NCBI GenBank assembly: GCA_031460175.1
Contig: JAVKGW010000002.1
Span: 62,001 to 126,000, forward strand
Length of the DNA: 64,000 nt
Reading direction: 5' to 3'
Origin: Armatimonadota bacterium
GTDB lineage: Bacteria; Sysuimicrobiota; Sysuimicrobiia; Sysuimicrobiales; Sysuimicrobiaceae
The position numbers were made by a program, and so were the translations under genes. Every line of letters starts with the position of its first letter. The stretch's first letter is position 1. Shown here one piece after another: positions 1 to 64,000 of the stretch. Under the pieces are notes generated by a model. The model was not told where the DNA came from and did not search any database. It worked only from the letters and a program-made list of their open reading frames with translations.

Positions 1-596
1 AGCTCCCGGGCGTTGTGGAAGAAGTAGAGACCGAAGTCGAAGAGGCTGGCGGAGATGGGCTCCCCGTCTACCCGCACGTGCCGCTCCACCAAGTGCCATC
101 CCCGCGGGCGCACCAGCAGGGTCGCGGTCCGGTCCGCCAGCCGGTAGGTCTTGCCTTCCGGGCTTACGTACTCGATGGTGCGCCGTACCGCGTCCATAAG
201 GTTCTTCTGCCCCGAGATCACGTTGGCCCAGGTGGGGGAGAGGGCATCCTCGAAATCCGCCATGAACACCTGGGCACCGGAGTTGAGGGCGTTGATCATC
301 ATCTTCCGGTCCACGGGGCCCGTGATCTCCACCCGCCGGTCCTGGAGGTCCGGGGGCGCGGGGGCCACCGTCCACTCCGACTCCCGGATGTGCCGGGTCT
401 CGGGGAGGAAATCGGGCAGGACCCCGGCCGCGAGTTCCCGCTGGCGCTCCTTTCGCCGATCCAGCAGGGCCTTGCGGGTCCCGTTGAACTCCCGGTGCAG
501 GGTCGCCACGAACTCCAGGGCCTGCGGGGTCAGAACCACAGCCTGGTCCGGTCCCGCGTCCTTGAGCACTTCCACGCCGCGCGCCGCGATGGCCAT
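1..596 (-). CDS. aceB: Malate synthase A, C-terminal part outside the window
   Basis: Malate synthase condenses glyoxylate with acetyl-CoA to malate, the second step of the glyoxylate shunt. The visible N-terminal 198 residues carry the family blocks [35 protein letters not shown] and [15 protein letters not shown] at 596 is chosen because GGAGGTG lies six bases upstream; the in-frame ATG at 602 abuts that site. The gene runs off the left edge. It is divergent from an IclR-type regulator across a 74-base gap with a palindrome, the arrangement expected for control of glyoxylate genes. Confidence 0.95.
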
Positions 597-661
597 CTCC
601 ATCACCTCCGTTCTCGGGCAGGGTAGCCCCGGGCTTCAGGGATTGTCAATATACGGAAGTT

Positions 662-680
662 TTTTCTACAATGTGGAAAA
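662..680. promoter_or_regulatory. Palindromic operator between aceB and the IclR gene
   Basis: The dyad TTTTCTACA-A-TGTGGAAAA is centred on base 671, with eight of nine positions complementary between the arms. It lies in the only intergenic gap between aceB and the IclR-type gene and covers the first possible start codon of the regulator. IclR proteins bind such short AT-rich palindromes as dimers. Autoregulation together with control of aceB is an inference. Confidence 0.6.
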
Positions 681-1570
681 CCATGAGCAGCCCGGAGCGC
701 ACCGTCCGTTCCCTCCTGCGAGGCCTACAGGTGCTGGAGATCCTGGCCCGGGACCCGGAGCTCAGCCTCACGGAGATCGCCCGCCGGGCGCACCTCCCCT
801 TCAGCACCACGCACCGGCTCCTGGAGACCCTCTGCCGTCGCGGATTCGTGACCCAGCCGGAGGCGTCGGGTCGCTACCGCCTGGGCCTAAAGGCCTTCGA
901 GGTGGGGATCGCATTCCTCGCGTCTCACCGGCTTCCCGAGGTGGCCCGCCCCGTGATGGTGGACCTGGTGAAGCACTTGAACGAGACCGCCAACCTGGCG
1001 GTGCGGGATGGCCGGGAGGCCGTCTACGTGCTGCAGGTGGAAAGCCCCCGGATGCTCAGGCTGTTCGCGCACCCGGGTGCCCGGCATCCCCTGTACTGCA
1101 CGGGGGTGGGCAAAGTGCTGCTGGCATGGGAACCGGAGCCGGAAGTGCGGTCCCTGCTCGGTTCCGGTCCCCTTCCCCGCTACACGCCCAGGACCCTCAC
1201 GGATCCGGAGGCGGTTTTGCAGGAGCTGCGGGCCGTGCGGGCACGGGGCTACGCGGTGGATCGGGAGGAGCGGGAGACGGGGGTGCGGTGCGTGGCGGCC
1301 CCGGTGCGGGATGCCACGGGAAGGGTGGTGGCGGCCCTCTCCGTCTCCGCACCCGCAACCCGCCTCCCGTACCGTCGGATCCCGGAGGTGGCCGGGGCCA
1401 CTTTGGCGGCGGCTTCTCGGATCAGCAGGCTCCTGGGGTTTTCCGAAACACCGAAGGGGGATGGGAGGGGGCTCCAGGTATTTCAAGAAGACGGAGCGGT
1501 TAGGCCCGCTCCTTCAGATAGGCGGAGCGCAGGACGAGGGCGGAGACGCCGCCGAGAAGAGCCGGAATGA
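671..1570 (+). CDS. IclR-family transcriptional regulator, probable glyoxylate-pathway repressor
   Basis: The 299-residue protein has an N-terminal winged helix (about residues 10-75, with SLTEIARRAHLPFSTTHRLL as recognition helix) and the IclR effector domain (about 85-250, including GVGKVLLAW and EERETGVRCVAAPV). The last 40 residues, rich in Arg and Glu, have no family counterpart and overlap the convergent gene by 71 bases. Translation may begin at ATG 671, with a weak GGAAG 11 bases upstream, or at ATG 683. The palindrome overlaps the first of these. Divergence from malate synthase suggests that it senses glyoxylate or a related acid; no ligand can be read from the sequence. Confidence 0.88.
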   Translation: MWKTMSSPERTVRSLLRGLQVLEILARDPELSLTEIARRAHLPFSTTHRLLETLCRRGFVTQPEASGRYRLGLKAFEVGIAFLASHRLPEVARPVMVDLVKHLNETANLAVRDGREAVYVLQVESPRMLRLFAHPGARHPLYCTGVGKVLLAWEPEPEVRSLLGSGPLPRYTPRTLTDPEAVLQELRAVRARGYAVDREERETGVRCVAAPVRDATGRVVAALSVSAPATRLPYRRIPEVAGATLAAASRISRLLGFSETPKGDGRGLQVFQEDGAVRPAPSDRRSAGRGRRRRREEPE

Positions 1571-1772
1571 TGGCCACCTGCTGGTATCCGATCCCGGAGA
1601 ACCAACTCCCGAAAACTGGCGAGCCCACCCAGGCGCCGAGGTAAGCGACTACCAGATCGAGGGCCAGTTCAAAGGGCGCCGGCTTCTGCTTGCTGATGAC
1701 CACCTTCGCCGCAGTCACCACGACGGCAATTGCAAGAAGAATGAGAAATGCAAAGAAGTCCTGGTAGACCAT
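1500..1772 (-). CDS. Small membrane protein of unknown function
   Basis: This 90-residue protein has three hydrophobic segments (about residues 6-25, 36-52 and 64-82) separated by short loops; the first loop, KVVISKQKP, is basic. It starts at ATG 1772 after a run of G residues that can act as ribosome site. No family was recognised. The Gly-rich middle segment resembles small phage-holin or GlsB/YeaQ-like membrane proteins, but this is not firm. The 3' end overlaps the tail of the IclR gene on the other strand. It stands alone, 64 bases downstream of the aminotransferase stop on the same strand, so it could be read from that transcript. Confidence 0.6.
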   Translation of the reverse strand: MVYQDFFAFLILLAIAVVVTAAKVVISKQKPAPFELALDLVVAYLGAWVGSPVFGSWFSGIGYQQVAIIPALLGGVSALVLRSAYLKERA

Positions 1773-1836
1773 CGCTCATCCCCCCTTTTCACAGAGCCCC
1801 CTCCAGTTTCTAGTTTAGTTCGGCAGCGCTCAGGCT

Positions 1837-3033
1837 TTACCGGGGAGATTTCCGCTCGGTCTCCGATTTCTCCAGGACCTCCAGGGCGGCCTCCACGCCC
1901 GCTCCCGGAGGCATGCGAAAGCCCTCTTCCCGGAGGACGGCCTCCAGGGCCGACAGGAGCAGCAGGACGGTTCGGGGTTGGGCGTTGTAGCCCATGGTTC
2001 CGATGCGCCAGATGTGGTTCCGGAAGGATCCGAACCCCGCACCGATCTCGATGTCGAACTCCTCCAGCAGCCGGGCTCGCACCCGCTCGCCGTCCACCCC
2101 CTCCGGCACCCTTACCGTGGTGAGCACGGGGAGCCGGTATCCCTCCGCCGCGAAGAGCTCGAGGCCCATGGCCTGTAGTCCCGCCTGCAACGCCCGTCCG
2201 ACCCGCTCGTGCCGGGCCCACCGGGCCTCCAGCCCTTCCTCCAGGAGGATGCGCAGGGCCTCGCGGAGGGCGTAGATCATGGTGGCGGACATGGTGTGGT
2301 GGTACCCGTTCCCGGACCAGTAGCCCCACAGCAGACCCAGGTCGAAGTAGTAGGACTGAACGGGCCGGCGCCGCCCCTGGATCTTCCGCACCGCCGCCTC
2401 GCTCAGGGTCACCGGGCTCATCCCGGGCGGAGCGCCCAGACACTTCTGCGTGCAGGCGAACACGGAATCCAACCCCGCCCGGTCCACCTCCAGGGGAACC
2501 CCGCCGAAGGAGGTCACGGCATCCACCACCAGGAGCGCCCCATGCATGCGGGCGATGTCCCGGATCTCCTCGAGGGGCTGCAGCACGCCGGTGGAGGTCT
2601 CCGCGTGCACCACTCCCACGATGCGGGGATGCACCTCCTGGGCCACGCGCGCTGCATCTTCCGGATCCACGGGCCTGCCCCACGGGGATTCCACCGTGGC
2701 CACCTCCGCCCCGCACCTGCGGAACACCTCCCGCATCCGGTCGCCGAAGTACCCTGCCACGCACACCAGGACCCGATCGCCCGGTTCCGTGAGGCTACTG
2801 GCCACCGCCTCCATCCCCGCGCTCCCCGTCCCGGAGACCGCGAAGGTCCACTCGTTGCGGGTCCGGTAGGCGGCCCGGAGGAGATCCGCTACCTCCGCGA
2901 GGGTGGAAAGGAACTGGGGATCCAGATGCCCCAGCACCGGTGTGCCGAGGGCCCGCAGGACGCGGGGGTGCACGTTGGCGGGCCCAGGGCCCATCAGCAA
3001 TCGGTCCGCGGGTCGGAAATCGCCGATCTCCAT
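1837..3033 (-). CDS. Class V aminotransferase, alanine/serine-glyoxylate type
   Basis: This is a PLP enzyme of the alanine-glyoxylate/serine-pyruvate/PucG group, converting glyoxylate to glycine with an amino acid donor. It is 398 residues long, within the family range. The N-terminal LLMGPGPANVHPRVL block, the AETSTGV segment, Asp171 (VVDAVTSFGG) for the pyridine nitrogen and the Schiff-base Lys197 in CTQKCLG are all present. ATG 3033 has GGAGG five bases upstream; ATG 3045 is possible but would overlap the preceding VKOR gene. It is the last gene of the glgA-galT-VKOR series, and lies in the same region as malate synthase, so a role in glyoxylate disposal is plausible. The amino donor is not determinable. 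Confidence 0.88.
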   Translation of the reverse strand: MEIGDFRPADRLLMGPGPANVHPRVLRALGTPVLGHLDPQFLSTLAEVADLLRAAYRTRNEWTFAVSGTGSAGMEAVASSLTEPGDRVLVCVAGYFGDRMREVFRRCGAEVATVESPWGRPVDPEDAARVAQEVHPRIVGVVHAETSTGVLQPLEEIRDIARMHGALLVVDAVTSFGGVPLEVDRAGLDSVFACTQKCLGAPPGMSPVTLSEAAVRKIQGRRRPVQSYYFDLGLLWGYWSGNGYHHTMSATMIYALREALRILLEEGLEARWARHERVGRALQAGLQAMGLELFAAEGYRLPVLTTVRVPEGVDGERVRARLLEEFDIEIGAGFGSFRNHIWRIGTMGYNAQPRTVLLLLSALEAVLREEGFRMPPGAGVEAALEVLEKSETERKSPR

Positions 3034-3035
3034 GA

Positions 3036-3482
3036 CTACCTCCATCCCGTGCGCGCTGCGAAGACCAGCAGCGCCAGCAGCGCGGCGTTCACGACATGGG
3101 CAAGATAGCACAACGGGCAGTGGGTGCGCAGCCGTCTCACCAGGGCCCAGGTCAGGTAGAGGCTCGCGAGCGTGGCTCCAGCGGCGCCTCCGAGGGCCAC
3201 GTCGAGCCAGCGGCGGTCCCCGAACCGTCCCAGGAGGACTGCGGCGAACACGCCCGGATAGATCCCCAGGCCCACCACGCTGTTTGGGATCCCCAGGAGA
3301 CGTGCTTCCGGAGCCTGCAGGATGGAAAAGCAGCGTCCCTCGTCCATCCGGCAGAACCGCGGGAGCCACCGGGGATTCGGGGGGAGGATCCGGTACTGCA
3401 CCAGCACGAAGTACAGGCTATCGAGAAACCCGATCCCGCATAGCCCGCCCACGGCCGCTTCCCACCCGAGCCCCGTGCGCAC
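3036..3482 (-). CDS. Vitamin K epoxide reductase (VKOR) family membrane protein
   Basis: VKOR proteins reoxidise thiol oxidoreductases and pass electrons to quinone, supporting disulfide formation outside the membrane. This 148-residue protein has four to five membrane segments, the loop cysteine pair in CRMDEGRC (about residues 46-53) and the catalytic CPLC motif (about 117-120) in the last helices. There is no fused thioredoxin domain and none is adjacent. GTG 3482 overlaps the galT stop by one base and has a GGAGGTG site upstream. It lies between galT and the aminotransferase in a tight run. The short form is typical of bacteria that use a separate DsbA-like partner. Confidence 0.8.
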   Translation of the reverse strand: MRTGLGWEAAVGGLCGIGFLDSLYFVLVQYRILPPNPRWLPRFCRMDEGRCFSILQAPEARLLGIPNSVVGLGIYPGVFAAVLLGRFGDRRWLDVALGGAAGATLASLYLTWALVRRLRTHCPLCYLAHVVNAALLALLVFAARTGWR

Positions 3483-4540
3483 TAGCTTCCCACCTCCCCG
3501 TGGAGGCCAGCGGCCTCCTGAGAAGCGAGAAGGGCCGGCACAGGCTCTGCGGCCCGCAGCTGCCGGGCCGCCTCCTCGGGGGGGACCACATTGATGTAGA
3601 AGCCCGTGCCCCACTCGAACCCGGCCACCTGGGTGAGCCTGGGCATGATCTCGATGTGCCAGTGGTAGAAGTGGCCGGGGAAGGCATCGTAGGGAGCGGT
3701 GTGCACGATGAAATTGTACGGGGGGTTCTCGAGGACCGTGTGGAGCTTCCAGAGGGTGGTCCGGAGGGCATCCGCGGCCTCCCACAGCTCCTCATCCCGG
3801 AGCTCCCCGAAGGAGGCCGCATGGCGTTTGGGGACCACCCACGTCTCGTACGGGAAGCGGGAGGCGTAGGGCTCGTAGGCCACGAAGCCCTCGTTCTCGT
3901 ACACCACCCGATCCCCGGCCCGCTGCTCCGCGGCCAGCACGTCGCAATAAAGACAGCGAGCGCGGTCCGCGAAGTACTCCCGGGCCACCTCCAGCTCCTC
4001 CTCCGCCCGGCGGGGAAGAACTGGGAGGGCGATGAGCTGGGAGTGCGGGTGGGAGAGGCTTGCGCCCGCGCTGCGGCCGTGGTTGCGGAACAGCAGTGCG
4101 TACCGGAATCGGGGATCCCGGTCGAGGTCCAGGTACCGCTCCCGGTACACCCACAGCACCTTGGCCACCTGCTCTGGGGACATGAGGCCCAGGTGGGTGT
4201 CGTGTTCAGGGGTCTCGATGATCACCTCATGCGCGCCCACGCCGTCCATGTGCTCGAACAGCGGCGCACCGGTGGGTGCCAGTACCCCCTCGATCCGGAG
4301 GGCCGGGAACTTGTTGGGGACCACCCGCACCTCCCAACCGGGGGTATTAGGCGGAGAGCCCTCCGGTCGGAGGGCCAGGATCTCGGGCGGAGTCTCGGAC
4401 TCCTTGCCCCAGCAGAAGGGACAGCGGTTTAGGTCCTGGACTTCCTCCTTGGGCCGGACGAAGTCCGTGGGGCGCGTGGCCCGATCCGTGGCGATGATCA
4501 CCCACCGACCGGAGACGGCGTCCCGCCGCAGCTCAGGCAC
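3482..4540 (-). CDS. galT: Galactose-1-phosphate uridylyltransferase
   Basis: GalT exchanges UMP between UDP-glucose and galactose-1-phosphate in the Leloir pathway. The 352-residue product has normal length. Zinc ligands C40 and C43 (CPFC), the nucleophile motif HPHSQ with H166 and the C-terminal HWHIEI block are visible. The start GTG 4540 is preceded by GAGGTGA, a site overlapping the stop of glgA only five bases upstream, so the two are translated together. No other galactose gene is present. With glycogen synthase next to it, interconversion of sugar-1-phosphates and nucleotide sugars is a reasonable joint role. Members of this group can also be ADP-glucose phosphorylases, which cannot be excluded. 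Confidence 0.9.
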   Translation of the reverse strand: MPELRRDAVSGRWVIIATDRATRPTDFVRPKEEVQDLNRCPFCWGKESETPPEILALRPEGSPPNTPGWEVRVVPNKFPALRIEGVLAPTGAPLFEHMDGVGAHEVIIETPEHDTHLGLMSPEQVAKVLWVYRERYLDLDRDPRFRYALLFRNHGRSAGASLSHPHSQLIALPVLPRRAEEELEVAREYFADRARCLYCDVLAAEQRAGDRVVYENEGFVAYEPYASRFPYETWVVPKRHAASFGELRDEELWEAADALRTTLWKLHTVLENPPYNFIVHTAPYDAFPGHFYHWHIEIMPRLTQVAGFEWGTGFYINVVPPEEAARQLRAAEPVPALLASQEAAGLHGEVGS

Positions 4541-4545
4541 GCCTC

Positions 4546-6003
4546 TCACCTCTTCTTCGCACAAGCCCGCTCGTAGAGCTCCACGTACCGGCGCGCGGAC
4601 CGGTTCCAGGAGAAATCGGCCTGCATCCCGACCTGCATCAGTGTACGCCAAAGCGTGGGGTTCCGGAACACGTCCAGGGCCCGACGGATGGCCTCCCACA
4701 GGGCATCCGGAGTGTACGCCTCGAACACGAACCCGTTGGCCTCCCCGCGGGAGATGGCCTCCGGCGTAGCGTCCACGATGCTGTCCGCGAGTCCTCCGGT
4801 GGCCCGCACGATGGGCACGGTTCCGTAACGGAGGCTGTACAGCTGGTTGAGGCCGGAAGGCTCGAATCGAGAAGGCATGAGGAAGATGTCGCAGCCTGCC
4901 TCGACGCGGTGGGCAAGTCCTTCGTCGAACCCGATGCGGACCCCTACCCTCCGAGGGTGCCGCCGGGCCGCCTCCGTGAAGGCGGCCTCGTACCGGGGGT
5001 CGCCGGTGCCCAGCAGCACGAACTGCGCGCCTGCCGCCACCATCCGGTCCAGGCACGCCCAGACGAGATCCAGCCCCTTCTGGTCCACGAGACGTGTGAC
5101 CATGCCCAGGAGCGGCACGTGCGGATCCTCCGCCAGGCCGAACTCCGCCTGCAGGGCCAGCTTGCAGACGCGCTTTCCCGATAGATCCTCCGGCCCGTAC
5201 CGCGCGGGAATGTAGGGGTCAACCTGCGGATCCCAGACCGAGTAATCCACCCCGTTCAGCACCCCGTACAGGTCCTGACCGCGCATCCGCAGCACGCCGT
5301 CGAGTCCGTACCCGAACTCCGGCGTCTGGATCTCCCGGGCATACGTCTCGCTCACGGTGTTGAGGAGGTCCGCAGACAGGAGCGCTCCCTTCATGAGGTT
5401 GATCGAGCCGTAGAACTCCAGGTGGGACCAGTAGACCTCCTCGGAAAGGCCGGTCACGGGGAGCTGATCCCGGGGAAAGATCCCCTGGTAGGCCAGGTTG
5501 TGGATGGTGAAGAGGGTGGCCGTGCGACGGAGGGCGGGATCTTCCCGCTCCACGGTGTCCATGTAGACGGGGAGGAGGGCCGCGTGCCAGTCGTGGCAAT
5601 GGAAGACGTCCGGAATCCACCCGTACCCCCGGACCCAGTTCAGGGCAGCCCGGCAAAGGCAGGTGAACCGGGCGAGGTTGTCCTCATAGTCCCTCCCCCC
5701 CTCCCCGTAAATCCCGGGGCGGCCGTAGTAGCCCGGGTGATCCAGGAACCACACCGGGACCTTCCCCGCCAAGTTTCCCTCCCACACCTCCGCGGTCTCC
5801 GCCCGACCCCCGATGGATACCGAGACCTCCCCCACGCGGTTGAGCCCATGGCGGCTGGGATCCACCATGGCATATCGGGGTGTCAGGAGACGGACGTCCA
5901 AGCCCAGGTCATGTAGGGCGGGGGGGAGGGCTCCCGCCACATCCGCAAGCCCTCCGGTCTTCGCGAAGGGAACCACCTCGGCCACCACGAAGAGTACCCG
6001 CAC
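4546..6003 (-). CDS. glgA: Glycogen synthase, ADP-glucose type (GT5)
   Basis: GlgA transfers glucose from ADP-glucose to the growing alpha-1,4-glucan. The 485-residue protein begins MRVLFVVAEVVPFAKTGGLAD, with the GT5 KTGGL nucleotide-sugar loop at residues 15-19. The C-terminal half has the LGMVTRLVDQKGLDL and MPSRFEPSGLNQLYSLRYG blocks, including the catalytic Glu region. GTG 6003 is preferred because GGAGGAGGTC is just upstream and because the family starts here; an open frame continues upstream without family sequence. It leads the galT-VKOR-aminotransferase run. No glgB, glgC or glgP is in the window. Confidence 0.95.
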   Translation of the reverse strand: MRVLFVVAEVVPFAKTGGLADVAGALPPALHDLGLDVRLLTPRYAMVDPSRHGLNRVGEVSVSIGGRAETAEVWEGNLAGKVPVWFLDHPGYYGRPGIYGEGGRDYEDNLARFTCLCRAALNWVRGYGWIPDVFHCHDWHAALLPVYMDTVEREDPALRRTATLFTIHNLAYQGIFPRDQLPVTGLSEEVYWSHLEFYGSINLMKGALLSADLLNTVSETYAREIQTPEFGYGLDGVLRMRGQDLYGVLNGVDYSVWDPQVDPYIPARYGPEDLSGKRVCKLALQAEFGLAEDPHVPLLGMVTRLVDQKGLDLVWACLDRMVAAGAQFVLLGTGDPRYEAAFTEAARRHPRRVGVRIGFDEGLAHRVEAGCDIFLMPSRFEPSGLNQLYSLRYGTVPIVRATGGLADSIVDATPEAISRGEANGFVFEAYTPDALWEAIRRALDVFRNPTLWRTLMQVGMQADFSWNRSARRYVELYERACAKKR

Positions 6004-6421
6004 GACCTCCTCCGGCTGGCTGGGCACTGCCTGGGATGATGCCACGGAGGGTCCTTCAGGGCAAGCCCGGGCAAGGAGATGGTCTGGCCCGTGGGAGACC
6101 ACGGGAGAGCGAGATTTCTCGCGATTGAACGCGAATTTCCGGGTTTTTTGCACTTTTTGCTTGACAGAAGGCTCTGGATAGTACAAATTGCCCTTAGAAG
6201 GCCGGCGAGGGAAGTGACGGCCAACATCTCATGTCCGGCCCGGAAAACGGAACAGCTCCCCTTTGACCGGGACGTGCGGTTCCGGTCCGGGCGGAATTCT
6301 AAATTGTCGAAATTAACTCGTCCTTCTCTCCCGGTGGCAGTATAGAGCAAATTTCGTGCCAAACTGAACAGGTTCTCCGGAAGAGAAACTGGACGATGAC
6401 CGAACGAAGGAGGGGGATGGG
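6004..6421. other. AT-rich intergenic region upstream of the MNKWG module
   Basis: No convincing coding frame was found here. Base composition falls from the surrounding level to near 50 percent GC. A TTGACA hexamer at 6161-6166 reads to the right, with the weak -10-like TACAAA 15 bases on. The region separates glgA from the micro-ORFs and must hold promoters for both directions. Confidence 0.5.
6161..6187 (+). promoter_or_regulatory. Candidate rightward promoter
   Basis: A perfect TTGACA at 6161-6166 is followed after 15 bases by TACAAA (four of six matches to the -10 consensus). The short spacer makes this a weak call. If active it would transcribe toward the MNKWG micro-ORFs. Confidence 0.3.
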
Positions 6422-6439
6422 ATGAATAAGTGGGGATAA
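6422..6439 (+). CDS. Five-codon micro-ORF MNKWG with a strong ribosome site
   Basis: The frame ATG-AAT-AAG-TGG-GGA-TAA encodes only M-N-K-W-G. It is preceded five bases upstream by AAGGAGGGGG, one of the strongest ribosome sites in the window. The same five residues and a similar site begin the 32-residue ORF at 6521. It is either a leader peptide or the remnant of a tandem duplication in which a stop arose at codon six. No function is known. Confidence 0.4.
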   Translation: MNKWG

Positions 6440-6440
6440 T

Positions 6441-6500
6441 GTTCGTAAATATCGAATATGTAACTTCGTAATCCGGTGAAATTCGAGTAAAAATACGAAC
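6441..6500 (+). repeat. Long inverted repeat between the two MNKWG starts
   Basis: GTTCGTA (6441-6447) is the reverse complement of TACGAAC (6494-6500), and TCGAAT (6452-6457) of ATTCGA (6481-6486). Together they can form a two-part stem around a 23-base loop. It lies just after the five-codon ORF and ends seven bases before the AAAGGAGGG ribosome site of the next ORF. It is well placed to influence translation of the second ORF or to act as a protein-binding dyad. Confidence 0.5.
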
Positions 6501-6520
6501 AAAGAAAGGAGGGCAAGGAA

Positions 6521-6619
6521 ATGAACAAGTGGGGAGTGTACGTGGTGCGGCTGGCTCTGGCCCTTTCCACCCTGGCGAGCCTGCTGGTGGCGGGTGGGGC
6601 TGGCGGTAAGTGGGGTTAG
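6521..6619 (+). CDS. 32-residue hydrophobic peptide beginning MNKWG
   Basis: A strong AAAGGAGGG site eight bases upstream supports translation. The peptide has a short basic start (MNKWG, VVR), a hydrophobic core (about residues 11-25, LALALSTLASLLVA) and a Gly-rich tail ending GGKWG, so K-W-G occurs at both ends. It looks like a signal-peptide-sized secreted or membrane peptide. It lies 101 bases upstream of a membrane-anchored HD-GYP protein on the same strand. A peptide signal sensed by that protein is a hypothesis only. No family was recognised. Confidence 0.55.
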   Translation: MNKWGVYVVRLALALSTLASLLVAGGAGGKWG

Positions 6620-6720
6620 TTCCTCCGGCTCCTTGGAATTCTGAACGGACAAGGTGGGGCGGAAGTTGGAGCCTTCCCCTACCTTTCTTTTTGGCAAATT
6701 AATCCCCTAGCCCTCAACCA

Positions 6721-8172
6721 ATGGCCCGAAACTTGCTTACCCGTTCCCCGGCGGAGAGAACAACTGTTGCCGGGTGGGTGATGAAGGCTTCGCTACGGAT
6801 CTTTGTCGGCCTCTGCATCCTCGGCGGTGTCGCGGTGGTAGGGCAGGTGATTTACACCCTTGCCTCCACCAACAGCCCATACCGTCAGACTGACGCGGCT
6901 GCTCTCATGTTCTTAACGTTTCTGGGAATTCTCAGCGAACTCAAGCCAGTCCGGTACTATTTCGGCCCAGAAAATAGATCCGAAGTTACTCTTGGGCTTG
7001 CTGTATTCCTTCCTACACTCATGCTTTACGGGTGGCCGTTTGCAGTACTCGTCGCTATTCTTGCATCAGCTTCTACAGATTTGTACGATGGAAAACCCTG
7101 GCACAAGGTTGCTTTCAACGCTGCAAATTATGCCATAGCAACATGGTTTGCCGGACATGTTTACACATATGCAATGAGTAAGCATGTTTTTAGTGCAGCT
7201 TCTACTTTGGAAGAGATGCTTGGAGGTACTTTAAGTGGCTTAACCTTTTTCACAGTAAATATAGCTCTCCTTGGAATCGTATTATCCCTTTCGACCAACT
7301 TACCTTTATCTCAAATATTTTCTCAAAATATGCGGTTAATGATACCCGTCTTTGTGGCAGAAGTGGGCTTAGCTGTGGTCGCTGCTCTTTTCTGGACCCT
7401 ACAACCAGTCTCTGTCCTCCTCCTTATTCCTGCTGCTATCATGACCAAACTCTCCTACTCCAACTACGTCCAACTCCGCATCGAGACGGATAACTTCATG
7501 CTGGCCCTGGCCGAGGCCGTAGACGCCCGGGATCCCTATACGAGTCAGCACTCCCAGCGGGTGGCGGAACTGTGTCGGGCCATCGCCCGGCGCTTGCACC
7601 TTCCGGACCGCGAGGTGAACCGGCTTTACGCCATCGCCCGGGTGCATGACGTGGGCAAGATCACGGTCCGGGACGCGGTCCTTCTCAAGCCCGGGCCCCT
7701 CACCCCCGAAGAGCTCAAGGAGATGCGGGAGCACGTGGAGGCGGGTGCCCGCATCCTGGGGCATCTCAGTCTCTATCGGGACGTCCTCGACATCCTCCTG
7801 CAGCATCACGAGCGGCTGGACGGCTCCGGATACCCCAAAGGGCTGCGGGAGGACGAGATCCTCCTTCCTGCCCGTATCCTCGCGGTGGCCGATGCCTACG
7901 ACGCCATGACCACCCAGCGCCCCTACCGGCCCGCCAAGACCCCAGAGGAAGCCGTGCGGGAGCTGTACCGGCTCTCGGGCAAACAGTATGATCTTTCCGT
8001 GGTGCGAGCGCTGGAGGATGAGCTTCTGGAGCGACGCATGCTCGAGAAGCCTGTTCTGGCAGCCACCGAACCGACACCGGAACTCCTGGAGGCGATTGAC
8101 CCGGATGCTCCTCCTGCTGCCGTTCGCGTTGTCCCTCTGCGCCGGGTGGATCCGGGGCGGAAATCTTCGTAA
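6721..8172 (+). CDS. Membrane-anchored HD-GYP phosphodiesterase
   Basis: HD-GYP proteins hydrolyse cyclic di-GMP or related dinucleotides. Of 483 residues, about 22-250 form a membrane sensory region with seven or so hydrophobic segments, and about 258-425 the HD-GYP domain. Metal ligands H277, H309/D310 (VHDVGKI) and the HHERLDGSGYPKG motif (362-374) are intact, so it should be active. No ribosome site precedes ATG 6721; ATG 6781, just before the first membrane helix, is an alternative. The sensory half is clearly AT-richer than the catalytic half, with the change near 7450-7500 at the domain junction. The MNKWG peptide lies upstream and a DUF5317 gene overlaps downstream. Confidence 0.9.
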   Translation: MARNLLTRSPAERTTVAGWVMKASLRIFVGLCILGGVAVVGQVIYTLASTNSPYRQTDAAALMFLTFLGILSELKPVRYYFGPENRSEVTLGLAVFLPTLMLYGWPFAVLVAILASASTDLYDGKPWHKVAFNAANYAIATWFAGHVYTYAMSKHVFSAASTLEEMLGGTLSGLTFFTVNIALLGIVLSLSTNLPLSQIFSQNMRLMIPVFVAEVGLAVVAALFWTLQPVSVLLLIPAAIMTKLSYSNYVQLRIETDNFMLALAEAVDARDPYTSQHSQRVAELCRAIARRLHLPDREVNRLYAIARVHDVGKITVRDAVLLKPGPLTPEELKEMREHVEAGARILGHLSLYRDVLDILLQHHERLDGSGYPKGLREDEILLPARILAVADAYDAMTTQRPYRPAKTPEEAVRELYRLSGKQYDLSVVRALEDELLERRMLEKPVLAATEPTPELLEAIDPDAPPAAVRVVPLRRVDPGRKSS

Positions 8173-9055
8173 CCTGGCAGAGACCGAGTTTCGCCTCCCC
8201 TGGGCCGCCCTTCTGGGCATCCTGGCACAGCTTCTGATCTTCGACCCCACCTCTCGCCTGGTGCCGGTGCGGCTTCCCACCGTTCCCGTACACATCCTCT
8301 CCTACCTGCTCCTCGCGGCCTTCATCGGGGCAAACCGACGCCTCCCGGGGATGTGGCTGATCGGAATGGGAGTTTTGGCAAACGCGGTGGTGATCCTCAG
8401 CAACGGTGGATACATGCCCGCCTCCGAGGAGGCCCTTCGGGCCGCGGGCCGGTGGACGCTTCTCCAGGAGGCCGGAGGCACCTACAACAACTCCTCCCTC
8501 ATCGGTCCGAACACCCACCTGTGGTTTTTGGCGGACGTCTTCGCCATCCCGGCCGGCCTGCCGTTCGCGAACGTCTTCAGCCTCGGAGACGTTCTCCTTG
8601 CCCTGGGGATCCTGATCCTGGTCCCGTCCCTCATGGGAGCCCGACCCGTGCGGCCGGAAGCCCGGCTTGTGGCGGCCGTAGCAGGGGGGTTCCTGGTGGG
8701 GTACCTGGTGGGCAACATCGAAGCCCCCGCCGCCCGCTCCGTCGTCACCGCGCTCCAACCGCTCCCCAACCCCCACCCCACCGAAACCCCTTCCCCGCGG
8801 CCATCCCCTTCTCTGGCCGAACCCGTCTTCCCCCCGCAAACCCTCTACACCGTCCAAGTCGGTGCCTACCGGGACCTCGAAAACGCCAAGGCGATGGTGG
8901 CGCGCCTGGAACGCGACGGCTACAGCGCCCGCGTCCTCTCCGGAAGCCTTCACCGCGTGGTGGTGGGGGAACTCGAGACCGAGTCTCAGGCGCGTCAGCT
9001 CGCCGCCCTCCTCGCCCGCTCCGGATATCCCACCTACGTACGCCGGCTGCGTTAG
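8105..9055 (+). CDS. DUF5317 membrane protein with C-terminal SPOR domain
   Basis: The first 210 or so residues match DUF5317: several membrane helices, the ILSNGGYMP segment and the TYNNSSLIGPNTHLWFLADVF region. A Pro-rich linker (PNPHPTETPSPRPSPS) then leads to a SPOR-like domain (about residues 245-316, YTVQVGAYRDLENAKAMVARL). SPOR domains bind denuded septal peptidoglycan. ATG 8105 lies inside the end of the HD-GYP gene (68-base overlap) with TGGAGG 12 bases upstream, implying coupled translation. DUF5317 genes commonly follow HD-domain genes in Gram-positive bacteria. The function of DUF5317 is unknown. The 3' end overlaps the convergent glycerate kinase by four bases. Confidence 0.8.
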   Translation: MLLLLPFALSLCAGWIRGGNLRNLAETEFRLPWAALLGILAQLLIFDPTSRLVPVRLPTVPVHILSYLLLAAFIGANRRLPGMWLIGMGVLANAVVILSNGGYMPASEEALRAAGRWTLLQEAGGTYNNSSLIGPNTHLWFLADVFAIPAGLPFANVFSLGDVLLALGILILVPSLMGARPVRPEARLVAAVAGGFLVGYLVGNIEAPAARSVVTALQPLPNPHPTETPSPRPSPSLAEPVFPPQTLYTVQVGAYRDLENAKAMVARLERDGYSARVLSGSLHRVVVGELETESQARQLAALLARSGYPTYVRRLR

Positions 9056-10413
9056 CTCCTGATCAGGACCAGCACAAGGTCGTTCACGTTGGTCCCTGTG
9101 GGACCGGTACGCAGGAGACCGCCAACCGCGTCCAGGCACGGATACGCATCGTTGCGGGCCAGGTGCTGCCGGGGATCTCGGCCACACGCCCGGGCCCGGA
9201 AGACCGTGGCCCCGTCCACCACCCCTCCCGCTGCGTCCGTGGGGCCGTCCGTACCGTCCGTGGCGAAGCTCACCACCAGCACCCCGCGTACCCCTTCCAG
9301 GGCCAGGGCCGCGCTCAGGGCGAGCTCCTGGTTCCGCCCGCCCTTCCCCATCCCCCGCACCGTCACCGTGGTCTCCCCGCCCAGCACAAGACACGCGGGA
9401 AGCGGTAGCGGCCGAGCAGCTCTCCGCTCCTCAAGGGCCATGGCCGCCACCACCCGGCCCACCTCCCGGGCCTCGCCCTCGAGGTACGTGGTGAGGATTG
9501 AAGTGTGGTAGCCGAGGGCCAGGGCCTGCGCGGCCGCCGCCTCTGCGGCTCGCGCGACGTTCCCCACGATCACCGTGTGCACCCGTTCGAAGGCCGGATC
9601 TCCCGGCTTAGGCGTCTCCGGGACTTCTCCCGCTCCCCCCCGCTCCAGGTGGCGGCGCACGGCAGTGGGGACCTCGTCGAGTAGACCGTACCGTTCCAGG
9701 ATCTCCAGGGCGTCGCGGTAGGTGGTGGGATCCGGAGCAAAGGGGCCTGAGGCGATGGCGTCGAGGCGGTCGCCCAGGACGTCACTCAGCACCAGGACCA
9801 CCACCGTGGCCGGATGGGCGGCTTTTGCGAGCCAGCCGCCCTTGACGGCGGAGAGGTGTTTGCGCACCGTATTGAGCTCCCCAATGGTGGCACCACCACG
9901 GAGCAGGAGATCCGTGGTGCGCCCTTTGTCCTCCAACGTGAGACCTGGAGCCGGCAGCGGAAGCAAAGCCGACCCCCCGCCCGAAACGAGGCAGAGCAGG
10001 AGGTCGCGCACGTCGGCCTGCCGTGCGAGCCGGAGCACCCTGCGCGCCGCGTCCTCTCCGCGTGCATCCGGAAGAGGATGCCCCGCCTCCACCACCTCCA
10101 GACGCCTGAGCGGGAGAGCATGTCCCTCCTTCGTGACCACGAGACCCCCTGAGATCCGGTCTCCGAGGACCTCCTCCACCGCCTGTGCCATGGCCGCGCT
10201 GGCTTTCCCGAACCCCACCACGAGGATCCGGTCGTACGCTCCAAGCGGGTATGTGCGGTCTCCCACCCGGAGTTCTTCGCCTTCCAGATGCAAAACCCGA
10301 CGGACTCCTTCCCGCGCATCCGCCGCCCGCAGGCCCACTTCGAGGATGCGGGCCGCGTCCTGGCGCAGGCCCGGGTCTTCACCCTCCCGGAGCCACCGGT
10401 CGTCCCGCCACAC
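9052..10413 (-). CDS. Glycerate 2-kinase, MOFRL/GckA family
   Basis: The enzyme phosphorylates D-glycerate to 2-phosphoglycerate. The 453-residue protein has the N-terminal DUF4147 domain (ILVVGFGKASAAMA; LCLVSGGGSALL, about residues 130-140) and the C-terminal MOFRL domain (CLVLGGETTVTVRG, GKGGRNQELALSAAL, SFATDGTDGPTDAAGG). GTG 10413 has GGAGGT five bases upstream and follows the glycosyltransferase stop at once. It can serve the serine/glyoxylate route to glycolysis, or, given its neighbour, govern free glycerate used for glycosylglycerate synthesis. It converges with the DUF5317 gene with overlapping stops. Confidence 0.9.
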   Translation of the reverse strand: MWRDDRWLREGEDPGLRQDAARILEVGLRAADAREGVRRVLHLEGEELRVGDRTYPLGAYDRILVVGFGKASAAMAQAVEEVLGDRISGGLVVTKEGHALPLRRLEVVEAGHPLPDARGEDAARRVLRLARQADVRDLLLCLVSGGGSALLPLPAPGLTLEDKGRTTDLLLRGGATIGELNTVRKHLSAVKGGWLAKAAHPATVVVLVLSDVLGDRLDAIASGPFAPDPTTYRDALEILERYGLLDEVPTAVRRHLERGGAGEVPETPKPGDPAFERVHTVIVGNVARAAEAAAAQALALGYHTSILTTYLEGEAREVGRVVAAMALEERRAARPLPLPACLVLGGETTVTVRGMGKGGRNQELALSAALALEGVRGVLVVSFATDGTDGPTDAAGGVVDGATVFRARACGRDPRQHLARNDAYPCLDAVGGLLRTGPTGTNVNDLVLVLIRS

Positions 10414-10415
10414 GC

Positions 10416-11645
10416 CTACCTCCGATCCCACACCGCCAGGAGATAGGGCTTCTGGGATTCGAACGCCTCCGCCTGCCGCTCCACCACGGCCTCCGCCTGC
10501 GGCGTGGTCATGGCCTCCGTTTCCCGGACGAAGGCCGCCACCCGGCCGAAGTACAGCGGGACCATGGCCTCCAGGAGCGCTTCGGCCCGCTTCCCGTGGA
10601 AGGCCCCGGCAAAGGCGTAGCAGATCCGGGCCCAGAGGGGGCCCGGAAGATCCGGGCCGTCCGGACGATCGGCCAGGGGAGCGAGGGCCGCAAACGTCTC
10701 CGGATCCAGCACCTCCCGCCACACCCCTGCGAACCTGGGGAACCCGTCCCGAAATCCCTCCATGAGGGCCGTGCGATCCACGGGAACCGGTTCGGGCTCC
10801 GCCTCCACGGGTTCGCCCACGAAGGGCGCGGGTACGCTTCTCTCCACGTGGCGCCACCGGTCCGCATACGTCTCCATCAGGGAGAAGAGGGTTCCCACCA
10901 CCTGCCGGAACATGGGGCCCAGGTGCGCGGCAGGATCGCGGGGGTCGTGGATCTTGGTGCCCAAGTACGCCTGGACCACCCGGTAGCCCTCGTTGAGGGC
11001 CACGGTGGTCATCCAGATGTCGATCCCAAACCGCGCCACATCTCCTCCCCACCCGGGCGCCCGCAGGGCATGGGCCGCGAACGCCCCGGAGAAGGCGAAG
11101 TCCCCGCCGATGGGCTGGCGTACCCGCACGCCGTACAGAGCCCGCGTCATGGGATAGGCGAGGTGGTTGGTGATGGTGCCGTCGTACTTATGCCGCACGT
11201 AGTACGGTGCCACATACTCCGCCTCCCCGCGGATCACCGGCCCCGCGAGCCGCTCTACCCACCACGGCGCGATGGACCGCAGATCCGCGTCCAGGGTGGC
11301 ACAGGCACGGGCATTGAGGAGGACCGCGGCTTCGAAGACGGCCCGCACCGCGCTCCCCTTTCCGGGAGGTCCTTCGTACGGCGTGGAGAGGACGGTGGTG
11401 CCTGCGGGGACGCGGGCGCTCAGGGCGGCCTGCGGGGTACCGTCCGTGGAGGAGCCGTCCGCGTTCAGGATCACGGTGCGGAGGCCCGGAAATGCCCGCC
11501 GTGCCCCCTGAGCGGCCGCCTCCACCACGTGCCGGATGGTGCGGGCGTTCTGGTAGCTGGGGATGCCGATGAGCAGGTCAGCCCGCCCGACGCGCCGGAG
11601 CGCCTGCCGCGCATCCTCAGGAAGTGCGGGCCTCACACCCTCCAT
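10416..11645 (-). CDS. GT-A glycosyltransferase resembling glucosyl/mannosylglycerate synthases
   Basis: This 409-residue protein has a family-2-like fold: LLIGIPSYQNARTIRHVVEA at the start, an NADGSSTDGT segment, PGKGSAVR, and a TLDADLRS metal-binding DXD-type motif (about residues 117-124). The later RHKYDGTITNHLAYPMTRAL and QPIGGDFAFSG blocks are those of the glucosylglycerate synthase-type group, which transfer a sugar from NDP-sugar to glycerate to make compatible solutes. Adjacency to glycerate kinase fits. The exact donor and acceptor cannot be read; another GT2 role remains possible. It overlaps the upstream hydrolase gene by 13 bases. Confidence 0.65.
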   Translation of the reverse strand: MEGVRPALPEDARQALRRVGRADLLIGIPSYQNARTIRHVVEAAAQGARRAFPGLRTVILNADGSSTDGTPQAALSARVPAGTTVLSTPYEGPPGKGSAVRAVFEAAVLLNARACATLDADLRSIAPWWVERLAGPVIRGEAEYVAPYYVRHKYDGTITNHLAYPMTRALYGVRVRQPIGGDFAFSGAFAAHALRAPGWGGDVARFGIDIWMTTVALNEGYRVVQAYLGTKIHDPRDPAAHLGPMFRQVVGTLFSLMETYADRWRHVERSVPAPFVGEPVEAEPEPVPVDRTALMEGFRDGFPRFAGVWREVLDPETFAALAPLADRPDGPDLPGPLWARICYAFAGAFHGKRAEALLEAMVPLYFGRVAAFVRETEAMTTPQAEAVVERQAEAFESQKPYLLAVWDRR

Positions 11646-12397
11646 CCCATGCCTCCCGTGTTGGGCCGAATGGCCTCCACCGCCACCCGGTCGATCCCCT
11701 CCCGCCGCAGGGCCGCGGCCACCACGTCCCGGGCGAGGGGCGCGAGGTTATTGACCGCGCTGAGGTGCACGAGGACCACCCGCTGATGCGTCCCGGTGTG
11801 GAGCCGCACGCTCAGCCGGGCGGCGGCGTCGTTGCTTAGGTGGCCCCGGGAACCGATGAGCCGGCGCTTCACCGACGTCGGATAGGGGCTCACCGCGAGC
11901 AGTCCCAGGTCGTAGTTGGCCTCGAGCAGCACCAGGTCCGCGCCCGCGGCCCGCTCCAGAAGGACCTCGTCCGCTCCTCCCAGGTCCGTGGCGATCACCA
12001 CCCGCTTCCCCTGTGCCTCGATGACGAAGGCCACGGGGTCCGCGGCGTCGTGTGAGACGGGGATCGCCTCCACCAGGAGCTCTCCCACCCGGAAGGATCG
12101 CAGGTTCTCGAACCGCTCGTGCCGGCGTCCCACATGCGCGCAGGCCCGCAGGGTCCGTTCGTTCGCCAGCACCACGGCGCCGGTGGTCCGGGCCACGGCG
12201 CCGGCGCCCCGTGCGTGGTCGTCGTGTTCGTGGGTCAGCAGGATGGCGTCCAGCCGTGCGGGGAAGATCCCGAACCGCCCGAGCCACCGGTGCGTGGCCC
12301 GGGCGGGCAGACCCGCGTCCACCAGGATCCGGGTGGAGCCGCCCTCCACCAGGATGGCGTTCGCCGCGCTCCCGCTCGCCAGTACGCACACCCGCAT
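11633..12397 (-). CDS. MBL-fold hydrolase, YycJ/WalJ-like
   Basis: The 254-residue metallo-beta-lactamase-fold protein begins MRVCVLASGSAANAILVEGG and has the metal motif LTHEHDDHARG (about residues 53-63), a VSHDAADPVAF segment and a late LVHLSAVNN motif, all typical of YycJ/WalJ. That family acts as a 5'-to-3' exonuclease in mismatch repair in Gram-positive bacteria lacking MutH. It is not beside walRK here. ATG 12397 is preceded by GGTGGGAG. It sits between two glycosyltransferase genes in the same direction, which gives no functional hint. Confidence 0.8.
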   Translation of the reverse strand: MRVCVLASGSAANAILVEGGSTRILVDAGLPARATHRWLGRFGIFPARLDAILLTHEHDDHARGAGAVARTTGAVVLANERTLRACAHVGRRHERFENLRSFRVGELLVEAIPVSHDAADPVAFVIEAQGKRVVIATDLGGADEVLLERAAGADLVLLEANYDLGLLAVSPYPTSVKRRLIGSRGHLSNDAAARLSVRLHTGTHQRVVLVHLSAVNNLAPLARDVVAAALRREGIDRVAVEAIRPNTGGMGWRV

Positions 12398-12404
12398 CTC
12401 CCAC

Positions 12405-13631
12405 CTACCGCCCCGCGGGCGCGGAGCGCAGGAGCCGGTCCAGGAGCGGCTGCATCCGTTCCCGGAAGATCCGGTCCCAGGTGAATCGCTCCAGGACCCT
12501 GCGGCGCAGGGCGCTTTGAGGGTTCCGGGTGAGGTGCGTGAGGATCCTCCGGGCGATCTCCTCCGGTGGATCCTGAAGGCGGAAGAAGCGCGCGTGCGGC
12601 CCCGCCACCTCCTCCGTGGCGGGAATGGCGGTGCAGAAGACCGGCACACGCGCGAGGGCCGCCTCCGCCACGGGCAGCCCGAACCCCTCCTGCACGCTCG
12701 TGAGGAGCACCGCATCCGCCAGAAAGTACAGATCCCCGATCATGCGCGAGGTACACCGCAGCCCGAGCTCTGCCAGGAACACGCAGTGCGAACCCAAGCC
12801 GAGCGCGTCCCGCAGCGCCTTCAGGTCCCCGAGGTAGTCTCGGTTGGTCGCGGTGTGGGCTCCGGGGGGCCCTGTGACCACGAGGAGCGGATCCGTGCCC
12901 GCGGCCCGGAGGGCCGCGGTGATACGCACCGCCATCTCCAGGTTCTTGCGCCGGGTGATGCGCACGGGGGCCAGGAGCACGGGGAAGCGCTCCCACATCC
13001 GCAACCGGTTCACGAGCTGCCGGATCCGCGGCTGCAGGGGGTGCAGGGACTCGAGGGAAACCCCGGGCGGGATCACGGAGACGTCCTCAGGGCGAAGCCC
13101 CAGAGTCCGGACCAGGAGCCTCTGCACCGCCTCGCTGATGGCCACATAGCACACCTGCGGCCGCGGCGTCCGCAGTAGACTCCACGGGTATTCCGGCCGC
13201 AGGCGGGGGGCACGCACGGGGTCCGCCCAGCTGAGGTCGTGGGTCCAGGCAACCATCCGGGCCTCTGGGTGGCGGTCCAGGAGCCGGTGCAAGGCCGCGG
13301 TGAGGGGTAGGTTCTTGTCCACGGTGAAGACGTTGTGCACGAGGAGAACACAATTCCGGACGTACGGGGCGAGGTCTCCCGCGATCCGGTCCCGGACCCG
13401 CTCAAACCGGTGCGGATCTCCCCGTTCCAGGGCCCGGTGCGCGGCCCGGACCTCCGGATGGCGGCCGTAGAGGAGCGGCATCGGGGTGGTTCCCTCCCCC
13501 CTCCCACCCCGGCCCGCGAGGATCCGGACCCGGTATCCCGCCGCGCGCAACAGGCGGGCGTGCTCGGCCACGATGGCCTCCACCCCGCCCACCACGGGCG
13601 GGGCCGTGTAGTGGAGGATCGCGATCTCCAT
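12405..13631 (-). CDS. GT4-family glycosyltransferase
   Basis: The 408-residue protein has a GT-B fold. The N-terminal half includes the VGGVEAIVAEHARLLRAAGY acceptor-side loop and WTHDLSW. The C-terminal half has VIPPGVSLE, LLAPVRITRRKNLEMAV and the donor-binding QEGFGLPVAEAALARVPVF, whose E-x7-E motif is the GT4 signature. ATG 13631 directly follows AAAGGAGG, unusually close for a ribosome site. It heads the run with the WalJ-like, glucosylglycerate-type and glycerate kinase genes. Sugar and acceptor are unknown; a trehalose- or glucosylglycerate-related or cell-envelope role is possible. Confidence 0.85.
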   Translation of the reverse strand: MEIAILHYTAPPVVGGVEAIVAEHARLLRAAGYRVRILAGRGGRGEGTTPMPLLYGRHPEVRAAHRALERGDPHRFERVRDRIAGDLAPYVRNCVLLVHNVFTVDKNLPLTAALHRLLDRHPEARMVAWTHDLSWADPVRAPRLRPEYPWSLLRTPRPQVCYVAISEAVQRLLVRTLGLRPEDVSVIPPGVSLESLHPLQPRIRQLVNRLRMWERFPVLLAPVRITRRKNLEMAVRITAALRAAGTDPLLVVTGPPGAHTATNRDYLGDLKALRDALGLGSHCVFLAELGLRCTSRMIGDLYFLADAVLLTSVQEGFGLPVAEAALARVPVFCTAIPATEEVAGPHARFFRLQDPPEEIARRILTHLTRNPQSALRRRVLERFTWDRIFRERMQPLLDRLLRSAPAGR

Positions 13632-13705
13632 CCTCCTTTACAGTTCCACGCCCGACACCGAAATCCCCCGGGCTTGCGGGAACCTGGTAGAATGGGGTTG
13701 AGCGG

Positions 13706-13780
13706 GCGGGTGTAGCTCAGGGGTAGAGCGTCGGCCCCCCAAGCCGAAGGCCGCGGGTTCGAATCCCGTCGCCCGCTCCA
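13706..13780 (+). tRNA. tRNA-Gly(CCC), CCA encoded
   Basis: The cloverleaf is complete. The acceptor GCGGGTG (13706-13712) pairs with CGCCCGC with one G-U, the D stem is GCTC/GAGC, the anticodon stem TCGGC/GCCGA, and the T arm GCGGG-TTCGAAT-CCCGT. The discriminator is U and the CCA end is encoded. Anticodon CCC is at 13738-13740. Position 33 (13737) is C instead of the nearly universal U. A -10-like TAGAAT lies at 13687-13692. Confidence 0.93.
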
Positions 13781-13842
13781 GGGAATTCTGTCGAGGGCTC
13801 CGGATCTTTCCATCAGGGGTGGAATTCTTGATCCAGTTCCTT

Positions 13843-13848
13843 TAGAAT
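13843..13848 (+). promoter_or_regulatory. -10 element of moaA, probably giving a leaderless mRNA
   Basis: TAGAAT at 13843-13848 ends eight bases before GTG 13856. Transcription would begin at or next to the start codon. No ribosome site is seen upstream of the GTG, which agrees with leaderless translation. The -35 region is weak. Confidence 0.4.
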
Positions 13849-13855
13849 TGTCCGG

Positions 13856-14854
13856 GTGGCCCCCGCGGAGCCGTGGATGCTGGATCAGTATGGACGGCCC
13901 ATTCGGGATCTGAGGATTTCCCTCACGGATCGCTGCAACCTTCGCTGTGTCTACTGCATGCCGGAAGAGGGGATTTCGTTCCTGCCTCGGGAAGGCCTGA
14001 TGCGGGTGGACGAGATCCTCACCCTCACCCGCATCGCCGCGGAGCTTGGGGTGGTGAAGGTCCGGCTCACGGGCGGGGAACCTACGGTGCGACCGGACCT
14101 CGTGGACATCGTGCGGGGAATCGCTCAGATCCCGGGCATCCGGGACATCGCCATGACCACGAACGGCGTGCGCCTCCGAACCCTGGCCGGGCCTCTTGCG
14201 CGGGCCGGGCTCCGGCGGGTGAACGTGAGTCTGGACACCCTCAACCCCGAGGTCTTCGCCCGCATCACCCGGGGAGGACGGTTGCAGGACGTGCTGGAGG
14301 GCTTACGGGCTGCGGAGGAAGCGGGGCTCGTGCCCATCAAGGTGAACGCGGTGGTGGTGCGGGGGTTCAACGACGAGGAAGTGGTGGACCTGGCGGCGCT
14401 GACCCTGAACCGGACGTGGGAGGTGCGGTTCATCGAGGTGATGCCCTTCGGGGAGGTGGCAGACCTGGCCGTGGCGGGCGTGGTGCGCAGCGAGGAAACC
14501 ATGGCCCGCATCGAGGCCGCCTTCGGACCCCTGGAGCCCCTCGACCTCTCGGGAGAGGATCCGGCCCGCACCTACCGGATCCCCGGAGCGGCGGGGACCC
14601 TCGGGTTCATCAGCCCCGTGAGCGACCCCTTCTGCAGCAAGTGCGGCCGCCTACGCCTCACCGCGGACGGCAAGCTCCGGCTGTGCCTGCTGCGGGACGA
14701 TGAGGAGGACCTGCTGACCCCGCTGCGGCGGGGCGTCCCCTACGAGGAGCTGCGGGAGATCTTCCGGGCTGCGGCCTACCGCCGCCCCTTCGGCCACGCC
14801 CTCGCGGAGCGCATGTATCCCCAGCGCCGGGTGATGATCCAGATCGGCGGGTAG
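13856..14854 (+). CDS. moaA: GTP 3',8-cyclase MoaA (molybdopterin step 1)
   Basis: MoaA is a radical-SAM enzyme that starts molybdenum cofactor synthesis from GTP. The 332-residue protein has the N-terminal cluster motif CNLRCVYC (C27, C31, C34), the SAM-binding LTGGEPTVR segment and the C-terminal second-cluster cysteines FCSKCGRLRLTADGKLRLC. It ends in the Gly-Gly needed for activity. The start is GTG 13856; ATG 13877 is an alternative. It stands alone, with no other moa genes near, but the window also holds a molybdenum hydroxylase (38.4-42.1 kb) that needs the cofactor. Confidence 0.95.
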   Translation: MAPAEPWMLDQYGRPIRDLRISLTDRCNLRCVYCMPEEGISFLPREGLMRVDEILTLTRIAAELGVVKVRLTGGEPTVRPDLVDIVRGIAQIPGIRDIAMTTNGVRLRTLAGPLARAGLRRVNVSLDTLNPEVFARITRGGRLQDVLEGLRAAEEAGLVPIKVNAVVVRGFNDEEVVDLAALTLNRTWEVRFIEVMPFGEVADLAVAGVVRSEETMARIEAAFGPLEPLDLSGEDPARTYRIPGAAGTLGFISPVSDPFCSKCGRLRLTADGKLRLCLLRDDEEDLLTPLRRGVPYEELREIFRAAAYRRPFGHALAERMYPQRRVMIQIGG

Positions 14855-14914
14855 CCCGGGGCGGTCCGCCCTCCTGCTCCGTGGATCCTCGAGGCCCTGA
14901 GCCCGTGTCGGTCC

Positions 14915-15055
14915 TCAGGCGTCCTCGGGATCTACCCACTCCTCCTCGGAGGGCTCGAAGAGGTGCCCGCAGCGAGGGCACCGCACCTGCTCGCCTTCTT
15001 CCGTGGGAGTCGCCCGGAGGATGGGTGCACCGCAGCGGGGGCAGGGGATGTGCAC
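14915..15055 (-). CDS. 46-residue zinc-ribbon protein
   Basis: Two CPRCG knuckles about 20 residues apart (CPRCGAPI and CPRCGHLF) would bind one zinc ion. The C-terminus is strongly acidic (PSEEEWVDPEDA). GTG 15055 lies four bases after the sigH stop, with only a weak AGGA upstream. In Bacillus the gene after sigH is ribosomal protein L33, but this sequence is not L33. It could be a small transcription- or nucleic-acid-associated factor, translated together with sigH. No family name is assigned. Confidence 0.6.
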   Translation of the reverse strand: MHIPCPRCGAPILRATPTEEGEQVRCPRCGHLFEPSEEEWVDPEDA

Positions 15056-15059
15056 CAAG

Positions 15060-15701
15060 CTAGTCGTCCTGCTCCAGGTTCTTTTCCAGCTTGCGCTTCA
15101 CGCGCTGGAGGGCGTTGTCGATGGACTTCACGTGCCGCCGCAGCTCCGCGGCCATCTCCTGGTAGGACTTGCCCTCCAGGTACGCGGTGAGGACCCGGTG
15201 CTCCAGCTCGCTGAGATTGCGCCGGATCCGGTCCCGCATCCGGGCGGAGGCCTCCCGGTTGATGACCAGCTCCTCCGGATCCGCCACCTTCATCCCGCTG
15301 ATCACGTCCAGCAGCGTGCGGTCCGAGTCCTCGTCGTAGATGGGCTTGTTGAGGGAGATGTAGGAGTTGAGGGGAATGTGCTTCTGCCGGGTGGCGGTCT
15401 TGATGGCGGTGATGATCTGACGGGTGATGCACAGCTCGGCGAAGGCCCGGAAGGAGCTCAGCTTGTCGCGCCGGAAGTCCCGGATGGCCTTGTAGAGCCC
15501 GATCATTCCTTCCTGGATGATGTCTTCCCGGTCGGCCCCCACCAGGAAGTAGGCCTTAGCCTTCACGCGGACGAAGTTCCGGTACTTGTTGATCAGATAT
15601 TCCGAAGCCCGATCATCCCCCCGTTTCGCCGCCTCCACCAGATCCTCATCGAGCATCTCCGTATAGCAGGAAGGAGTGGCTTCCTTTCGGGCAACCGCCA
15701 C
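15060..15701 (-). CDS. sigH: RNA polymerase sigma factor SigH (sigma-30 group)
   Basis: SigH directs transition-phase, competence and early sporulation genes in Bacillus. The 213-residue protein has region 2 (DLVEAAKRGDDRASEYLINK and GADREDIIQEGMIGLYKAI) and region 4 with its helix-turn-helix (LSELEHRVLTAYLEGKSYQEMAAEL). These match SigH rather than ECF sigma factors. GTG 15701 has GGAGG seven bases upstream. It lies at the end of the conserved radA-yacL-ispDF-cysS-rlmB-sigH order but has its own sigma-A promoter. Presence of SigH does not by itself prove sporulation. Confidence 0.93.
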   Translation of the reverse strand: MAVARKEATPSCYTEMLDEDLVEAAKRGDDRASEYLINKYRNFVRVKAKAYFLVGADREDIIQEGMIGLYKAIRDFRRDKLSSFRAFAELCITRQIITAIKTATRQKHIPLNSYISLNKPIYDEDSDRTLLDVISGMKVADPEELVINREASARMRDRIRRNLSELEHRVLTAYLEGKSYQEMAAELRRHVKSIDNALQRVKRKLEKNLEQDD

Positions 15702-15753
15702 ACGCGCCTCCAGGACTTCGGACTGCTCGAGCGATTGGCTTCGGGCCGCTGTA

Positions 15754-15783
15754 ATTATAGGGAGCCTCGATGAGAAGGGTCAA
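15754..15783 (-). promoter_or_regulatory. Sigma-A type promoter of sigH
   Basis: On the minus strand TTGACC (15783-15778) and a perfect TATAAT (15759-15754) are 18 bases apart. It is the best -10 match noticed in the window. The -35 hexamer contains the TGA stop of the upstream VanW gene. Transcription would begin near 15747, leaving a 46-base leader. Confidence 0.75.
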
Positions 15784-17141
15784 GGTGAACGAGGCTCCAT
15801 GGCCAGGGAACGGACACCCATTTTGACCATGGCCGGAACAGGGCGGTAGAAGGAGCGGGCCACCACCTCCCGCCGCACCACCCGCCCCCCTTGCCGCACC
15901 ACACGCCAGGTGGTGGCCCGGAAGCCGGGCCGCGGCGGCAGGACCTTCACCGTGCCCTGGGGGAGCTCCGGGTCCTCCCGGACCACCCGCCCTTCGGGGG
16001 GCGGAATCCGGACCACGTCCGTCACCACGATGTCCACCCGCCGGTGCGGGGATCCGCGGCCGTAGAACCGGACCACGAGCTCCCTCCCCTGCACCTCCGC
16101 CCACAGCAGGAGCGGCGGCCCGTCGTTCCGGAAGACCAGGTCCACCCCCCCGTAGACCACCGTGGCATCCCGACCGATCGGGAGGTAGCCCACGGGGAGG
16201 CTGTGGTTGGTGCGGCGGAGGATGGTGAGATCCGCGAGGAGGGCGGCATTGAAGAGGGTGCTGGACACCTGGCAGACCCCACCGCCGTCCCCGGGCACGA
16301 ACTCCTCGTGGAGGATCACGGGCGCGGGCCGGAAGCCGCGGGCCCGGGTACGTGGTCCCACGGCTTCGTTGAAGGAAAAGACCTCCCCGGTGCGCAGCAC
16401 CCGGCCCCGGAGCAGGCCCGCGGTGAGGCGGATGTTGTGGGTGCGGTCCGGGTCTGGCGCGAGCCGCGTGCGGAATTCCGCCACCACGTCCCGGATCCCC
16501 CATCCCTCGGCTTCCTCCGCGGGAAGGCGGGGCCGGATCCTGCGAAGCGGGAGGACCACCGCGCGCCAGCCCTCCAGCACCGCCCGGATCAACCGCCGTC
16601 GTGCCGCCATCTCGTCCAGGGCCACGCCGTCCCGGCTGGGAAGGATCCGAACCTCCCCGTCCTCCACCACGAACCGGGCATCCCGAGGAGGCTCAAAGAC
16701 CGCGCGCGCGGCCTCGCGCAGAAAATCCTCCAGCCGTCCCGGCCGCCTCCGAACCGGGAGCCGGAGCACCACGGGCTCGTGCCAGAGCCGCCAGCGGGCC
16801 CGCACGCGATCCCACAGGCTTCCGGTCCGCCCGATCCCGTACGCTCCTCGCACGGCGGAAGCGAGGTCAGGTTCGAAACCGAGCACACCGGGGGTCCGTT
16901 GCCACACCCGGGTCCGTCCCGCAGAGGAGGCGTGCACCGTGATGGGTCGGCGAAATCGGGCGTCCACCCGATCCCGGAGGAGCCTCACCGCCTCCTCAAC
17001 GGTCTTTCCGCCCACGGACACGTCCTCTATCCACACCCCAGGCAGGATGCGGCCCTCGAAACGGAGTTCCTGCACCGCATAGGCCATCGGGGCCGCCGCC
17101 GTGGCCACGAGCAGCACCACGCTTCCCCACCGGATCCGCAT
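15780..17141 (-). CDS. VanW-family exported protein with peptidoglycan-binding-like domain
   Basis: The 453-residue protein has a signal sequence (residues 1-22), a YoaR-type putative peptidoglycan-binding region (about 30-200, including VWIEDVSVGGKTVEEAV) and the VanW domain (about 235-370, GEVFSFNEAVGPRTRARGF and GGGVCQVSSTLFNAAL). The C-terminal 70 residues have a G5-like beta pattern. VanW proteins are widespread in Gram-positive cell envelopes; their activity is unknown. ATG 17141 lies eight bases after the rlmB stop. Its place inside the rlmB-sigH interval, where Bacillus has yacP, is unusual. Confidence 0.88.
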   Translation of the reverse strand: MRIRWGSVVLLVATAAAPMAYAVQELRFEGRILPGVWIEDVSVGGKTVEEAVRLLRDRVDARFRRPITVHASSAGRTRVWQRTPGVLGFEPDLASAVRGAYGIGRTGSLWDRVRARWRLWHEPVVLRLPVRRRPGRLEDFLREAARAVFEPPRDARFVVEDGEVRILPSRDGVALDEMAARRRLIRAVLEGWRAVVLPLRRIRPRLPAEEAEGWGIRDVVAEFRTRLAPDPDRTHNIRLTAGLLRGRVLRTGEVFSFNEAVGPRTRARGFRPAPVILHEEFVPGDGGGVCQVSSTLFNAALLADLTILRRTNHSLPVGYLPIGRDATVVYGGVDLVFRNDGPPLLLWAEVQGRELVVRFYGRGSPHRRVDIVVTDVVRIPPPEGRVVREDPELPQGTVKVLPPRPGFRATTWRVVRQGGRVVRREVVARSFYRPVPAMVKMGVRSLAMEPRSP

Positions 17142-17148
17142 CGCTCCC

Positions 17149-17946
17149 TTACCTCACCGACGCTTTCCCTCTCTCGCAGGAGCTCTGCGGGAGCGCGCGG
17201 GCCTCTCGCAGGTTCCGGACCACCTCGTAGAGGAGGATGCCCGCGGCCACGGAGGCGTTCAGGGAGGACACCTTGCCGTACATGGGGATACACACCAGCC
17301 GGTCGCACCGCTCCCGCACGATCCGACTCACGCCCGTGCCCTCCCCTCCGATCACCAGGGCGATGGGCGGTCGCAGATCCGCCCGGTCGTAGGGATCCCC
17401 TTGCAGATGAGCGCCCACCACGGGAATTCCACGCTCCCGACACGCCTCCACCGCCCGCGGGAGGTTCGAAACCACGGCCACGGGGAGATGTTCCACCGCG
17501 CCTGCGGACGCCTTCGCCACCGTGGGTGTCAGGCCCGCGGACCGGCGCTTGGGGATCACCACACCATGCGCGCCCGCGGCCTCCGCGGTGCGGAGAATGG
17601 CTCCGAGGTTGCGGGGATCCTGGATGCCGTCCAGGAGGACGAGGAAAGGGCGACCCTCCGCGCACGCCCGATCCAGGAGGTCCTCGAGGGCCACCGGGGG
17701 CACGGCGTGGGCGAAGGCAATGACCCCCTGGTGCGTGCCCGTCTGCGAGATGGCGTCCAGGTGGCGGGGATCCACGAACTGCACGGGGACCCCCCGGGCC
17801 CGCGCCTCCGCCACGATGCGGGCAAGGCTCCCGCTTCGACGGGCGGTGCGGGAGATCTGGATCTTCCGGAGCGGGTGTCCCGCCCGCAGGGCTTCCAGGA
17901 CCGGGTTCCGTCCCTCCAGCTGGACGACGGTTCTCTGCGCCGCCAT
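17149..17946 (-). CDS. rlmB: 23S rRNA 2'-O-methyltransferase RlmB/TrmH family
   Basis: This is a SPOUT methyltransferase that modifies G2251 of 23S rRNA. The 265-residue protein has an N-terminal substrate-binding domain (residues 1-80, EGRNPVLEALRAG) and the knot domain with three family motifs: DGIQDPRNLGAILRTAEAAG, IGGEGTGVSR and IPMYGKVSSLNASVAAGI. ATG 17946 shares its A with the cysS stop. It is in the same relative position as rlmB/yacO in Bacillus, but mini-RNase III is missing between it and cysS. Confidence 0.9.
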   Translation of the reverse strand: MAAQRTVVQLEGRNPVLEALRAGHPLRKIQISRTARRSGSLARIVAEARARGVPVQFVDPRHLDAISQTGTHQGVIAFAHAVPPVALEDLLDRACAEGRPFLVLLDGIQDPRNLGAILRTAEAAGAHGVVIPKRRSAGLTPTVAKASAGAVEHLPVAVVSNLPRAVEACRERGIPVVGAHLQGDPYDRADLRPPIALVIGGEGTGVSRIVRERCDRLVCIPMYGKVSSLNASVAAGILLYEVVRNLREARALPQSSCERGKASVR

Positions 17947-19484
17947 CACTCCCCGCCCCGGTCCCGGATCCGCCAACGGCTCCCGCCCGGGAAGTCCTCC
18001 ACCACCACCCCGATCTCCGCGAGTCGCTGACGGATCCGGTCCGCCACCGCAAACTCCCGCCGCTCCCGCGCCCGCTGTCGGACCTCCAGAATGCGCTCCA
18101 GCACCTCCTCCGGACGCCCTTCTCCGTCCACGCCCACCAACGCCTCCTCCTCCGAGAGGAGCCGCCGCAGATCCTCCTTCAGCCGCTCCAGCAAGACCCG
18201 GCTCTCCAACCGCAGGCCCAGCACGGAGGCGAGCTCCTGGAGCACAGCCCGCGCGTGCGCCAGGGCGTCCGCGGCGTCCTCGGGGTTCCCTGCCTCCTGC
18301 GACCGCTTGCTCAGCCCGTCCACAAGCCGGTTGATCTCCGCGGCGAGCGCGTGGAGCTCCGCGATGGCCCGGGGGGTATCGAAGTCGTCGTCCAGGGCCG
18401 CGCGGAAGGCTTCCCGCGTCTGAGCCGCCCGTTCCCGGAGGGCCGCGGCGGGAGCGGAATCCCGGCCGCTTGGCCGCGTGCGCCGAAGAAGGACTTCCAC
18501 GGCCTCGAGGGCGTTGCGCAGCCGCAGGGCCCCGCGGTCCGCGGCCTCCACCGCCTGCTCCTTCCACGTGAGGGGGCTCCGGTAGTGGCTGCTGAGGAAG
18601 AACAGGCGCAGCCCGTCGGGGGTGTAGCGCCGTAGAGCCTCCTCGATGGTCACCACGTTGCCCAGGTGGCGGGTCATCTTCTCCTCGCCCTCCCCGGGGC
18701 GCAGGAGGGCGTTGTGGAGCCAGTACCGCACGAAGGGCTTGCGGCCCGTATACGCTTCGCTTTGCGCGATCTCGTTCTCGTGGTGGGGGAAGATGACGTC
18801 CTCCCCGCCCCCGTGGATGTCGATCTGCGACCCCAGGTGCTCGAGGACCATCGCGGAACACTCGATGTGCCACCCCGGCAATCCCTCCCCCCACGGGCTG
18901 GGCCAGGAGGGCTCCCCGGGCTTTGCCCGGGTCCAGAGGGCGAAGTCCATGGGGTGCTCCTTGCGGGGATCCACCGCCACCCGGGCGCCCGCCATCATCT
19001 CCTCCAGCCGTCGCCCCGAGAGCTTGCCGTACTCGGGAAAGGCCCGAACCCGGTAGTACACGTCCCCGTCCACCACGTACGCGAACCCCCGCTCCAGCAG
19101 GCCCTGGATGATCTCCAGGATCTTCGGGATCGCCTGGGTGGCGCGGGGGTAACGGTGGGCCCGGAGCACGTTGAGCCGATCCATCTCCTCGTGGAACCGC
19201 GCGATGTACTCCTCCGCGATTTGCCCGATGGTCCGGCCCTCTTCCCGGGCCCGGGCGATGATGCGATCCTCCACGTCCGTGAAGTTCTGGACGTGGCGCA
19301 CCCGATACCCGGACCACTCCAGGTGCCGCCGCACCACATCGAAGAAGACGTAGCTGAGGGCATGCCCCACGTGTGCGGGCCCGTAGAGGTTCACCCCGCA
19401 GACGTACATGCGCACCTCCGGAGGGTTTAGGGGCTCGAACCGTTCCTTACGGCGGGTCATGGTGTTCGTCACGTGCAGGGCCAC
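17946..19484 (-). CDS. cysS: Cysteinyl-tRNA synthetase
   Basis: The enzyme charges tRNA-Cys. The 512-residue class I synthetase has MYVCGVNLYGPAHVGHAL (HIGH-type motif and first zinc Cys), GWHIECSAMVLEHLG with further zinc ligands, HHENEIAQSEA, and an anticodon-binding C-terminal helical region. The KMSKS loop reads KMTRHLGN: the first Lys is kept, the second is Arg and the last Ser is His. GTG 19484 has GGAGGG nine bases upstream. In Bacillus gltX and cysE lie between ispF and cysS; here cysS follows ispF directly. Confidence 0.95.
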   Translation of the reverse strand: MALHVTNTMTRRKERFEPLNPPEVRMYVCGVNLYGPAHVGHALSYVFFDVVRRHLEWSGYRVRHVQNFTDVEDRIIARAREEGRTIGQIAEEYIARFHEEMDRLNVLRAHRYPRATQAIPKILEIIQGLLERGFAYVVDGDVYYRVRAFPEYGKLSGRRLEEMMAGARVAVDPRKEHPMDFALWTRAKPGEPSWPSPWGEGLPGWHIECSAMVLEHLGSQIDIHGGGEDVIFPHHENEIAQSEAYTGRKPFVRYWLHNALLRPGEGEEKMTRHLGNVVTIEEALRRYTPDGLRLFFLSSHYRSPLTWKEQAVEAADRGALRLRNALEAVEVLLRRTRPSGRDSAPAAALRERAAQTREAFRAALDDDFDTPRAIAELHALAAEINRLVDGLSKRSQEAGNPEDAADALAHARAVLQELASVLGLRLESRVLLERLKEDLRRLLSEEEALVGVDGEGRPEEVLERILEVRQRARERREFAVADRIRQRLAEIGVVVEDFPGGSRWRIRDRGGE

Positions 19485-19501
19485 GGTTCCCTCCTCCCCG
19501 G

Positions 19502-19987
19502 TCAGAGTGGCTCCAGCAGCGCCACCGCGAACGCCTGGATCCCCTCCCCCCGGCCCACCGCCCCCAACCCCTCCGCGGTGGTCACCTGGATTCCCACATC
19601 CTCCACGTTCAGGCCGAGCATCTCCGCCAGTTGGGCGCGCATGCGGGCCACGTACGGTTGGAGCCGGGGAGCCTCCGCCACGATCACCGCACAGATCTGG
19701 GCCACCCGGTAGCCTCGGGCCTCCACCCATCCCCGAACCTCCCTCAGCAGGTCCAGGCTGCGGGCGTCCCGGTATCGCTCGTCTCCCGGGGGAAAGTGCG
19801 TGCCGATGTCCGGAAGGCCCGAAGCGCCCAGGGCCGCATCCATGATGGCGTGCACGAGCACATCCCCGTCGCTCCACCCCTTAAGCCCCCGCTCGTAGGG
19901 GATCTCCACGCCCCCGAGCACGAGCCGGCGCCCGGCTTCCAGAGGGTGTACGTCCACGCCGATCCCTACTCGGATTCCTCGGGCCAC
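19502..19987 (-). CDS. ispF: 2-C-methyl-D-erythritol 2,4-cyclodiphosphate synthase
   Basis: IspF closes the cyclic diphosphate in the MEP isoprenoid pathway. The 161-residue protein shows GIGVDVHPL with metal ligands D and H, LKGWSDGDVLVHAIMDAALG, DIGTHFPPGD and the late TTAEGLGAVGRGEGIQA block. The GTG start at 19987 lies inside the end of ispD (22-base overlap), so the two are coupled. With ispE at 34 kb, three MEP genes are present in the window. Confidence 0.95.
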   Translation of the reverse strand: MARGIRVGIGVDVHPLEAGRRLVLGGVEIPYERGLKGWSDGDVLVHAIMDAALGASGLPDIGTHFPPGDERYRDARSLDLLREVRGWVEARGYRVAQICAVIVAEAPRLQPYVARMRAQLAEMLGLNVEDVGIQVTTAEGLGAVGRGEGIQAFAVALLEPL

Positions 19988-20655
19988 CGCAGCAACGCCT
20001 CCGCCACGAGAAGGTCTTCAGGGGTGGTGATCTTCAGGTTTCGGGCGCTCCCCGGGACCACGTGGACCGGATGCCCCAGGCGCTCCACCAGCACCGCGTC
20101 GTCCGTCCCGTAGAACCCTTCGGCCCGGGCTCGGGCGTGGGCGGCACGCAGGAGTTCGATCCGGAATCCTTGCGGGGTCTGCGCGACCCAGATCCCCGTA
20201 CGATCCACGGTTTGCTCGATGAGACCCCCCCGCACGCGTTTGAGGGTATCGTGCACGGGCAGGGCGGGAACCACGGCCCCGTACTCTGCCGCGGCCTGGG
20301 CCACCCGCCCGACGAGCCCCTCCTCCAGGAGGGGTCTTGCTCCGTCGTGCACCAGCACCACTTCCGCACCCCGCAGCGCCTCCAGCCCCCGGCCGACGGA
20401 GTCCTGGCGCTGCGGCCCCCCCGGCACCACCGCGTGGATCTTCGAAAGGCTGCACCGTCGCACCCACGTGCCCACATCCTCCAGATTCCCCTCCGGGGCC
20501 ACCACCACGATCTCCTCCACAAGCGGACAGCGCTGGAAGGGAAGCGCGGCCCGGACCACGAGCGGAAGGCCGGCCAGCATCACGAGGGCCTTCGGCTCCT
20601 CCCTCCTCAGGCGGTTCCCCCGACCCGCGGCGGCGATGATGGCTCCCGCTCGCAC
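19966..20655 (-). CDS. ispD: 2-C-methyl-D-erythritol 4-phosphate cytidylyltransferase
   Basis: IspD makes CDP-methylerythritol from MEP and CTP. The 229-residue protein begins with the CTP loop AIIAAAGRGNRLRREEPKAL and has VPGGPQRQDSVGRGL, VLVHDGARPLL, and a C-terminal GTDDAVLVERLGHPVHVVPG block. It lies 10 bases downstream of yacL and overlaps ispF, as in the Bacillus yacL-ispD-ispF order. Confidence 0.95.
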   Translation of the reverse strand: MRAGAIIAAAGRGNRLRREEPKALVMLAGLPLVVRAALPFQRCPLVEEIVVVAPEGNLEDVGTWVRRCSLSKIHAVVPGGPQRQDSVGRGLEALRGAEVVLVHDGARPLLEEGLVGRVAQAAAEYGAVVPALPVHDTLKRVRGGLIEQTVDRTGIWVAQTPQGFRIELLRAAHARARAEGFYGTDDAVLVERLGHPVHVVPGSARNLKITTPEDLLVAEALLRWPEESE

Positions 20656-20665
20656 GGCGCCTCCC

Positions 20666-21736
20666 CTATCCCGTGGACCGCCGCAGGTCCTCCTCCTGCT
20701 TGGGGCGGGCGAAGATCATGCGGCCCGCGGAGGTCTGGAGCACGCTGGTGACCACCACCTCGGAACTCGTGCCGATCCACCGCTTGCCCCCTTCCACCAC
20801 GATCATGGTGCCGTCCTCCAGGTACCCCACCCCCTGGCCCGGCTCCTTCCCCTCCCGCACCAGGTGCACGGTGAGCTCCTCCCCGGGCAGCACCACGGGC
20901 CGGAGGGCGCTGCTGAGCTCGTTCACGTTCAGCACCCGCACCCCCTGCAGCTCCGCGATCCTGCTCAGGTTGAAGTCCGTGGTCACGATCCCAGCCCGGT
21001 GGGCCTTCGCGAGCCGCACGAGCCGCTCATCCACCTCTCCCGGGCCCTCGTCCTCCACCACCTGTACCGCCTGCAGCTCCGTCTGCAGCCGTCCCAGGAT
21101 CTCCAGGCCCCGCCGGCCCCGGCTCCGGCGCAGGGGATCCGAGGAGTCCGCGATGGCCTGCAGTTCCCGCAGCACGGACCGGGGCACGAGAAGGGGGCCT
21201 TCCAGGAACCCCGTGCGCACCACGTCCGCGATTCGACCGTCAATGATGGCGCTGGTGTCCAGGACCTTGGCGGTTCCCCGGCGCCTTGTGGAGCGTTCCC
21301 ACAGGGCGCTCAGATCCTCCCGCCACAGCTGCGCGAAGTGCCACCCCAGATATCCGAACACCAGAAGGGCCGCGAGCCGCAGGTAGCCCCCGATCACGGG
21401 GATCCCGGAGAGGAGATACCCGATGGCGGCGGCGAGCACCAGACCCGCACTGAGGCCCACTAACCCCACCGTCAACTCCCGCAGGGGCATGCGGTGAAGC
21501 CAGGCAAGCACCCCGGCCATGACCCTCACGAAACGCCGCCATAGGGATGGCCCGATGCCGGCCCCCACCCCGGCGCCTACCACGCCCCCCAGCAGCTGGA
21601 CCCCGAACCGGTGCCAGCCGTTCAAACCGCCGTCCGCGAGGGGGAGGAGGGTCTGCGCGACCTGGAAGCCCACCGCGGCCCCCAACAGGGCCCCACCAGC
21701 CCGAGCGATGCGCGCCACGACCTGTTCCGACGCCAT
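20666..21736 (-). CDS. PIN/TRAM-domain membrane protein, YacL family
   Basis: The 356-residue protein has four hydrophobic segments in the first 140 residues, then a PIN nuclease-like domain (about 158-275, KVLDTSAIIDGRIADV; GIVTTDFNLSRIA, with conserved acidic residues) and a C-terminal TRAM RNA-binding domain (about 290-345, ELTVHLVREGKEPGQGVGYL). YacL orthologues lie between disA and ispD in Bacillus. Here disA is absent and yacL follows radA directly. The PIN acidic set looks intact, so RNase activity is possible. The ribosome site before ATG 21736 is weak. Confidence 0.9.
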   Translation of the reverse strand: MASEQVVARIARAGGALLGAAVGFQVAQTLLPLADGGLNGWHRFGVQLLGGVVGAGVGAGIGPSLWRRFVRVMAGVLAWLHRMPLRELTVGLVGLSAGLVLAAAIGYLLSGIPVIGGYLRLAALLVFGYLGWHFAQLWREDLSALWERSTRRRGTAKVLDTSAIIDGRIADVVRTGFLEGPLLVPRSVLRELQAIADSSDPLRRSRGRRGLEILGRLQTELQAVQVVEDEGPGEVDERLVRLAKAHRAGIVTTDFNLSRIAELQGVRVLNVNELSSALRPVVLPGEELTVHLVREGKEPGQGVGYLEDGTMIVVEGGKRWIGTSSEVVVTSVLQTSAGRMIFARPKQEEDLRRSTG

Positions 21737-21788
21737 GTTCCAAGCCAGTATAGTGCTCCGCGAACGGGGGTTGCCACGGGGGGAGGGC

Positions 21789-23120
21789 CTAGAGGAGAGC
21801 GAGGGCCTCCTCCACCGTGCCCACGCCCACGACCTCGATGCTGGGGTCCACCGCGGCGGCCAGGCTCACACGGGGCCCCACCACCCGCCGGAATCCCAAC
21901 TTGGCCGCCTCCTGGAGGCGGCGGCCGAGTTGCGGAATTCCCCGGACTTCCCCGGACAGCCCCACCTCGCCGCAGAAGACGGTCTTGGTGTCAAGGGGCC
22001 GGTTCCGATACGAGGAGGCCACGGCCAGCAGCACCCCCAGGTCCACCGCGGGTTCCTCCACCCGGACACCTCCCGCGGCGTTCACGTACACGTCGCACCC
22101 TCCCAAGGGCAGCCCCGCCCGTTTCTCCAGCACCGCCAGCAACAGGAGCAGCCGGTTGTAGTCGATCCCGGAAGTGGCCCGACGGGGAGTGCCGAACGCC
22201 GTGGGGCTCACCAGGGCCTGTACCTCCACGAGAAGGGGCCGGGTGCCCTCCAGCACGCACACCACCGCGGCCCCGGTGGCATCCGGCGGTCGGTCTCCGA
22301 GGAAGGCGGCGGATGGATTGGGGACCTCCCGCAGGCCGTCCGCGTGCATCTCGAAGATCCCGATCTCGTTGGTGGAGCCGAACCGGTTCTTCTGCGCCCG
22401 CAGGATGCGGTACGCCTGGTGCCGCTCGCCCTCGAAGTACAGCACCGTGTCCACCGTGTGCTCCAGCACCCGGGGACCCGCGAGGATTCCCTCCTTCGTG
22501 ACGTGCCCGATGAGCAGCACCGCGATCCCATCCGTCTTCGCGAGCTGCAGGAGGGCTGCGGCGCACTCCCGCACCTGCCCCACGCTCCCCGGGGCGCTGC
22601 CCAGCTCTGGCCGGTACACGGTCTGGATGCTGTCCACCACCAGCAGGGCAGGTCGCAGGCGGCGGGCCGCATCCAGAACCGCCTCCAGCTCCGTCTCCGC
22701 CAGCAACAGAATCCCCCGCGAGTCCACGCCGATGCGGTCTGCCCGCATCTTCGTCTGCTGGGGGGACTCCTCGCCCGAGACGTACAGCACCCTGCGTCCG
22801 TGCGCGGCCAACCGTTGCGCCATCATGAGCGCGAGGGTGCTCTTCCCGATCCCTGGATCCCCTCCCACCAGCACCAGGGAACCCGGCACGATCCCGCCCC
22901 CCAGCACCCGGTCCAGCTCCCCGATCCCCGTCACGAGCCGCTCCTCTGGCAACGGCCGGACGTCCGGAAGCGCTACGGGCTCCACGGCCCGGGCCCCAGG
23001 CCTTCGCCGGGGGGTCTCCGGCTCCTCCACCAGGGTCCCCCACCCTTCGCAGGCCGGGCACCGGCCCAGCCACTTCCCCGAGGTAAACCCGCAGGCCTGG
23101 CAGACGTACCGGATTCCCAC
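21789..23120 (-). CDS. radA: DNA repair protein RadA
   Basis: RadA is a RecA-like branch-migration ATPase in recombination. The 443-residue protein has the N-terminal C4 zinc finger (CQACGFTSGKWLGRCPAC), the Walker A GDPGIGKST (about residues 88-96), Walker B LLVVDSIQ, the RadA KNRFGSTNEIG motif, and a Lon-like C-terminal domain (VYVNAAGGVRVEEPAVDLG). GTG 23120 has AAGGAG seven bases upstream. It heads the conserved block down to sigH; 172 unremarkable bases separate it from lysC. Confidence 0.96.
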   Translation of the reverse strand: MGIRYVCQACGFTSGKWLGRCPACEGWGTLVEEPETPRRRPGARAVEPVALPDVRPLPEERLVTGIGELDRVLGGGIVPGSLVLVGGDPGIGKSTLALMMAQRLAAHGRRVLYVSGEESPQQTKMRADRIGVDSRGILLLAETELEAVLDAARRLRPALLVVDSIQTVYRPELGSAPGSVGQVRECAAALLQLAKTDGIAVLLIGHVTKEGILAGPRVLEHTVDTVLYFEGERHQAYRILRAQKNRFGSTNEIGIFEMHADGLREVPNPSAAFLGDRPPDATGAAVVCVLEGTRPLLVEVQALVSPTAFGTPRRATSGIDYNRLLLLLAVLEKRAGLPLGGCDVYVNAAGGVRVEEPAVDLGVLLAVASSYRNRPLDTKTVFCGEVGLSGEVRGIPQLGRRLQEAAKLGFRRVVGPRVSLAAAVDPSIEVVGVGTVEEALALL

Positions 23121-23292
23121 ACCCCGCTCCTTTGGCGAACATTTGTTTGCAATTCATGGTACCACTGAAGGGACGTAGCGGACAACGGGGAGATCTAATC
23201 GGCCCCATGGTCCCCTTGCCCCGCGTGGTCGTGCGGAGCTCCCGGCGCGGTGGGGGGGTGAGCGTGCTCCGATGGGGCTCCGGAGAGGGTGC

Positions 23293-24510
23293 TTAAGGGA
23301 GCTCTTCTAGGTTAAAGGCCCGGTGCAGGGCCCGCACGGCCCGAGGAACGCTCGCCGCATCGATCACGCAGGAGATCTTGATCTCCGAGGTGCTGATCAT
23401 CTGGATGTTGATCTGCTCCGCGGCGAGGGCCCCGAACATGGTGGCGGCCACCCCGGGGTTGCTGACCATTCCCGCGCCCACCACGGACACCTTGGCGACC
23501 CCTTCCTCCCCCTCCACCCGGGTGGCGCCCAACTCCCGGCCCACCCGCTCCGCGGCCTCCAGGGCGGCCCGGGCGTCCTGGCGGCTCACGGTGAAGGAGA
23601 TGTCCGCGCGGCCCCCGCGGCTCGCGGTCTGCACGATCATGTCCACGTTGATGTGGGCCTCCGCCAGCACGCTGAAGAGCCGGTGCGCCACCCCGGGGAC
23701 GTCCGGCAGATCCTGCACCGTGATCTTGCACACGTTGAGGTCGTGGGTGACCGCGTTCACCACCCGTACCGGCTCCATGGCTTCCTCCCCGATGAGGGTC
23801 CCCTCCTCCTCGTCAAAGGTGCTCCGCACGTGCAGCCGCACCCGATGGAGCTTCGCGTACTCCGCGGCCCGGGTCTGCAGCACCACCGCGCCACTGCTGG
23901 CCATCTCCAGCATCTCGTCGTAGGTGAGGTACGGGAGCCTGCGGGCCTCCGGCACGAGGCGCGGATCCGCGGTGTAGACCCCAGATACGTCCGTGTAGAT
24001 CTCGCACACGTCCGCGCCCAGGGCCGCGGCGATGGCCACCGCGGTGGTATCCGAACCTCCTCGTCCCAGGGTGGTGAGCTCCCCGGAAGCCGTCACACCC
24101 TGGAACCCGGCCACCACCGGGATCCGCCCCCGGCTCAGCTCGTCGAGCAACCTTCCCCGCTCCACCTCCAGGATCCGGGCCCGGGTGTGCACGGGCTCCG
24201 TGAGGATGCGCACCTGCCAGCCCAGAAGGGAGGTGGCCGCCGCTCCCTCCGCCTGCAGGGCCATGGCCAGCAGCGCGACGGAGATCTGCTCTCCCACGGC
24301 CAGGAGCATATCGAGCTCCCGGGGCGCGGGGCGCTCCGTCATCTCGTGGGCTCGCGCCAGCAGCTCGTCCGTGGTGTCTCCCGGCGCGGAGACCACCACC
24401 ACCACCTGACTCCCTGCCTGCCGGGTCCGGGCGATGCGGCGCGCCACGTGCCGCATGCGTTCCGGAGTCGCCACGGAGGTCCCGCCGTACTTCTGGACGA
24501 TGAGCGCCAC
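23293..24510 (-). CDS. lysC: Aspartate kinase with ACT domains
   Basis: LysC phosphorylates aspartate, the entry to lysine, threonine and methionine synthesis. The 405-residue protein has [16 protein letters not shown] at the start, [34 protein letters not shown], and two C-terminal ACT domains (about 265-405, [44 protein letters not shown]). GTG 24510 has GGAGGGAGAG upstream. It is the last gene of proC-pheA-thrC-hom-lysC. ACT domains imply feedback by Lys and/or Thr. Confidence 0.95.
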
Positions 24511-24521
24511 CTCTCCCTCCG

Positions 24522-25796
24522 TCACTCGATGACCCGAAGTAGGGGGCTGCTCCCCCGCACCACCTCCATGGTGTGCAGACGCGCCTGCACCGCCCGGAGG
24601 GCCCGCTCCGGAGCGGGATGGGTTCGCAGCAACACGTCCGCCTCTTCCCCACGGCTCTGCTGCACGATGGAGTGCAGGCTCACGTTCTCCTCGCCGAAGG
24701 CAGCCGCAATGCGGGCGAATACCCCGGGCCGATCCACCACCCGCAGCACGAGGCATGCGCTGGTTTCCTGCTCGCCCCTCGGGACCACGGGCTTGTCGTA
24801 GAAGCAGGTGCAGGGTACCCGGCCGTGGGCCTTCGTCCGCCGATTCCGGGCCACCGCCACGAGGTCTGAGAGCACCGCAGAGGCCGTGGGGTCTCCCCCC
24901 GCACCCCGGCCTGCCACCAACAGCTCCCCCGCCGCCTCCGCCCGCAGCCAGACCCCGTTGAACTCGTACCGCACGGAGGCCAGAGGGTGCCCGGAGGACA
25001 GGAGGGCGGGGTAGACCGCGGCCTCGATGCGTCCCTCGCGATCGCGGGCGTGCGCGATGAGCTTCAGGGTGTAGCCCAGCTGCCGGGTGTACGCGATCTC
25101 CCGTTGGGTGATGGAGGAGATCCCCTCGCAGTGTACGTCGCTGCGTACCACGCGGCTATTGAAGGCCGCGGAGGCGAGGATGGCGAGCTTCGCCGCAGCG
25201 TCGTGCCCCTCGATGTCCTCCGTGGGGTCGCTCTCCGCGAACCCCAACCGCTGGGCCTCGCTCAGGGCCTCCGCGAAGGACAGTCCCTCCTCCCCCATCC
25301 GGGTGAGGATGTAGTTCGTGGTGCCGTTGAGGATGCCCACGATCTCCGTGATGCGGTCGCCTGCCAGGGATTCCTTGATGGTGCGCACGATGGGGATGCC
25401 TCCCCCCACGCTGCCCTCGAAGAAGAGGTCCACCCCGCTCGCCTCCGCGGCCTCCATCAGCTCACGGCCGCGGTTCGCCAGCAGTTGCTTGTTGGCGGTG
25501 ACCACGGACTTCCCCAACCGCAAGGCCTCCAGCACGTAGCTGCGGGCGGGCTCGATCCCTCCGATGAGCTCTACCACCACGTCCACCTGGGGATCCCGCA
25601 CCACCGACCACGCGTCGTCCGTCAGGAGATCCCGTTCGATGGGGACCGGACGGGGCCGGTCCAGGTGCGCCACCGCCACCCGGTGCAGCACCAGGGGCAT
25701 GCCGGCCCGCCGCGCGAGGTCCGCCCCCGCGGCCTGCAGGTTCCGGACCACGGCGCTCCCGACCGTGCCCAGCCCCAGCAACCCAATGCGCAGCAT
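24522..25796 (-). CDS. hom: Homoserine dehydrogenase with ACT domain
   Basis: Hom reduces aspartate semialdehyde to homoserine. The 424-residue protein has the Rossmann [27 protein letters not shown], the [17 protein letters not shown] block, [11 protein letters not shown] and the catalytic [20 protein letters not shown]-type region (here [17 protein letters not shown]). The ACT domain covers about residues 340-424 ([20 protein letters not shown]). ATG 25796 directly abuts an AGGAG, a poor distance. The gene lies 51 bases after thrC and 11 before lysC. Confidence 0.95.
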
Positions 25797-25847
25797 CTCC
25801 TGGAGATTGTACCGACTCTCCGCGGCCTCCGCGATCCATCCGGTCCA

Positions 25848-26906
25848 TCAATTCCCGGTTTCCCAATCCCCCTGCTGGAGCAGGGACGCCACGGCTTCCA
25901 CCGTGGGCTCGATGGGAGCCGGCTTTGGGGCCCGCTCCGCGGCCTCCGGATCTTTGAGCCCGTGCCCCGTGAGCACCGCCACCACCACCCGCCCGGACCG
26001 GAGAAATCCCTCCCGCGCCGCCCGCATCAATCCCGCCACCGCGGCCGCGGACGCGGGCTCCACGAAGAGGCCCTCCTCCGTGGCGAGCCGGCGCTGGGCC
26101 CGGAGGATCTCCTCGTCGCTGACCGCGGCGATGCGTCCCCCCGACTCCCGCACGGCTTCCAGGGCCCCCTGCCAGGAGGCGGGATTCCCGATGCGGATGG
26201 CGCTCGCCACGGTCCGGGGACGTTCCACGGGATGTCCCAGGACGAGGGGCGCAGCCCCCTCCGCCTGGAACCCCCACATGGCGGGTCTCGGTTCCACCCG
26301 GGCCTCGCAGAACCCGCGCCAGTAGGCGGTGATGTTGCCCGCGTTGCCCACGGGAAGGGCCACGATGTCCGGTGGTCCTCCCAGGGCCTGGAGGATCTCG
26401 AAGGCCGCGGTCTTCTGTCCCTCCAGGCGGTGCGGGTTGATGGAGTTCACCACCGCGAGGGGCAACACCTCCGCGCAGGCCCGCACGAGTCGCAAGGCCA
26501 CGTCAAACCCGCCCGGGAGGAAGGCGACCCGGGCCCCGTGCATACGGGCCTGCGCCAGCTTCCCACCCGCCACCGCGTCTTTCGGAAGGAGCACCACGCA
26601 CCGCAGTCCCGCCCGGGCCGCGTACGCGGCCGCGCTGGCCGCGGTGTTCCCCGTGGAAGCGCAGATCACCCCGCGCGCGCCCGCCTCCATGGCCTTGGCC
26701 ACCGCCACCACCATGCCCCGGTCCTTGAAGGAGCCCGTGGGGTTCGCGCCCTCCCACTTGAAGTACAGCTCGATGCCGAGTTCGGGCCCGAGGGCGGTGG
26801 AGGGGATGAGGGGGGTATTGCCCTCCAGGAGGGTGAGGGGGGGAGTCCGATCCGTGACGGGGAGCCGGTCGCGGAAAGCCGCGAGGATCCCCGGCCACGG
26901 TTTCAC
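25848..26906 (-). CDS. thrC: Threonine synthase, conventional short form
   Basis: ThrC converts O-phosphohomoserine to threonine with PLP. The 352-residue protein has EGNTPLIPS, the PLP-lysine motif NPTGSFKDRGM (K61), CASTGNTAASAAAYAARAG and the phosphate-binding PVGNAGNITAYWRGF. It lacks an N-terminal zinc ribbon. GTG 26906 overlaps the pheA stop (GTGA). A second, divergent homologue lies at 45155-46378, while the only homoserine kinase in the window is beside that copy. This copy looks like the housekeeping threonine enzyme, in one operon with hom and lysC. Confidence 0.93.
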   Translation of the reverse strand: MKPWPGILAAFRDRLPVTDRTPPLTLLEGNTPLIPSTALGPELGIELYFKWEGANPTGSFKDRGMVVAVAKAMEAGARGVICASTGNTAASAAAYAARAGLRCVVLLPKDAVAGGKLAQARMHGARVAFLPGGFDVALRLVRACAEVLPLAVVNSINPHRLEGQKTAAFEILQALGGPPDIVALPVGNAGNITAYWRGFCEARVEPRPAMWGFQAEGAAPLVLGHPVERPRTVASAIRIGNPASWQGALEAVRESGGRIAAVSDEEILRAQRRLATEEGLFVEPASAAAVAGLMRAAREGFLRSGRVVVAVLTGHGLKDPEAAERAPKPAPIEPTVEAVASLLQQGDWETGN

Positions 26907-27721
26907 GGAGCCGCGGGATACGATCCCAGGACGATCGCCCACCGACACTGTTCCTCCAAGCGGCGCAGGGCCCGCTGCACCCGCAATTCGTCCACGTGTC
27001 CCTCGAAGTCCACGTAGAACACGTACTCCCACACCGCATTCCGAGCCGGCCGGGACTCCAGCTTCGTGAGGTTGAGGCCCTCTTCCGCGAAGGCGCCCAA
27101 GGCGCGGTAAAGGGCCCCGGGGCGGTGCTCCGTGGCGAACACCACGGAGGTCTTGCTGGGATCCCGGCGCGGCACGGGCTGGGAAGCGATGCTGAGGAAA
27201 CGGGTGGTGTTCAGGGGGTTGTCGTGGACGTCCTCCGCGAGGACCGTCAGCCCGTATAGATCCGCAGCCCTCCGGCTGGCGATGGCGGCTTCCTCCCGCT
27301 CCCCCCGGGCGGCCACCAGCCGGGCAGCCCCCGCGGTGTCGTAAGCGGGGACGGGCTCGACCCCCAAGCTCCGAAGGAATTCCTCACATTGCGCCAGAGC
27401 CTGCGGGTGGCTGTAGACCCTGCGGATCCCCTCGAGGCGGGCACCGGGGACTCCCAGCAGGCAGTGCGCGATGCGCAGGGAGATCTCTCCCGTGATGGTG
27501 AGCCGGTCATGGAACTCCAGGAGGAGGTCGTAGGTCTCGTTGATGCTGCCCGCCTCCGAGTTCTCCACGGGGACGATCCCGGCCTCGCATGTACCGCCCG
27601 CCACGCTCTCAAAGACCTCCCGCAGGGTGCGGCGGGGTACGGTCTTGACCGGGCCGAAGTGCTGGAGGGCCGCCTCCTCGCTGTAGGCGCCCGCCTCTCC
27701 CTGAAAGGCCACCCGCCGCAT
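26903..27721 (-). CDS. pheA: Prephenate dehydratase
   Basis: PheA converts prephenate to phenylpyruvate for phenylalanine. The 272-residue protein has FQGEAGAYSEEAALQHFG, GIVPVENSEAGSINETYDLL, the catalytic NPLNTTRFLSIA (family TRF motif) and a C-terminal ACT domain (about 193-270, KTSVVFATEHRPGALYRALG; NLTKLESRPARNAVWEYVFYVD) for feedback by Phe. ATG 27721 follows the proC stop with GGAGGTAGG upstream, and the 3' end overlaps thrC. Confidence 0.95.
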   Translation of the reverse strand: MRRVAFQGEAGAYSEEAALQHFGPVKTVPRRTLREVFESVAGGTCEAGIVPVENSEAGSINETYDLLLEFHDRLTITGEISLRIAHCLLGVPGARLEGIRRVYSHPQALAQCEEFLRSLGVEPVPAYDTAGAARLVAARGEREEAAIASRRAADLYGLTVLAEDVHDNPLNTTRFLSIASQPVPRRDPSKTSVVFATEHRPGALYRALGAFAEEGLNLTKLESRPARNAVWEYVFYVDFEGHVDELRVQRALRRLEEQCRWAIVLGSYPAAP

Positions 27722-27722
27722 C

Positions 27723-28535
27723 CTACCTCCGCAGCTCCTGGGCCCGTCGGGCGGCCCGCTGGACCGCCTCCACCACCGCGCCCCGGACGTCCCGCTCCTC
27801 CAGCACTCCCATCCCCGCCATGGTGGTTCCTCCGGGGGAGGTGACCTTTCGGCGCAGCTCCGTGGGATCCTCCCCGGTGTCCCGAAGCATGCAGGCGGCC
27901 CCGAAGACGGTCTGGATCACCAGCTCCCGGGCGATCTGGGGATCCAACCCCGCCCGGATCCCGCCCTCGATGAGGCTCTCCACCAGGAAGAAGACGTATG
28001 CGGGGCCGCTCCCAGAGAGGCCGGTCACCGCGTCCATGAGGCTCTCGGGGACCTCCACCACCTTCCCCACCGCGCCGAACAACTCCCGGACCAGGCGCGC
28101 CTCCTCCTCCCCCGCGTGGCGTCCCAAGGCAAAGGCCGTGACCCCCTCGCGGATGGCGGTGGGGGTGTTGGGCATGGTCCGCACCACGGGAACGCCCGGG
28201 AAGGCCTGCTCCAGGGTCTGGAGGGTGAGGCCGGTCACCACGGAGACCAGCACGTGACGGGCGGATACGTAGGCCGCCAGCTCCTCGAGGACCTCCGGGA
28301 CGTCCTTGGGCTTCACGGCGAGCACCAACACGTCCGAACGGGCGCAGAGCTCGGCCTTGGCCTCCGTCGTCTGGATCCCATAGCGGGCCGCCAGGGCGTG
28401 TAACCGCTCCCGGTTCGCGCGGTTTGCCACCCAGATGCGCTCCGGGCTCACGCGCTCCGTGCTCAACAGGCCCACCAGGAGCGCCTCCGCCATGTTCCCG
28501 GCCCCCACGAACCCGAGGGTGCACCGTTCCAGCAT
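27723..28535 (-). CDS. proC: Pyrroline-5-carboxylate reductase
   Basis: ProC makes proline from pyrroline-5-carboxylate with NAD(P)H. The 270-residue protein has the Rossmann LGFVGAGNMAEALLVGLL, VLAVKPKDV, VVRTMPNTPTAIREG, and the C-terminal GLSGSGPAYVFFLVESLIEGG and KVTSPGGTTMAGM signatures. ATG 28535 has GAGGAG six bases upstream, just below the T-box terminator. It is the first gene of the amino-acid operon and the direct target of the proline T-box. Confidence 0.96.
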   Translation of the reverse strand: MLERCTLGFVGAGNMAEALLVGLLSTERVSPERIWVANRANRERLHALAARYGIQTTEAKAELCARSDVLVLAVKPKDVPEVLEELAAYVSARHVLVSVVTGLTLQTLEQAFPGVPVVRTMPNTPTAIREGVTAFALGRHAGEEEARLVRELFGAVGKVVEVPESLMDAVTGLSGSGPAYVFFLVESLIEGGIRAGLDPQIARELVIQTVFGAACMLRDTGEDPTELRRKVTSPGGTTMAGMGVLEERDVRGAVVEAVQRAARRAQELRR

Positions 28536-28550
28536 CCCCTGCTCCTCAAC

Positions 28551-28800
28551 GAAACGCGCCTCCGCCCTCAAGGACGGAGGCGCCTCCGCGGTACCACCTT
28601 GCTTCCGGGACGGAGATGTCGTCCCAGCCCTCTCCGCGCGGTATCGGGCGCGGCCCGACGGGCTTCCAACCTTTCGGAACGGCCGTTTTCGCCCGTGGCT
28701 CCAGGGCGGGTCCGGGGAACGGATGCCAACGGTGCCTCCCACCCAACCGGGCACCGCTCTCTGCTCGGCCCTGTTTCCCCCTCTCTCCCTTTCCTCGCCG
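28551..28800 (-). ncRNA. T-box riboswitch, proline specifier CCC, upstream of proC
   Basis: The leader has the full T-box layout. Stem I apex AGAGAGCGG...GGTGGGAGG lies around 28764-28733. A CCC specifier (28710-28708) sits in the GGA-CCC-GCCCTGGAG context. The T-box proper, AAGGTGGTACCGCG (28600-28587), carries TGGT to pair with the ACCA end of uncharged tRNA. A nine-pair terminator stem GCGCCTCCG/CGGAGGCGC (28583-28556) is followed by GTTTCGTT. CCC is a proline codon, matching proC. Uncharged tRNA-Pro should stabilise the antiterminator and turn on proC and probably the genes behind it. Confidence 0.88.
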
Positions 28801-28811
28801 AGTTTACGGAT

Positions 28812-28841
28812 TATGTAGCACGCTTCCGCGCCGTCCGTCAA
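28812..28841 (-). promoter_or_regulatory. Promoter of the proC T-box transcript
   Basis: TTGACG (28841-28836) and TACATA (28817-28812) are 18 bases apart on the minus strand, just upstream of the T-box leader. The -35 element contains the TGA stop of rsfS. The placement marks the start of an independent transcript for the amino-acid genes. Confidence 0.6.
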
Positions 28842-29200
28842 CGCGGCCCGGTGGAGGGCACTCCGAACCGCACCACCCGGGCTTCCCCCCACAGGCGCTC
28901 GAGTCGGTAGTACTTCCGCTCCTCGGGCCCAAAGATGTGCACCACCACGTCCCCGTAGTCCAGCAGAACCCAGCGGGCATGCTCCGTGCCCTCCCGGTGC
29001 CGCAGGTGCGCCCCCGCGGCCCGCATGGCCTCCTCCACCGCCTCCGTGATGGCCCGAATCTGTACCGCGGTCTCTCCCGTACAGATGACGAAGTAGTCCG
29101 CGACCAGGGTCTGCCCCCTGAGATCCAGCACCGCCACCGCCTCCGCCTTGTGCTCCTCCGCCGCGTGGGCGGCCAGCAACGCGCGCTCCCGTGCGTCCAA
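28838..29200 (-). CDS. rsfS: Ribosomal silencing factor RsfS
   Basis: RsfS binds L14 and blocks subunit joining in starvation. The 120-residue protein has the family core: AVAVLDLRGQTLVADYFVICTG, IRAITEAVEEAM, GTEHARWVLLDYGDVVVHIF and the EERKYYRLERLW end. The start is taken as TTG 29200 because GGAGGGGG lies eight bases upstream and no ATG or GTG fits; it falls five bases after the nadD stop. The obg-nadD-rsfS order is widely conserved. Confidence 0.9.
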   Translation of the reverse strand: MDARERALLAAHAAEEHKAEAVAVLDLRGQTLVADYFVICTGETAVQIRAITEAVEEAMRAAGAHLRHREGTEHARWVLLDYGDVVVHIFGPEERKYYRLERLWGEARVVRFGVPSTGPR

Positions 29201-29205
29201 GCCGG

Positions 29206-29832
29206 TTACCCCCTCCTCTCGGTGCGGTTGTAGAGTCCGTGCTTGAGGATGTACTGCTCTACCCCCTCCGGCACCAGGTACCGAATGGTGCGTCCCTCCT
29301 GGACCCGCCTGCGGATCTCCGTGCTGGAGATGGCCAGGGCCGGGATCTCCAGGAGGTGGATCCGGTGTCGGTACTCCCGGGCGATGTCGCTGGACTGCCA
29401 CAGATCCCGGTCAATGCTGTAGCCGGGCCTGCTCGCCCCGATGAACTCGCACATGCGCAGGAGCTCCTCCGTCTGGTGCCACTCTCCCCGCAGGATCTGC
29501 CCGATGGCATCCGCACCCGTGATGTAGTACAGGTCGTCCTGCGGATAACGGTTCCGGAAGGCCCGGATGGTGTCCACCGTGTAGCTGGGACCCGGCCGAT
29601 CGATCTCCTCCCGGGAGACGCGGAAGTACGGGTGGGTGGCGGTGGCGAGGACCGTCATGAGGTACCGGTGCTCGGGGTCCGTCACCTCCGAGGGGTCCTT
29701 GTGGGGCGGGCAGCGGTTCGGGATGAAGATCACGAGGTCCAACCGGAGCTGGAACCGGGCCTCCTCCGCGGTGACCAGGTGCCCCAGGTGGATGGGATCA
29801 AAGGTACCGCCCATGATCCCGTACCGTGCCAT
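29206..29832 (-). CDS. nadD: Nicotinate-nucleotide adenylyltransferase
   Basis: NadD makes deamido-NAD from nicotinate mononucleotide and ATP. The 208-residue protein has the nucleotidyltransferase signature GIMGGTFDPIHLGHL (residues 5-19), FIPNRCPPHK, ITGADAIGQIL and the C-terminal ISSTEIRRRV (ISST/SxTxxR motif). ATG 29832 directly follows the obg stop, with GGGAGGGTAG acting as ribosome site. Confidence 0.95.
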   Translation of the reverse strand: MARYGIMGGTFDPIHLGHLVTAEEARFQLRLDLVIFIPNRCPPHKDPSEVTDPEHRYLMTVLATATHPYFRVSREEIDRPGPSYTVDTIRAFRNRYPQDDLYYITGADAIGQILRGEWHQTEELLRMCEFIGASRPGYSIDRDLWQSSDIAREYRHRIHLLEIPALAISSTEIRRRVQEGRTIRYLVPEGVEQYILKHGLYNRTERRG

Positions 29833-31002
<1,170 letters not shown>

Positions 31003-31266
31003 TCACGCGGGGGAAACGGGAAGAACGCTGACCTGGCGGCGGTCCCGCCCTCTGGGTTCGAAGACCACCACCCCATCCACGAGGGCGAAGAGGGTGTCGT
31101 CCTTTCCGATGCCCACGTTCCGACCGGGCCAGAACCGGGTTCCCCGCTGGCGCACGAGGATGCTGCCCGCGGTCACGTACTGCCCCGCGAACCGCTTCAC
31201 ACCCAGACGCTGGCCCGCGCTGTCGCGGCCGTTCCGGCTGCTCCCGCCCGCCTTCTTCTGCGCCAT
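31003..31266 (-). CDS. rpmA: 50S ribosomal protein L27
   Basis: The 87-residue protein begins [16 protein letters not shown], the mature L27 N-terminus that reaches the peptidyl-transferase centre, followed by [19 protein letters not shown] and [13 protein letters not shown]. Firmicutes normally make L27 with a short extension removed by the Prp protease encoded between rplU and rpmA. Both extension and prp are absent here, where only six bases separate the genes. Confidence 0.97.
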
Positions 31267-31272
31267 CCGACC

Positions 31273-31587
31273 TCACCTCCCATGCTCGATGCGCTCGATG
31301 CGGACCGCGGTGTACGGCTGACGGTGCCCGAGCCGGCGACGGTAACGGACCTTCGGCTTGAACTTGAACACGAGGATCTTGGGGAACCTGCCCTGTTCCA
31401 CGATCCGGCCCACCACCCGGGCCCCCTCCACGAAGGGGCTTCCCACCACCGTCTCCCCGTCGGAGAGCATCAACACGCGATCTAGGACCACCTCGTCTCC
31501 CGCCTGCCCGGGCAGCTTCTCCAGACGGACCACCTCGCCCTCCCGAACCCGGACCTGCTTGCCCCCGGACTCGATCACCGCGTACAC
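31273..31587 (-). CDS. rplU: 50S ribosomal protein L21
   Basis: The 104-residue protein has the family start MYAVIESGGKQVRVREGE and the C-terminal signature VFKFKPKVRYRRRLGHRQPY. It is first of the rplU-rpmA pair, 69 bases after purR's opposite end of the intergenic gap upstream. Confidence 0.97.
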   Translation of the reverse strand: MYAVIESGGKQVRVREGEVVRLEKLPGQAGDEVVLDRVLMLSDGETVVGSPFVEGARVVGRIVEQGRFPKILVFKFKPKVRYRRRLGHRQPYTAVRIERIEHGR

Positions 31588-31656
31588 GGGATCCCTCCTC
31601 CTCTCGACCGGGCCGATTGTAACAGGGGAGGCCGTCCGCCCGCAACCGCTCGGGGG

Positions 31657-32544
31657 TCAGGCGGGAAGGGCAAGCACCGCGTCGCTTGGCCGGACCACCG
31701 GCCCTCCCCGCTCGTCCGTGCCCTCGAACACCAGGAGGGCGAAGTAGTCCTCCACCAGCTTCTCCCGTGGCTCCCGGGAGGCGATGAACACGCCGACCCC
31801 CACCACCTCCGCGCGGAACTCCCGCATGAGGTCGTACATTCCCCGCACCGTCCCTCCCCCCCGCAGGAAATCGTCCACGAACAGGACCCGCTGGCCTTCC
31901 CGGATGGCCCGAAGGGGAAGGCTCATCTGCTGGACCATCCGGGAGGAACCCGAGAGGTAGTTGACGGTGACCGCGGGGCCTTCCGTGACGCGTCCCGCCC
32001 GTCGGATGGTCACGAGGGGCACGTTGAAGGCCCGGGCGGTCATGAAGGCCACGGGGATCCCCTTGACCTCCATGGTCAGGACCACGTCCGGCCGACGATC
32101 GGCGAAGTACGTGGCGAACGCCTCCCCAACCTGCTCCACGATGGAGGGCGTGGAGAGCAGATCGGTGGTGTACAGGAATCCGCCGGGCAACAGGCGGTAC
32201 GGGGTACTCAGCTTCGCGCTCAGCTCCTCCGCCACCGCCCGGATGCGGCGGGGGTCCCGCTCGGGGACGTAGCGCACACCCCCCGCGGCGCCCGCCAGGG
32301 TCTCGATCCGCCCCAGCCCGAACCGCTGAAAGGCCACCCGCAGGGCCGCGATGTCCTCGCTGATGGTGGACTTCGCGACCCCCAGCATCTGCATGAACAC
32401 ATTCAGGGAGTGTACCTTGTAGGGCTCCGCCCGCAGCAGGTGGGCGATGTACAGCATGCGCTCCCCCCGACGTAGGCGGGGGGAGGCCGTCGCGCCCCTC
32501 CGCACGGCATCCATGGCTTTCCGGGCGTCCGATCCCCTGGCCAT
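31657..32544 (-). CDS. purR: Pur operon repressor PurR (Bacillus type)
   Basis: PurR represses purine genes and senses PRPP. The 295-residue protein has an N-terminal winged helix (about 28-80, including KSTISEDIAALR) and a phosphoribosyltransferase-like domain whose PRPP loop reads VLFVDDFLRGGGTVRGM (about residues 214-230). ATG 32544 has GGAGGGAG upstream, overlapping the stop of the preceding gene; an ATG at 32571 lies inside that gene. The ispE-(NTP transferase)-purR order matches Bacillus ispE-purR apart from the insertion. Confidence 0.93.
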   Translation of the reverse strand: MARGSDARKAMDAVRRGATASPRLRRGERMLYIAHLLRAEPYKVHSLNVFMQMLGVAKSTISEDIAALRVAFQRFGLGRIETLAGAAGGVRYVPERDPRRIRAVAEELSAKLSTPYRLLPGGFLYTTDLLSTPSIVEQVGEAFATYFADRRPDVVLTMEVKGIPVAFMTARAFNVPLVTIRRAGRVTEGPAVTVNYLSGSSRMVQQMSLPLRAIREGQRVLFVDDFLRGGGTVRGMYDLMREFRAEVVGVGVFIASREPREKLVEDYFALLVFEGTDERGGPVVRPSDAVLALPA

Positions 32545-32551
32545 CTCCCTC

Positions 32552-33307
32552 CTATCCCGGCCGGGCTCCAAGGGCCTGCGTGATCCGTTGAAGGGTCTCC
32601 GGCCGGTTCAGGTCCACGTCCACCGCGAGCTCCGGCCGATGGCAGATCACCGCCTTGCCCCGGATCCCCGCGATCGCCCGGACCCGCTCCTCCACATCCG
32701 CGATGCGAAGCCGCCCGAGCGCGTACTTCACCACGTACTGAGGTCCAAACAGGCTTGCCAGCCGGGCCGGGTTCTTCCGGATCTCCACCACCTCCCGGAT
32801 CGTGGGTTCAAGGCGCTCGAGGATCCCCGGACGTACGAGAACCATCCCCCCGCCCGTGAACACGCCTTCCACCGTCCGCACGTAGGTCTTGCGGAGCCCC
32901 GGAAACGACGCCTCCACCGCCTCCCGGGGGACGATGGGGTAGTACACCTCCACCCCCTCCTCCCGGCACCTTCCGAGGAACTCGGAGACGGCCTGAGGGG
33001 TAAGCAGCGGAAGATCCGAGGCCACGAGGAGGACCCACGGAGAGGGGGCCAGCGCCCTCAGCCCCGCCAAGGCATTCCCCAGGAGATCCTGGGTCTCCGG
33101 GATCCGGAGATCGCACAGGTCCACTGCGCCCTCCGGGATCTCCGCAGGCCCCACGAGGACAATGCGCCCCACCTCGGGAGCGGCGCGCAAGGCCCGCATC
33201 ACCCGCTCCACCATGGGAATCCCGGCTATGGGAAGGAATGCTTTGTTGGGAAGGCCCTCCGCGAGACCCGGCTCCCGCCCTCCCCCTGCCAGGACCACCG
33301 CGTCCAC
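32552..33307 (-). CDS. MobA-like nucleotidyltransferase
   Basis: The 251-residue protein begins VDAVVLAGGGREPGLAEGLPNKAFLPIAGIPM, a nucleotide-binding loop (AGG...K) of sugar-nucleotide or cofactor NTP transferases, with VASDLPLLTPQAV as the metal-binding aspartate segment (about 95-107). No lipid, sugar or cofactor specificity can be assigned. It lies between ispE (two-base gap) and purR (seven-base gap), where Bacillus has no gene between; glmU follows purR there. GTG 33307 is preceded by the ispE stop and a GGTGAGG site. Homologues next to ispE in other thermophiles suggest a stable partnership. Confidence 0.75.
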   Translation of the reverse strand: MDAVVLAGGGREPGLAEGLPNKAFLPIAGIPMVERVMRALRAAPEVGRIVLVGPAEIPEGAVDLCDLRIPETQDLLGNALAGLRALAPSPWVLLVASDLPLLTPQAVSEFLGRCREEGVEVYYPIVPREAVEASFPGLRKTYVRTVEGVFTGGGMVLVRPGILERLEPTIREVVEIRKNPARLASLFGPQYVVKYALGRLRIADVEERVRAIAGIRGKAVICHRPELAVDVDLNRPETLQRITQALGARPG

Positions 33308-33309
33308 CC

Positions 33310-34179
33310 TCACCGCTCCAGCTCCGCGAAGGTCCGGGTGAGGATCACCTGCCCGGGGAAGGTGCCGGAGAGGACCTGGGCGGAGCCGCGGGCTGTGGCC
33401 TCCTCCCCGAACAGGCCGAACACCGCGGGCCCCGTGCCGGTCATGGAGACCCCCAGGGCTCCCGTGCCCCTCAGGCGCTCCAGGAGCTCCGCCACCAGGG
33501 GGTACCGGGCGCACACCACGGGCGTGAAGACGTTGCTCAGCCGGGCCGCCACACCCCGGACGTCTCCTGCGCGCAGGGCCTGGATGGTCCCCTCCGTGTC
33601 CGGGCGGTGCGCGACCCCTTCACGGTCCAGGGATTCATAGGCCCACCGGGTGGAGATGCCAAAGTCCGGGCAGAGCAGCACCACCCAGGTGCTCGGGAGG
33701 GTCGGCAGGTACTGAAGCCGCTCCCCTCGCCCCGTGGCCAGGGCGGCGCCCCCCGCCAGGAAGAAGGGGACGTCCGAGCCGATCCGGGCTGCCAGGGTCA
33801 AAAGCTCCCGTCCGTCCAGCCGCAGCTTCCACAGCTGCGCGAGCCCCAAAAGGGTCACCGCGGCATCCGAGGATCCGCCCCCAAGACCGGAGGCGGGAGG
33901 GATGTGCTTGTGGAGCTCGATCTCGATGCTCCGGTCCACCCCGTAGGTGTCCCGGAGCAGCTGGGCAGTCCGGAACACGAGGTTCTGCTCATCCGTGGGG
34001 ACCGCCCGGTGGTCGCACCGCACCGTGATGCCCCGCTCCGCTTCCCGCAGGATTACGGTGTCGTGGAGTTCCAGGGCGTGCAGAACCGTCACGATCTCGT
34101 GGTAACCGTCCGGGCGCCGGCCGAGGACGTCCAGGGTCAGGTTGATCTTCGCGTAGGCGTTGAGCCGCAGCTCCTTCAC
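33310..34179 (-). CDS. ispE: 4-diphosphocytidyl-2-C-methyl-D-erythritol kinase
   Basis: IspE phosphorylates CDP-methylerythritol in the MEP pathway. The 289-residue GHMP kinase has AYAKINLTLDVLGRRPDGYHE, the ATP loop PPASGLGGGSSDAAVTLLGL (about 94-113), IGSDVPFFL and the C-terminal MTGTGPAVFGLF motif. It is in the yabE-rsmA-ispE-purR order of Bacillus, but an LCP gene on the other strand separates it from rsmA. Confidence 0.96.
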   Translation of the reverse strand: MKELRLNAYAKINLTLDVLGRRPDGYHEIVTVLHALELHDTVILREAERGITVRCDHRAVPTDEQNLVFRTAQLLRDTYGVDRSIEIELHKHIPPASGLGGGSSDAAVTLLGLAQLWKLRLDGRELLTLAARIGSDVPFFLAGGAALATGRGERLQYLPTLPSTWVVLLCPDFGISTRWAYESLDREGVAHRPDTEGTIQALRAGDVRGVAARLSNVFTPVVCARYPLVAELLERLRGTGALGVSMTGTGPAVFGLFGEEATARGSAQVLSGTFPGQVILTRTFAELER

Positions 34180-34398
34180 CGGGGCCTCCCTCGGAGGGTC
34201 AGGCCCGTCCCTTCCTCGGAATCCACCGGGTTCCCTCCGCGCATCCGAACGATCCCTCCAGGGGTGCCGGAAGTTCCTTTCCTTCTTGGACGGAAACCCC
34301 CCGGAATCCTACCGAACCGGAGGGAGATCCGAAAGTGGTGCGCGGCGGGGAAATCCGGTATGCTTGGAAACTGCGCGAGGCTGACGGAGGAGGTGGTG

Positions 34399-35649
34399 GT
34401 GCCGCGTGCCCTTCGAGCCCGTGGGAACCGGGGACGGACCCTCCGGTTGCTGATCCTCCTGACCCCGGCGGCCCTGGCGGGCTTCCTGGCCTGGAATCTG
34501 GCCCGGAGCTTCTCCGCCGCGGGAATTGCCTTCCTGCTGCGGCCCAGCGGGGACCCCCGGTTTGCCTGGCCCCTACGGGTCCGGGACCGCGTGAACGTCC
34601 TCCTGATCGGCACGGACGTCACCCTCAACACCCGTCGCCAGGTGGTCTCGAATCTGGCCCGGGCGGATACCCTGATCCTCATGTCCTTCGACCCGCACAC
34701 CCGCACCGCGCATTTCCTCTCCATCCCCCGGGACACCCGGGTCTACCTCCCGGGCCACGGCCCCTCAAAGATCAACGCCTCGTACGCCTTTGGCGGCGTC
34801 CCCCTCACCGTCCGGGCCGTGGAGGATCTCCTGGGCGTCCGGGTCCACTACTACCTGAAGATGGGGGCGGACTCCTTCGCCCGACTCGTGGACGCGGTGG
34901 GGGGGGTGTGGGTGGACGTGGAGCAGGAGATGCACTACCGGGACTGGTGGGGGGGCTTCTCCGTGGACCTCAAAAAAGGGCGGCAGCTGCTTATGGGGGA
35001 TCAGGCCATGGGCTACGCCCGCTTCCGCATGGATGCCCTGGGCGATATCGGGCGGGTCCAGCGTCAGCAGAAGGTGATCCGGGCCCTCTTCGCGCGGATG
35101 CGGGAGCCCCAGACCGTGCTCCGCTTCCCCCAGCTCCTCCACTGGTTCCACACCCGCACCCACACCAACCTCAACCTTCAGAAGGTCCTGGCCCTGGGCT
35201 GGTTCCTGCGCGGGGTTGGCACGGACCGTGTCCGTACCGCCACGCTGCCGGGCCACTTCGCCCCCCTGTTCTGGGAACCCGACGAACCCCGGGTACGCGC
35301 CCTGGTGCTGGAGATGTTCTACGGCGTGGATCCACAGGCGGTGGCGCAGACCCGGGTGGAGGTCCTGAACGCGAGCGAGGTGCCGGGCATGGCGCGGGAG
35401 GTGGCCGCGCGGCTTGCGAGGATGGGGTTCCCCGTGGTCCGGGTGGATCTCGCCCCCCGGCCCAGGAACCAGACCGCCATCATCTCCCACCGCGGCGACG
35501 CCCGCCTGGCCCGGGCGGTGCGGGAGACGCTGGGAACCGGAGCGCTCGCCACCCGACCCACCCCGGTCGTGCACGCGGACCTCACGGTGCTCGTGGGGAG
35601 GGACTACGCCCACCGTCGCCTCCTGGCCCGACGGCCCGTAGCGCCCTAG
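34399..35649 (+). CDS. LytR-CpsA-Psr family cell-wall ligase with LytR_C domain
   Basis: LCP proteins attach teichoic acids or other glycopolymers to peptidoglycan. The 416-residue protein has a basic N-terminus and one membrane anchor (about 14-32), the LCP domain (about 65-265, VLLIGTDVTLN, ADTLILMSFDPHTRTAHFLS, SIPRDTRV, KINASYAFGG, ARFRMDALGDIGRVQRQQ), and a C-terminal LytR_C domain (about 318-405, VEVLNASEVPGMAREVA). GTG 34399 is chosen, with GGAGGAGG five bases upstream; ATG 34360 is in frame. It interrupts the ispE/rsmA order on the opposite strand and overlaps the rsmA stop. Confidence 0.9.
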   Translation: MPRALRARGNRGRTLRLLILLTPAALAGFLAWNLARSFSAAGIAFLLRPSGDPRFAWPLRVRDRVNVLLIGTDVTLNTRRQVVSNLARADTLILMSFDPHTRTAHFLSIPRDTRVYLPGHGPSKINASYAFGGVPLTVRAVEDLLGVRVHYYLKMGADSFARLVDAVGGVWVDVEQEMHYRDWWGGFSVDLKKGRQLLMGDQAMGYARFRMDALGDIGRVQRQQKVIRALFARMREPQTVLRFPQLLHWFHTRTHTNLNLQKVLALGWFLRGVGTDRVRTATLPGHFAPLFWEPDEPRVRALVLEMFYGVDPQAVAQTRVEVLNASEVPGMAREVAARLARMGFPVVRVDLAPRPRNQTAIISHRGDARLARAVRETLGTGALATRPTPVVHADLTVLVGRDYAHRRLLARRPVAP

Positions 35650-36509
35650 GGCGATCCGGAATTCCCCGCCTCCGGGGTGGAATGCCCGAAGCGGGCCAGG
35701 GCCTCCGCCAGCGCCACGAATTCCTGCAGGGAAAGCGTCTCCCCCCGGCGGTGGAGGGCCACCCTCGCATCCTGCGCCGCCGCCACCAGCACCTCCGGAG
35801 GGAGCTCCAGGATCCGGAGGGCATTCCGGAGCTGCTTGCGACGGTGGGCAAAGGCTGCCCGGACCACGCGGAACAGCAGGGCTTCATCCACCGGGGCCGG
35901 GGAAGGGTGCGGCCGCAGGACCACCACCGCGGAGTGTACTTTGGGCGGTGGCAGGAAGGCACGGGGCGGGATCCGCAGGGCGATCTCCACCCGGGCCCGG
36001 TACTGCACAAGGAGGCTCAACAGCCCGTATTCCTTCGTCCCCGGACACGCGGCCATGCGCTCCGCCACCTCCCGTTGGACCATGAGCACCAGCCGCTCCA
36101 GCTCCGGGACCTCCTGCAGCAGGCGTACGGTGAGCGGCGATGCGATTTGATAAGGAAGGTTGCTGACCACCTTCCGCACAAACCCCGGAGGGAACAGCGC
36201 CCGCAGGTCCAGGGCAAGGATGTCCCCCTGCACGATCTGCACATTCGGAAAGCCGGAGACCCGCTCCTCCAACGCGGGGAGGAGGGCAGGATCCACCTCT
36301 ACCGCCACCACCCAGCCCGCGCGCCTGGCCAGCTGCTCCGTCAAGATCCCCATCCCGGCCCCGACCTCCAGCACCGCGTCCTCGGGCCCAAGCTCCGCCA
36401 GGGCCACGATGCGCTCCAGAACCCGGGGATCCACGAGGAAGTGCTGCCCAAGTCTCCGCTTGGGCCGGAGCTGGTGACGGCGGAGGGCCGTACGGAGCGC
36501 GCGCCTCAA
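35646..36509 (-). CDS. rsmA: 16S rRNA dimethyladenosine transferase RsmA (KsgA)
   Basis: RsmA dimethylates A1518 and A1519 of 16S rRNA. The 287-residue protein has RRLGQHFLVDPRVLERIV, the SAM loop VLEVGAGMGILTEQL, the acidic VEVDPALLPAL, and the catalytic NLPYQIASP. The start is taken as TTG 36509, seven bases after GGAGGTG; the in-frame GTG 36518 overlaps that site. It lies 20 bases after the G5/3D gene, as ksgA follows yabE and rnmV in Bacillus, with rnmV absent here. Confidence 0.93.
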   Translation of the reverse strand: MRRALRTALRRHQLRPKRRLGQHFLVDPRVLERIVALAELGPEDAVLEVGAGMGILTEQLARRAGWVVAVEVDPALLPALEERVSGFPNVQIVQGDILALDLRALFPPGFVRKVVSNLPYQIASPLTVRLLQEVPELERLVLMVQREVAERMAACPGTKEYGLLSLLVQYRARVEIALRIPPRAFLPPPKVHSAVVVLRPHPSPAPVDEALLFRVVRAAFAHRRKQLRNALRILELPPEVLVAAAQDARVALHRRGETLSLQEFVALAEALARFGHSTPEAGNSGSP

Positions 36510-36529
36510 CGGACCCACCTCCCCCAATT

Positions 36530-37519
36530 CTAGGGGGAGATGGGCGGTCGGCCCAGGAGCCATATCCGGACCCGACGCCGGCCCCATCGCAGGGCCTCCC
36601 GCACGGAGTTGAAGCACACGTCAATGCGCAGTCCCCGGATGGCTCCCCCGGTGTCCGCGGCGATGGCGATCCCGTACCCCTCCACGTACACCACGGTCCC
36701 CAGGGAGATCACCCGGGGATCCACCGCGATCACCCCGTGGCGGGCCCGCAATCCTGTGGCGGTCACCGCATCCACTCCCCGATCCCCGTACGGCGCGTAG
36801 GCGCTCGCGGTCACCACGAGGGAGGGACGGAGACGGAGTTCCCCGCGGGAAGGGATGTACCCGCGCCCGAGGCGGATCACGCGGGGCTGCGCCGGACGGA
36901 TCACCCGCTGCCCAACCCGCTCCCGCCGAACCACTTGTCCGTCCACCCGGGTGATCCTGTACACATACTCGACCACACCTGGCCGACCGGGTTGTATCAC
37001 CTCCGTCCCCCGGTCGAACAGCGCCCGCGCCAGCTGGTACCTCACGGGAAAGGGGACGGTCTCCCGCACCACCTGCGTCTCCTCCCGCACCCGCTGCACC
37101 CGGATCTCGCTCCCGTCCGCCAGCAAGGCATCCAAGGGGGGAGAGACCCGATCCAGCCTCTGGAGGCGGATCCCCGCGGTCTCCAGGACCTCCCGGGGGG
37201 TCCGGGCGAGGGTACGCAGGACATGGAGCCTTCCGTCCACCCGAACCCGCACGGAAATCGCCCGGACGATCGTCACCCGGGCCCCGGGCGCAAGAGGGGT
37301 GGAGAGGGGCGGGAAGACCGCGTCCTCCGGCCGCAGGACGATCTGCCGCTCCCAGAGGAGCTCCCCCACGGTCTGGGCCCGGGTGAGCACGGCCTCCTTG
37401 CGACCGTCCATCTCCAGCTCCACCACCACCCCCTCCTCTGCAGCCCCCCTCAGGCCTGCGGCCATGACCAGCCCGACCATCACCACGTGCACGATCCCCC
37501 GGTGCCAAGGAGAATTCAT
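36530..37519 (-). CDS. YabE-like secreted G5/3D-domain protein
   Basis: The 329-residue protein has a signal peptide (about 1-26), two DUF348 repeats (about 28-140), a G5 domain (about 143-222, YQLARALFDRGTEVIQPG) and a C-terminal 3D domain (about 235-322) with the three-aspartate pattern in AADTGGAIRGLRIDVCF. Such proteins resemble resuscitation-promoting factors and are lytic transglycosylases or wall remodelling factors. ATG 37519 has GGAGGGAG upstream. A sigma-A-like promoter is at 37611-37640. Confidence 0.9.
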   Translation of the reverse strand: MNSPWHRGIVHVVMVGLVMAAGLRGAAEEGVVVELEMDGRKEAVLTRAQTVGELLWERQIVLRPEDAVFPPLSTPLAPGARVTIVRAISVRVRVDGRLHVLRTLARTPREVLETAGIRLQRLDRVSPPLDALLADGSEIRVQRVREETQVVRETVPFPVRYQLARALFDRGTEVIQPGRPGVVEYVYRITRVDGQVVRRERVGQRVIRPAQPRVIRLGRGYIPSRGELRLRPSLVVTASAYAPYGDRGVDAVTATGLRARHGVIAVDPRVISLGTVVYVEGYGIAIAADTGGAIRGLRIDVCFNSVREALRWGRRRVRIWLLGRPPISP

Positions 37520-37610
37520 CGGCTCCCTCCCTCGCTGCCCGGTACGCGGAACCACAGCCCGACGGAAGGAACGCCCAGGCGTCTGGATATTTACCCATAC
37601 AACTGGGATG

Positions 37611-37640
37611 ATCTTAGAGCATAAATTCGAATTAATTCAA
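37611..37640 (-). promoter_or_regulatory. Promoter of the YabE-like gene
   Basis: TTGAAT (37640-37635) and TAAGAT (37616-37611) are 18 bases apart in an AT-rich patch. The resulting leader of about 85 bases is too short for the large c-di-AMP riboswitch often found before such genes, and none of its motifs was seen. Confidence 0.5.
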
Positions 37641-37661
37641 CCTGCGCGAGGGGCAGGGAAT

Positions 37662-38168
37662 TCAGAACTCGGGCGGTCTGGAGGGCCTGCGGAGGGGTGA
37701 GCCGATGAACACGCCCTCACCGCCCAGGGCTTCTTGGAGACGTCCCTCGAGGAGGATCTGGACGGCTTCGACGCCGCGCACGCGGGTTGCCGTATAGACG
37801 ATCTGGTGGATCCGGGCCAGCATGCTGGCGCTGCCGCCTCCCCGCTCGAATTCCCGGCTCAGGTTGACGTACGCGATCCCGCGCTCCACGCGCACCCCGA
37901 GGAGGCGGGTCCCAGGGGGAATCTCCGAGACGTAGCCCATCCCCTGCTCCTCCGGGTTTGGTCCGGCCAGGAGGAATCGGAGGGCGTGGGCCAGGCGCTC
38001 GGCAGAGGTCCGGCCGCGGACCACCCGGAGGCCGGGCATGAGGCGTCCGGCGTTGCACCTCTCGTCCCAGTGGACGAAGTACACCAAGGTAGGTTCCTGC
38101 CGGGGCCAGGCCCACCACAGGATCAGGAGTGTCAGGACGAGCAGGATTCCCCACCACAGCCGACGCAT
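37662..38168 (-). CDS. GerMN-domain membrane-anchored protein
   Basis: The 168-residue protein has an N-terminal membrane anchor (residues 4-20, WWGILLVLTLLILWW) and a GerMN domain (about 28-150, LVYFVHWDERCNAGRLMPGLR; ALRFLLAGPNPEEQGMGYVSEIPPGTRLLGVRVERGIAYVNLS, seen in pieces). GerMN domains occur in sporulation and germination proteins and in cell-envelope lipoproteins. This one has a membrane helix rather than a lipobox. Its role is unknown. It is monocistronic and divergent from the molybdenum hydroxylase operon. Confidence 0.82.
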   Translation of the reverse strand: MRRLWWGILLVLTLLILWWAWPRQEPTLVYFVHWDERCNAGRLMPGLRVVRGRTSAERLAHALRFLLAGPNPEEQGMGYVSEIPPGTRLLGVRVERGIAYVNLSREFERGGGSASMLARIHQIVYTATRVRGVEAVQILLEGRLQEALGGEGVFIGSPLRRPSRPPEF

Positions 38169-38283
38169 GGCTCCGGGCCTCCCCCCGGGGATTTCGGACT
38201 GTCTCCTGGAGGAGTTCTGCGGGCGGTGGAGAAGAGTCCTCCCTGCAGGGGACCGGAAAGGAGCGTCCCTGGACTCCGTGAAA

Positions 38284-38336
38284 ATCCACCATCCAAGGGA
38301 GCGAGGGGGTGAGAGCCCTACGGGAGGAAGGTGGAT
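38284..38336 (+). other. Inverted repeat in the leader of the molybdenum hydroxylase operon
   Basis: ATCCACC (38284-38290) is the exact reverse complement of GGTGGAT (38330-38336). Between them a smaller GGG...CCC hairpin (GGGGTGAGAGCCC) is possible. This could be a structured leader RNA; no known riboswitch was matched. Confidence 0.35.
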
Positions 38337-38338
38337 GG

Positions 38339-38357
38339 CCGCTGGGAATTCCCGCGG
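38339..38357 (+). promoter_or_regulatory. Palindrome upstream of coxS-like gene
   Basis: CCGC-T-GGGAATTCCC-GCGG contains a perfect ten-base palindrome with GC arms. It ends 38 bases before the small-subunit start and could be an operator or a short hairpin. Confidence 0.45.
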
Positions 38358-38394
38358 GTAAGGGCGGACACGTCACGTAGAGGAGGTGGCGAAG

Positions 38395-38886
38395 GTGAAC
38401 GTTACGGTACGGGTGAACGGGAAGGCGTACACCATGGACGTAGAGCCCCGCACCCTGTTGGTGTACTTCCTCCGGGAGCACCTGGGGCTCACGGGAACCC
38501 ACGTGGGCTGCGACACCTCCAGCTGCGGGGCCTGCACGGTTCTCCTGAACGGAAAGGCGGTGAAGTCCTGCACGGTTCTCGCGGTGCAGGCGGACGGCGC
38601 GGAGATCACCACCGTGGAAGGGCTCGCCCGGGACGGGGAACTCCACCCCATCCAGCGGGCCTTCTGGGAGGAGCACGGCCTGCAGTGCGGATTCTGCACA
38701 CCCGGGATGATGCTCACGGCCTTGGATCTACTGCAGCGGAATCCGAACCCCACGGACGAGGAGATCCGGCACGGGCTGGAGGGGAACCTGTGCCGGTGCA
38801 CCGGCTATCAGCACATCGTGAACGCCATTCGATCCGCGGCCCGGATGATGCGGGGAGGCGCACCGGCCGCCGCTGGGGGGAGGTGA
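38395..38886 (+). CDS. Molybdenum hydroxylase small (2Fe-2S) subunit, CoxS/CutS type
   Basis: This subunit carries two 2Fe-2S clusters passing electrons from the molybdenum site to FAD. The 163-residue protein has the plant-type cluster motif [21 protein letters not shown] (seen as C-x4-C-x2-C and a distal C, about residues 40-60) and the C-terminal helical cluster CGFCTPGM...CRCTGY (about 99-135). GTG 38395 is preferred, eight bases from AGGAGG; GTG 38386 overlaps that site. It leads the S-L-M operon. Confidence 0.92.
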
Positions 38887-38892
38887 GGGAGG

Positions 38893-41256
38893 ATGGCGGT
38901 AACGCAGGTCTTCGGCGCCAGGATCCCGAGGCGGGAAGACCCGAGGCTCATCACAGGAAATGCCACCTACACGGACGACGTGGTGCTCCCTCGCATGTGC
39001 TACGCGGCCTTCGTGCGCAGCCCGCATGCCCACGCCCGGATCAAGCGGATTGACACGAGCCGGGCCAAGGCGGCTCCCGGGGTGGTGGAGGTCCTGACGG
39101 GAGCGGACCTGGAAGGGAAGGTGCAGCCCATCCCCTGCGGGTGGCTGGTGCCGGGCTGCGATCTGAAGACCCCACCGCACCCCGCCCTGGCCAAGGATAA
39201 GGTGCGGTACGTGGGAGACGCGGTGGCGGTGGTGGTGGCGGAGACCCGTGGACAGGCCTACGACGCCGCCGCTCTGGTGGAGGTGGACTACGAGGTCCTC
39301 CCCGCGGTGGTGGACATGGAGCAGGCGCTCCGCGGGGAGGTCCTGGTGCACGACGACGTCCCCCAGAACCGGGCCCTCCTGTGGACGCTGAAGGGAGGAG
39401 ACTTCGAGGCCGCGACCCGGGAGCCGGGGGTGCGGGTGGTGCGGCAGCGTCTCATCAACCAACGGCTCATCCCCACGGCCATGGAGCCCCGGGCCGCGGT
39501 GGCCCAGTACAACCCGGCCACGGGCGAGCTCACCCTGTGGAACACGAGCCAGGCTCCGCATATCGTGCGGGTGGTGCTCTCAGGCACTCTGGGGATCCCG
39601 GAGCACCGGGTGCGGATCGTGGCCCCGGAGGTAGGGGGGGGATTCGGCAGCAAGATCCCCTTCTACCCGGAGGAGGCCGTGGTGGCTTACCTTGCCACAC
39701 GGCTTGGACGGCCCGTGAAGTGGGTGGAGACCCGGCGGGAGAACTACGTGGGGACCATCCACGGAAGGGACCACGTCACGGATGCGGAGATCGCCGTCCG
39801 GCCGGACGGGACCATCGCCGGCCTCCGGGTACGTACCCTGGCAAACCTCGGCGCCTACCTCTCCACCGCGGCGCCCGCCATCCCCACCCTTCTCTACGGA
39901 CTCATGCTCAGCGGGGTCTACCGGATCCCCAACATCGAGTGCGAGGTGACCGGGGTGTTCACGAACACCACGCCCGTGGACGCGTATCGGGGAGCCGGAC
40001 GGCCCGAGGCCACGTACGTGGTGGAACGCATGGTGGACCTGGCGGCCCGGGAGCTGGGAATGGATCCCGTGGAGTTCCGTCGCAAGAACTTCATCCCGAA
40101 GGACGCATTCCCCTACGCCACGCCCACGGGGGTGGTGTACGACAGCGGGGACTACGAAGCGGCCCTCAACCGGGCCTTGGAGATCCTGGACTACGCCAAG
40201 GCCCGGGCGCAGCAGGAGGAAGCCCGCCGCCAAGGACGGCTCGTGGGGATCGGCTTCTCCACCTACGTGGAGGTGACCGGCGCGGGTCCCTCCAAGATCG
40301 CGGGCGCCACGGGCTTCCAGGGAGGCCTTTGGGAGAGCGCGGGGGTCCGCCTCTACCCCACGGGGAAGGTCACGGTGTTCACCGGGACGAGCCCCCACGG
40401 GCAGGGGGAGGAGACCACTTTCGCCCAGATCGTCTCCCAGGAGCTGGGCATCCCGCTGGAGGACATCGAGGTGATCCACGGGGACACGGACGCCATCGCC
40501 ATGGGCTGGGGGACTTACGGAAGCCGGACCACCCCGGTGGGCGGTACCGCGGTCTACCTCGCGACGCAGCGGGTGAAGGAGAAGGCCATGCGGATCGCGG
40601 CCCACCAGCTGGAGGTGGCGGTGGAGGACCTGGTGTTCGAGAACGGGCGGTTCCACGTGCGGGGCGCTCCCGAGCGGGCCATCACCATCCAGGAAGTGGC
40701 GCGGCAGGCGTACTTCGCGTGGAACCTGCCCGAAGGGATGGAGCCGGGGCTGGAGGCCCAGGCGAACTGGGATCCCTCCAACTTCGTCTTCCCCTTCGGA
40801 GCGCACGTCTGCATGGTGGAGGTGGACCCGGAGACCGGGCAGGTGAGGCTCCTGCGGTACGTGGCGGTGGACGACTGCGGGCGGGTCATCAACCCCCTCA
40901 TCGTGGACGGTCAGGTCCACGGGGGAATCGTGCAGGGCGTGGCGCAGGCCCTTTGGGAGTTCGCGAAGTACGACGAGAACGGGAACCTGCTCACGGCTTC
41001 CATGGCGGACTACGCGGTCCCGAAGGCGAGCTGGCTTCCCTGGTTCGAGACGGATCGCACGGAGACGCCGAGCCCCGTAAACCCTCTGGGGGTGAAGGGA
41101 GTGGGGGAGACGGGCACCATCGCGGCGACCCCGTGCGTGGTGAACGCGGTGATGGACGCCCTAAGCCCCCTCGGCATCCGGCACATCGACATGCCCCTGC
41201 TGCCCGAACGGGTGTGGCGGGCCATCCAGGCGGCGAAAGGAGGTGGAAGAGGATGA
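38893..41256 (+). CDS. Molybdenum hydroxylase large subunit, form II CODH-like
   Basis: This is the molybdopterin-cytosine-dinucleotide subunit of the xanthine oxidase/aerobic CO dehydrogenase family. The 787-residue protein has GGGFGSKIPFYPEE, the active-site loop AYRGAGRPEA (about 363-372) and the C-terminal GVGETGTIAATPCVVNAV with the catalytic Glu. True form I CODH has AYRCSFR at that loop, so this is form II, whose CO activity is doubtful; purine, aldehyde or other heterocycles are possible substrates. ATG or near start 38893 follows coxS by six bases with a GGGGGGAGGTGAGGGAGG-rich site. Confidence 0.9.
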   Translation: MAVTQVFGARIPRREDPRLITGNATYTDDVVLPRMCYAAFVRSPHAHARIKRIDTSRAKAAPGVVEVLTGADLEGKVQPIPCGWLVPGCDLKTPPHPALAKDKVRYVGDAVAVVVAETRGQAYDAAALVEVDYEVLPAVVDMEQALRGEVLVHDDVPQNRALLWTLKGGDFEAATREPGVRVVRQRLINQRLIPTAMEPRAAVAQYNPATGELTLWNTSQAPHIVRVVLSGTLGIPEHRVRIVAPEVGGGFGSKIPFYPEEAVVAYLATRLGRPVKWVETRRENYVGTIHGRDHVTDAEIAVRPDGTIAGLRVRTLANLGAYLSTAAPAIPTLLYGLMLSGVYRIPNIECEVTGVFTNTTPVDAYRGAGRPEATYVVERMVDLAARELGMDPVEFRRKNFIPKDAFPYATPTGVVYDSGDYEAALNRALEILDYAKARAQQEEARRQGRLVGIGFSTYVEVTGAGPSKIAGATGFQGGLWESAGVRLYPTGKVTVFTGTSPHGQGEETTFAQIVSQELGIPLEDIEVIHGDTDAIAMGWGTYGSRTTPVGGTAVYLATQRVKEKAMRIAAHQLEVAVEDLVFENGRFHVRGAPERAITIQEVARQAYFAWNLPEGMEPGLEAQANWDPSNFVFPFGAHVCMVEVDPETGQVRLLRYVAVDDCGRVINPLIVDGQVHGGIVQGVAQALWEFAKYDENGNLLTASMADYAVPKASWLPWFETDRTETPSPVNPLGVKGVGETGTIAATPCVVNAVMDALSPLGIRHIDMPLLPERVWRAIQAAKGGGRG

Positions 41257-42119
41257 TCCCCGCAACCTTCGAGTACGTCCGGGCGCATTCCGTGGAAGAG
41301 GCCATCCGCCTGCTCCAGCAGTACGGGGACCGGGCGAAGCTGCTGGCCGGCGGGCACAGCCTTCTGCCCCTCATGAAGCTCCGGCTGGCCCAGCCGGAGG
41401 TGCTCATCGACCTCGGCCGGGTGCAGGAGCTGCGGGGGATCCGGGAGGACACGGGGGCGCTTTTGATCGGGGCCATGACCACCCACGACGAGATCGCCCG
41501 CAACCCCCTCGTGCAGCAGCAGTGTCCCCTCCTGGCGGAAACGGCCGCCCAGATCGGTGACATCCAGGTCCGCAACATGGGGACCATCGGAGGAAGCCTC
41601 GCGCACGCGGATCCCGCTGCGGACTACCCCGCGGCGGTGCTCGCCTTGGAGGCCGAGATCCAGTGCCAGGGCCCGGGTGGGGTCCGGACCGTGAAGGCCA
41701 CGGACTGGTTCGTGGACCTGCTCACCACCGCCCTCCAGCCCGGAGAGGTTCTCACCCAGGTCCGGGTCCCCGTGCGCAAGCCGGGACAGGGATACGCCTA
41801 TGTGAAGATGCCCCACCCCGCCAGCGGCTACTCCCTCATCGGGGTGGCCTGCCTCGTGACCCTGGAGGGCAACGTCTGCCGGGAGGCAAGGGTGGCCATC
41901 ACCGGCGTGGGCCCCAAGGCCGTGCGGCTCGGGAACGTGGAGGGAGCCCTGGTGGGCAAGGCCTTGGAGGAAGTCGCGGTGGCGGAGGCTGCGAAGCTCG
42001 CGGCGGACGGGCTGGAGGCCACGGACGACCTGTATGCCTCCGCGGAGTACAAGCGTCACCTCGCCACCGTGTACACCAAGCGCGCGGTGCTCCGAGCTGC
42101 GGAGCGCGCGCGGGCGTAG
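41253..42119 (+). CDS. Molybdenum hydroxylase medium (FAD) subunit, CoxM type
   Basis: This subunit binds FAD and passes electrons to quinone or NAD. The 288-residue protein has the FAD motifs KLLAGGHSLLPLMKLRLA (about 29-46) and NMGTIGGSLAHADPAADYPA (about 108-127), then the CO dehydrogenase flavoprotein C-terminal domain (FVYVK-type YAYVKMPHPASGYSLIGVA). ATG 41253 overlaps the large-subunit stop (ATGA) with AAAGGAGG upstream. The S-L-M gene order is unusual relative to the M-S-L order of classical cox clusters. No coxD-G accessory genes follow. Confidence 0.93.
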   Translation: MIPATFEYVRAHSVEEAIRLLQQYGDRAKLLAGGHSLLPLMKLRLAQPEVLIDLGRVQELRGIREDTGALLIGAMTTHDEIARNPLVQQQCPLLAETAAQIGDIQVRNMGTIGGSLAHADPAADYPAAVLALEAEIQCQGPGGVRTVKATDWFVDLLTTALQPGEVLTQVRVPVRKPGQGYAYVKMPHPASGYSLIGVACLVTLEGNVCREARVAITGVGPKAVRLGNVEGALVGKALEEVAVAEAAKLAADGLEATDDLYASAEYKRHLATVYTKRAVLRAAERARA

Positions 42120-42133
42120 GAAAAACGCCGCCC

Positions 42134-42160
42134 GGGGCGCCGACACCGTGTCGGCGCCCC
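42134..42160. terminator. Bidirectional terminator between coxM-like gene and folK-folE2
   Basis: GGGGCGCCGACA and TGTCGGCGCCCC form a perfect 12-pair stem around CCG. On the plus strand it is followed by GCTCTT; on the minus strand GGGCGGCGTTTTT follows. It lies between convergent stops at 42119 and 42165. Confidence 0.8.
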
Positions 42161-42164
42161 GCTC

Positions 42165-43643
42165 TTACACCGGAGCAATCCCCAGCTTCCAGGCGATCCA
42201 CCGATCCATGGACATCTCCCCCACCACCCCCTCCGTATCCCCTAGCCCTTTCCGAACCTGCCCCACGGTCCCGGAGTACTCCGCGTACACATCGTGGGGG
42301 TGGATGGTTTCGAAATTGGTCTGCCGGGCCAGGAGGAACGCGTCGTCCGGAAGGTCGGGATAGCGGTCCAGGAGATTCCGGATCATCTCCCGGACCGCGT
42401 CCTCCACGAACCGGGGCCGGCGGTGTGCCTTCGCCACCAGGAACAGCTCGTCCGGTCGCTTGAGGAGATCGTAGATCTCCGCGCTCATGGCCGCCTCCAC
42501 CACGCTCGCCAGCTCCTCCGCCCGAACCGCCTCCACCCCACCCACCACGAGCCGGCCCGTCCCCCGCTGGTTGTGCGTGGCGAGCGGCACCACCTGCAGC
42601 ACCCGATCCGCCACCTCCGGACCGATGCCCTCCTCCAGGAGTCGCTCCCGGGCATAGGTACGGATCATGTCCTGGGCACACGGGCAGGCCATCATCCCCT
42701 CCACCTCGATCCCTACGAGCCGCACCGTTCGCTCCCGGGTGCTGGCAGCCCGGGCCAGGAGGGTGTACAGCTTCTGGGTGGCCTTGCCGGAAGCGGGGGC
42801 GTAGCGGGTGGTGGGAAGGTGGGCCCGGATGCACACCTCCGCCCGCCGCGCGTCCTGGGCGGCGATGAGCTGGTGGGCCATCCGCTCCGCCACCGTCTCC
42901 AGGTCGGGCGCGGGCTCGTCTGTCGCCTCCTCCAGGATCTCCTCCACGCTGTCGCTGAACCGGGACATGTGTACCCCCCGCTGGTTGGGACCGAGGTCCA
43001 CGTAGAGGTCCATCTCCGCATAGAAGAGGTTATCGCGGCCGCCGTCGAGGATCCGGACGATCCGGCGCAGCCCCGTGATCCCCACGCGGCTGAGGCCCAG
43101 CCGAAGTGTGGGGGGTTCTCCCTGGACGTCCCGCGGGAGCCGGGTTCCAAAGCCCGGACGCACCCGCGTCACCCGTCCCTCCCCTTGCGCCACCAGGGCC
43201 GCGAGCTCCGCCATGGACTGCCCCCGCTGGGGGTGGACCAGATCCGGGGCGATCTCCGCCAGGGGCACCAGCACGAAGGCCCGCTCCGTCATCCGGGGAT
43301 GCGGGATCACCAGCTCCGGGGTCTCCAGCACGAGGTCGTCGTAGAGCAACAGGTCCAGGTCGATGACCCGGGGACCGTACCGCACCGTTTCCTGCCGGCC
43401 CATCCGCCGCTCGATGCGCTTCAGGAACCGGAAGAGCGCCACCGGATCCAGCTCCGTCTCCACCTGGGCCACCATGTTGAGGAACCACGGCTGATCCGGG
43501 TAGTAGGCGGGTTCCGTCTCGTAGACGGAGGAGACCCGGACGATCCGGGTCCGCTCCCGCAGCTGCTGCAGGGCTTCCAGGAGATTCGTGTGGCGGTCCC
43601 CGAGGTTTGAGCCTAAGCCGATCCAAGCCGTATGAAGGGCCAT
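42165..43643 (-). CDS. Fusion of FolK (HPPK) and GTP cyclohydrolase IB
   Basis: Residues 1-165 are hydroxymethyldihydropterin pyrophosphokinase: AWIGLGSNLGDRHTNL, VYETEPAYYPDQPWFLNMV, RYGPRVIDLDLLLYDDLVLE and IPHPRMTERAFVLVPL. Residues about 200-492 are a FolE2/MptA-type cyclohydrolase (AEMDLYVDLGPNQRGVHMSRFSD, ACPCAQ around residue 318 with the metal Cys, ATHNQRG). The first enzyme and a later enzyme of dihydrofolate synthesis are thus in one chain of 492 residues. ACPCAQ is closer to archaeal MptA than to the CPCSK of most bacterial FolE2. ATG 43643 has GGAGGGGA eight bases upstream. No folB or folP is nearby. Confidence 0.9.
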   Translation of the reverse strand: MALHTAWIGLGSNLGDRHTNLLEALQQLRERTRIVRVSSVYETEPAYYPDQPWFLNMVAQVETELDPVALFRFLKRIERRMGRQETVRYGPRVIDLDLLLYDDLVLETPELVIPHPRMTERAFVLVPLAEIAPDLVHPQRGQSMAELAALVAQGEGRVTRVRPGFGTRLPRDVQGEPPTLRLGLSRVGITGLRRIVRILDGGRDNLFYAEMDLYVDLGPNQRGVHMSRFSDSVEEILEEATDEPAPDLETVAERMAHQLIAAQDARRAEVCIRAHLPTTRYAPASGKATQKLYTLLARAASTRERTVRLVGIEVEGMMACPCAQDMIRTYARERLLEEGIGPEVADRVLQVVPLATHNQRGTGRLVVGGVEAVRAEELASVVEAAMSAEIYDLLKRPDELFLVAKAHRRPRFVEDAVREMIRNLLDRYPDLPDDAFLLARQTNFETIHPHDVYAEYSGTVGQVRKGLGDTEGVVGEMSMDRWIAWKLGIAPV

Positions 43644-43721
43644 GCGGTCTCCCCTCCTGCCGGATTTCCCTTTGTCAACACGTGCACGGCGCTTTCCCCG
43701 TGAGAATCCCAACCTGCGGGC

Positions 43722-44627
43722 CTACGGGGAAGCGGACGACACGAGCCGGATCTCCGCCACAAGGTGCACGCACTCCGAAGATTCCAGAGAGACGCTGCGG
43801 CCGCTCCCATCCAGGCCCTGGAGGGAGAGGATCTCGAGGAAGGTGGAGATGGGCAGCCGCCGGCGGCGCAGCAGGAACCGCCGCAGGAGCTCCACCAGCG
43901 CGGAGTCCGTGCGGAACATGGGGTGCACGGAGCGGATCTCCCAGGCGACCCGGAGGGTGGCGTCCTCCGAGATCACCCGTGGCTCCACCGCCTCGCCCAC
44001 GAAGATCTTCCGCATCACCCCAGGCGCCCACCGCCCGGGGTCTTCGGTCCCCCACTCCACGTCCACCAGCCACCGGAACCGCCGGAAGTCCTCCGTCAGG
44101 ATCTCCCGCACCCGATCGTTGCGCAGGGCCGCGGCGGGATGATACGTGGCGAAGAACCAGCGATCTGGCTCCCGGAACGCCCTGCCTCGCACGCGGCTGA
44201 TCTTCTGGTCCGATCCCAGGAGGGCGGTGACCGCGGTGGCACCCAGCAGGCACACGACCCGGGGTCGGATCACCGCCATCTGGCGGATCAGGTAGGGGAG
44301 GCAGCGGGCGACCTCTTCGGGCGTGGGCACCCGGTTCCCGGGGGGCCGGCACTTCAGGGTGTTGGTGATGAATACCTTCTCCCGCGGGATCCGGACCCCC
44401 TCCAGCAGCTGCGTGAGGAGCCGGCCCGCGGGCCCCACGAAGGGCCTCCCCTGCCGATCCTCCTGCTCCCCGGGCGCCTCCCCCACGAGCATCACGGGGG
44501 CGTCCGGGGGGCCTTCCCCCGGAACCGCCTGCGTCCGGGTCGCACACGGTTCCCCGCAGCGTCTGCAGGCCCGGATCTCCTCCGCGATGCGGGCGAGAGC
44601 CTCCGCGCGGGCGGCGGGGGAGCTCAC
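43722..44627 (-). CDS. Family 4 (Fe-S) uracil-DNA glycosylase with long C-terminal extension
   Basis: UDG-4 removes uracil from DNA in thermophiles. The first 195 or so residues match the family: cluster cysteines in CRRCGEPC and in LKCRPPGNRVPTPEEVARC, the active-site GEAPGEQEDRQGRPFVG, and TYHPAAALRN. Another 100 residues follow (about 200-301, Trp/Arg-rich then RRFLLRRRRLPISTFLEILS), while the usual protein is about 200 long. No stop or frameshift separates them. GTG 44627 overlaps the GNAT stop. The extension has no recognised domain. Confidence 0.85.
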   Translation of the reverse strand: MSSPAARAEALARIAEEIRACRRCGEPCATRTQAVPGEGPPDAPVMLVGEAPGEQEDRQGRPFVGPAGRLLTQLLEGVRIPREKVFITNTLKCRPPGNRVPTPEEVARCLPYLIRQMAVIRPRVVCLLGATAVTALLGSDQKISRVRGRAFREPDRWFFATYHPAAALRNDRVREILTEDFRRFRWLVDVEWGTEDPGRWAPGVMRKIFVGEAVEPRVISEDATLRVAWEIRSVHPMFRTDSALVELLRRFLLRRRRLPISTFLEILSLQGLDGSGRSVSLESSECVHLVAEIRLVSSASP

Positions 44628-45076
44628 GGCTGGAGGGCAAGCCGGAAGTGTACCCGGGCCTCGTCCCGCCCCGTCTCCCGGAACCCGCGGGAGCGATACA
44701 GGCGCTGTGCCTGCTGCATCCAGGGAGCGGTGTCCAGCTCCACCTCCCGGTACCCGCACACCCGGCAGTATACCAAGGCCGCGTCCAGCAGCTTCGCCCC
44801 GATGCCGCGCCGCCGGAACTCCGGATGCACGTACTGGTGCTTCAGGACTGCCCGGCCTTTCCCCCGCTCCTGGACCGCGGTGGTCCCGATGATCCGACCG
44901 TCCAGGCGCGCCACGAAGAACACGGAGCGGGGCTGCGGGAAGTGGGATTCGAGGTCGGAGAGCTCCTCCTGGGTCTGCGGGTCGTACGGAAGTCCCAGTT
45001 CCGCCAGCACGTCACGGACCAGCTGCTGGATGGCGGGTTCGTCCTCCGGCCGGGCCGGCTCGATGACGAGGCTCAT
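44624..45076 (-). CDS. GNAT-family acetyltransferase
   Basis: The 150-residue protein has the GNAT fold with the acetyl-CoA loop HPEFRRRGIGAKLLDAAL (about 84-101, R/Q-x2-G-x-G/A) and the late YRSRGFRETGR motif typical of amino-acid or small-molecule acetyltransferases. ATG 45076 is used, with GAGG just upstream; GTG 45085 is an alternative. It follows the thrC-like gene after 78 bases and overlaps the glycosylase gene. Substrate unknown. Confidence 0.85.
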   Translation of the reverse strand: MSLVIEPARPEDEPAIQQLVRDVLAELGLPYDPQTQEELSDLESHFPQPRSVFFVARLDGRIIGTTAVQERGKGRAVLKHQYVHPEFRRRGIGAKLLDAALVYCRVCGYREVELDTAPWMQQAQRLYRSRGFRETGRDEARVHFRLALQP

Positions 45077-45154
45077 GATCCTCACGGGGGCGGTTTCTCC
45101 GTCCCCCTACCCCTACTAAGATACGAGCTCCGCGCAAGCCCCCTTCCCCCGCGG

Positions 45155-46378
45155 CTATACCGCGGCCAGGACCTCCCGCTCGAAATCCCGCAGGGTCGGG
45201 CGGATGCGCAGGGTCCGTCCTCCTCTCCCGAGGACGTCCGTGGTCTTGAGCCCACTCCCGGTGATGAAGGCCACCACGGTGTCATCCGGATGCAGGTGGC
45301 CGGCCTCCGCCAGCTTCCGGAGGACGGCCACCGTGGTTCCCCCCGCGGTCTCCGCGAAGATCCCCTCCGTCCGGGCAAGCAGTTCCATTCCTTCCACGAT
45401 CTCCTCGTCCGTGGCCACCTCCACCACGCCTCCCGTTCTCCGGACCGCCTGCAGGGCATAGTACCCGTCCGCGGGGTTGCCGATGGCCAGGGACTTCGCG
45501 ATGGTCTGGGGCCGGACCGGACGCACCTGGTCCAGGCCCTGCCGGAAGGCGGCGGCGATGGGGCTGCACCCCTCGGGCTGCGCTCCGTGGATCCGGGGGA
45601 GCGGCCCCTCCACGAGCCCCACCCGCCGCAGCTCCTCAAAGGCCTTTTCGGTCTTCACGAGCAGGTTGCCGCTCGCCACGGGGATCAGCACGTGGTCCGG
45701 GAACCGCCAGCCCAGCTGCTCCACGGTCTCGAAGGCCAGGGTCTTGCAGCCCTCGGAGTAGAAGGGGCGCACGTTGATGTTGGCGAAGGCCCAGGGGTAC
45801 TCCCCCGCGATCTCCGTGCACAGCCGGTTCACGTCGTCGTAGGTTCCCTCCACCTCCACGATGGTAGGGCCGTACACCGCGCTCAAGGTGAGCTTCGCGG
45901 GTTCCAACCCCACGGGGACGAACACCACCGCCCGCATGCCCGCCCGGGCCGCATGGGCCGCGACGGCGTTGGCCAGGTTCCCGGTGGAGGCACAGGCCAA
46001 CACCTCGAACCCGAACCGGCGTGCGGCGCTTACCGCCACCGCCACCACCCGATCCTTGAAGGACCAGGTGGGGTTCGTGGTGTCGTTCTTCAGGTACAGG
46101 TTCCGCAGGCCCAGCAGACGGCCGAGGCGGTGCGCGCGCACGAGGGGGGTCCACCCGGGCTGGAGGTCCGCCTCATGGGGCTCCGCGGGGAGCAGGGCCC
46201 GGTACCGCCAGATCGAGGCCGGACCGGACGCGATCTCCTGTCGCGTGGTCTGGGCCGCGATCCGATCATAGTCGTACACGACCTCCAGGGGTCCGAAACA
46301 CTCCGTACACACGTACTCGGGGCCTGCCTCATAGGTGGCCCCGCAGGCCCGACACCTCAGGTGCGTGGCGTGTCCCAT
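45155..46378 (-). CDS. Divergent threonine-synthase homologue with zinc ribbon, SAM-riboswitch controlled
   Basis: This fold-type II PLP protein acts on O-phosphohomoserine or a like substrate. The 407-residue protein starts with a zinc ribbon (C9, C12, C24, C27), then the PLP site NPTWSFKDRVV with K108, CASTGNLANAVAAHAARAG and PVASGNLLVKTEKAFEEL. The canonical NPTGSFKDRG of the other copy (25848-26906) is altered to W and V here, and the Gly-rich phosphate loop differs. It follows thrB by three bases, both behind a SAM-I riboswitch. Because SAM-I devices mark methionine supply, it may make homocysteine from phosphohomoserine (MetM-like) rather than threonine. This is inference; true threonine synthase is the alternative. 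Confidence 0.75.
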   Translation of the reverse strand: MGHATHLRCRACGATYEAGPEYVCTECFGPLEVVYDYDRIAAQTTRQEIASGPASIWRYRALLPAEPHEADLQPGWTPLVRAHRLGRLLGLRNLYLKNDTTNPTWSFKDRVVAVAVSAARRFGFEVLACASTGNLANAVAAHAARAGMRAVVFVPVGLEPAKLTLSAVYGPTIVEVEGTYDDVNRLCTEIAGEYPWAFANINVRPFYSEGCKTLAFETVEQLGWRFPDHVLIPVASGNLLVKTEKAFEELRRVGLVEGPLPRIHGAQPEGCSPIAAAFRQGLDQVRPVRPQTIAKSLAIGNPADGYYALQAVRRTGGVVEVATDEEIVEGMELLARTEGIFAETAGGTTVAVLRKLAEAGHLHPDDTVVAFITGSGLKTTDVLGRGGRTLRIRPTLRDFEREVLAAV

Positions 46379-46381
46379 CTC

Positions 46382-47296
46382 TCACCTCCGAAGCGCGTGA
46401 GATTGAACGCGGGTCCCCTCCAGGTCCACCCGGGCCACCACGGCCCGGGCCCGCACCCCGTGCGCGGCGAAGGCCGCCTGCATGGCCTCCCCCACCTGGG
46501 GGGCCTGCGGCCACGGCGCGAAGGCCAGAAGGGAGGGACCGGCCCCGCTCAGCACCACCCCGAGGGCTCCCGCTTTCCGGGCGGCGGCGCACACGTCCTC
46601 GAAGCCCGGCACGAGCGGCTTCCGGTACGGCTGATGCAACCGGTCCTCCGTGGCCACTGCCAGCAGGTCCCACCGTCCCGCCGCGAGGGCACCCACCAGG
46701 AGCGCTGTCCGGCCCACGTTGAAGACCGCGTCCTCCCGGGACACCCGGTCGGGCAGCCTCTTGCGGGCGAGGGCCGTGGGGACCTCAAACTCCGGGATGG
46801 CCACTACGGCCGCGGGGAGATCCCGCGCGGGCACCTGAACCCAATGGGCCTTCCCGTCCTCCATCACCGCGGCGGTGATGCCCCCCACGAGGGCGGGCAC
46901 CACGTTGTCCGGGTGACCCTCCAGTCGGGCGGCGAGGGAGACGAGCTGCGAGCGGTCCAGGGGTCGTCCCAGCACCTCGTTGGCGCCCACCACCCCCCCC
47001 ACGATGGCGGCGGCGCTGCTGCCGAGTCCACGGCTCACGGGGATGCGGTTCCAGCAGCACAGGTGAAACGCCACCTCCTCACCCACGGCATCCGCCACCG
47101 CGCGGGCGGCCTGGTACACCAGGTTCCCCTCGTCCTCCGGGAGCAGGCCTTGCCCCTCCCCATGGACGATGAGGTGGGGGCGGTCCGAGAGGCTTACCTC
47201 CACCTCGTTGTAGATGCCCAGGGCAAGGCCCAGGGCGTCGAACCCCGGTCCCAGGTTCGCGGAGGTGGCTGGCACGACCACCCGGATCGTCGGCAC
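46382..47296 (-). CDS. thrB: Homoserine kinase
   Basis: ThrB makes O-phosphohomoserine from homoserine. The 304-residue GHMP kinase has VVVPATSANLGPGFDALGLAL, the ATP loop IPVSRGLGSSAAAIVGGVVG (about 91-110), LEGHPDNVVPAL and GVVLSGAGPSLLAF. GTG 47296 is preferred because AGGAG lies five bases upstream; ATG 47308 directly follows the terminator U-run. It is the only homoserine kinase in the window, so the SAM riboswitch also throttles supply to the conventional ThrC unless another kinase exists. Confidence 0.93.
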   Translation of the reverse strand: MPTIRVVVPATSANLGPGFDALGLALGIYNEVEVSLSDRPHLIVHGEGQGLLPEDEGNLVYQAARAVADAVGEEVAFHLCCWNRIPVSRGLGSSAAAIVGGVVGANEVLGRPLDRSQLVSLAARLEGHPDNVVPALVGGITAAVMEDGKAHWVQVPARDLPAAVVAIPEFEVPTALARKRLPDRVSREDAVFNVGRTALLVGALAAGRWDLLAVATEDRLHQPYRKPLVPGFEDVCAAARKAGALGVVLSGAGPSLLAFAPWPQAPQVGEAMQAAFAAHGVRARAVVARVDLEGTRVQSHALRR

Positions 47297-47310
47297 GCGA
47301 CTCCTCATGC

Positions 47311-47340
47311 AAAAAAATTGCCCTCCGAGCCTTCGGAGGG
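47311..47340 (-). terminator. SAM-dependent terminator upstream of thrB
   Basis: CCCTCCGA (47340-47333) and TCGGAGGG (47328-47321) form an eight-pair stem with an AGGC loop, followed by CAA and seven U residues. The 5' arm also pairs with the 3' strand of aptamer stem P1 (GAGGGC 47356-47351 with GCCCTC 47341-47336), giving the alternative antiterminator. Confidence 0.9.
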
Positions 47341-47352
47341 CCAACCGTGCGC

Positions 47353-47458
47353 CCTCATCTCTCGGAGCTCGGCTCCGCGGGAGTTGGCACCTTGCCGGCA
47401 AACGACCGGCAGGTTGCCGGGGGTCATCGGGCCCGTCCCTCGCCCACTCTGGATGAGG
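47353..47458 (-). ncRNA. SAM-I (S-box) riboswitch controlling thrB-thrC2
   Basis: The aptamer matches the S-box core in order: P1 CCTCATC, AGAGTGGGCGAGGGAC, GGGCCCGATGA, CCCGGCAACC, AAGGTGCCAACTCC, the GGAGC/GCTCC stem P4, and GAGATGAGG closing P1. An intrinsic terminator and an antiterminator overlap follow, so it is an off-switch: high S-adenosylmethionine ends transcription before thrB. S-box RNAs normally govern methionine, cysteine or SAM genes. Confidence 0.95.
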
Positions 47459-47486
47459 TGCCGATATTCGGTTTTTGCTTGAGCGT

Positions 47487-47515
47487 ACCCTACCAGCCCC
47501 GCGGGCGGTTGTCAA
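47487..47515 (-). promoter_or_regulatory. Promoter of the SAM-I/thrB transcript
   Basis: A perfect TTGACA (47515-47510) and TAGGGT (47492-47487) are 17 bases apart, 29 bases upstream of the aptamer. It begins five bases after the stop of the ABC permease gene, so the thrB unit is independently transcribed. Confidence 0.75.
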
Positions 47516-47519
47516 GCAT

Positions 47520-48512
47520 CTAGGCCCGCACCTCCTGCCTCTGGAAGGTGACGTAGGCGGCGCAGAACAGCAGGATGGTCCCTGCGATGAGGGCCACCAG
47601 CTGCGGCCAGACCAACAGCAGGCTCTGCGAGAGGGGCAAGGGAGTGCCCAGCACCGCCCCCTCCAGCTGCGTGAGGAGCACGGGGCCCAGGGCCCGTACC
47701 TGAGGGTTCAGGAGTGCCAGAAGGGTCTCCGCGTAAAGGGTGTTGGGGGAGAAGCGGGCCAGGAAGAGGTGGATTCTGGCCTGCGCGAGCTCCGTCGGGC
47801 CGTACCCCGCCTGCTGCGCCACCAGGGCCTGCGCCACCAGCGCGCTCAAGATGTCCCAGAACACCGCGAACAGCAGCCACACCGCGATGGCGGTGAGGGC
47901 AGAGGTGGCGGGTTGCCGGAAGACCGTGGAGAAGAGCATGGACAGGGCCAGCCACACGCCCGCGTACCCCAGGGTGGCGAGGAGGAACCAGAGCCCTCGG
48001 GCCACCTCCTCTCCCCCGGGAGGAACCCCGAGGATGAAAAGTCCCATCCCGGTGGTGACCAGCCACAGACCCACGAGCACGATCCCCAAGGTAAAGATCC
48101 CCGCCAGGAACTTGCCCAGCAACAGCGCATCCCGGTAAATGGGCTGTGCCAGGACCCGACTCAAGGTTCTCCGGGCATGCTCCCCGTTGATGGCGTCGAA
48201 GCCCAGGGCGATGGCGGAGAGGGGGACGAGGAAACTGAGGAATCCCACGAAGGAGGGAAGCGGCTCCCGAGCGGTGGTGAAGAGCTTGAGGAACACGAAG
48301 GGATCTTCCCCGATCTCCTGCCGGATGCTCTGGCTGGCCGCGTAGACGGTTCCCACCGCGGTGAGGAGCATCAGGGCCTCGAGGATCTGCATCCGGATCC
48401 CCGTGAGGTGGTCGCTGACCTCTTTCTGGAGCACCGCCCACAGCCCGGTCCACGGGGAACCCTCCCGGCGAACGGCCGGTTGCCTCGTCCGTTCCTCCAC
48501 CGCGGTGCTCAC
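47520..48512 (-). CDS. ABC-2 type transporter permease
   Basis: The 330-residue membrane protein has six hydrophobic segments, a large extracytoplasmic loop after the first, and the ABC-2 motif region [32 protein letters not shown], typical of NosY/ABC-2 permeases with an N-terminal amphipathic helix. GTG 48512 overlaps the stop of the ATPase gene (GTGA). With the ATPase and the NEW3 protein it forms an export system of unknown cargo. Confidence 0.88.
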
Positions 48513-49447
48513 GTCCTTCCCTCCCTCCCGAGATCCTGGAAGTACCGGGCGTACACCTCATCCAACCCGGGCCGCTCCAGGGAGAGCCCCAGCAGCTCCC
48601 CCCGCTCCACGATCCGCCGGGCGATCTCCGCCCGGATGTCCGCCCGCGCCTCCACGGTGAACCTTCCGTCCCCCTCCGGGTTCACCCGGACCACCTGGGG
48701 GAGACTCCGCAGGAGCCCCGGGATCTCCGGACCCCGCGCTTCTAAGCGGATCCGGTAGGATCCTCCCAGCACCCGCTCGCTCAACTCCTCCACCCGGCCC
48801 TCCAGCACCATCCGCCCCTTGTGGAACAGACCCACCCGGTCACAGATGGCCTGCACCTGGTGGAGGAGGTGGGAGGCCAGCAGGATCGCCATCCCCTCCG
48901 CCCGCAGGCTCCGGATCAGGTGCAGGAACTCCATGGCGGCCTCCGGGTCCAGGCCCAGGGTGGGCTCGTCCAGAATGGCCACCCGGGGCCGCTTGAGGAG
49001 CACCTCCGCCAGGCCCAGGCGCTGGCGCATGCCCCGGGAGAAGGTGCCCACCTTGTGGTCTGCCACGTCCGAGAGGCCCATGCGCTCCAGAACCTCTCCG
49101 ATCCGGACCTTCGCCTCACGGGGAGCGAGTCCGTTCAGGTTCGCGATGTACCGGAGGTTTTCCCAGGCGGTGAGCTCGTCGTAGAACCCCACGGAGTCCG
49201 GGAGGTAGCCGACCCGCCGCTTGACCTCCAGGGGCTGACGGGTGGGATCAAAGCCCAAAACCCGGGCAGTGCCCGCGGTGGGATCCGTGAGCCCCAGGAG
49301 CATGAGGATGGTGGTGGTCTTGCCGGACCCGTTGGGGCCCAGCAGCCCGAAGATCTCTCCCTCCTGAACCACCAGGTTGAGATCCTGGACCGCCACGGTC
49401 CGGCCGTAGTGCTTGGTGAGTCCCTGGGTCTCGATGGCGACCGTCAT
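48509..49447 (-). CDS. ABC transporter ATP-binding protein
   Basis: The 312-residue ATPase has Walker A GPNGSGKT (about 38-45), the Q-loop, the signature [14 protein letters not shown] and Walker [17 protein letters not shown], plus a DUF4162-like C-terminal extension (about 235-312) usual in drug or nosD-type exporters. ATG 49447 overlaps the NEW3 gene stop (ATGA). Partner permease is the next gene. Confidence 0.93.
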
Positions 49448-50622
49448 CGGCGTCCGTACCGGCTCACCGCCTGCCCCACCACCAGCAGCGCGGCCGCGAT
49501 GAGGATCACGCCCACCACGCCCCACAGGGTCCGGGTGAGCACCGTGATCCGGAAATCCTCGGACTTCGATACGTCCCCGGCGCTCGCGGTGAAGGTCACC
49601 ATGTAGTCGCCCGCGATGGCTCGGGGAGAGGGCCGGACCCGGGCGGTCACCTCTACCTGCTGCTTGGGCGCGATCTCCTCGATGCGCTCCGGCTCGAACT
49701 TCACATCCCACCCGGAAGGCGGGGAGCTGCTGAGGGTGACGTTCCGGGCGGGAGCGCTCCCGTCGTTCTTCACCAGGATCTTGATCGGCGTCTCCTGACC
49801 CGCGTACGCCCGGCCCGAGAGCCGGCCATCCGGCGCGGTGATGGAGAGTTCCGGACGCCCGGTGATCTCCAGGGCCAGCGGCAGGGAGGCACTCGTCCCA
49901 GCGGCACTGGCCCGGATCGTGAGCGAGTAGCGCCCTGCGGGCATGTCCTGGGGAACATTCACCTCCACGTCCAGGTCCCGGGACTCTCCGGCCTTCACGG
50001 GAAGACTCGTGACCTGTTGGGTCCCGATGGTGGGGGTGAAGGAAACCTGGAAACGCCGCGGGGCTTCCGCGTCGAGCCGGACCAGGAGCTCCTGATCGCT
50101 GTCGTTCCGGAGGGTCACCCGGAACCGGAAGCTGCTGGTGGCGGGTCCCCGGAGGGTGGGGAGCTCCGCGGTCAGGCTGATCCGGGGAGGCAAGGCTTGT
50201 CCCAGGGTCAGGCGGAGGGGGAGCTGCGCCCGCCCCTCCTGGCCCACCGCGGCCACCGCGAACCGGAAGGTCCCGGAGCGGGCGACCCGGGGGGGATCCA
50301 GCCGGAGGCTCACCGTGGCCTCCTGGTCCGGAAGGACGTACACCGCGCTCACCACCCGGCCACCCGCGAGAAAGGTGGCCCGCCACCCCGGAGCGACCTC
50401 CGTCATCTCCAGACGCACCACCTGGGGAGGAAGTCCGAAGTTTCGGACCGTTAAGCTGAGCGTGACGGATTCCCCGGCCCGCACGATCTGGTCCGGATAA
50501 GGGGTGTAGAGGGCCAGTCCCCGAAACGCGGGGGCGGCCAGCACCTGCGCGCCGAGCAGGAGCACGAGGCCAAGGGCCAACGGAAAGCGACGCAACCGGC
50601 GCACGCGGTTCACCTCCTCCAT
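49444..50622 (-). CDS. Secreted NEW3-domain membrane-anchored protein
   Basis: The 392-residue protein has a signal peptide (about 10-30), three tandem beta-sandwich repeats of the NPCBM-associated NEW3 type (about 40-140, 150-255, 262-365; each with a GxSx2LxLTVRN-like start and a D-x-P-AGxYxL end) and a C-terminal anchor (about 366-386) ending SRYGRR. All three repeats should lie outside the cell. ATG 50622 has GGAGGGGA seven bases upstream. It starts the operon with the ATP-binding protein and permease, as in similar actinobacterial and Firmicutes loci. The ligand is unknown. Confidence 0.82.
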
Positions 50623-50769
50623 CGAGATCCCCTCCTTAGGTACCCGACCCGCGGTCGGGGCTCCTTCTTCCGGTCCCGGGAATTTTTGAAGACGGCCGGC
50701 CCTTTTGCCGGTTCCCCCGGGAAGTCTACCACAAGACCGCAAATGGAAGGGCCGGAGGAGTCTGCTATC

Positions 50770-51570
50770 ATGTTGGCGGCCATGGATCCCATCCTGGTGC
50801 AGATCGGGCCGGTCGCCATCCGGTGGTACGGCGTGATGATGGCCCTCGCCATCCTGCTGGGCCTCTGGCTCAGCGGCCGGATGGCGCCCCGTTTCGGCAT
50901 TCCCACCGAGGTGGTGGACCGGCACGGGATCCCCTTCATCCTCTGCCTGTTCGTGGGCGCGCGGTTGGGCTACGTGATCTCCCATCCCGGCCCCTTCCTC
51001 GCAAACCCCCTGGAGATCGTCCGCGTAGACCACGGGGGACTTGCCTCCCACGGGGCCATCGTGGCGGGGTTCCTGTACACGGGGTGGCTGCGGCGCCGGG
51101 AGGGGATCTCCCCCGGATCCTTTACGGACCTGTGCGCGGTGTGGATCCCCCTGGCGAACCTCCTGGTGCGCTTCGGGAACTTCATGAACGGAGAGCTGTA
51201 CGGGGACCGGACCTCCCTGCCCTGGGGAGTGGTCTTCCCCACGGCTCCGGACGGTCCCCGACATCCCCTGCAGCTCTACGAGATGCTCACCTCCGCGGTG
51301 CTGTTCGGGCTCGTCCTCCACTGGACGGATCACCGCCGGTACCCCGGCCAGGTGTTCTGGAAGACCATGGTCTTCCTCTCCGGTGTGCGGTTCCTCCTGG
51401 ATCTCCTGCGTTCCCAGGACCGCGTGCTCGGGTTCCTGACCCTGGGCCAGATGGCCGCCCTCGTGCTCCTCGCCTTCGGGATCTACGTCCTCGTGAGCCA
51501 TCGGGTTCCCGCGGAGTCAGGAGGACCACCGGGGGGAGAAACTCCAACGGCACAGGGGAGAGAGGGATGA
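50770..51570 (+). CDS. lgt: Prolipoprotein diacylglyceryl transferase
   Basis: Lgt transfers diacylglycerol from phosphatidylglycerol to the lipobox Cys of prolipoproteins. The 266-residue membrane protein has the signature region DHGGLASHGAIVAGFL, RFGNFMNGELYGDRTSLPWG (the family box, with catalytic Arg and Glu) and seven membrane helices. ATG 50770 follows GGAGGAG by nine bases; ATG 50782 is an alternative. It overlaps the next gene (ATGA). The association with an aldolase-domain and a dehydrogenase gene is unusual. Confidence 0.93.
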   Translation: MLAAMDPILVQIGPVAIRWYGVMMALAILLGLWLSGRMAPRFGIPTEVVDRHGIPFILCLFVGARLGYVISHPGPFLANPLEIVRVDHGGLASHGAIVAGFLYTGWLRRREGISPGSFTDLCAVWIPLANLLVRFGNFMNGELYGDRTSLPWGVVFPTAPDGPRHPLQLYEMLTSAVLFGLVLHWTDHRRYPGQVFWKTMVFLSGVRFLLDLLRSQDRVLGFLTLGQMAALVLLAFGIYVLVSHRVPAESGGPPGGETPTAQGREG

Positions 51571-52646
51571 ACTTCACGTTCGTCGGATCCTACGAAGCCC
51601 ACCCCGTCCTGCGCCGGTTCGCGGAGGGCCTGCGCGGTACGCTGGAGGCCCACGGGCACCAGTACGCGGAGGACCGGGGGCGGGACCTCCGGCTGGTGTT
51701 CAACTTCATCGATCCCGAGCGCCCCCGACCGTACCGCCGGCGCGCCAAGGCCACCTTCGTGGTGTCCGTGGCCCTCGGATCACCGGGCGTGGAGGACGTG
51801 CTGCGGGCGGCCTATCCCCTCCTCGTCCGATCGCTGGCGAACCTGGTGATCTACCTGGTGCCCGCGGGGGAGGGGTGGCGCACGTACTTCGTCACCCTGG
51901 AGCAGGGCCGGTACGAGGTGCCGGGGGAGGGGGAAGGTTATTTCCAGCGCGTGTACGAGCGGCTCTATCCCCTGGCCACGAGCCAGCTGGTGATCGACAA
52001 CGAGTTCCACCCGGACCTGCCGGAGGAGCTGTGGGAAGGGGACGCGCTCACCCGGAAGCTCTCGGAGGCCGGCCGCCGGCTGGACGCTCTGCAGCTCCTG
52101 CCCTCCCCCTTTCCCATCGAGGAACTCCTGAGCCCCCGGGACCTCCGGCACGTGCAACGCCTGTACGGCATCGGCGGGCTCAGCTACGGCAACCTCAGCG
52201 TACGCAAGGACGCCACCCGCTTCTGGATGAGCGCGAGCGGGGTGAACAAGGCAAACCTCCGGGTCATCGGACGGGACATCCTCCTCGTGAAGGGCTACGA
52301 CCCCGTGCGGAACCGGATTCTCCTGAGCGTCCCGCCCCACATCCAGCCCCGACGGGTCTCCGTGGACGCCATCGAGCACTGGATGATCTACACGGAGCAC
52401 CCCTCCGTGGGCGCCATCATCCACGTGCACGCCTGGATGCGGGGAATCCCCTCCACGGAGATCAACTACCCCTGCGGAACCCTGCAGCTCGCGAAGGCCG
52501 TGGCGGAGCTTATCCGGCAGGCCCCGGACCCGGCCCGGGCTGTGGTGGGGCTCAAGAACCACGGAATCACCGTGACGGGCCCGGATCTGGAGGACATCCT
52601 GGAGCGGTTGGAGCGGGACATCATCCGACAGGTCCCCATGACCTGA
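51567..52646 (+). CDS. Class II aldolase/adducin-domain protein with unknown N-terminal domain
   Basis: The last 180 or so of 359 residues form a class II aldolase domain: YGIGGLSYGNLSVRK, FWMSASGVNKANL, the zinc histidines in IIHVHAWMRG, and LKNHGITVTGP. The first 180 residues (FVGSYEAHPVLRRFAEGLRG, RLVFNFIDPERPRPYRRRAKATF) match no domain I recognise. The start ATG 51567 overlaps the lgt stop. Next is a zinc dehydrogenase gene three bases on; the pair could handle a sugar or sugar acid, but no pathway is visible. Confidence 0.75.
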   Translation: MNFTFVGSYEAHPVLRRFAEGLRGTLEAHGHQYAEDRGRDLRLVFNFIDPERPRPYRRRAKATFVVSVALGSPGVEDVLRAAYPLLVRSLANLVIYLVPAGEGWRTYFVTLEQGRYEVPGEGEGYFQRVYERLYPLATSQLVIDNEFHPDLPEELWEGDALTRKLSEAGRRLDALQLLPSPFPIEELLSPRDLRHVQRLYGIGGLSYGNLSVRKDATRFWMSASGVNKANLRVIGRDILLVKGYDPVRNRILLSVPPHIQPRRVSVDAIEHWMIYTEHPSVGAIIHVHAWMRGIPSTEINYPCGTLQLAKAVAELIRQAPDPARAVVGLKNHGITVTGPDLEDILERLERDIIRQVPMT

Positions 52647-52649
52647 GGC

Positions 52650-53879
52650 GTGCGCGCCCTGGTCTTCCACCCCACCATCCCCCGCTACCTGGCCACCCGG
52701 GTCCTGGGAAGGTTTTCCCGCCGGGCCTACTGGAGCGCGGTCTCTCCCCTCTCCCTCCGGGAGATCCCGGAACCCCGCCTGCCCGGCCCGGAGTGGATCA
52801 AGGTGCGCACCCGCCTGGGGGGGATCTGCGGATCGGACCTCCACCTGCTCCGGCTCGACACCAGCCCTTATGCCTCCGCCTTCACCTCCTTCCCGTTCGT
52901 CCCAGGCCACGAGAACGTGGGCACCGCGGTGGAGGTGGGGTCCTCGGTCCGGGAGGTGGAGCCCGGGCAGCGGGTGGTGGTGGAACCCGTCCTCCCCTGT
53001 GCCACCCGGGGAATCGGGCCCTGCCGGTTCTGCGCCCGGGGCGATTACCACCTGTGCGAGCACACCACGGAGGGCGCCCTCGCGCCCGGGCTGCTCTTGG
53101 GGGCCTGCCGGGACACGGGCGGAAGCTGGGGGGAGTGCTTCGTGGCTCACCGGTCCCAGGTCTTCCCCGTCCCGGACTCCGTAAGCGACGCAAACGCCCT
53201 CCTCGTGGAGCCCATGGCCTCCGCCCTCCACCCCCTCCTGCGCTACCCCCCTCAGGACGACCACACGGTGCTGGTGATCGGGGGCGGGATCATCGGGCAG
53301 CTGATGGTGGCGGCCCTGCGGGCCATGCAGAGCCGCGCCCGGGTGATCCTGCTCGCCAAGTACCCCTTTCAGGCAGAGATGTCCAAGCGGCTGGGAGCCG
53401 ACCACGCCGTGCTCGTGGGCCGGGGGGACGGGTACTACGAGGAGGTGGCGGACCTGACGGGCGGCCGCCTGATCCGCCCCATGCTCGGCAGGCGGGTCCT
53501 CCTGGGGGGAGGTGCCGACTGGGTCGTGGAGTGTACGGGCACCGAGCGGGCCCTGGACGATGCCCTGCGGCTCGCACGGCCCGGCGGCACCGTGATCCCC
53601 CTCGGGCTGCCCGCCGTTCCACGGACCGTGGACTGGACGCCCCTGTGGCTCAAGGAGCTCCAGGTGCGGGGAAGCTACACTTACGCCTGGGAGACCTGGG
53701 GCGGGAGGCGCCGGACCCTGGAGATCGTCCTGGACTGGATGGCCTCTGGGCAGGTGGAAGTCGGTTTCCTCGTCACCCACACCTTTCCCCTGGAGCGGTT
53801 CCCCCAGGCGTTCCAGGTGGCCATGGCGAAGGCGGGGACCGGGGCCTTCAAGGTGGCCTTTGCCTTCGGATCCCGCTAG
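52650..53879 (+). CDS. Zinc-dependent medium-chain dehydrogenase/reductase
   Basis: The 409-residue protein has the catalytic zinc ligands in GGICGSDLHL and GHENVGTAVEVG, structural zinc cysteines in GPCRFCARGDYHLC, and the Rossmann VLVIGGGIIGQLM. Family members oxidise alcohols, polyols or threonine. Residues 18-45 (RVLGRFSRRAYWSAVSPLSL) are a long insertion after the first strand. GTG 52650 lies three bases after the aldolase-domain gene, implying a shared pathway. The 3' end overlaps the diacylglycerol kinase stop by four bases. Confidence 0.85.
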   Translation: MRALVFHPTIPRYLATRVLGRFSRRAYWSAVSPLSLREIPEPRLPGPEWIKVRTRLGGICGSDLHLLRLDTSPYASAFTSFPFVPGHENVGTAVEVGSSVREVEPGQRVVVEPVLPCATRGIGPCRFCARGDYHLCEHTTEGALAPGLLLGACRDTGGSWGECFVAHRSQVFPVPDSVSDANALLVEPMASALHPLLRYPPQDDHTVLVIGGGIIGQLMVAALRAMQSRARVILLAKYPFQAEMSKRLGADHAVLVGRGDGYYEEVADLTGGRLIRPMLGRRVLLGGGADWVVECTGTERALDDALRLARPGGTVIPLGLPAVPRTVDWTPLWLKELQVRGSYTYAWETWGGRRRTLEIVLDWMASGQVEVGFLVTHTFPLERFPQAFQVAMAKAGTGAFKVAFAFGSR

Positions 53880-54817
53880 ACCGTCAGGCGCGCGGGCTGC
53901 GCCGCCCGAAGGGACACCCGTTCCGCCGCGGAGACGGGCAGGAGCACCTCCAGGGTCTGGGTGAGGATCGTGAACCGGGCGGGGGTGGTGCCCACGAACT
54001 CGCCGTCCGCGTGGACGGCCACCGGCACCGCGCTGTGCACCTCCACCTCCCGGGCCCGCACCACCTCCACCTTCGGATGTCCCACGTGGGAACCGTCCAG
54101 GAGACGCGGGAGCAGCCGCACCACCTCGGTCCGGCTCAGATCCCGGACGAGCACCACCTCCAGCCACCCATCGTCGGGGCGGGCCTCCGGACACATGCGC
54201 AACCCGCCCGCGTAGCAGGGAAGGTTCCCAGCGGCCAGCATGAAGGTGGGCTGGATCCATACCCGCTCGCCCGTATTGATCTCCATGCGCACGGGGCGGA
54301 AGGTGGCGAGCTGGTGGAAGATCCCCGCCACGTACATGACCTTCCCACCCAGCAGCTTCGGCCACGTGTTGACCCGGCGGGCCACCTCCGCATCGAACCC
54401 GCATCCCGCGATGGTCAGGAAGAACCGGCCGTTCACCCACCCCACATCGATCCGCCGGGGGCGGCCGGACGCCAGGGCCCGGGCCGCGGCCTCGGGATCC
54501 GCGGGAACTCCCATGCAGGTGGCGAAGTCGTTGGCCGTCCCCACCGGAAGAGGAGCCAGGAATCGGGAAGGGGAACTGGACGCCCGCAGCAGGCCGTTCG
54601 CCACCTCGTTGCAGGTCCCGTCCCCTCCCACCGCCAGGATCCCGTCGCAGTCCAGGGCGGAGGCCGCGAGCTCAACCGCGTGCCCCCTCCCTTCGGAGTA
54701 CACCTCCTCCACGCACCAGCCCGCCTGCAGGAAGTGGGTCCGCAGCCGCGGCCACAGCTTCATGGCCCGTCCCCGCCCCGCCACGGGATTGATGACGGCG
54801 AGCACCCTCACGGCCAA
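53876..54817 (-). CDS. Diacylglycerol/lipid kinase, YegS/DgkB family
   Basis: The 313-residue protein has the lipid-kinase start INPVAGRGRAMKLWPRLRTHF, the ATP loop ILAVGGDGTCNEVANGL (about 60-76), the PVGTANDFA motif and the later GCGFDAEVARRVN and DDGWLEVVLVRD blocks. TTG 54817 is chosen, eight bases after GGAGGG; GTG 54811 is in frame. It recycles diacylglycerol or makes another phospholipid precursor. It lies downstream of fixX with a 39-base gap. Confidence 0.9.
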   Translation of the reverse strand: MAVRVLAVINPVAGRGRAMKLWPRLRTHFLQAGWCVEEVYSEGRGHAVELAASALDCDGILAVGGDGTCNEVANGLLRASSSPSRFLAPLPVGTANDFATCMGVPADPEAAARALASGRPRRIDVGWVNGRFFLTIAGCGFDAEVARRVNTWPKLLGGKVMYVAGIFHQLATFRPVRMEINTGERVWIQPTFMLAAGNLPCYAGGLRMCPEARPDDGWLEVVLVRDLSRTEVVRLLPRLLDGSHVGHPKVEVVRAREVEVHSAVPVAVHADGEFVGTTPARFTILTQTLEVLLPVSAAERVSLRAAQPARLTV

Positions 54818-54856
54818 GGGGATTCCCTCCGGCGCCGGGAAATTCCTCCTGGGCGG

Positions 54857-55147
54857 CTAGCCGTAGCGGTACTGGATCCCAAACCCGCCCCGGGGCAGCC
54901 GCCAGTCGATGATCCGGTACGGACAGCCCACAAGACACGTGGTACACTCCACGCAGTTCTCGTAGGAGATCACGATGCGGCCCTCCCTCGGATCCCACTC
55001 GTACACCTTGGCCGGGCAGAAGGTGGTGCAGGGACGCCCCCAGGCCTCTCCACACCGCTCCCGACACGTGGCGGGGTCCGTGATGGCGATGTGGCTCTGC
55101 TTGTCGTGCTTCCACCGCAGCAGGTAAAGCTTCTCCTCGAGCCTCAC
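54857..55147 (-). CDS. fixX: Ferredoxin-like protein FixX
   Basis: FixX carries electrons between the ETF-type FixAB and the flavoprotein FixC. The 96-residue protein has the FixX-type N-terminal HDKQSHIAITDPATC, an inner CPAKVYEW loop, and the 4Fe-4S motif CVECTTCLVGCPYR (about 70-83). GTG 55147 has GGGCGGAGG upstream and follows fixC by 14 bases. fixA and fixB are not in the window. Confidence 0.92.
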   Translation of the reverse strand: MRLEEKLYLLRWKHDKQSHIAITDPATCRERCGEAWGRPCTTFCPAKVYEWDPREGRIVISYENCVECTTCLVGCPYRIIDWRLPRGGFGIQYRYG

Positions 55148-55161
55148 CCTCCGCCCTCCCT

Positions 55162-56475
55162 TCACCGCACCGCCCGCCACACCTCGTACAGGTCCCGCAG
55201 GAGCTGCAGGGGCCGACGCCGGCGGGTGACCTCCCGCCAGATCCTACGCTGCTTGATGCGCTTGGGCACCCCGTCCACGGTGAGCATCTCGTGCACCGCG
55301 TGGTGCACGAGCTCCGGGTAGATCCGGAAGAGATCGGGCCGGCGGTCCACCAGTTCCGGAAGGGAACGGTACTTCCACAGGTCCTGTAGCACGAACGAGT
55401 CCCGCAGCTTCGCCTCGTACAGAGCGAGGGTGCGCGCGCTGAAATCCCCCCGCCGCTTGGCCTCGATCACCGTCTCCCCCGCCATGCGGCCCGCGGCCAT
55501 GGCCAGATTGCTGCCCTCCCGGTGCAGCCCGTTCACCATCATCGCGGCATCGCCCGCGATGAGCACCCCGTCGCCGTAGAGCCTCGGCATGGCCTCGTAT
55601 CCCCCCTCCGGGATGGCGTGCGCCGCGTACTCCAGCACCTCCCCGCCCGCCAGGAGGGGCCGAACCGCGGGGTGCTGCTTGAGCCGCTCCAGGAGCTCAT
55701 AGGGGGTGCGACGGGTCCGCATGAGGTGGCTCACCAGGACGCCCACGCCCACGGAGAGGGAGTCGCGGTTCGTGTAGAGGAAGCCGTAGCCGGACATCCC
55801 GTCCGTGACGGCCCCGTAGAGCTCGATGGTGGTGCCCTGGCCCGGCTCCAGGTTGAACCGGCTCTCGATGATCTCCGCGGGAAGCCCGATGACCTCCTTC
55901 ACCGCCAGGGCCAGGTGGTGCGGGGGGATGGGGTGGTCACGCAGTCTCGCCCGCTGGGCGAGGAAGGAGTTCACCCCGTCCGCGATCACCACCACGTCCG
56001 CGTAGAGCTCCCCCTCCTCCCGGCCCGTGCGCACGCCCACGATCCGGCCGTCCCGCCAGATCACGTCCTCCGCCACCGTCTGGGGGACCAGCAGCGCTCC
56101 CGCCTCCTCCGCCCGGGCCGCAAACCACCGGTCCCACCGTGCCCGCAGCACGGTGAAGGCGTTCGGGCACCCGTCCGGGTGGTAGGCCTGACGGGGGTTC
56201 CGATGGCCGAGGGAGACCACCCCGTCCTCCGTGGTGATCCACACCCGCTCCTCCACCACCACGCGCTCCAGGGGAGGATCGAGGGTCCAGAACTCCGGGA
56301 CCACGTCCGCCACCATGCGGCCGTACATGACTCCGCCCATCACGTTCTTGGCGCCCGGGTACTCCCCGCGCTCCAGGAGCACCACGGAGAGGCCGGCCCG
56401 GGCCATGGTGATGGCGGCCGAAGCGCCCGCAGGGCCCGCGCCCACCACGATGGCGTCGAACTTCTCCGCGCTCAT
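55162..56475 (-). CDS. fixC: FixC-type electron-transfer flavoprotein-quinone oxidoreductase
   Basis: FixC is a FAD enzyme of the ETF-quinone oxidoreductase family. The 437-residue protein has the dinucleotide loop AIVVGAGPAGASAAITMARAG (seen from residue 8), the ERGEYPGAKNVMGGVMYG family block, VVVIADGVNSFL and the second GDGVLIAGDAAMMVNGLHREGS FAD motif. ATG 56475 overlaps the nuoN stop (ATGA), so it is the tenth gene of the nuo-fix operon. Electrons from an ETF elsewhere could enter the quinone pool through FixCX. Confidence 0.92.
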   Translation of the reverse strand: MSAEKFDAIVVGAGPAGASAAITMARAGLSVVLLERGEYPGAKNVMGGVMYGRMVADVVPEFWTLDPPLERVVVEERVWITTEDGVVSLGHRNPRQAYHPDGCPNAFTVLRARWDRWFAARAEEAGALLVPQTVAEDVIWRDGRIVGVRTGREEGELYADVVVIADGVNSFLAQRARLRDHPIPPHHLALAVKEVIGLPAEIIESRFNLEPGQGTTIELYGAVTDGMSGYGFLYTNRDSLSVGVGVLVSHLMRTRRTPYELLERLKQHPAVRPLLAGGEVLEYAAHAIPEGGYEAMPRLYGDGVLIAGDAAMMVNGLHREGSNLAMAAGRMAGETVIEAKRRGDFSARTLALYEAKLRDSFVLQDLWKYRSLPELVDRRPDLFRIYPELVHHAVHEMLTVDGVPKRIKQRRIWREVTRRRRPLQLLRDLYEVWRAVR

Positions 56476-57887
56476 GGGATCACTCCCGCCACCTGGTGCA
56501 TCCACTGAATCACAGGTCCCCCCACCACGCCGCCCAGCAGCACCCCGAGGGCGGCCACGACCACGCCCGCCCCCGTCCACCCCCTCCCCGCCAGCCGGAC
56601 ACCGGGCCGGCCCTCACCCGCGTACGCCGCGTACGCGGCCCGCAGGTAGTAGGCCACGGAAACCACACTGGTGAGCACCCCCACCACGGCCAGCCATCCC
56701 AGGTCCGCCTCCAGGGCCGAGAGGAACAGGTAGAACTTCCCCAAGAACCCCGCGGTGGGCGGAATTCCCACCAGGGAGGCCATGAAGAGGGCAAAGGTCG
56801 CCGCCAGGGCAGGGGAGCGGTCCCCGAGCCCTCCCAGGTCCTGCACCTCGTCCGCCTCCAGGCCCATCCGCTCCAGGAACATCAGCACCCCGAAGGCGCC
56901 CAGCTGCATGAGGGCGTACACGGCGAGGTAGTAGGCGGAGGCCGCAAGCCCCGTGCGTGTTCCCGCGGCGATGCCCACGAGGATGTAGCCCGCGTGCGCG
57001 ATGCTGCTGTAGGCCAGCATGCGCTTGAGGTTCCGCTGCCACAGGGCACCCAGGTTGCCGATCACCATGGTCAGGGCGCTCAACACGGCCACGAAGGGAC
57101 GCCACAGGTCCACCAGTCCCGGCAGCGCCCCCGGGACCAGCCGTGCCAGGGCCGCGAGAGCACCCACCTTGGCGATGACGGACATGTAGGCCGCCGCGGG
57201 CATGGGAGCCCCCTCATACACGTCCGGAGCCCAGGCATGGAAAGGCACCACCGCCGCCTTGTAGCTCAACCCCACGAGCAGCAGGCCCGTGCCCAGCCGC
57301 AGCAACGACCCCTCCCCGGCGGTCTCAAGCCGCGCGAGGTCCAGGCTTCCGGACTGCCCGTACACCAGAGCCATCCCGTACAGGAACACCCCGGAGGCGA
57401 AGGAACCCAGCAGGAAGTACTTGAGGCCCGCCTCCTGGGAGGAACGGTGATGCCGGGCGAAGGCCGCGAGCACGTAGAGGGGGACGGAAAGGAGCTCCAG
57501 GGCCAGGAACATCAGCAGGAGGTTGCGGGAGGCAGCCAGCAGTTGCGCTCCCAGGGCCGCGAAGAGCACGAGCGCGTAGTATTCCCCCCGCTCCAGCCCC
57601 GTCCGAACGAGGTAGTCGCGGGAGAGCACCAAACCCACCCCCGCCACGGCCAGGGCCAGGATCCCGAACACGCGGGTGAGGCCATCCCGGACCACCATGC
57701 CGTCGAAGGCCGCGGGGGAGGAAGCGCCTGCAAGCGTGGCCCAGAGGGCCAGGGAAACCCCCCCGAGGCTCAACCACAGGAGGACCCGGCGCTGGGCGGC
57801 GGTGCGCAGGGGCAGGTCCGCGAACAGGACCGCGGTGGCCGTGGCCGCCACCAGGATCTCCGGGAGTAGGGCACGCAGCACGCTCAC
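56472..57887 (-). CDS. nuoN: NADH-quinone oxidoreductase subunit N
   Basis: This is an antiporter-like proton-pumping subunit. The 471-residue protein has 14 hydrophobic segments, LELLSVPLYVLAAF with the conserved Glu, GLSYKAAVVPFHAWAPDVYEGAP (with Lys) and LAYSSIAHAGYIL. GTG 57887 overlaps the nuoM stop. Confidence 0.95.
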   Translation of the reverse strand: MSVLRALLPEILVAATATAVLFADLPLRTAAQRRVLLWLSLGGVSLALWATLAGASSPAAFDGMVVRDGLTRVFGILALAVAGVGLVLSRDYLVRTGLERGEYYALVLFAALGAQLLAASRNLLLMFLALELLSVPLYVLAAFARHHRSSQEAGLKYFLLGSFASGVFLYGMALVYGQSGSLDLARLETAGEGSLLRLGTGLLLVGLSYKAAVVPFHAWAPDVYEGAPMPAAAYMSVIAKVGALAALARLVPGALPGLVDLWRPFVAVLSALTMVIGNLGALWQRNLKRMLAYSSIAHAGYILVGIAAGTRTGLAASAYYLAVYALMQLGAFGVLMFLERMGLEADEVQDLGGLGDRSPALAATFALFMASLVGIPPTAGFLGKFYLFLSALEADLGWLAVVGVLTSVVSVAYYLRAAYAAYAGEGRPGVRLAGRGWTGAGVVVAALGVLLGGVVGGPVIQWMHQVAGVIP

Positions 57888-59350
57888 CGCATCACCTCGC
57901 CGACGGCGCGCAGCCGGGAACCCAAGGCGGCCACCGCCGCCTCGCTCCGCTCCAGCAGGGGTCCGGGATGGAGCCCGATCCAGAGGATGGCGAAGACCAG
58001 GGCCAGGAGGGCAGCGGCTTCCTTCCACGTCAGGGGCACGAACGAGGCCCGCTCCACCCGCACGGGGCCGAAGTACACCCGCTGCACCATCCACAGGAGG
58101 TAGACCGCGGAGAGGATCACCCCGCCCGCCGCCAGGGCCGCGAGCCGCACGTCCGCCCGGAAGGTCCCCAGCAGGATGAGGAACTCCCCCACGAACCCGT
58201 TGGTGCCCGGGAGGGCCGCGGAGCTGAACACGACGAACAGCGACAGGGCCGCGAAGGTGGGCATCACCTTCGCGACTCCCCCAAAGGCCTCCATCTCCCG
58301 CGTGTGGGCTCGCTCGTACAGCACCCCCACCAGCAGGAAGAGGCCTCCCGTGGACAGTCCGTGGTTGACCATCTGCAGCAAAGCGCCGTGCATCCCCTGC
58401 AGGGTGAAGACGAAGGTGCCCAGGACCACGAACCCCAGATGGCTGATGGAGGAGTAGGCCACGAGCTTCTTGACGTCCTGTTGCGCGAAGGCCACGGCTC
58501 CCCCGTACAGGATTCCCACCACAGCCAGGCCAGAGAGCAGCGGGGCGGCCTCCCGGGCCGCCAGGGGGAAGAGCCCGAGGCCGTAGCGCAACAGCCCGTA
58601 CGCTCCCATCTTGAGCAACAGCCCCGCCAGGATCACGGAGCCCGCGGTGGGGGCCTCCACGTGGGCGTCCGGAAGCCAGGTATGAAGCGGGAAGAGGGGA
58701 ACCTTGATGGCAAAGGCCACGGTGAAGGCCCAAAACAGCCACCGCGGCTCCGCTCCGGACAGAGGGGTCTCCAACAGGCGCAACACATCAGACGTGCCCG
58801 TGCGCAGGAACAGGACGATGATGCCGAGCAGCATCAGGACGCTGCCCGCCATGGTGAACAGGAAGAACTTCACGGCCGCATATCTCCGCCGCTCGCCGCC
58901 CCAAAGTCCGATGAGGAAGTACATGGGGATGAGCACCGCCTCCCAGAACACGTAGAAGAGCACGAGGTCCAGGGCGAGAAACGTCCCGAGTACTGCGCCC
59001 TCCAGGAGCAGCAGGAGGCTCAGGTACTCCTTGACCCGATGACGCACCGTGTCCCACGTGCCCAGTTGGGCCACGGGGAAGAGGAAGGCGGTGAGCACGA
59101 CGAGCAACAGCGAGATCCCGTCCACTCCCAGCTGGTAGTGCACGCCCAGGGCCGGGATCCACGGGACCCGTTCCACCCATCGGAATCCCCTCTCCCCCGG
59201 CGGGAAGGTCCAGAACAGCCACACCGCGAGGGTCAGGGTGAGAAGGGAGGTGGCGAAGGACATCGCCCGCAGCAGTCCCTCCCGCCGCGGCAGGAGCATC
59301 ACCCCCACGGCACCGAGAACGGGGAGGAACACGAGGGCCGAGAGGATCAT
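57884..59350 (-). CDS. nuoM: NADH-quinone oxidoreductase subunit M
   Basis: The 488-residue antiporter-like subunit has LGVDGISLLLVVLTAFL, FYVFWEAVLIPMYFLIGLWGG (Glu in a membrane helix), KVPLFPLHTWLPDAHVEAPT and VAYSSISHLGFVVLG. ATG 59350 overlaps the nuoL stop (ATGA). It is one of three proton-channel subunits in this operon. Confidence 0.95.
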   Translation of the reverse strand: MILSALVFLPVLGAVGVMLLPRREGLLRAMSFATSLLTLTLAVWLFWTFPPGERGFRWVERVPWIPALGVHYQLGVDGISLLLVVLTAFLFPVAQLGTWDTVRHRVKEYLSLLLLLEGAVLGTFLALDLVLFYVFWEAVLIPMYFLIGLWGGERRRYAAVKFFLFTMAGSVLMLLGIIVLFLRTGTSDVLRLLETPLSGAEPRWLFWAFTVAFAIKVPLFPLHTWLPDAHVEAPTAGSVILAGLLLKMGAYGLLRYGLGLFPLAAREAAPLLSGLAVVGILYGGAVAFAQQDVKKLVAYSSISHLGFVVLGTFVFTLQGMHGALLQMVNHGLSTGGLFLLVGVLYERAHTREMEAFGGVAKVMPTFAALSLFVVFSSAALPGTNGFVGEFLILLGTFRADVRLAALAAGGVILSAVYLLWMVQRVYFGPVRVERASFVPLTWKEAAALLALVFAILWIGLHPGPLLERSEAAVAALGSRLRAVGEVMR

Positions 59351-61206
59351 CGCAACAACCAGTAGCCCACCGCGAGCACGGTTCCCACCAGGAACAAGGC
59401 CGCGTACTGCCGCACGTACCCCGTCTGCCACCGCCGCACGCCCGCCCCCAGGGCGCCCACCACGGCCGCCAAGCCGTTCGCGGCCCCGTCAATCCACCGG
59501 AGGTCCACCACCCGGGCCCAGAAGTGCGCGAGCGCCCGGGCGGGTTGCACGAGGACGGCTCGGTAGAGATCCTCCACGTACCACTGCCGGCTCAAGGCCC
59601 GCCCCAAGGCCCCCAGATCCGGCATCCGCCGCCCGCGGTACGCGATCCATCCCACCGCGATTCCCCCGAGCGCCGCCCCCACCGACACCAGGCCCAGCAG
59701 GAGCTCGCCGGAGGGTCCGTGCGCGGGAACGGGGGCCGGTTCCCGCTCGAAGACGGGGAGGAGGAACCGATCGAAGGGGGTGCCCAAAGCCCCTGCGCCC
59801 AGGAATCCGCCCACCGCGGAGAGCACCAGCAGCACCCCCATGGGCCAGCGCATCACGGGCGGCGCCTCATGGGGGTGGCGGGCGGGTTCCGCGGGCGGAT
59901 CCCCAAAGGTGAGAAGGGCGGCTCGGGTGATGTACAGGGCGGTGATCCCCGCGGTGAGCACCCCCACCGTCCAGAGGGCCGTAAACCCATGGGCACGGGC
60001 CGCGGTGAGGACGTGTTCCTTGCTGAAGAACCCCGCAAGCGGCGGAATCCCGCTCAGGCTTAAGGAGCCCACCAGGAAACTGGCGGCGGTGAAGGGCATG
60101 GCCCGGCCCAACCCTCCCAGTCGCCGCACGTCGATGAGGCCGTGCATGGCGTGCATCACGCTGCCCGCACTCAGGAACAGCAGCGCCTTGAAGAAGGCGT
60201 GGGTGGTGAGGTGGAACATTCCCGCCACCCCGGAACCCGCCCCCAGTCCCAGGAACATGTACCCGATCTGGCTGATGGTGGAGTACGCGAGGATGCGCTT
60301 GAGATCCACCTGGGCCACGGCCACGGTGGCGGCAAATAGGGCGGTGAAGGCGCCCACCGCGGCCACCACGGGGAGCACGCCGCTCGCCACGTAGAGGGGC
60401 CAGAGCCGGGCCACCATGTAAACCCCCGCGGTGACCATGGTGGCCGCGTGGATGAGAGCGGAGACGGGCGTGGGCCCTTCCATGGCGTCCGGGAGCCACA
60501 CGTACAGGGGGAGCTGGGCGGACTTCCCCGTGGCCCCCGCGAAGAGGAGCAGGGCGACCACGGTGAGGGCGGCGGGCGGTGCGTGCGGGAGGCGCTCCTC
60601 CATGGCTCCGAAGTCCAGGGTCCCCAGGGTGACGGCGAGGAGGCAGATCCCCAGCAGGAACGCGGCGTCCCCGATGCGGTTGGTGACGAAGGCCTTGCGG
60701 CCCGCCTCCGCCGCGGAGGGCCGCTCGAACCAGAACCCGATGAGGAGATAGCTACACAGCCCCACCAGTTCCCAGCCCACGAAGAGCACCAGCAGGTTCC
60801 CCCCCAGGACCAGAAGGAGCATGGAGGCCACGAAGAGGTTCAGGTACGTGAAGTAACGGCCGTAGGCCTCTTCCCCGTGCATGTAGCCCACGGAGTACAC
60901 GTGGATCAGAAACCCCACCCCCGTGACCACCAGGACCATCACCGCGGCGAGCCGGTCCAGCTGCAGCTCCCAAGTAACCCGGAAGTCCCCGGAGACGATC
61001 CACTCCCCGAGCGCCGCCCGCAGGGCCGCCTCCGGCGGAGCCAGGGTGAGCGCCCGGAACCCGACCACGCCGAGCCCGAACGCCCCGAGCACCACCAGGC
61101 ACCCGATCCAGCTCACCGCCCGCGCGCCCAGCCGCCCGCCCAGCAGGCCGTTTGCCACCGCGCCTGCCAGCGGCAACGTCACGATGCCCACCACCACCCA
61201 CTCCAT
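59347..61206 (-). CDS. nuoL: NADH-quinone oxidoreductase subunit L
   Basis: The 619-residue subunit has the antiporter motifs LFVGWELVGLCSYLLIGFWF, SAQLPLYVWLPDAMEGPTPVSALIHAAT and LAYSTISQIGYMFLGLG, and the long C-terminal lateral helix region (about 530-600). ATG 61206 follows the nuoK stop by two bases. It is at the distal end of the proton-pumping arm. Confidence 0.95.
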   Translation of the reverse strand: MEWVVVGIVTLPLAGAVANGLLGGRLGARAVSWIGCLVVLGAFGLGVVGFRALTLAPPEAALRAALGEWIVSGDFRVTWELQLDRLAAVMVLVVTGVGFLIHVYSVGYMHGEEAYGRYFTYLNLFVASMLLLVLGGNLLVLFVGWELVGLCSYLLIGFWFERPSAAEAGRKAFVTNRIGDAAFLLGICLLAVTLGTLDFGAMEERLPHAPPAALTVVALLLFAGATGKSAQLPLYVWLPDAMEGPTPVSALIHAATMVTAGVYMVARLWPLYVASGVLPVVAAVGAFTALFAATVAVAQVDLKRILAYSTISQIGYMFLGLGAGSGVAGMFHLTTHAFFKALLFLSAGSVMHAMHGLIDVRRLGGLGRAMPFTAASFLVGSLSLSGIPPLAGFFSKEHVLTAARAHGFTALWTVGVLTAGITALYITRAALLTFGDPPAEPARHPHEAPPVMRWPMGVLLVLSAVGGFLGAGALGTPFDRFLLPVFEREPAPVPAHGPSGELLLGLVSVGAALGGIAVGWIAYRGRRMPDLGALGRALSRQWYVEDLYRAVLVQPARALAHFWARVVDLRWIDGAANGLAAVVGALGAGVRRWQTGYVRQYAALFLVGTVLAVGYWLLR

Positions 61207-61208
61207 CC

Positions 61209-61514
61209 CTAGCCTCGCAGGAGGTCCATCTCGTCCACGTCCACGGTCCGGTGGGCGCGGAAGAGGCTGACGAGCATGGCGAGGCCCACCACCACCTCCA
61301 CCGCGGCCACCACCAGTACGAAGAAGGCCACCAGCTGTCCGGAGAGGTCCCCGTGCATCCGGGCGAAGCTCAGGAACGCCAGGTTCACGGAGTTCAGCAT
61401 GAGCTCGATGGACATGAACACGATGAGGGCCGTGCGGCGCAGCAGGACCCCGAGCCCGCCCAGCACGAACAGGAGGAGGCTCAGGAGCACGTACGCGGAG
61501 AGGGGAACCGTCAT
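61209..61514 (-). CDS. nuoK: NADH-quinone oxidoreductase subunit K
   Basis: The 101-residue, three-helix subunit has the conserved [11 protein letters not shown] with the membrane Glu of family NuoK (about residue 37) and [20 protein letters not shown] 61514 overlaps the nuoJ stop. Confidence 0.95.
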
Positions 61515-62077
61515 CGCCCGCTCCTCGAAAGCCGGACCTCCTCGGGCCGTCCCTCCGCCCGCTCGGGCGCCCGGCGCTCCGGGGCCTTCCCCAGCACCAC
61601 CCCCGCCACGATCCCCACCAGGAGCAGCACGCCCGCCAGCTCGAAGGGGAGGACGAAGGTGGTGAGCAGTGCCCGGCCCACGGATTGGGGCGTGCCGAAG
61701 TCCGCGGCCACGGGTACCTTTGCAGCGCCGCCGAGTTCCCGCAGGACCGCGAAGGCCACGAGGGCAACCAGTGTCGACCCGGAGACCACCGTGACCACCC
61801 GGTGGATTCTCCCGGGCCCGGGGGAGGGGCGGAGCTCGGGGTTGTGGGCGTGGAGGAGCATGATCACGAACAGGAACAGCACCAGGATGGCACCCGCGTA
61901 GACGATGACCTGCAGGACCGCCACGAACTCCGCCAGGAGGGTGAGGTAGAGAACCGCGAGGGAGACCAGGACCACCAGGAGGCTCAGGGCACCGTGCACC
62001 GGGGCCCGGGCCGCCACCACGCCCACGCCCCCCACCAGGCTCAGGGCGGCCGCCACCACGAAGAGCACGGACTCCAC
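61511..62077 (-). CDS. nuoJ: NADH-quinone oxidoreductase subunit J
   Basis: The 188-residue subunit has five helices, [23 protein letters not shown] with the conserved Tyr-Ala-Gly segment, and a charged cytoplasmic end ([19 protein letters not shown]) longer than in most homologues. GTG 62077 follows nuoI with a GGGAGGTGTAGG site. Confidence 0.93.
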
Positions 62078-62078
62078 C

Positions 62079-62564
62079 CTACACCTCCCGGCGGGGATCC
62101 CGGCCCGAGGCGCCCGGATAGGGCTCCGTGAGCATCTCCTTGGTGTAGATGAGGGCCTGGCGGGAGTAGTCCGCCAGCTCGAAATCGTGTCCCAGGACGA
62201 TGGCGCCCGTCGGACAGGCTTCCTCGCAGAATCCGCAGAAAATACACCGCAGCATGTTGATCTGGAACTCCTCCGCGTACCGCTCCCCCTTGCTCACCCG
62301 TCTTTCCGGGGTGTTCTCCGCGGGCTTGACGTAGATGGCCTGGGCGGGGCACACGATGGCGCACAGTTCACAGCCCACGCACCGCTCGTCCCCGTCCTCG
62401 TACAGGGTGAGCCAGTGGCGGCCCTTGAACCGGGGCGCGACCCGGGGCCGCTGCTCCGGGTACTGGAGGGTGACGGGACGCCGGAACAGGTACCGCACGG
62501 TCACCCCCAATCCTCTCAGGACCGCCGCGCTCTCCACCACCGCACGCCGAACCGTCCGGTTCAC
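62079..62564 (-). CDS. nuoI: NADH-quinone oxidoreductase subunit I
   Basis: NuoI holds clusters N6a and N6b. The 161-residue protein has the two 4Fe-4S motifs CVGCELCAIVCP and CIFCGFCEEACP (about 62-73 and 107-118). It lies nine bases after nuoH. Confidence 0.96.
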   Translation of the reverse strand: MNRTVRRAVVESAAVLRGLGVTVRYLFRRPVTLQYPEQRPRVAPRFKGRHWLTLYEDGDERCVGCELCAIVCPAQAIYVKPAENTPERRVSKGERYAEEFQINMLRCIFCGFCEEACPTGAIVLGHDFELADYSRQALIYTKEMLTEPYPGASGRDPRREV

Positions 62565-62573
62565 GGCTCCCTC

Positions 62574-63545
62574 CTAGACCACGAAGAACGAGGTCACCAC
62601 GAGGTTTCCGAGGGCCAGCGGGATCAACAGCTTCCAGCTCAGCCCCATGAGGTGATCATACCGCACCCGGGGGACCGTGGCCCGAATCCAGATGAACACG
62701 CCCACGAAGACCACCGTCTTCAGGAGGAACCAGGCCACGCCGGGCAGCCCCGGGCCGAGCCACCCTCCGAAGAACAGGAGGGTGGTGAGCGCGCTCTGGG
62801 TGATGATGGCCACGTACTCCGCGATGTAGAACATCACGAACTTGAGTCCGCCGTATTCCGTGTGGTAGCCGGCGATGAGCTCCTGCTCCGCCTCCGGAAG
62901 GTCGAAGGGCGCGCGGTTGGTCTCCGCCAGGGCCGAGAGGAAGAACACCCCGAAGGCCAGGGGTTGCTTGAGGACAAACCAGAGGTCCTGTTGCGCTTCC
63001 ACGATCCCCACGAGGCTCAACGTGCCGGCGGACAGCACCACGCTTAGGGCCGATAGCCCCCAGGCCAGCTCGTAGCTCACCACCTGGGCCGCGCTGCGCA
63101 AAGCGCCCAGCAGGGCGTACTTGCTGTTGGAGGACCACCCGCCCAGGATGAGGCCGTACACCCCGAGGGAGGAGGCCCCCAGGACCAGCAGGATCCCCGC
63201 GCTGGGGTTCGCGAGGTACAGGTGAATCCGGCGGCCGAACAGCTCGATGGGCGGGCCGAAGGGGATCACCGCATACGCCGCCAGGGCCGCCACCATCACG
63301 ATGAGGGGAGCTGCAAGGTACACCCACCTGTCCGCGGCCCGGGGCATGAAGTCCTCCTTGGCGAGGAGCTTGATGCCGTCCGCGAGGGGCTGCAGGAGCC
63401 CGAACGGGCCCACCCGGTTGGGTCCGATTCGGTGGTGGAACTTGCCCAACAGCCGCCGCTCCAGAAAGACCGTGTAAGCGGTGGCGGTAAGCAGCAAAAA
63501 CGCCAGAATGGCGCTCTTCAGGGCAGCTTCCAGCACCACCGTCAC
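62574..63545 (-). CDS. nuoH: NADH-quinone oxidoreductase subunit H
   Basis: NuoH forms the quinone-binding connection between arms. The 323-residue protein has ERRLLGKFHHRIGPNRVGPF, LQPLADGIKLLAKED, the acidic loop AETNRAPFDLPEAEQEL and GYHTEYGGLKF. GTG 63545 overlaps the nuoG stop (GTGA). Confidence 0.96.
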   Translation of the reverse strand: MTVVLEAALKSAILAFLLLTATAYTVFLERRLLGKFHHRIGPNRVGPFGLLQPLADGIKLLAKEDFMPRAADRWVYLAAPLIVMVAALAAYAVIPFGPPIELFGRRIHLYLANPSAGILLVLGASSLGVYGLILGGWSSNSKYALLGALRSAAQVVSYELAWGLSALSVVLSAGTLSLVGIVEAQQDLWFVLKQPLAFGVFFLSALAETNRAPFDLPEAEQELIAGYHTEYGGLKFVMFYIAEYVAIITQSALTTLLFFGGWLGPGLPGVAWFLLKTVVFVGVFIWIRATVPRVRYDHLMGLSWKLLIPLALGNLVVTSFFVV

Positions 63546-64000
63546 CGCACGCCCTCCAGGGCCCGTACCCGGATCCGCACCGGGTGGCGGAAGACACCCC
63601 ACCGGTTCAACGGGATCTCCCGGAAGCCTAGAGGAACCAGCACATGCCCCGGCAGACCCTCCCGGGCCACCCGGCACCGCACTGCGGCGGAAATGCCGCC
63701 CACCTCCAGCTCCACGGGGTCTCCGTCCCGGATTCCCAGGCGCACGGCGTCTTCCGGGTGGAGGACCGCGTGGGGCTCGCTGATGAGCTCCGGGATGCCC
63801 CGGCACCGCTCCGCCATCTCCCCCTGGCGAAAGAGCCGGGGCACGGGAACGAGTACCAACCCTTTGTCCTCCACTTCCGGGCTCACGAGATCCACGGGCT
63901 CCACCCGGGGTGTGCGGCGGGGAAGGGGATAGGGCTGGTCGAGGGCGAGGCCCGGGATCACCCGGCGCATCTCCTCGAAGACGGCCTCCGGACCCGGGTA
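63542..64000 (-). CDS. nuoG: NADH-quinone oxidoreductase subunit G, C-terminal part
   Basis: The last 152 residues of a molybdopterin-oxidoreductase-like NuoG are visible. The frame runs to the right edge with YPGPEAVFEEMRRVIPGLA, then a dinucleotide-binding-domain-like C-terminus (HPEDAVRLGIRDGDPVELEVGG; LGFREIPLN). The N-terminal Fe-S part lies outside. Position before nuoH supports NuoG rather than another enzyme of the group. Confidence 0.88.
   Translation of the reverse strand, partial: YPGPEAVFEEMRRVIPGLALDQPYPLPRRTPRVEPVDLVSPEVEDKGLVLVPVPRLFRQGEMAERCRGIPELISEPHAVLHPEDAVRLGIRDGDPVELEVGGISAAVRCRVAREGLPGHVLVPLGFREIPLNRWGVFRHPVRIRVRALEGVR

Follow-up and report, generated by a model that had tools for sequence, protein, structure and literature searches.

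Short tryptophan-tailed peptides encoded before MASE9 membrane sensors suggest an undescribed form of bacterial peptide signalling

A peptide gene found in a 64,000-nucleotide stretch of Armatimonadota DNA (the window, hereafter) belongs, by its sequence pattern and gene order, to a large family of 24-36-residue peptides encoded before MASE9 sensors, with members in three bacterial phyla or more. The pattern suggests peptide signalling of an undescribed kind. The best reading of these data, to which we would give an even chance of being correct, is that the peptides are precursors of secreted micro-pheromones sensed by MASE9. The source genome (G000) is 2.49 Mb long, and its phylum is represented here by 43 genomes of a single order; a phylum with one class and one order would be consistent with Sysuimicrobiota (CSP1-3; PMC11604079). 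The letters G, f and L label genomes, families (f1 being that of the window) and extracted loci.

The original prediction, made from the letters of the window, had described two MNKWG starts with strong ribosome sites, the first frame stopping after five codons and the second continuing to a 32-residue peptide ending KWG. Both starts are present, each behind a purine-rich site, and both frames read as described; the second opens ATG AAC AAG TGG GGA and encodes MNKWGVYVVRLALALSTLASLLVAGGAGGKWG followed by a stop (Table 1). The two start regions form a 39-nt direct repeat with 74% identity. Across all 43 genomes of this class, the pattern GGAG plus [AG]TGAAYAARTGGGG has 14 matches, every one of them at the peptide locus of six genomes, and zero matches away from this locus or in the reversed control. 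Conservation in relatives had been proposed as the check on the frames, and it was found: the five-codon micro-ORF and the second MNKWG frame are both retained in all six f1 genomes having the locus, the seventh f1 genome (72% complete) giving no locus match. Across f1, the micro-ORF differs in its start codon, silent positions and stop only. The second frame is a 28-32-residue hydrophobic peptide ending GKWG in five of the six genomes, with the form MNKWG...GKWG within the genus and MNKWGKLVLxLSTLASLLVSAGAxGKWG in genus g3. Compared with the sister species within the genus, the 32-residue peptide has a dN/dS of 0.10, and the pooled pN/pS is 0.046/0.187. The duplication of the MNKWG starts is genuine, both frames behave as conserved coding sequence, and the peptide gene is under purifying selection. 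In G002 (L028), a genome without DUF5317, the second frame reads MNKWGRTKCERWA and a stop, in three tandem copies that each follow a Shine-Dalgarno site, and the hydrophobic core is lost. The five residues of the micro-ORF resemble the predicted tail (xGKWG) and come without a signal sequence; possibly, then, it is a variant without leader, but it may equally regulate translation or be left over from the duplication.

Table 1. Features of the peptide locus, in positions of the window
Feature	Position	Strand	Remarks
glgA	4546-6003	-	gene to which the putative TTGGCACGAAATTTGCT promoter points
TTGACA, possible -35 box of the micro-ORF/peptide transcript	6161..6166	+	236-330 nt 5' of the micro-ORF in 6/6 f1 loci
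Sigma-54-type promoter TTGGCACGAAATTTGCT, towards glgA	6346..6362	-	consensus match only; a single site at each of the six f1 loci
Micro-ORF MNKWG-stop	6422..6439	+	ATG AAT AAG TGG GGA TAA, five codons; conserved in 6/6 f1 loci
32-residue precursor MNKWGVYVVRLALALSTLASLLVAGGA-GGKWG	6521..6619	+	predicted cut after Ala27 (6599-6601); tail 6602-6616
Sigma-54-type promoter ATGGCCCGAAACTTGCT, 5' of HD-GYP gene	6721..6737	+	consensus match only; same position in 6/6 f1 loci
MASE9-HD-GYP protein	6781..8172	+	463 aa from likely start; longest frame from 6721
DUF5317 + SPOR protein	8105..9055	+	overlaps 3' end of HD-GYP gene; DUF5317 E 6e-34, SPOR E 4e-14

At each of the six f1 loci, the peptide frames are flanked by a pair of sigma-54-type promoters, one towards glgA and one before the HD-GYP gene, and RpoN is encoded in all f1 genomes. 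One could therefore regard the MNKWG repeats as untranslated DNA sites for a sigma-54 activator serving the two promoters, and AAGTGGGG indeed recurs three times. However, the changes within the frames are silent, and the f2 homologues keep the peptide in genomes without RpoN, leaving this explanation highly improbable. The promoter role of TTGACA is tentative because its -10 box is weak. Between this box and the glgA-side promoter, region 6196-6343 is structured (z -2.5 on the plus strand, -3.7 on the minus strand), as it is across all six f1 relatives, and matches no Rfam family; the structure could be a leader of glgA, on the minus strand directly after the sigma-54 promoter, or a leader of the peptide transcript. 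The motif AGAGCAA-N5-GTGCCA was rejected as a leader RNA motif, being the sigma-54 promoter read backwards. Elsewhere in the source genome (L118, 656-775; G000:C1), a sigma-54-type promoter is directly followed by a c-di-GMP-II riboswitch (54.5 bits). More sigma-54-type sites lie within what, by eye, appear to be prepilin gene regions (L119, L120, L121).

Might the short frames instead be cis-acting leader peptides, their translation governing the genes that follow through attenuation or ribosome pausing? The tandem arrangement of the two MNKWG frames, the conserved structured region upstream and the short, non-hydrophobic frames of G002 would accord with such a role. However, the long two-part hairpin that had been described between the frames did not hold up: its sole perfect arms are 8 nt long and 46 nt apart, the RNA folds no better than shuffled sequence (z +0.49; spacer z -1.1) and the sequence is not retained in the sister species. 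Nor, in the RNA and the spacer as folded here (spacer z -1.1, sister species diverged), did we find a conserved alternative structure from the frames to the next gene. With an amino-acid pattern that spans the entire peptide, and the same plan recurring before unrelated output genes in several phyla with varying gene order, control in cis by a leader peptide appears improbable.

The genes that follow the peptide largely bear out what had been proposed for them. The active-looking HD-GYP domain is recovered by HD_5 (E 4e-40, likewise above its curated cut-off) with the HDVGK and HHERLDGSGYP motifs intact, so that by sequence the protein has the features of an HD-GYP c-di-GMP phosphodiesterase and is predicted to hydrolyse c-di-GMP, and its membrane sensor part is assigned to MASE9 (E 3e-6, 27.6 bits against a Pfam cut-off of 24.3). 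The frame probably starts at ATG 6781 rather than at 6721, because the sigma-54-type promoter covers 6721-6737 and because, for most orthologues from other genera, the alignment begins only near residue 20. The next gene is the expected DUF5317-SPOR gene, its DUF5317 domain scoring 117.7 bits against a cut-off of 25. A PDB sequence search returned no DUF5317 relative, and structure prediction from two sequences was unusable (pLDDT 47). In family f5, DUF5317 genes stand beside mraZ/rsmH in the loci read (L104, L108, L112), and no such peptide adjoins them.

In other families of the order (f2, f4 and f6), MASE9-HD-GYP homologues lie in operons ordered peptide-DUF5317-HD-GYP, the peptide having the form MRW[KR]...GKW. 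At E<=1.8e-10, a 29-position peptide model picks out ten genomes, the next best match being at 0.002, and all ten carry DUF5317; only G012 is an independent find of the model, because the other nine sequences went into its construction. No Rfam riboswitch was found upstream in the window, and a c-di-GMP-I riboswitch (RF03167) heads the peptide operons of G011, G012 and G041, which belong to families other than that of the window, the match in G041 falling 0.1 bit below the curated score. Heading three operons, these riboswitches provide a tie to c-di-GMP that is independent of the protein domains. In G018 (L064), a c-di-GMP-I riboswitch precedes a different small secreted-looking protein and then a MASE9-HD-GYP relative without DUF5317.

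Two loci from outside this phylum came from the plasmid collection. The Natranaerobius locus encodes MASE9-HD-GYP and DUF5317 proteins and the peptide MNKVVLILVTLLGVVLAGGASFTWGGGG; the Euzebya locus, in which a GGDEF-EAL gene is followed by that of an EAL protein with a DUF5317-like N-terminus, carries the peptide MSPRTRKALMNLAALVAVILATGAPQKWG. The peptide gene is missing from the annotation in both of these annotated records. The MASE9-HD-GYP and DUF5317 genes of Natranaerobius are each annotated as two overlapping pieces (L137, 2313-4111), which we would attribute to frameshifts or sequencing errors. Searching the plasmid collection with two of the three MASE9 queries gave no matches. Among 396 sampled Actinomycetota genomes, 107 have DUF5317, and a Trp-tail rule matched 41 of 80 DUF5317 loci in this phylum, at least two of the matches (L239, L246) being false by eye. 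Two Streptomyces pattern matches (L047, L050) were set aside as chance, resembling by eye the start of another gene. Consecutive Trp-tail peptides of two kinds (...GARWKPN and ...GAGWKPY) occur 5' of DUF5317 and GGDEF genes in L215, L218, L223 and L228.

Together with the peptides described above, these loci gave a hand-curated set of 57 peptides, 47 of them distinct at 70% identity, which share one plan over 24-36 residues. Two or three basic N-terminal residues are followed by a hydrophobic core and small residues, with Ala at -1 of a signal-peptidase-like site, Gly before this Ala in 49 of the 57 and small residues at -3/-4; position +1 is variable, and the usually 4-6-residue tail has Trp at +2 or +4, although the Ala and Trp frequencies are partly built in because the search rule demands a small residue pair and Trp. 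A fairer measure comes from swapping the residue demanded by the same rule: with Trp it yields 57 ORFs, and with Met, Cys, His, Phe or Tyr only 3-10. High counts are obtained with Lys, Arg and Pro as well, at least partly because these residues occur in the same tails. The distance from the last charge of the n-region to the Ala is 17 residues in 42 of the 57 peptides, and in 20 of them Trp also occurs near the N-terminus. The family falls outside the models of Pfam and NCBIfam; a few single members give weak matches at chance level, and the window peptide has no NCBIfam match at E<=1. Our literature search, whose coverage leaves out most subscription papers, returned no paper that describes the peptides or names DUF5317; its sole match for MASE9 concerned an unrelated subject, with no ligand or partner named.

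In most of the Actinomycetota loci, the gene directly 3' of the peptide encodes a MASE9-type membrane protein and not DUF5317, and the outputs of these partners include HD-GYP, GGDEF-EAL and histidine kinase. In L175 the peptide precedes a SpoIIE protein that our custom model, but not Pfam, scores as MASE9, and SpoIIE is probably among the MASE9-linked outputs. This MASE9-like model was built on 13 proteins, and peptides were sought within 700 nt upstream of the frames that it found. In loci outside the model set, a peptide precedes 18 of the 24 strong MASE9-like frames (E<1e-20). The background rate is 1.6% for reversed sequence and 3% for random windows; the corresponding p of 5e-28 is optimistic because related loci are counted as independent. 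Four of the six misses (L221, L222, L245, L197) do have a small frame of comparable kind whose tail differs, and weaker MASE9-like frames have a peptide in 6 of 31 cases. In Nonomuraea, at a locus reached via HD-GYP similarity and not DUF5317, MFKVTVARLLTAVVLITPVIMLMGGVVPPGVSWT ends just before the gene, whose protein scores weakly for MASE9 in the custom model (0.0013); a comparable rule matches 0.1% of 300-nt reversed windows and 12 of 511 overlapping windows elsewhere in this locus. That outputs are exchanged behind one input domain points to MASE9 as the partner of the peptide. By gene order and conservation, then, a small precursor gene stands beside its sensor, as in pheromone systems. 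The original prediction of a peptide-signal module with an HD-GYP sensor is strongly supported in its core, by the conservation of frame, architecture and tail and by a peptide-MASE9 pairing that recurs across phyla with varied outputs; its hairpin is what falls away.

A small, hydrophobic peptide with basic ends could be a toxin-like membrane peptide of type I, or a bacteriocin. Its single fixed position next to the gene of a sensor, the riboswitches that control it in relatives and the fact that no adjoining antitoxin or immunity gene was noticed leave almost no weight on this option; like the leader peptide, which had also been offered originally, it has become less likely. The main rival, which we consider less likely than not, is that the peptide remains an intact single-pass membrane microprotein that serves the MASE9 sensor and/or DUF5317 as small subunit or regulator, anchored by Lys/Arg and Trp at both membrane faces. 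Three observations would suit such a microprotein: the peptides are tightly paired with membrane proteins, 20 of the 57 carry Trp close to both ends, and the spacing between basic residues is constant and near the length of a membrane span. However, the residues before the predicted cut (Ala at -1, mostly Gly at -2, small residues at -3/-4) resemble those of a signal-peptidase site, and a short hydrophobic core is kept while the tail varies.

We favor the secreted-ligand reading on three grounds: an Ala site is present, position +1 and the tail vary, and tandem copies differ in their tails (L217); the tail variation among these copies and in L221, L222 and L245 would fit ligand diversification. 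Let us assume that the 32-codon gene is translated and that the precursor enters the membrane as signal peptides do. Cleavage after the conserved Ala would then free a short Trp-containing tail, here GGKWG, which may serve as the ligand of the neighbouring MASE9 membrane domain, and its binding would set the activity of the output, here perhaps c-di-GMP hydrolysis by HD-GYP; DUF5317 might help in maturation or sensing. A plain signal peptide needs no constant charge-to-Ala spacing, which counts against secretion, and export is perhaps not the whole story in G002, because the MNKWG frames are kept there while the hydrophobic core is lost. More broadly, MASE9 may be a receptor of gene-encoded linear micro-pheromones across phyla, the ligand-receptor pair being coupled to outputs that are c-di-GMP enzymes, histidine kinases or phosphatases, with the MNKWG micro-ORF an exceptionally short leaderless signal gene; on this generalisation we lean slightly to the negative. 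If a peptide gene is indeed fixed before MASE9 sensors with exchangeable outputs, an orphan receptor would become testable. The family is one of genes that annotation has missed, as in the two annotated records examined.

Among known systems, the linear pheromones of Firmicutes (Phr/Rap, SHP and ComS with Rgg, and the enterococcal pheromones cut from signal peptides) are similar in having a small precursor gene adjoining the sensor gene, a short linear product, tail diversification and, for several products, Trp or other hydrophobic residues. Unlike those systems, whose receptors are mostly cytoplasmic regulators that act after import, the locus here has a membrane MASE9 sensor adjoining, and the precursor is little beyond a signal sequence plus 4-6 residues. 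The Agr-type systems (AgrD/AgrB/AgrC) likewise pair a hydrophobic mini-precursor with membrane partner genes, and their membrane receptor can be a histidine kinase. In contrast, the window peptide has no Cys or thiolactone and so does not qualify as an AgrD-type precursor, AgrB was not found at the locus, DUF5317 is unrelated to it by family search, and the MASE9 outputs here include c-di-GMP enzymes. The Thermotoga maritima peptide TM0504 is tied to exopolysaccharide and GGDEF genes; a literature search on it found nothing, and we take it as a lead only. As to the protein families themselves, the window genes are members of MASE9 (PF20972) and DUF5317 (PF17248) by Pfam score, and what is new is the peptide partner. 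Some quorum signals are themselves sensed by c-di-GMP enzymes: AI-2 by a dCACHE cyclase and BDSF by RpfR (PMC8846402). These resemble the proposed system in that a cell-cell signal acts directly on c-di-GMP turnover and differ in that the signals are small molecules, the passages on quorum molecules in that review naming no peptide (PMC8846402); if our reading is correct, peptides would join these small molecules in acting directly on c-di-GMP enzymes.
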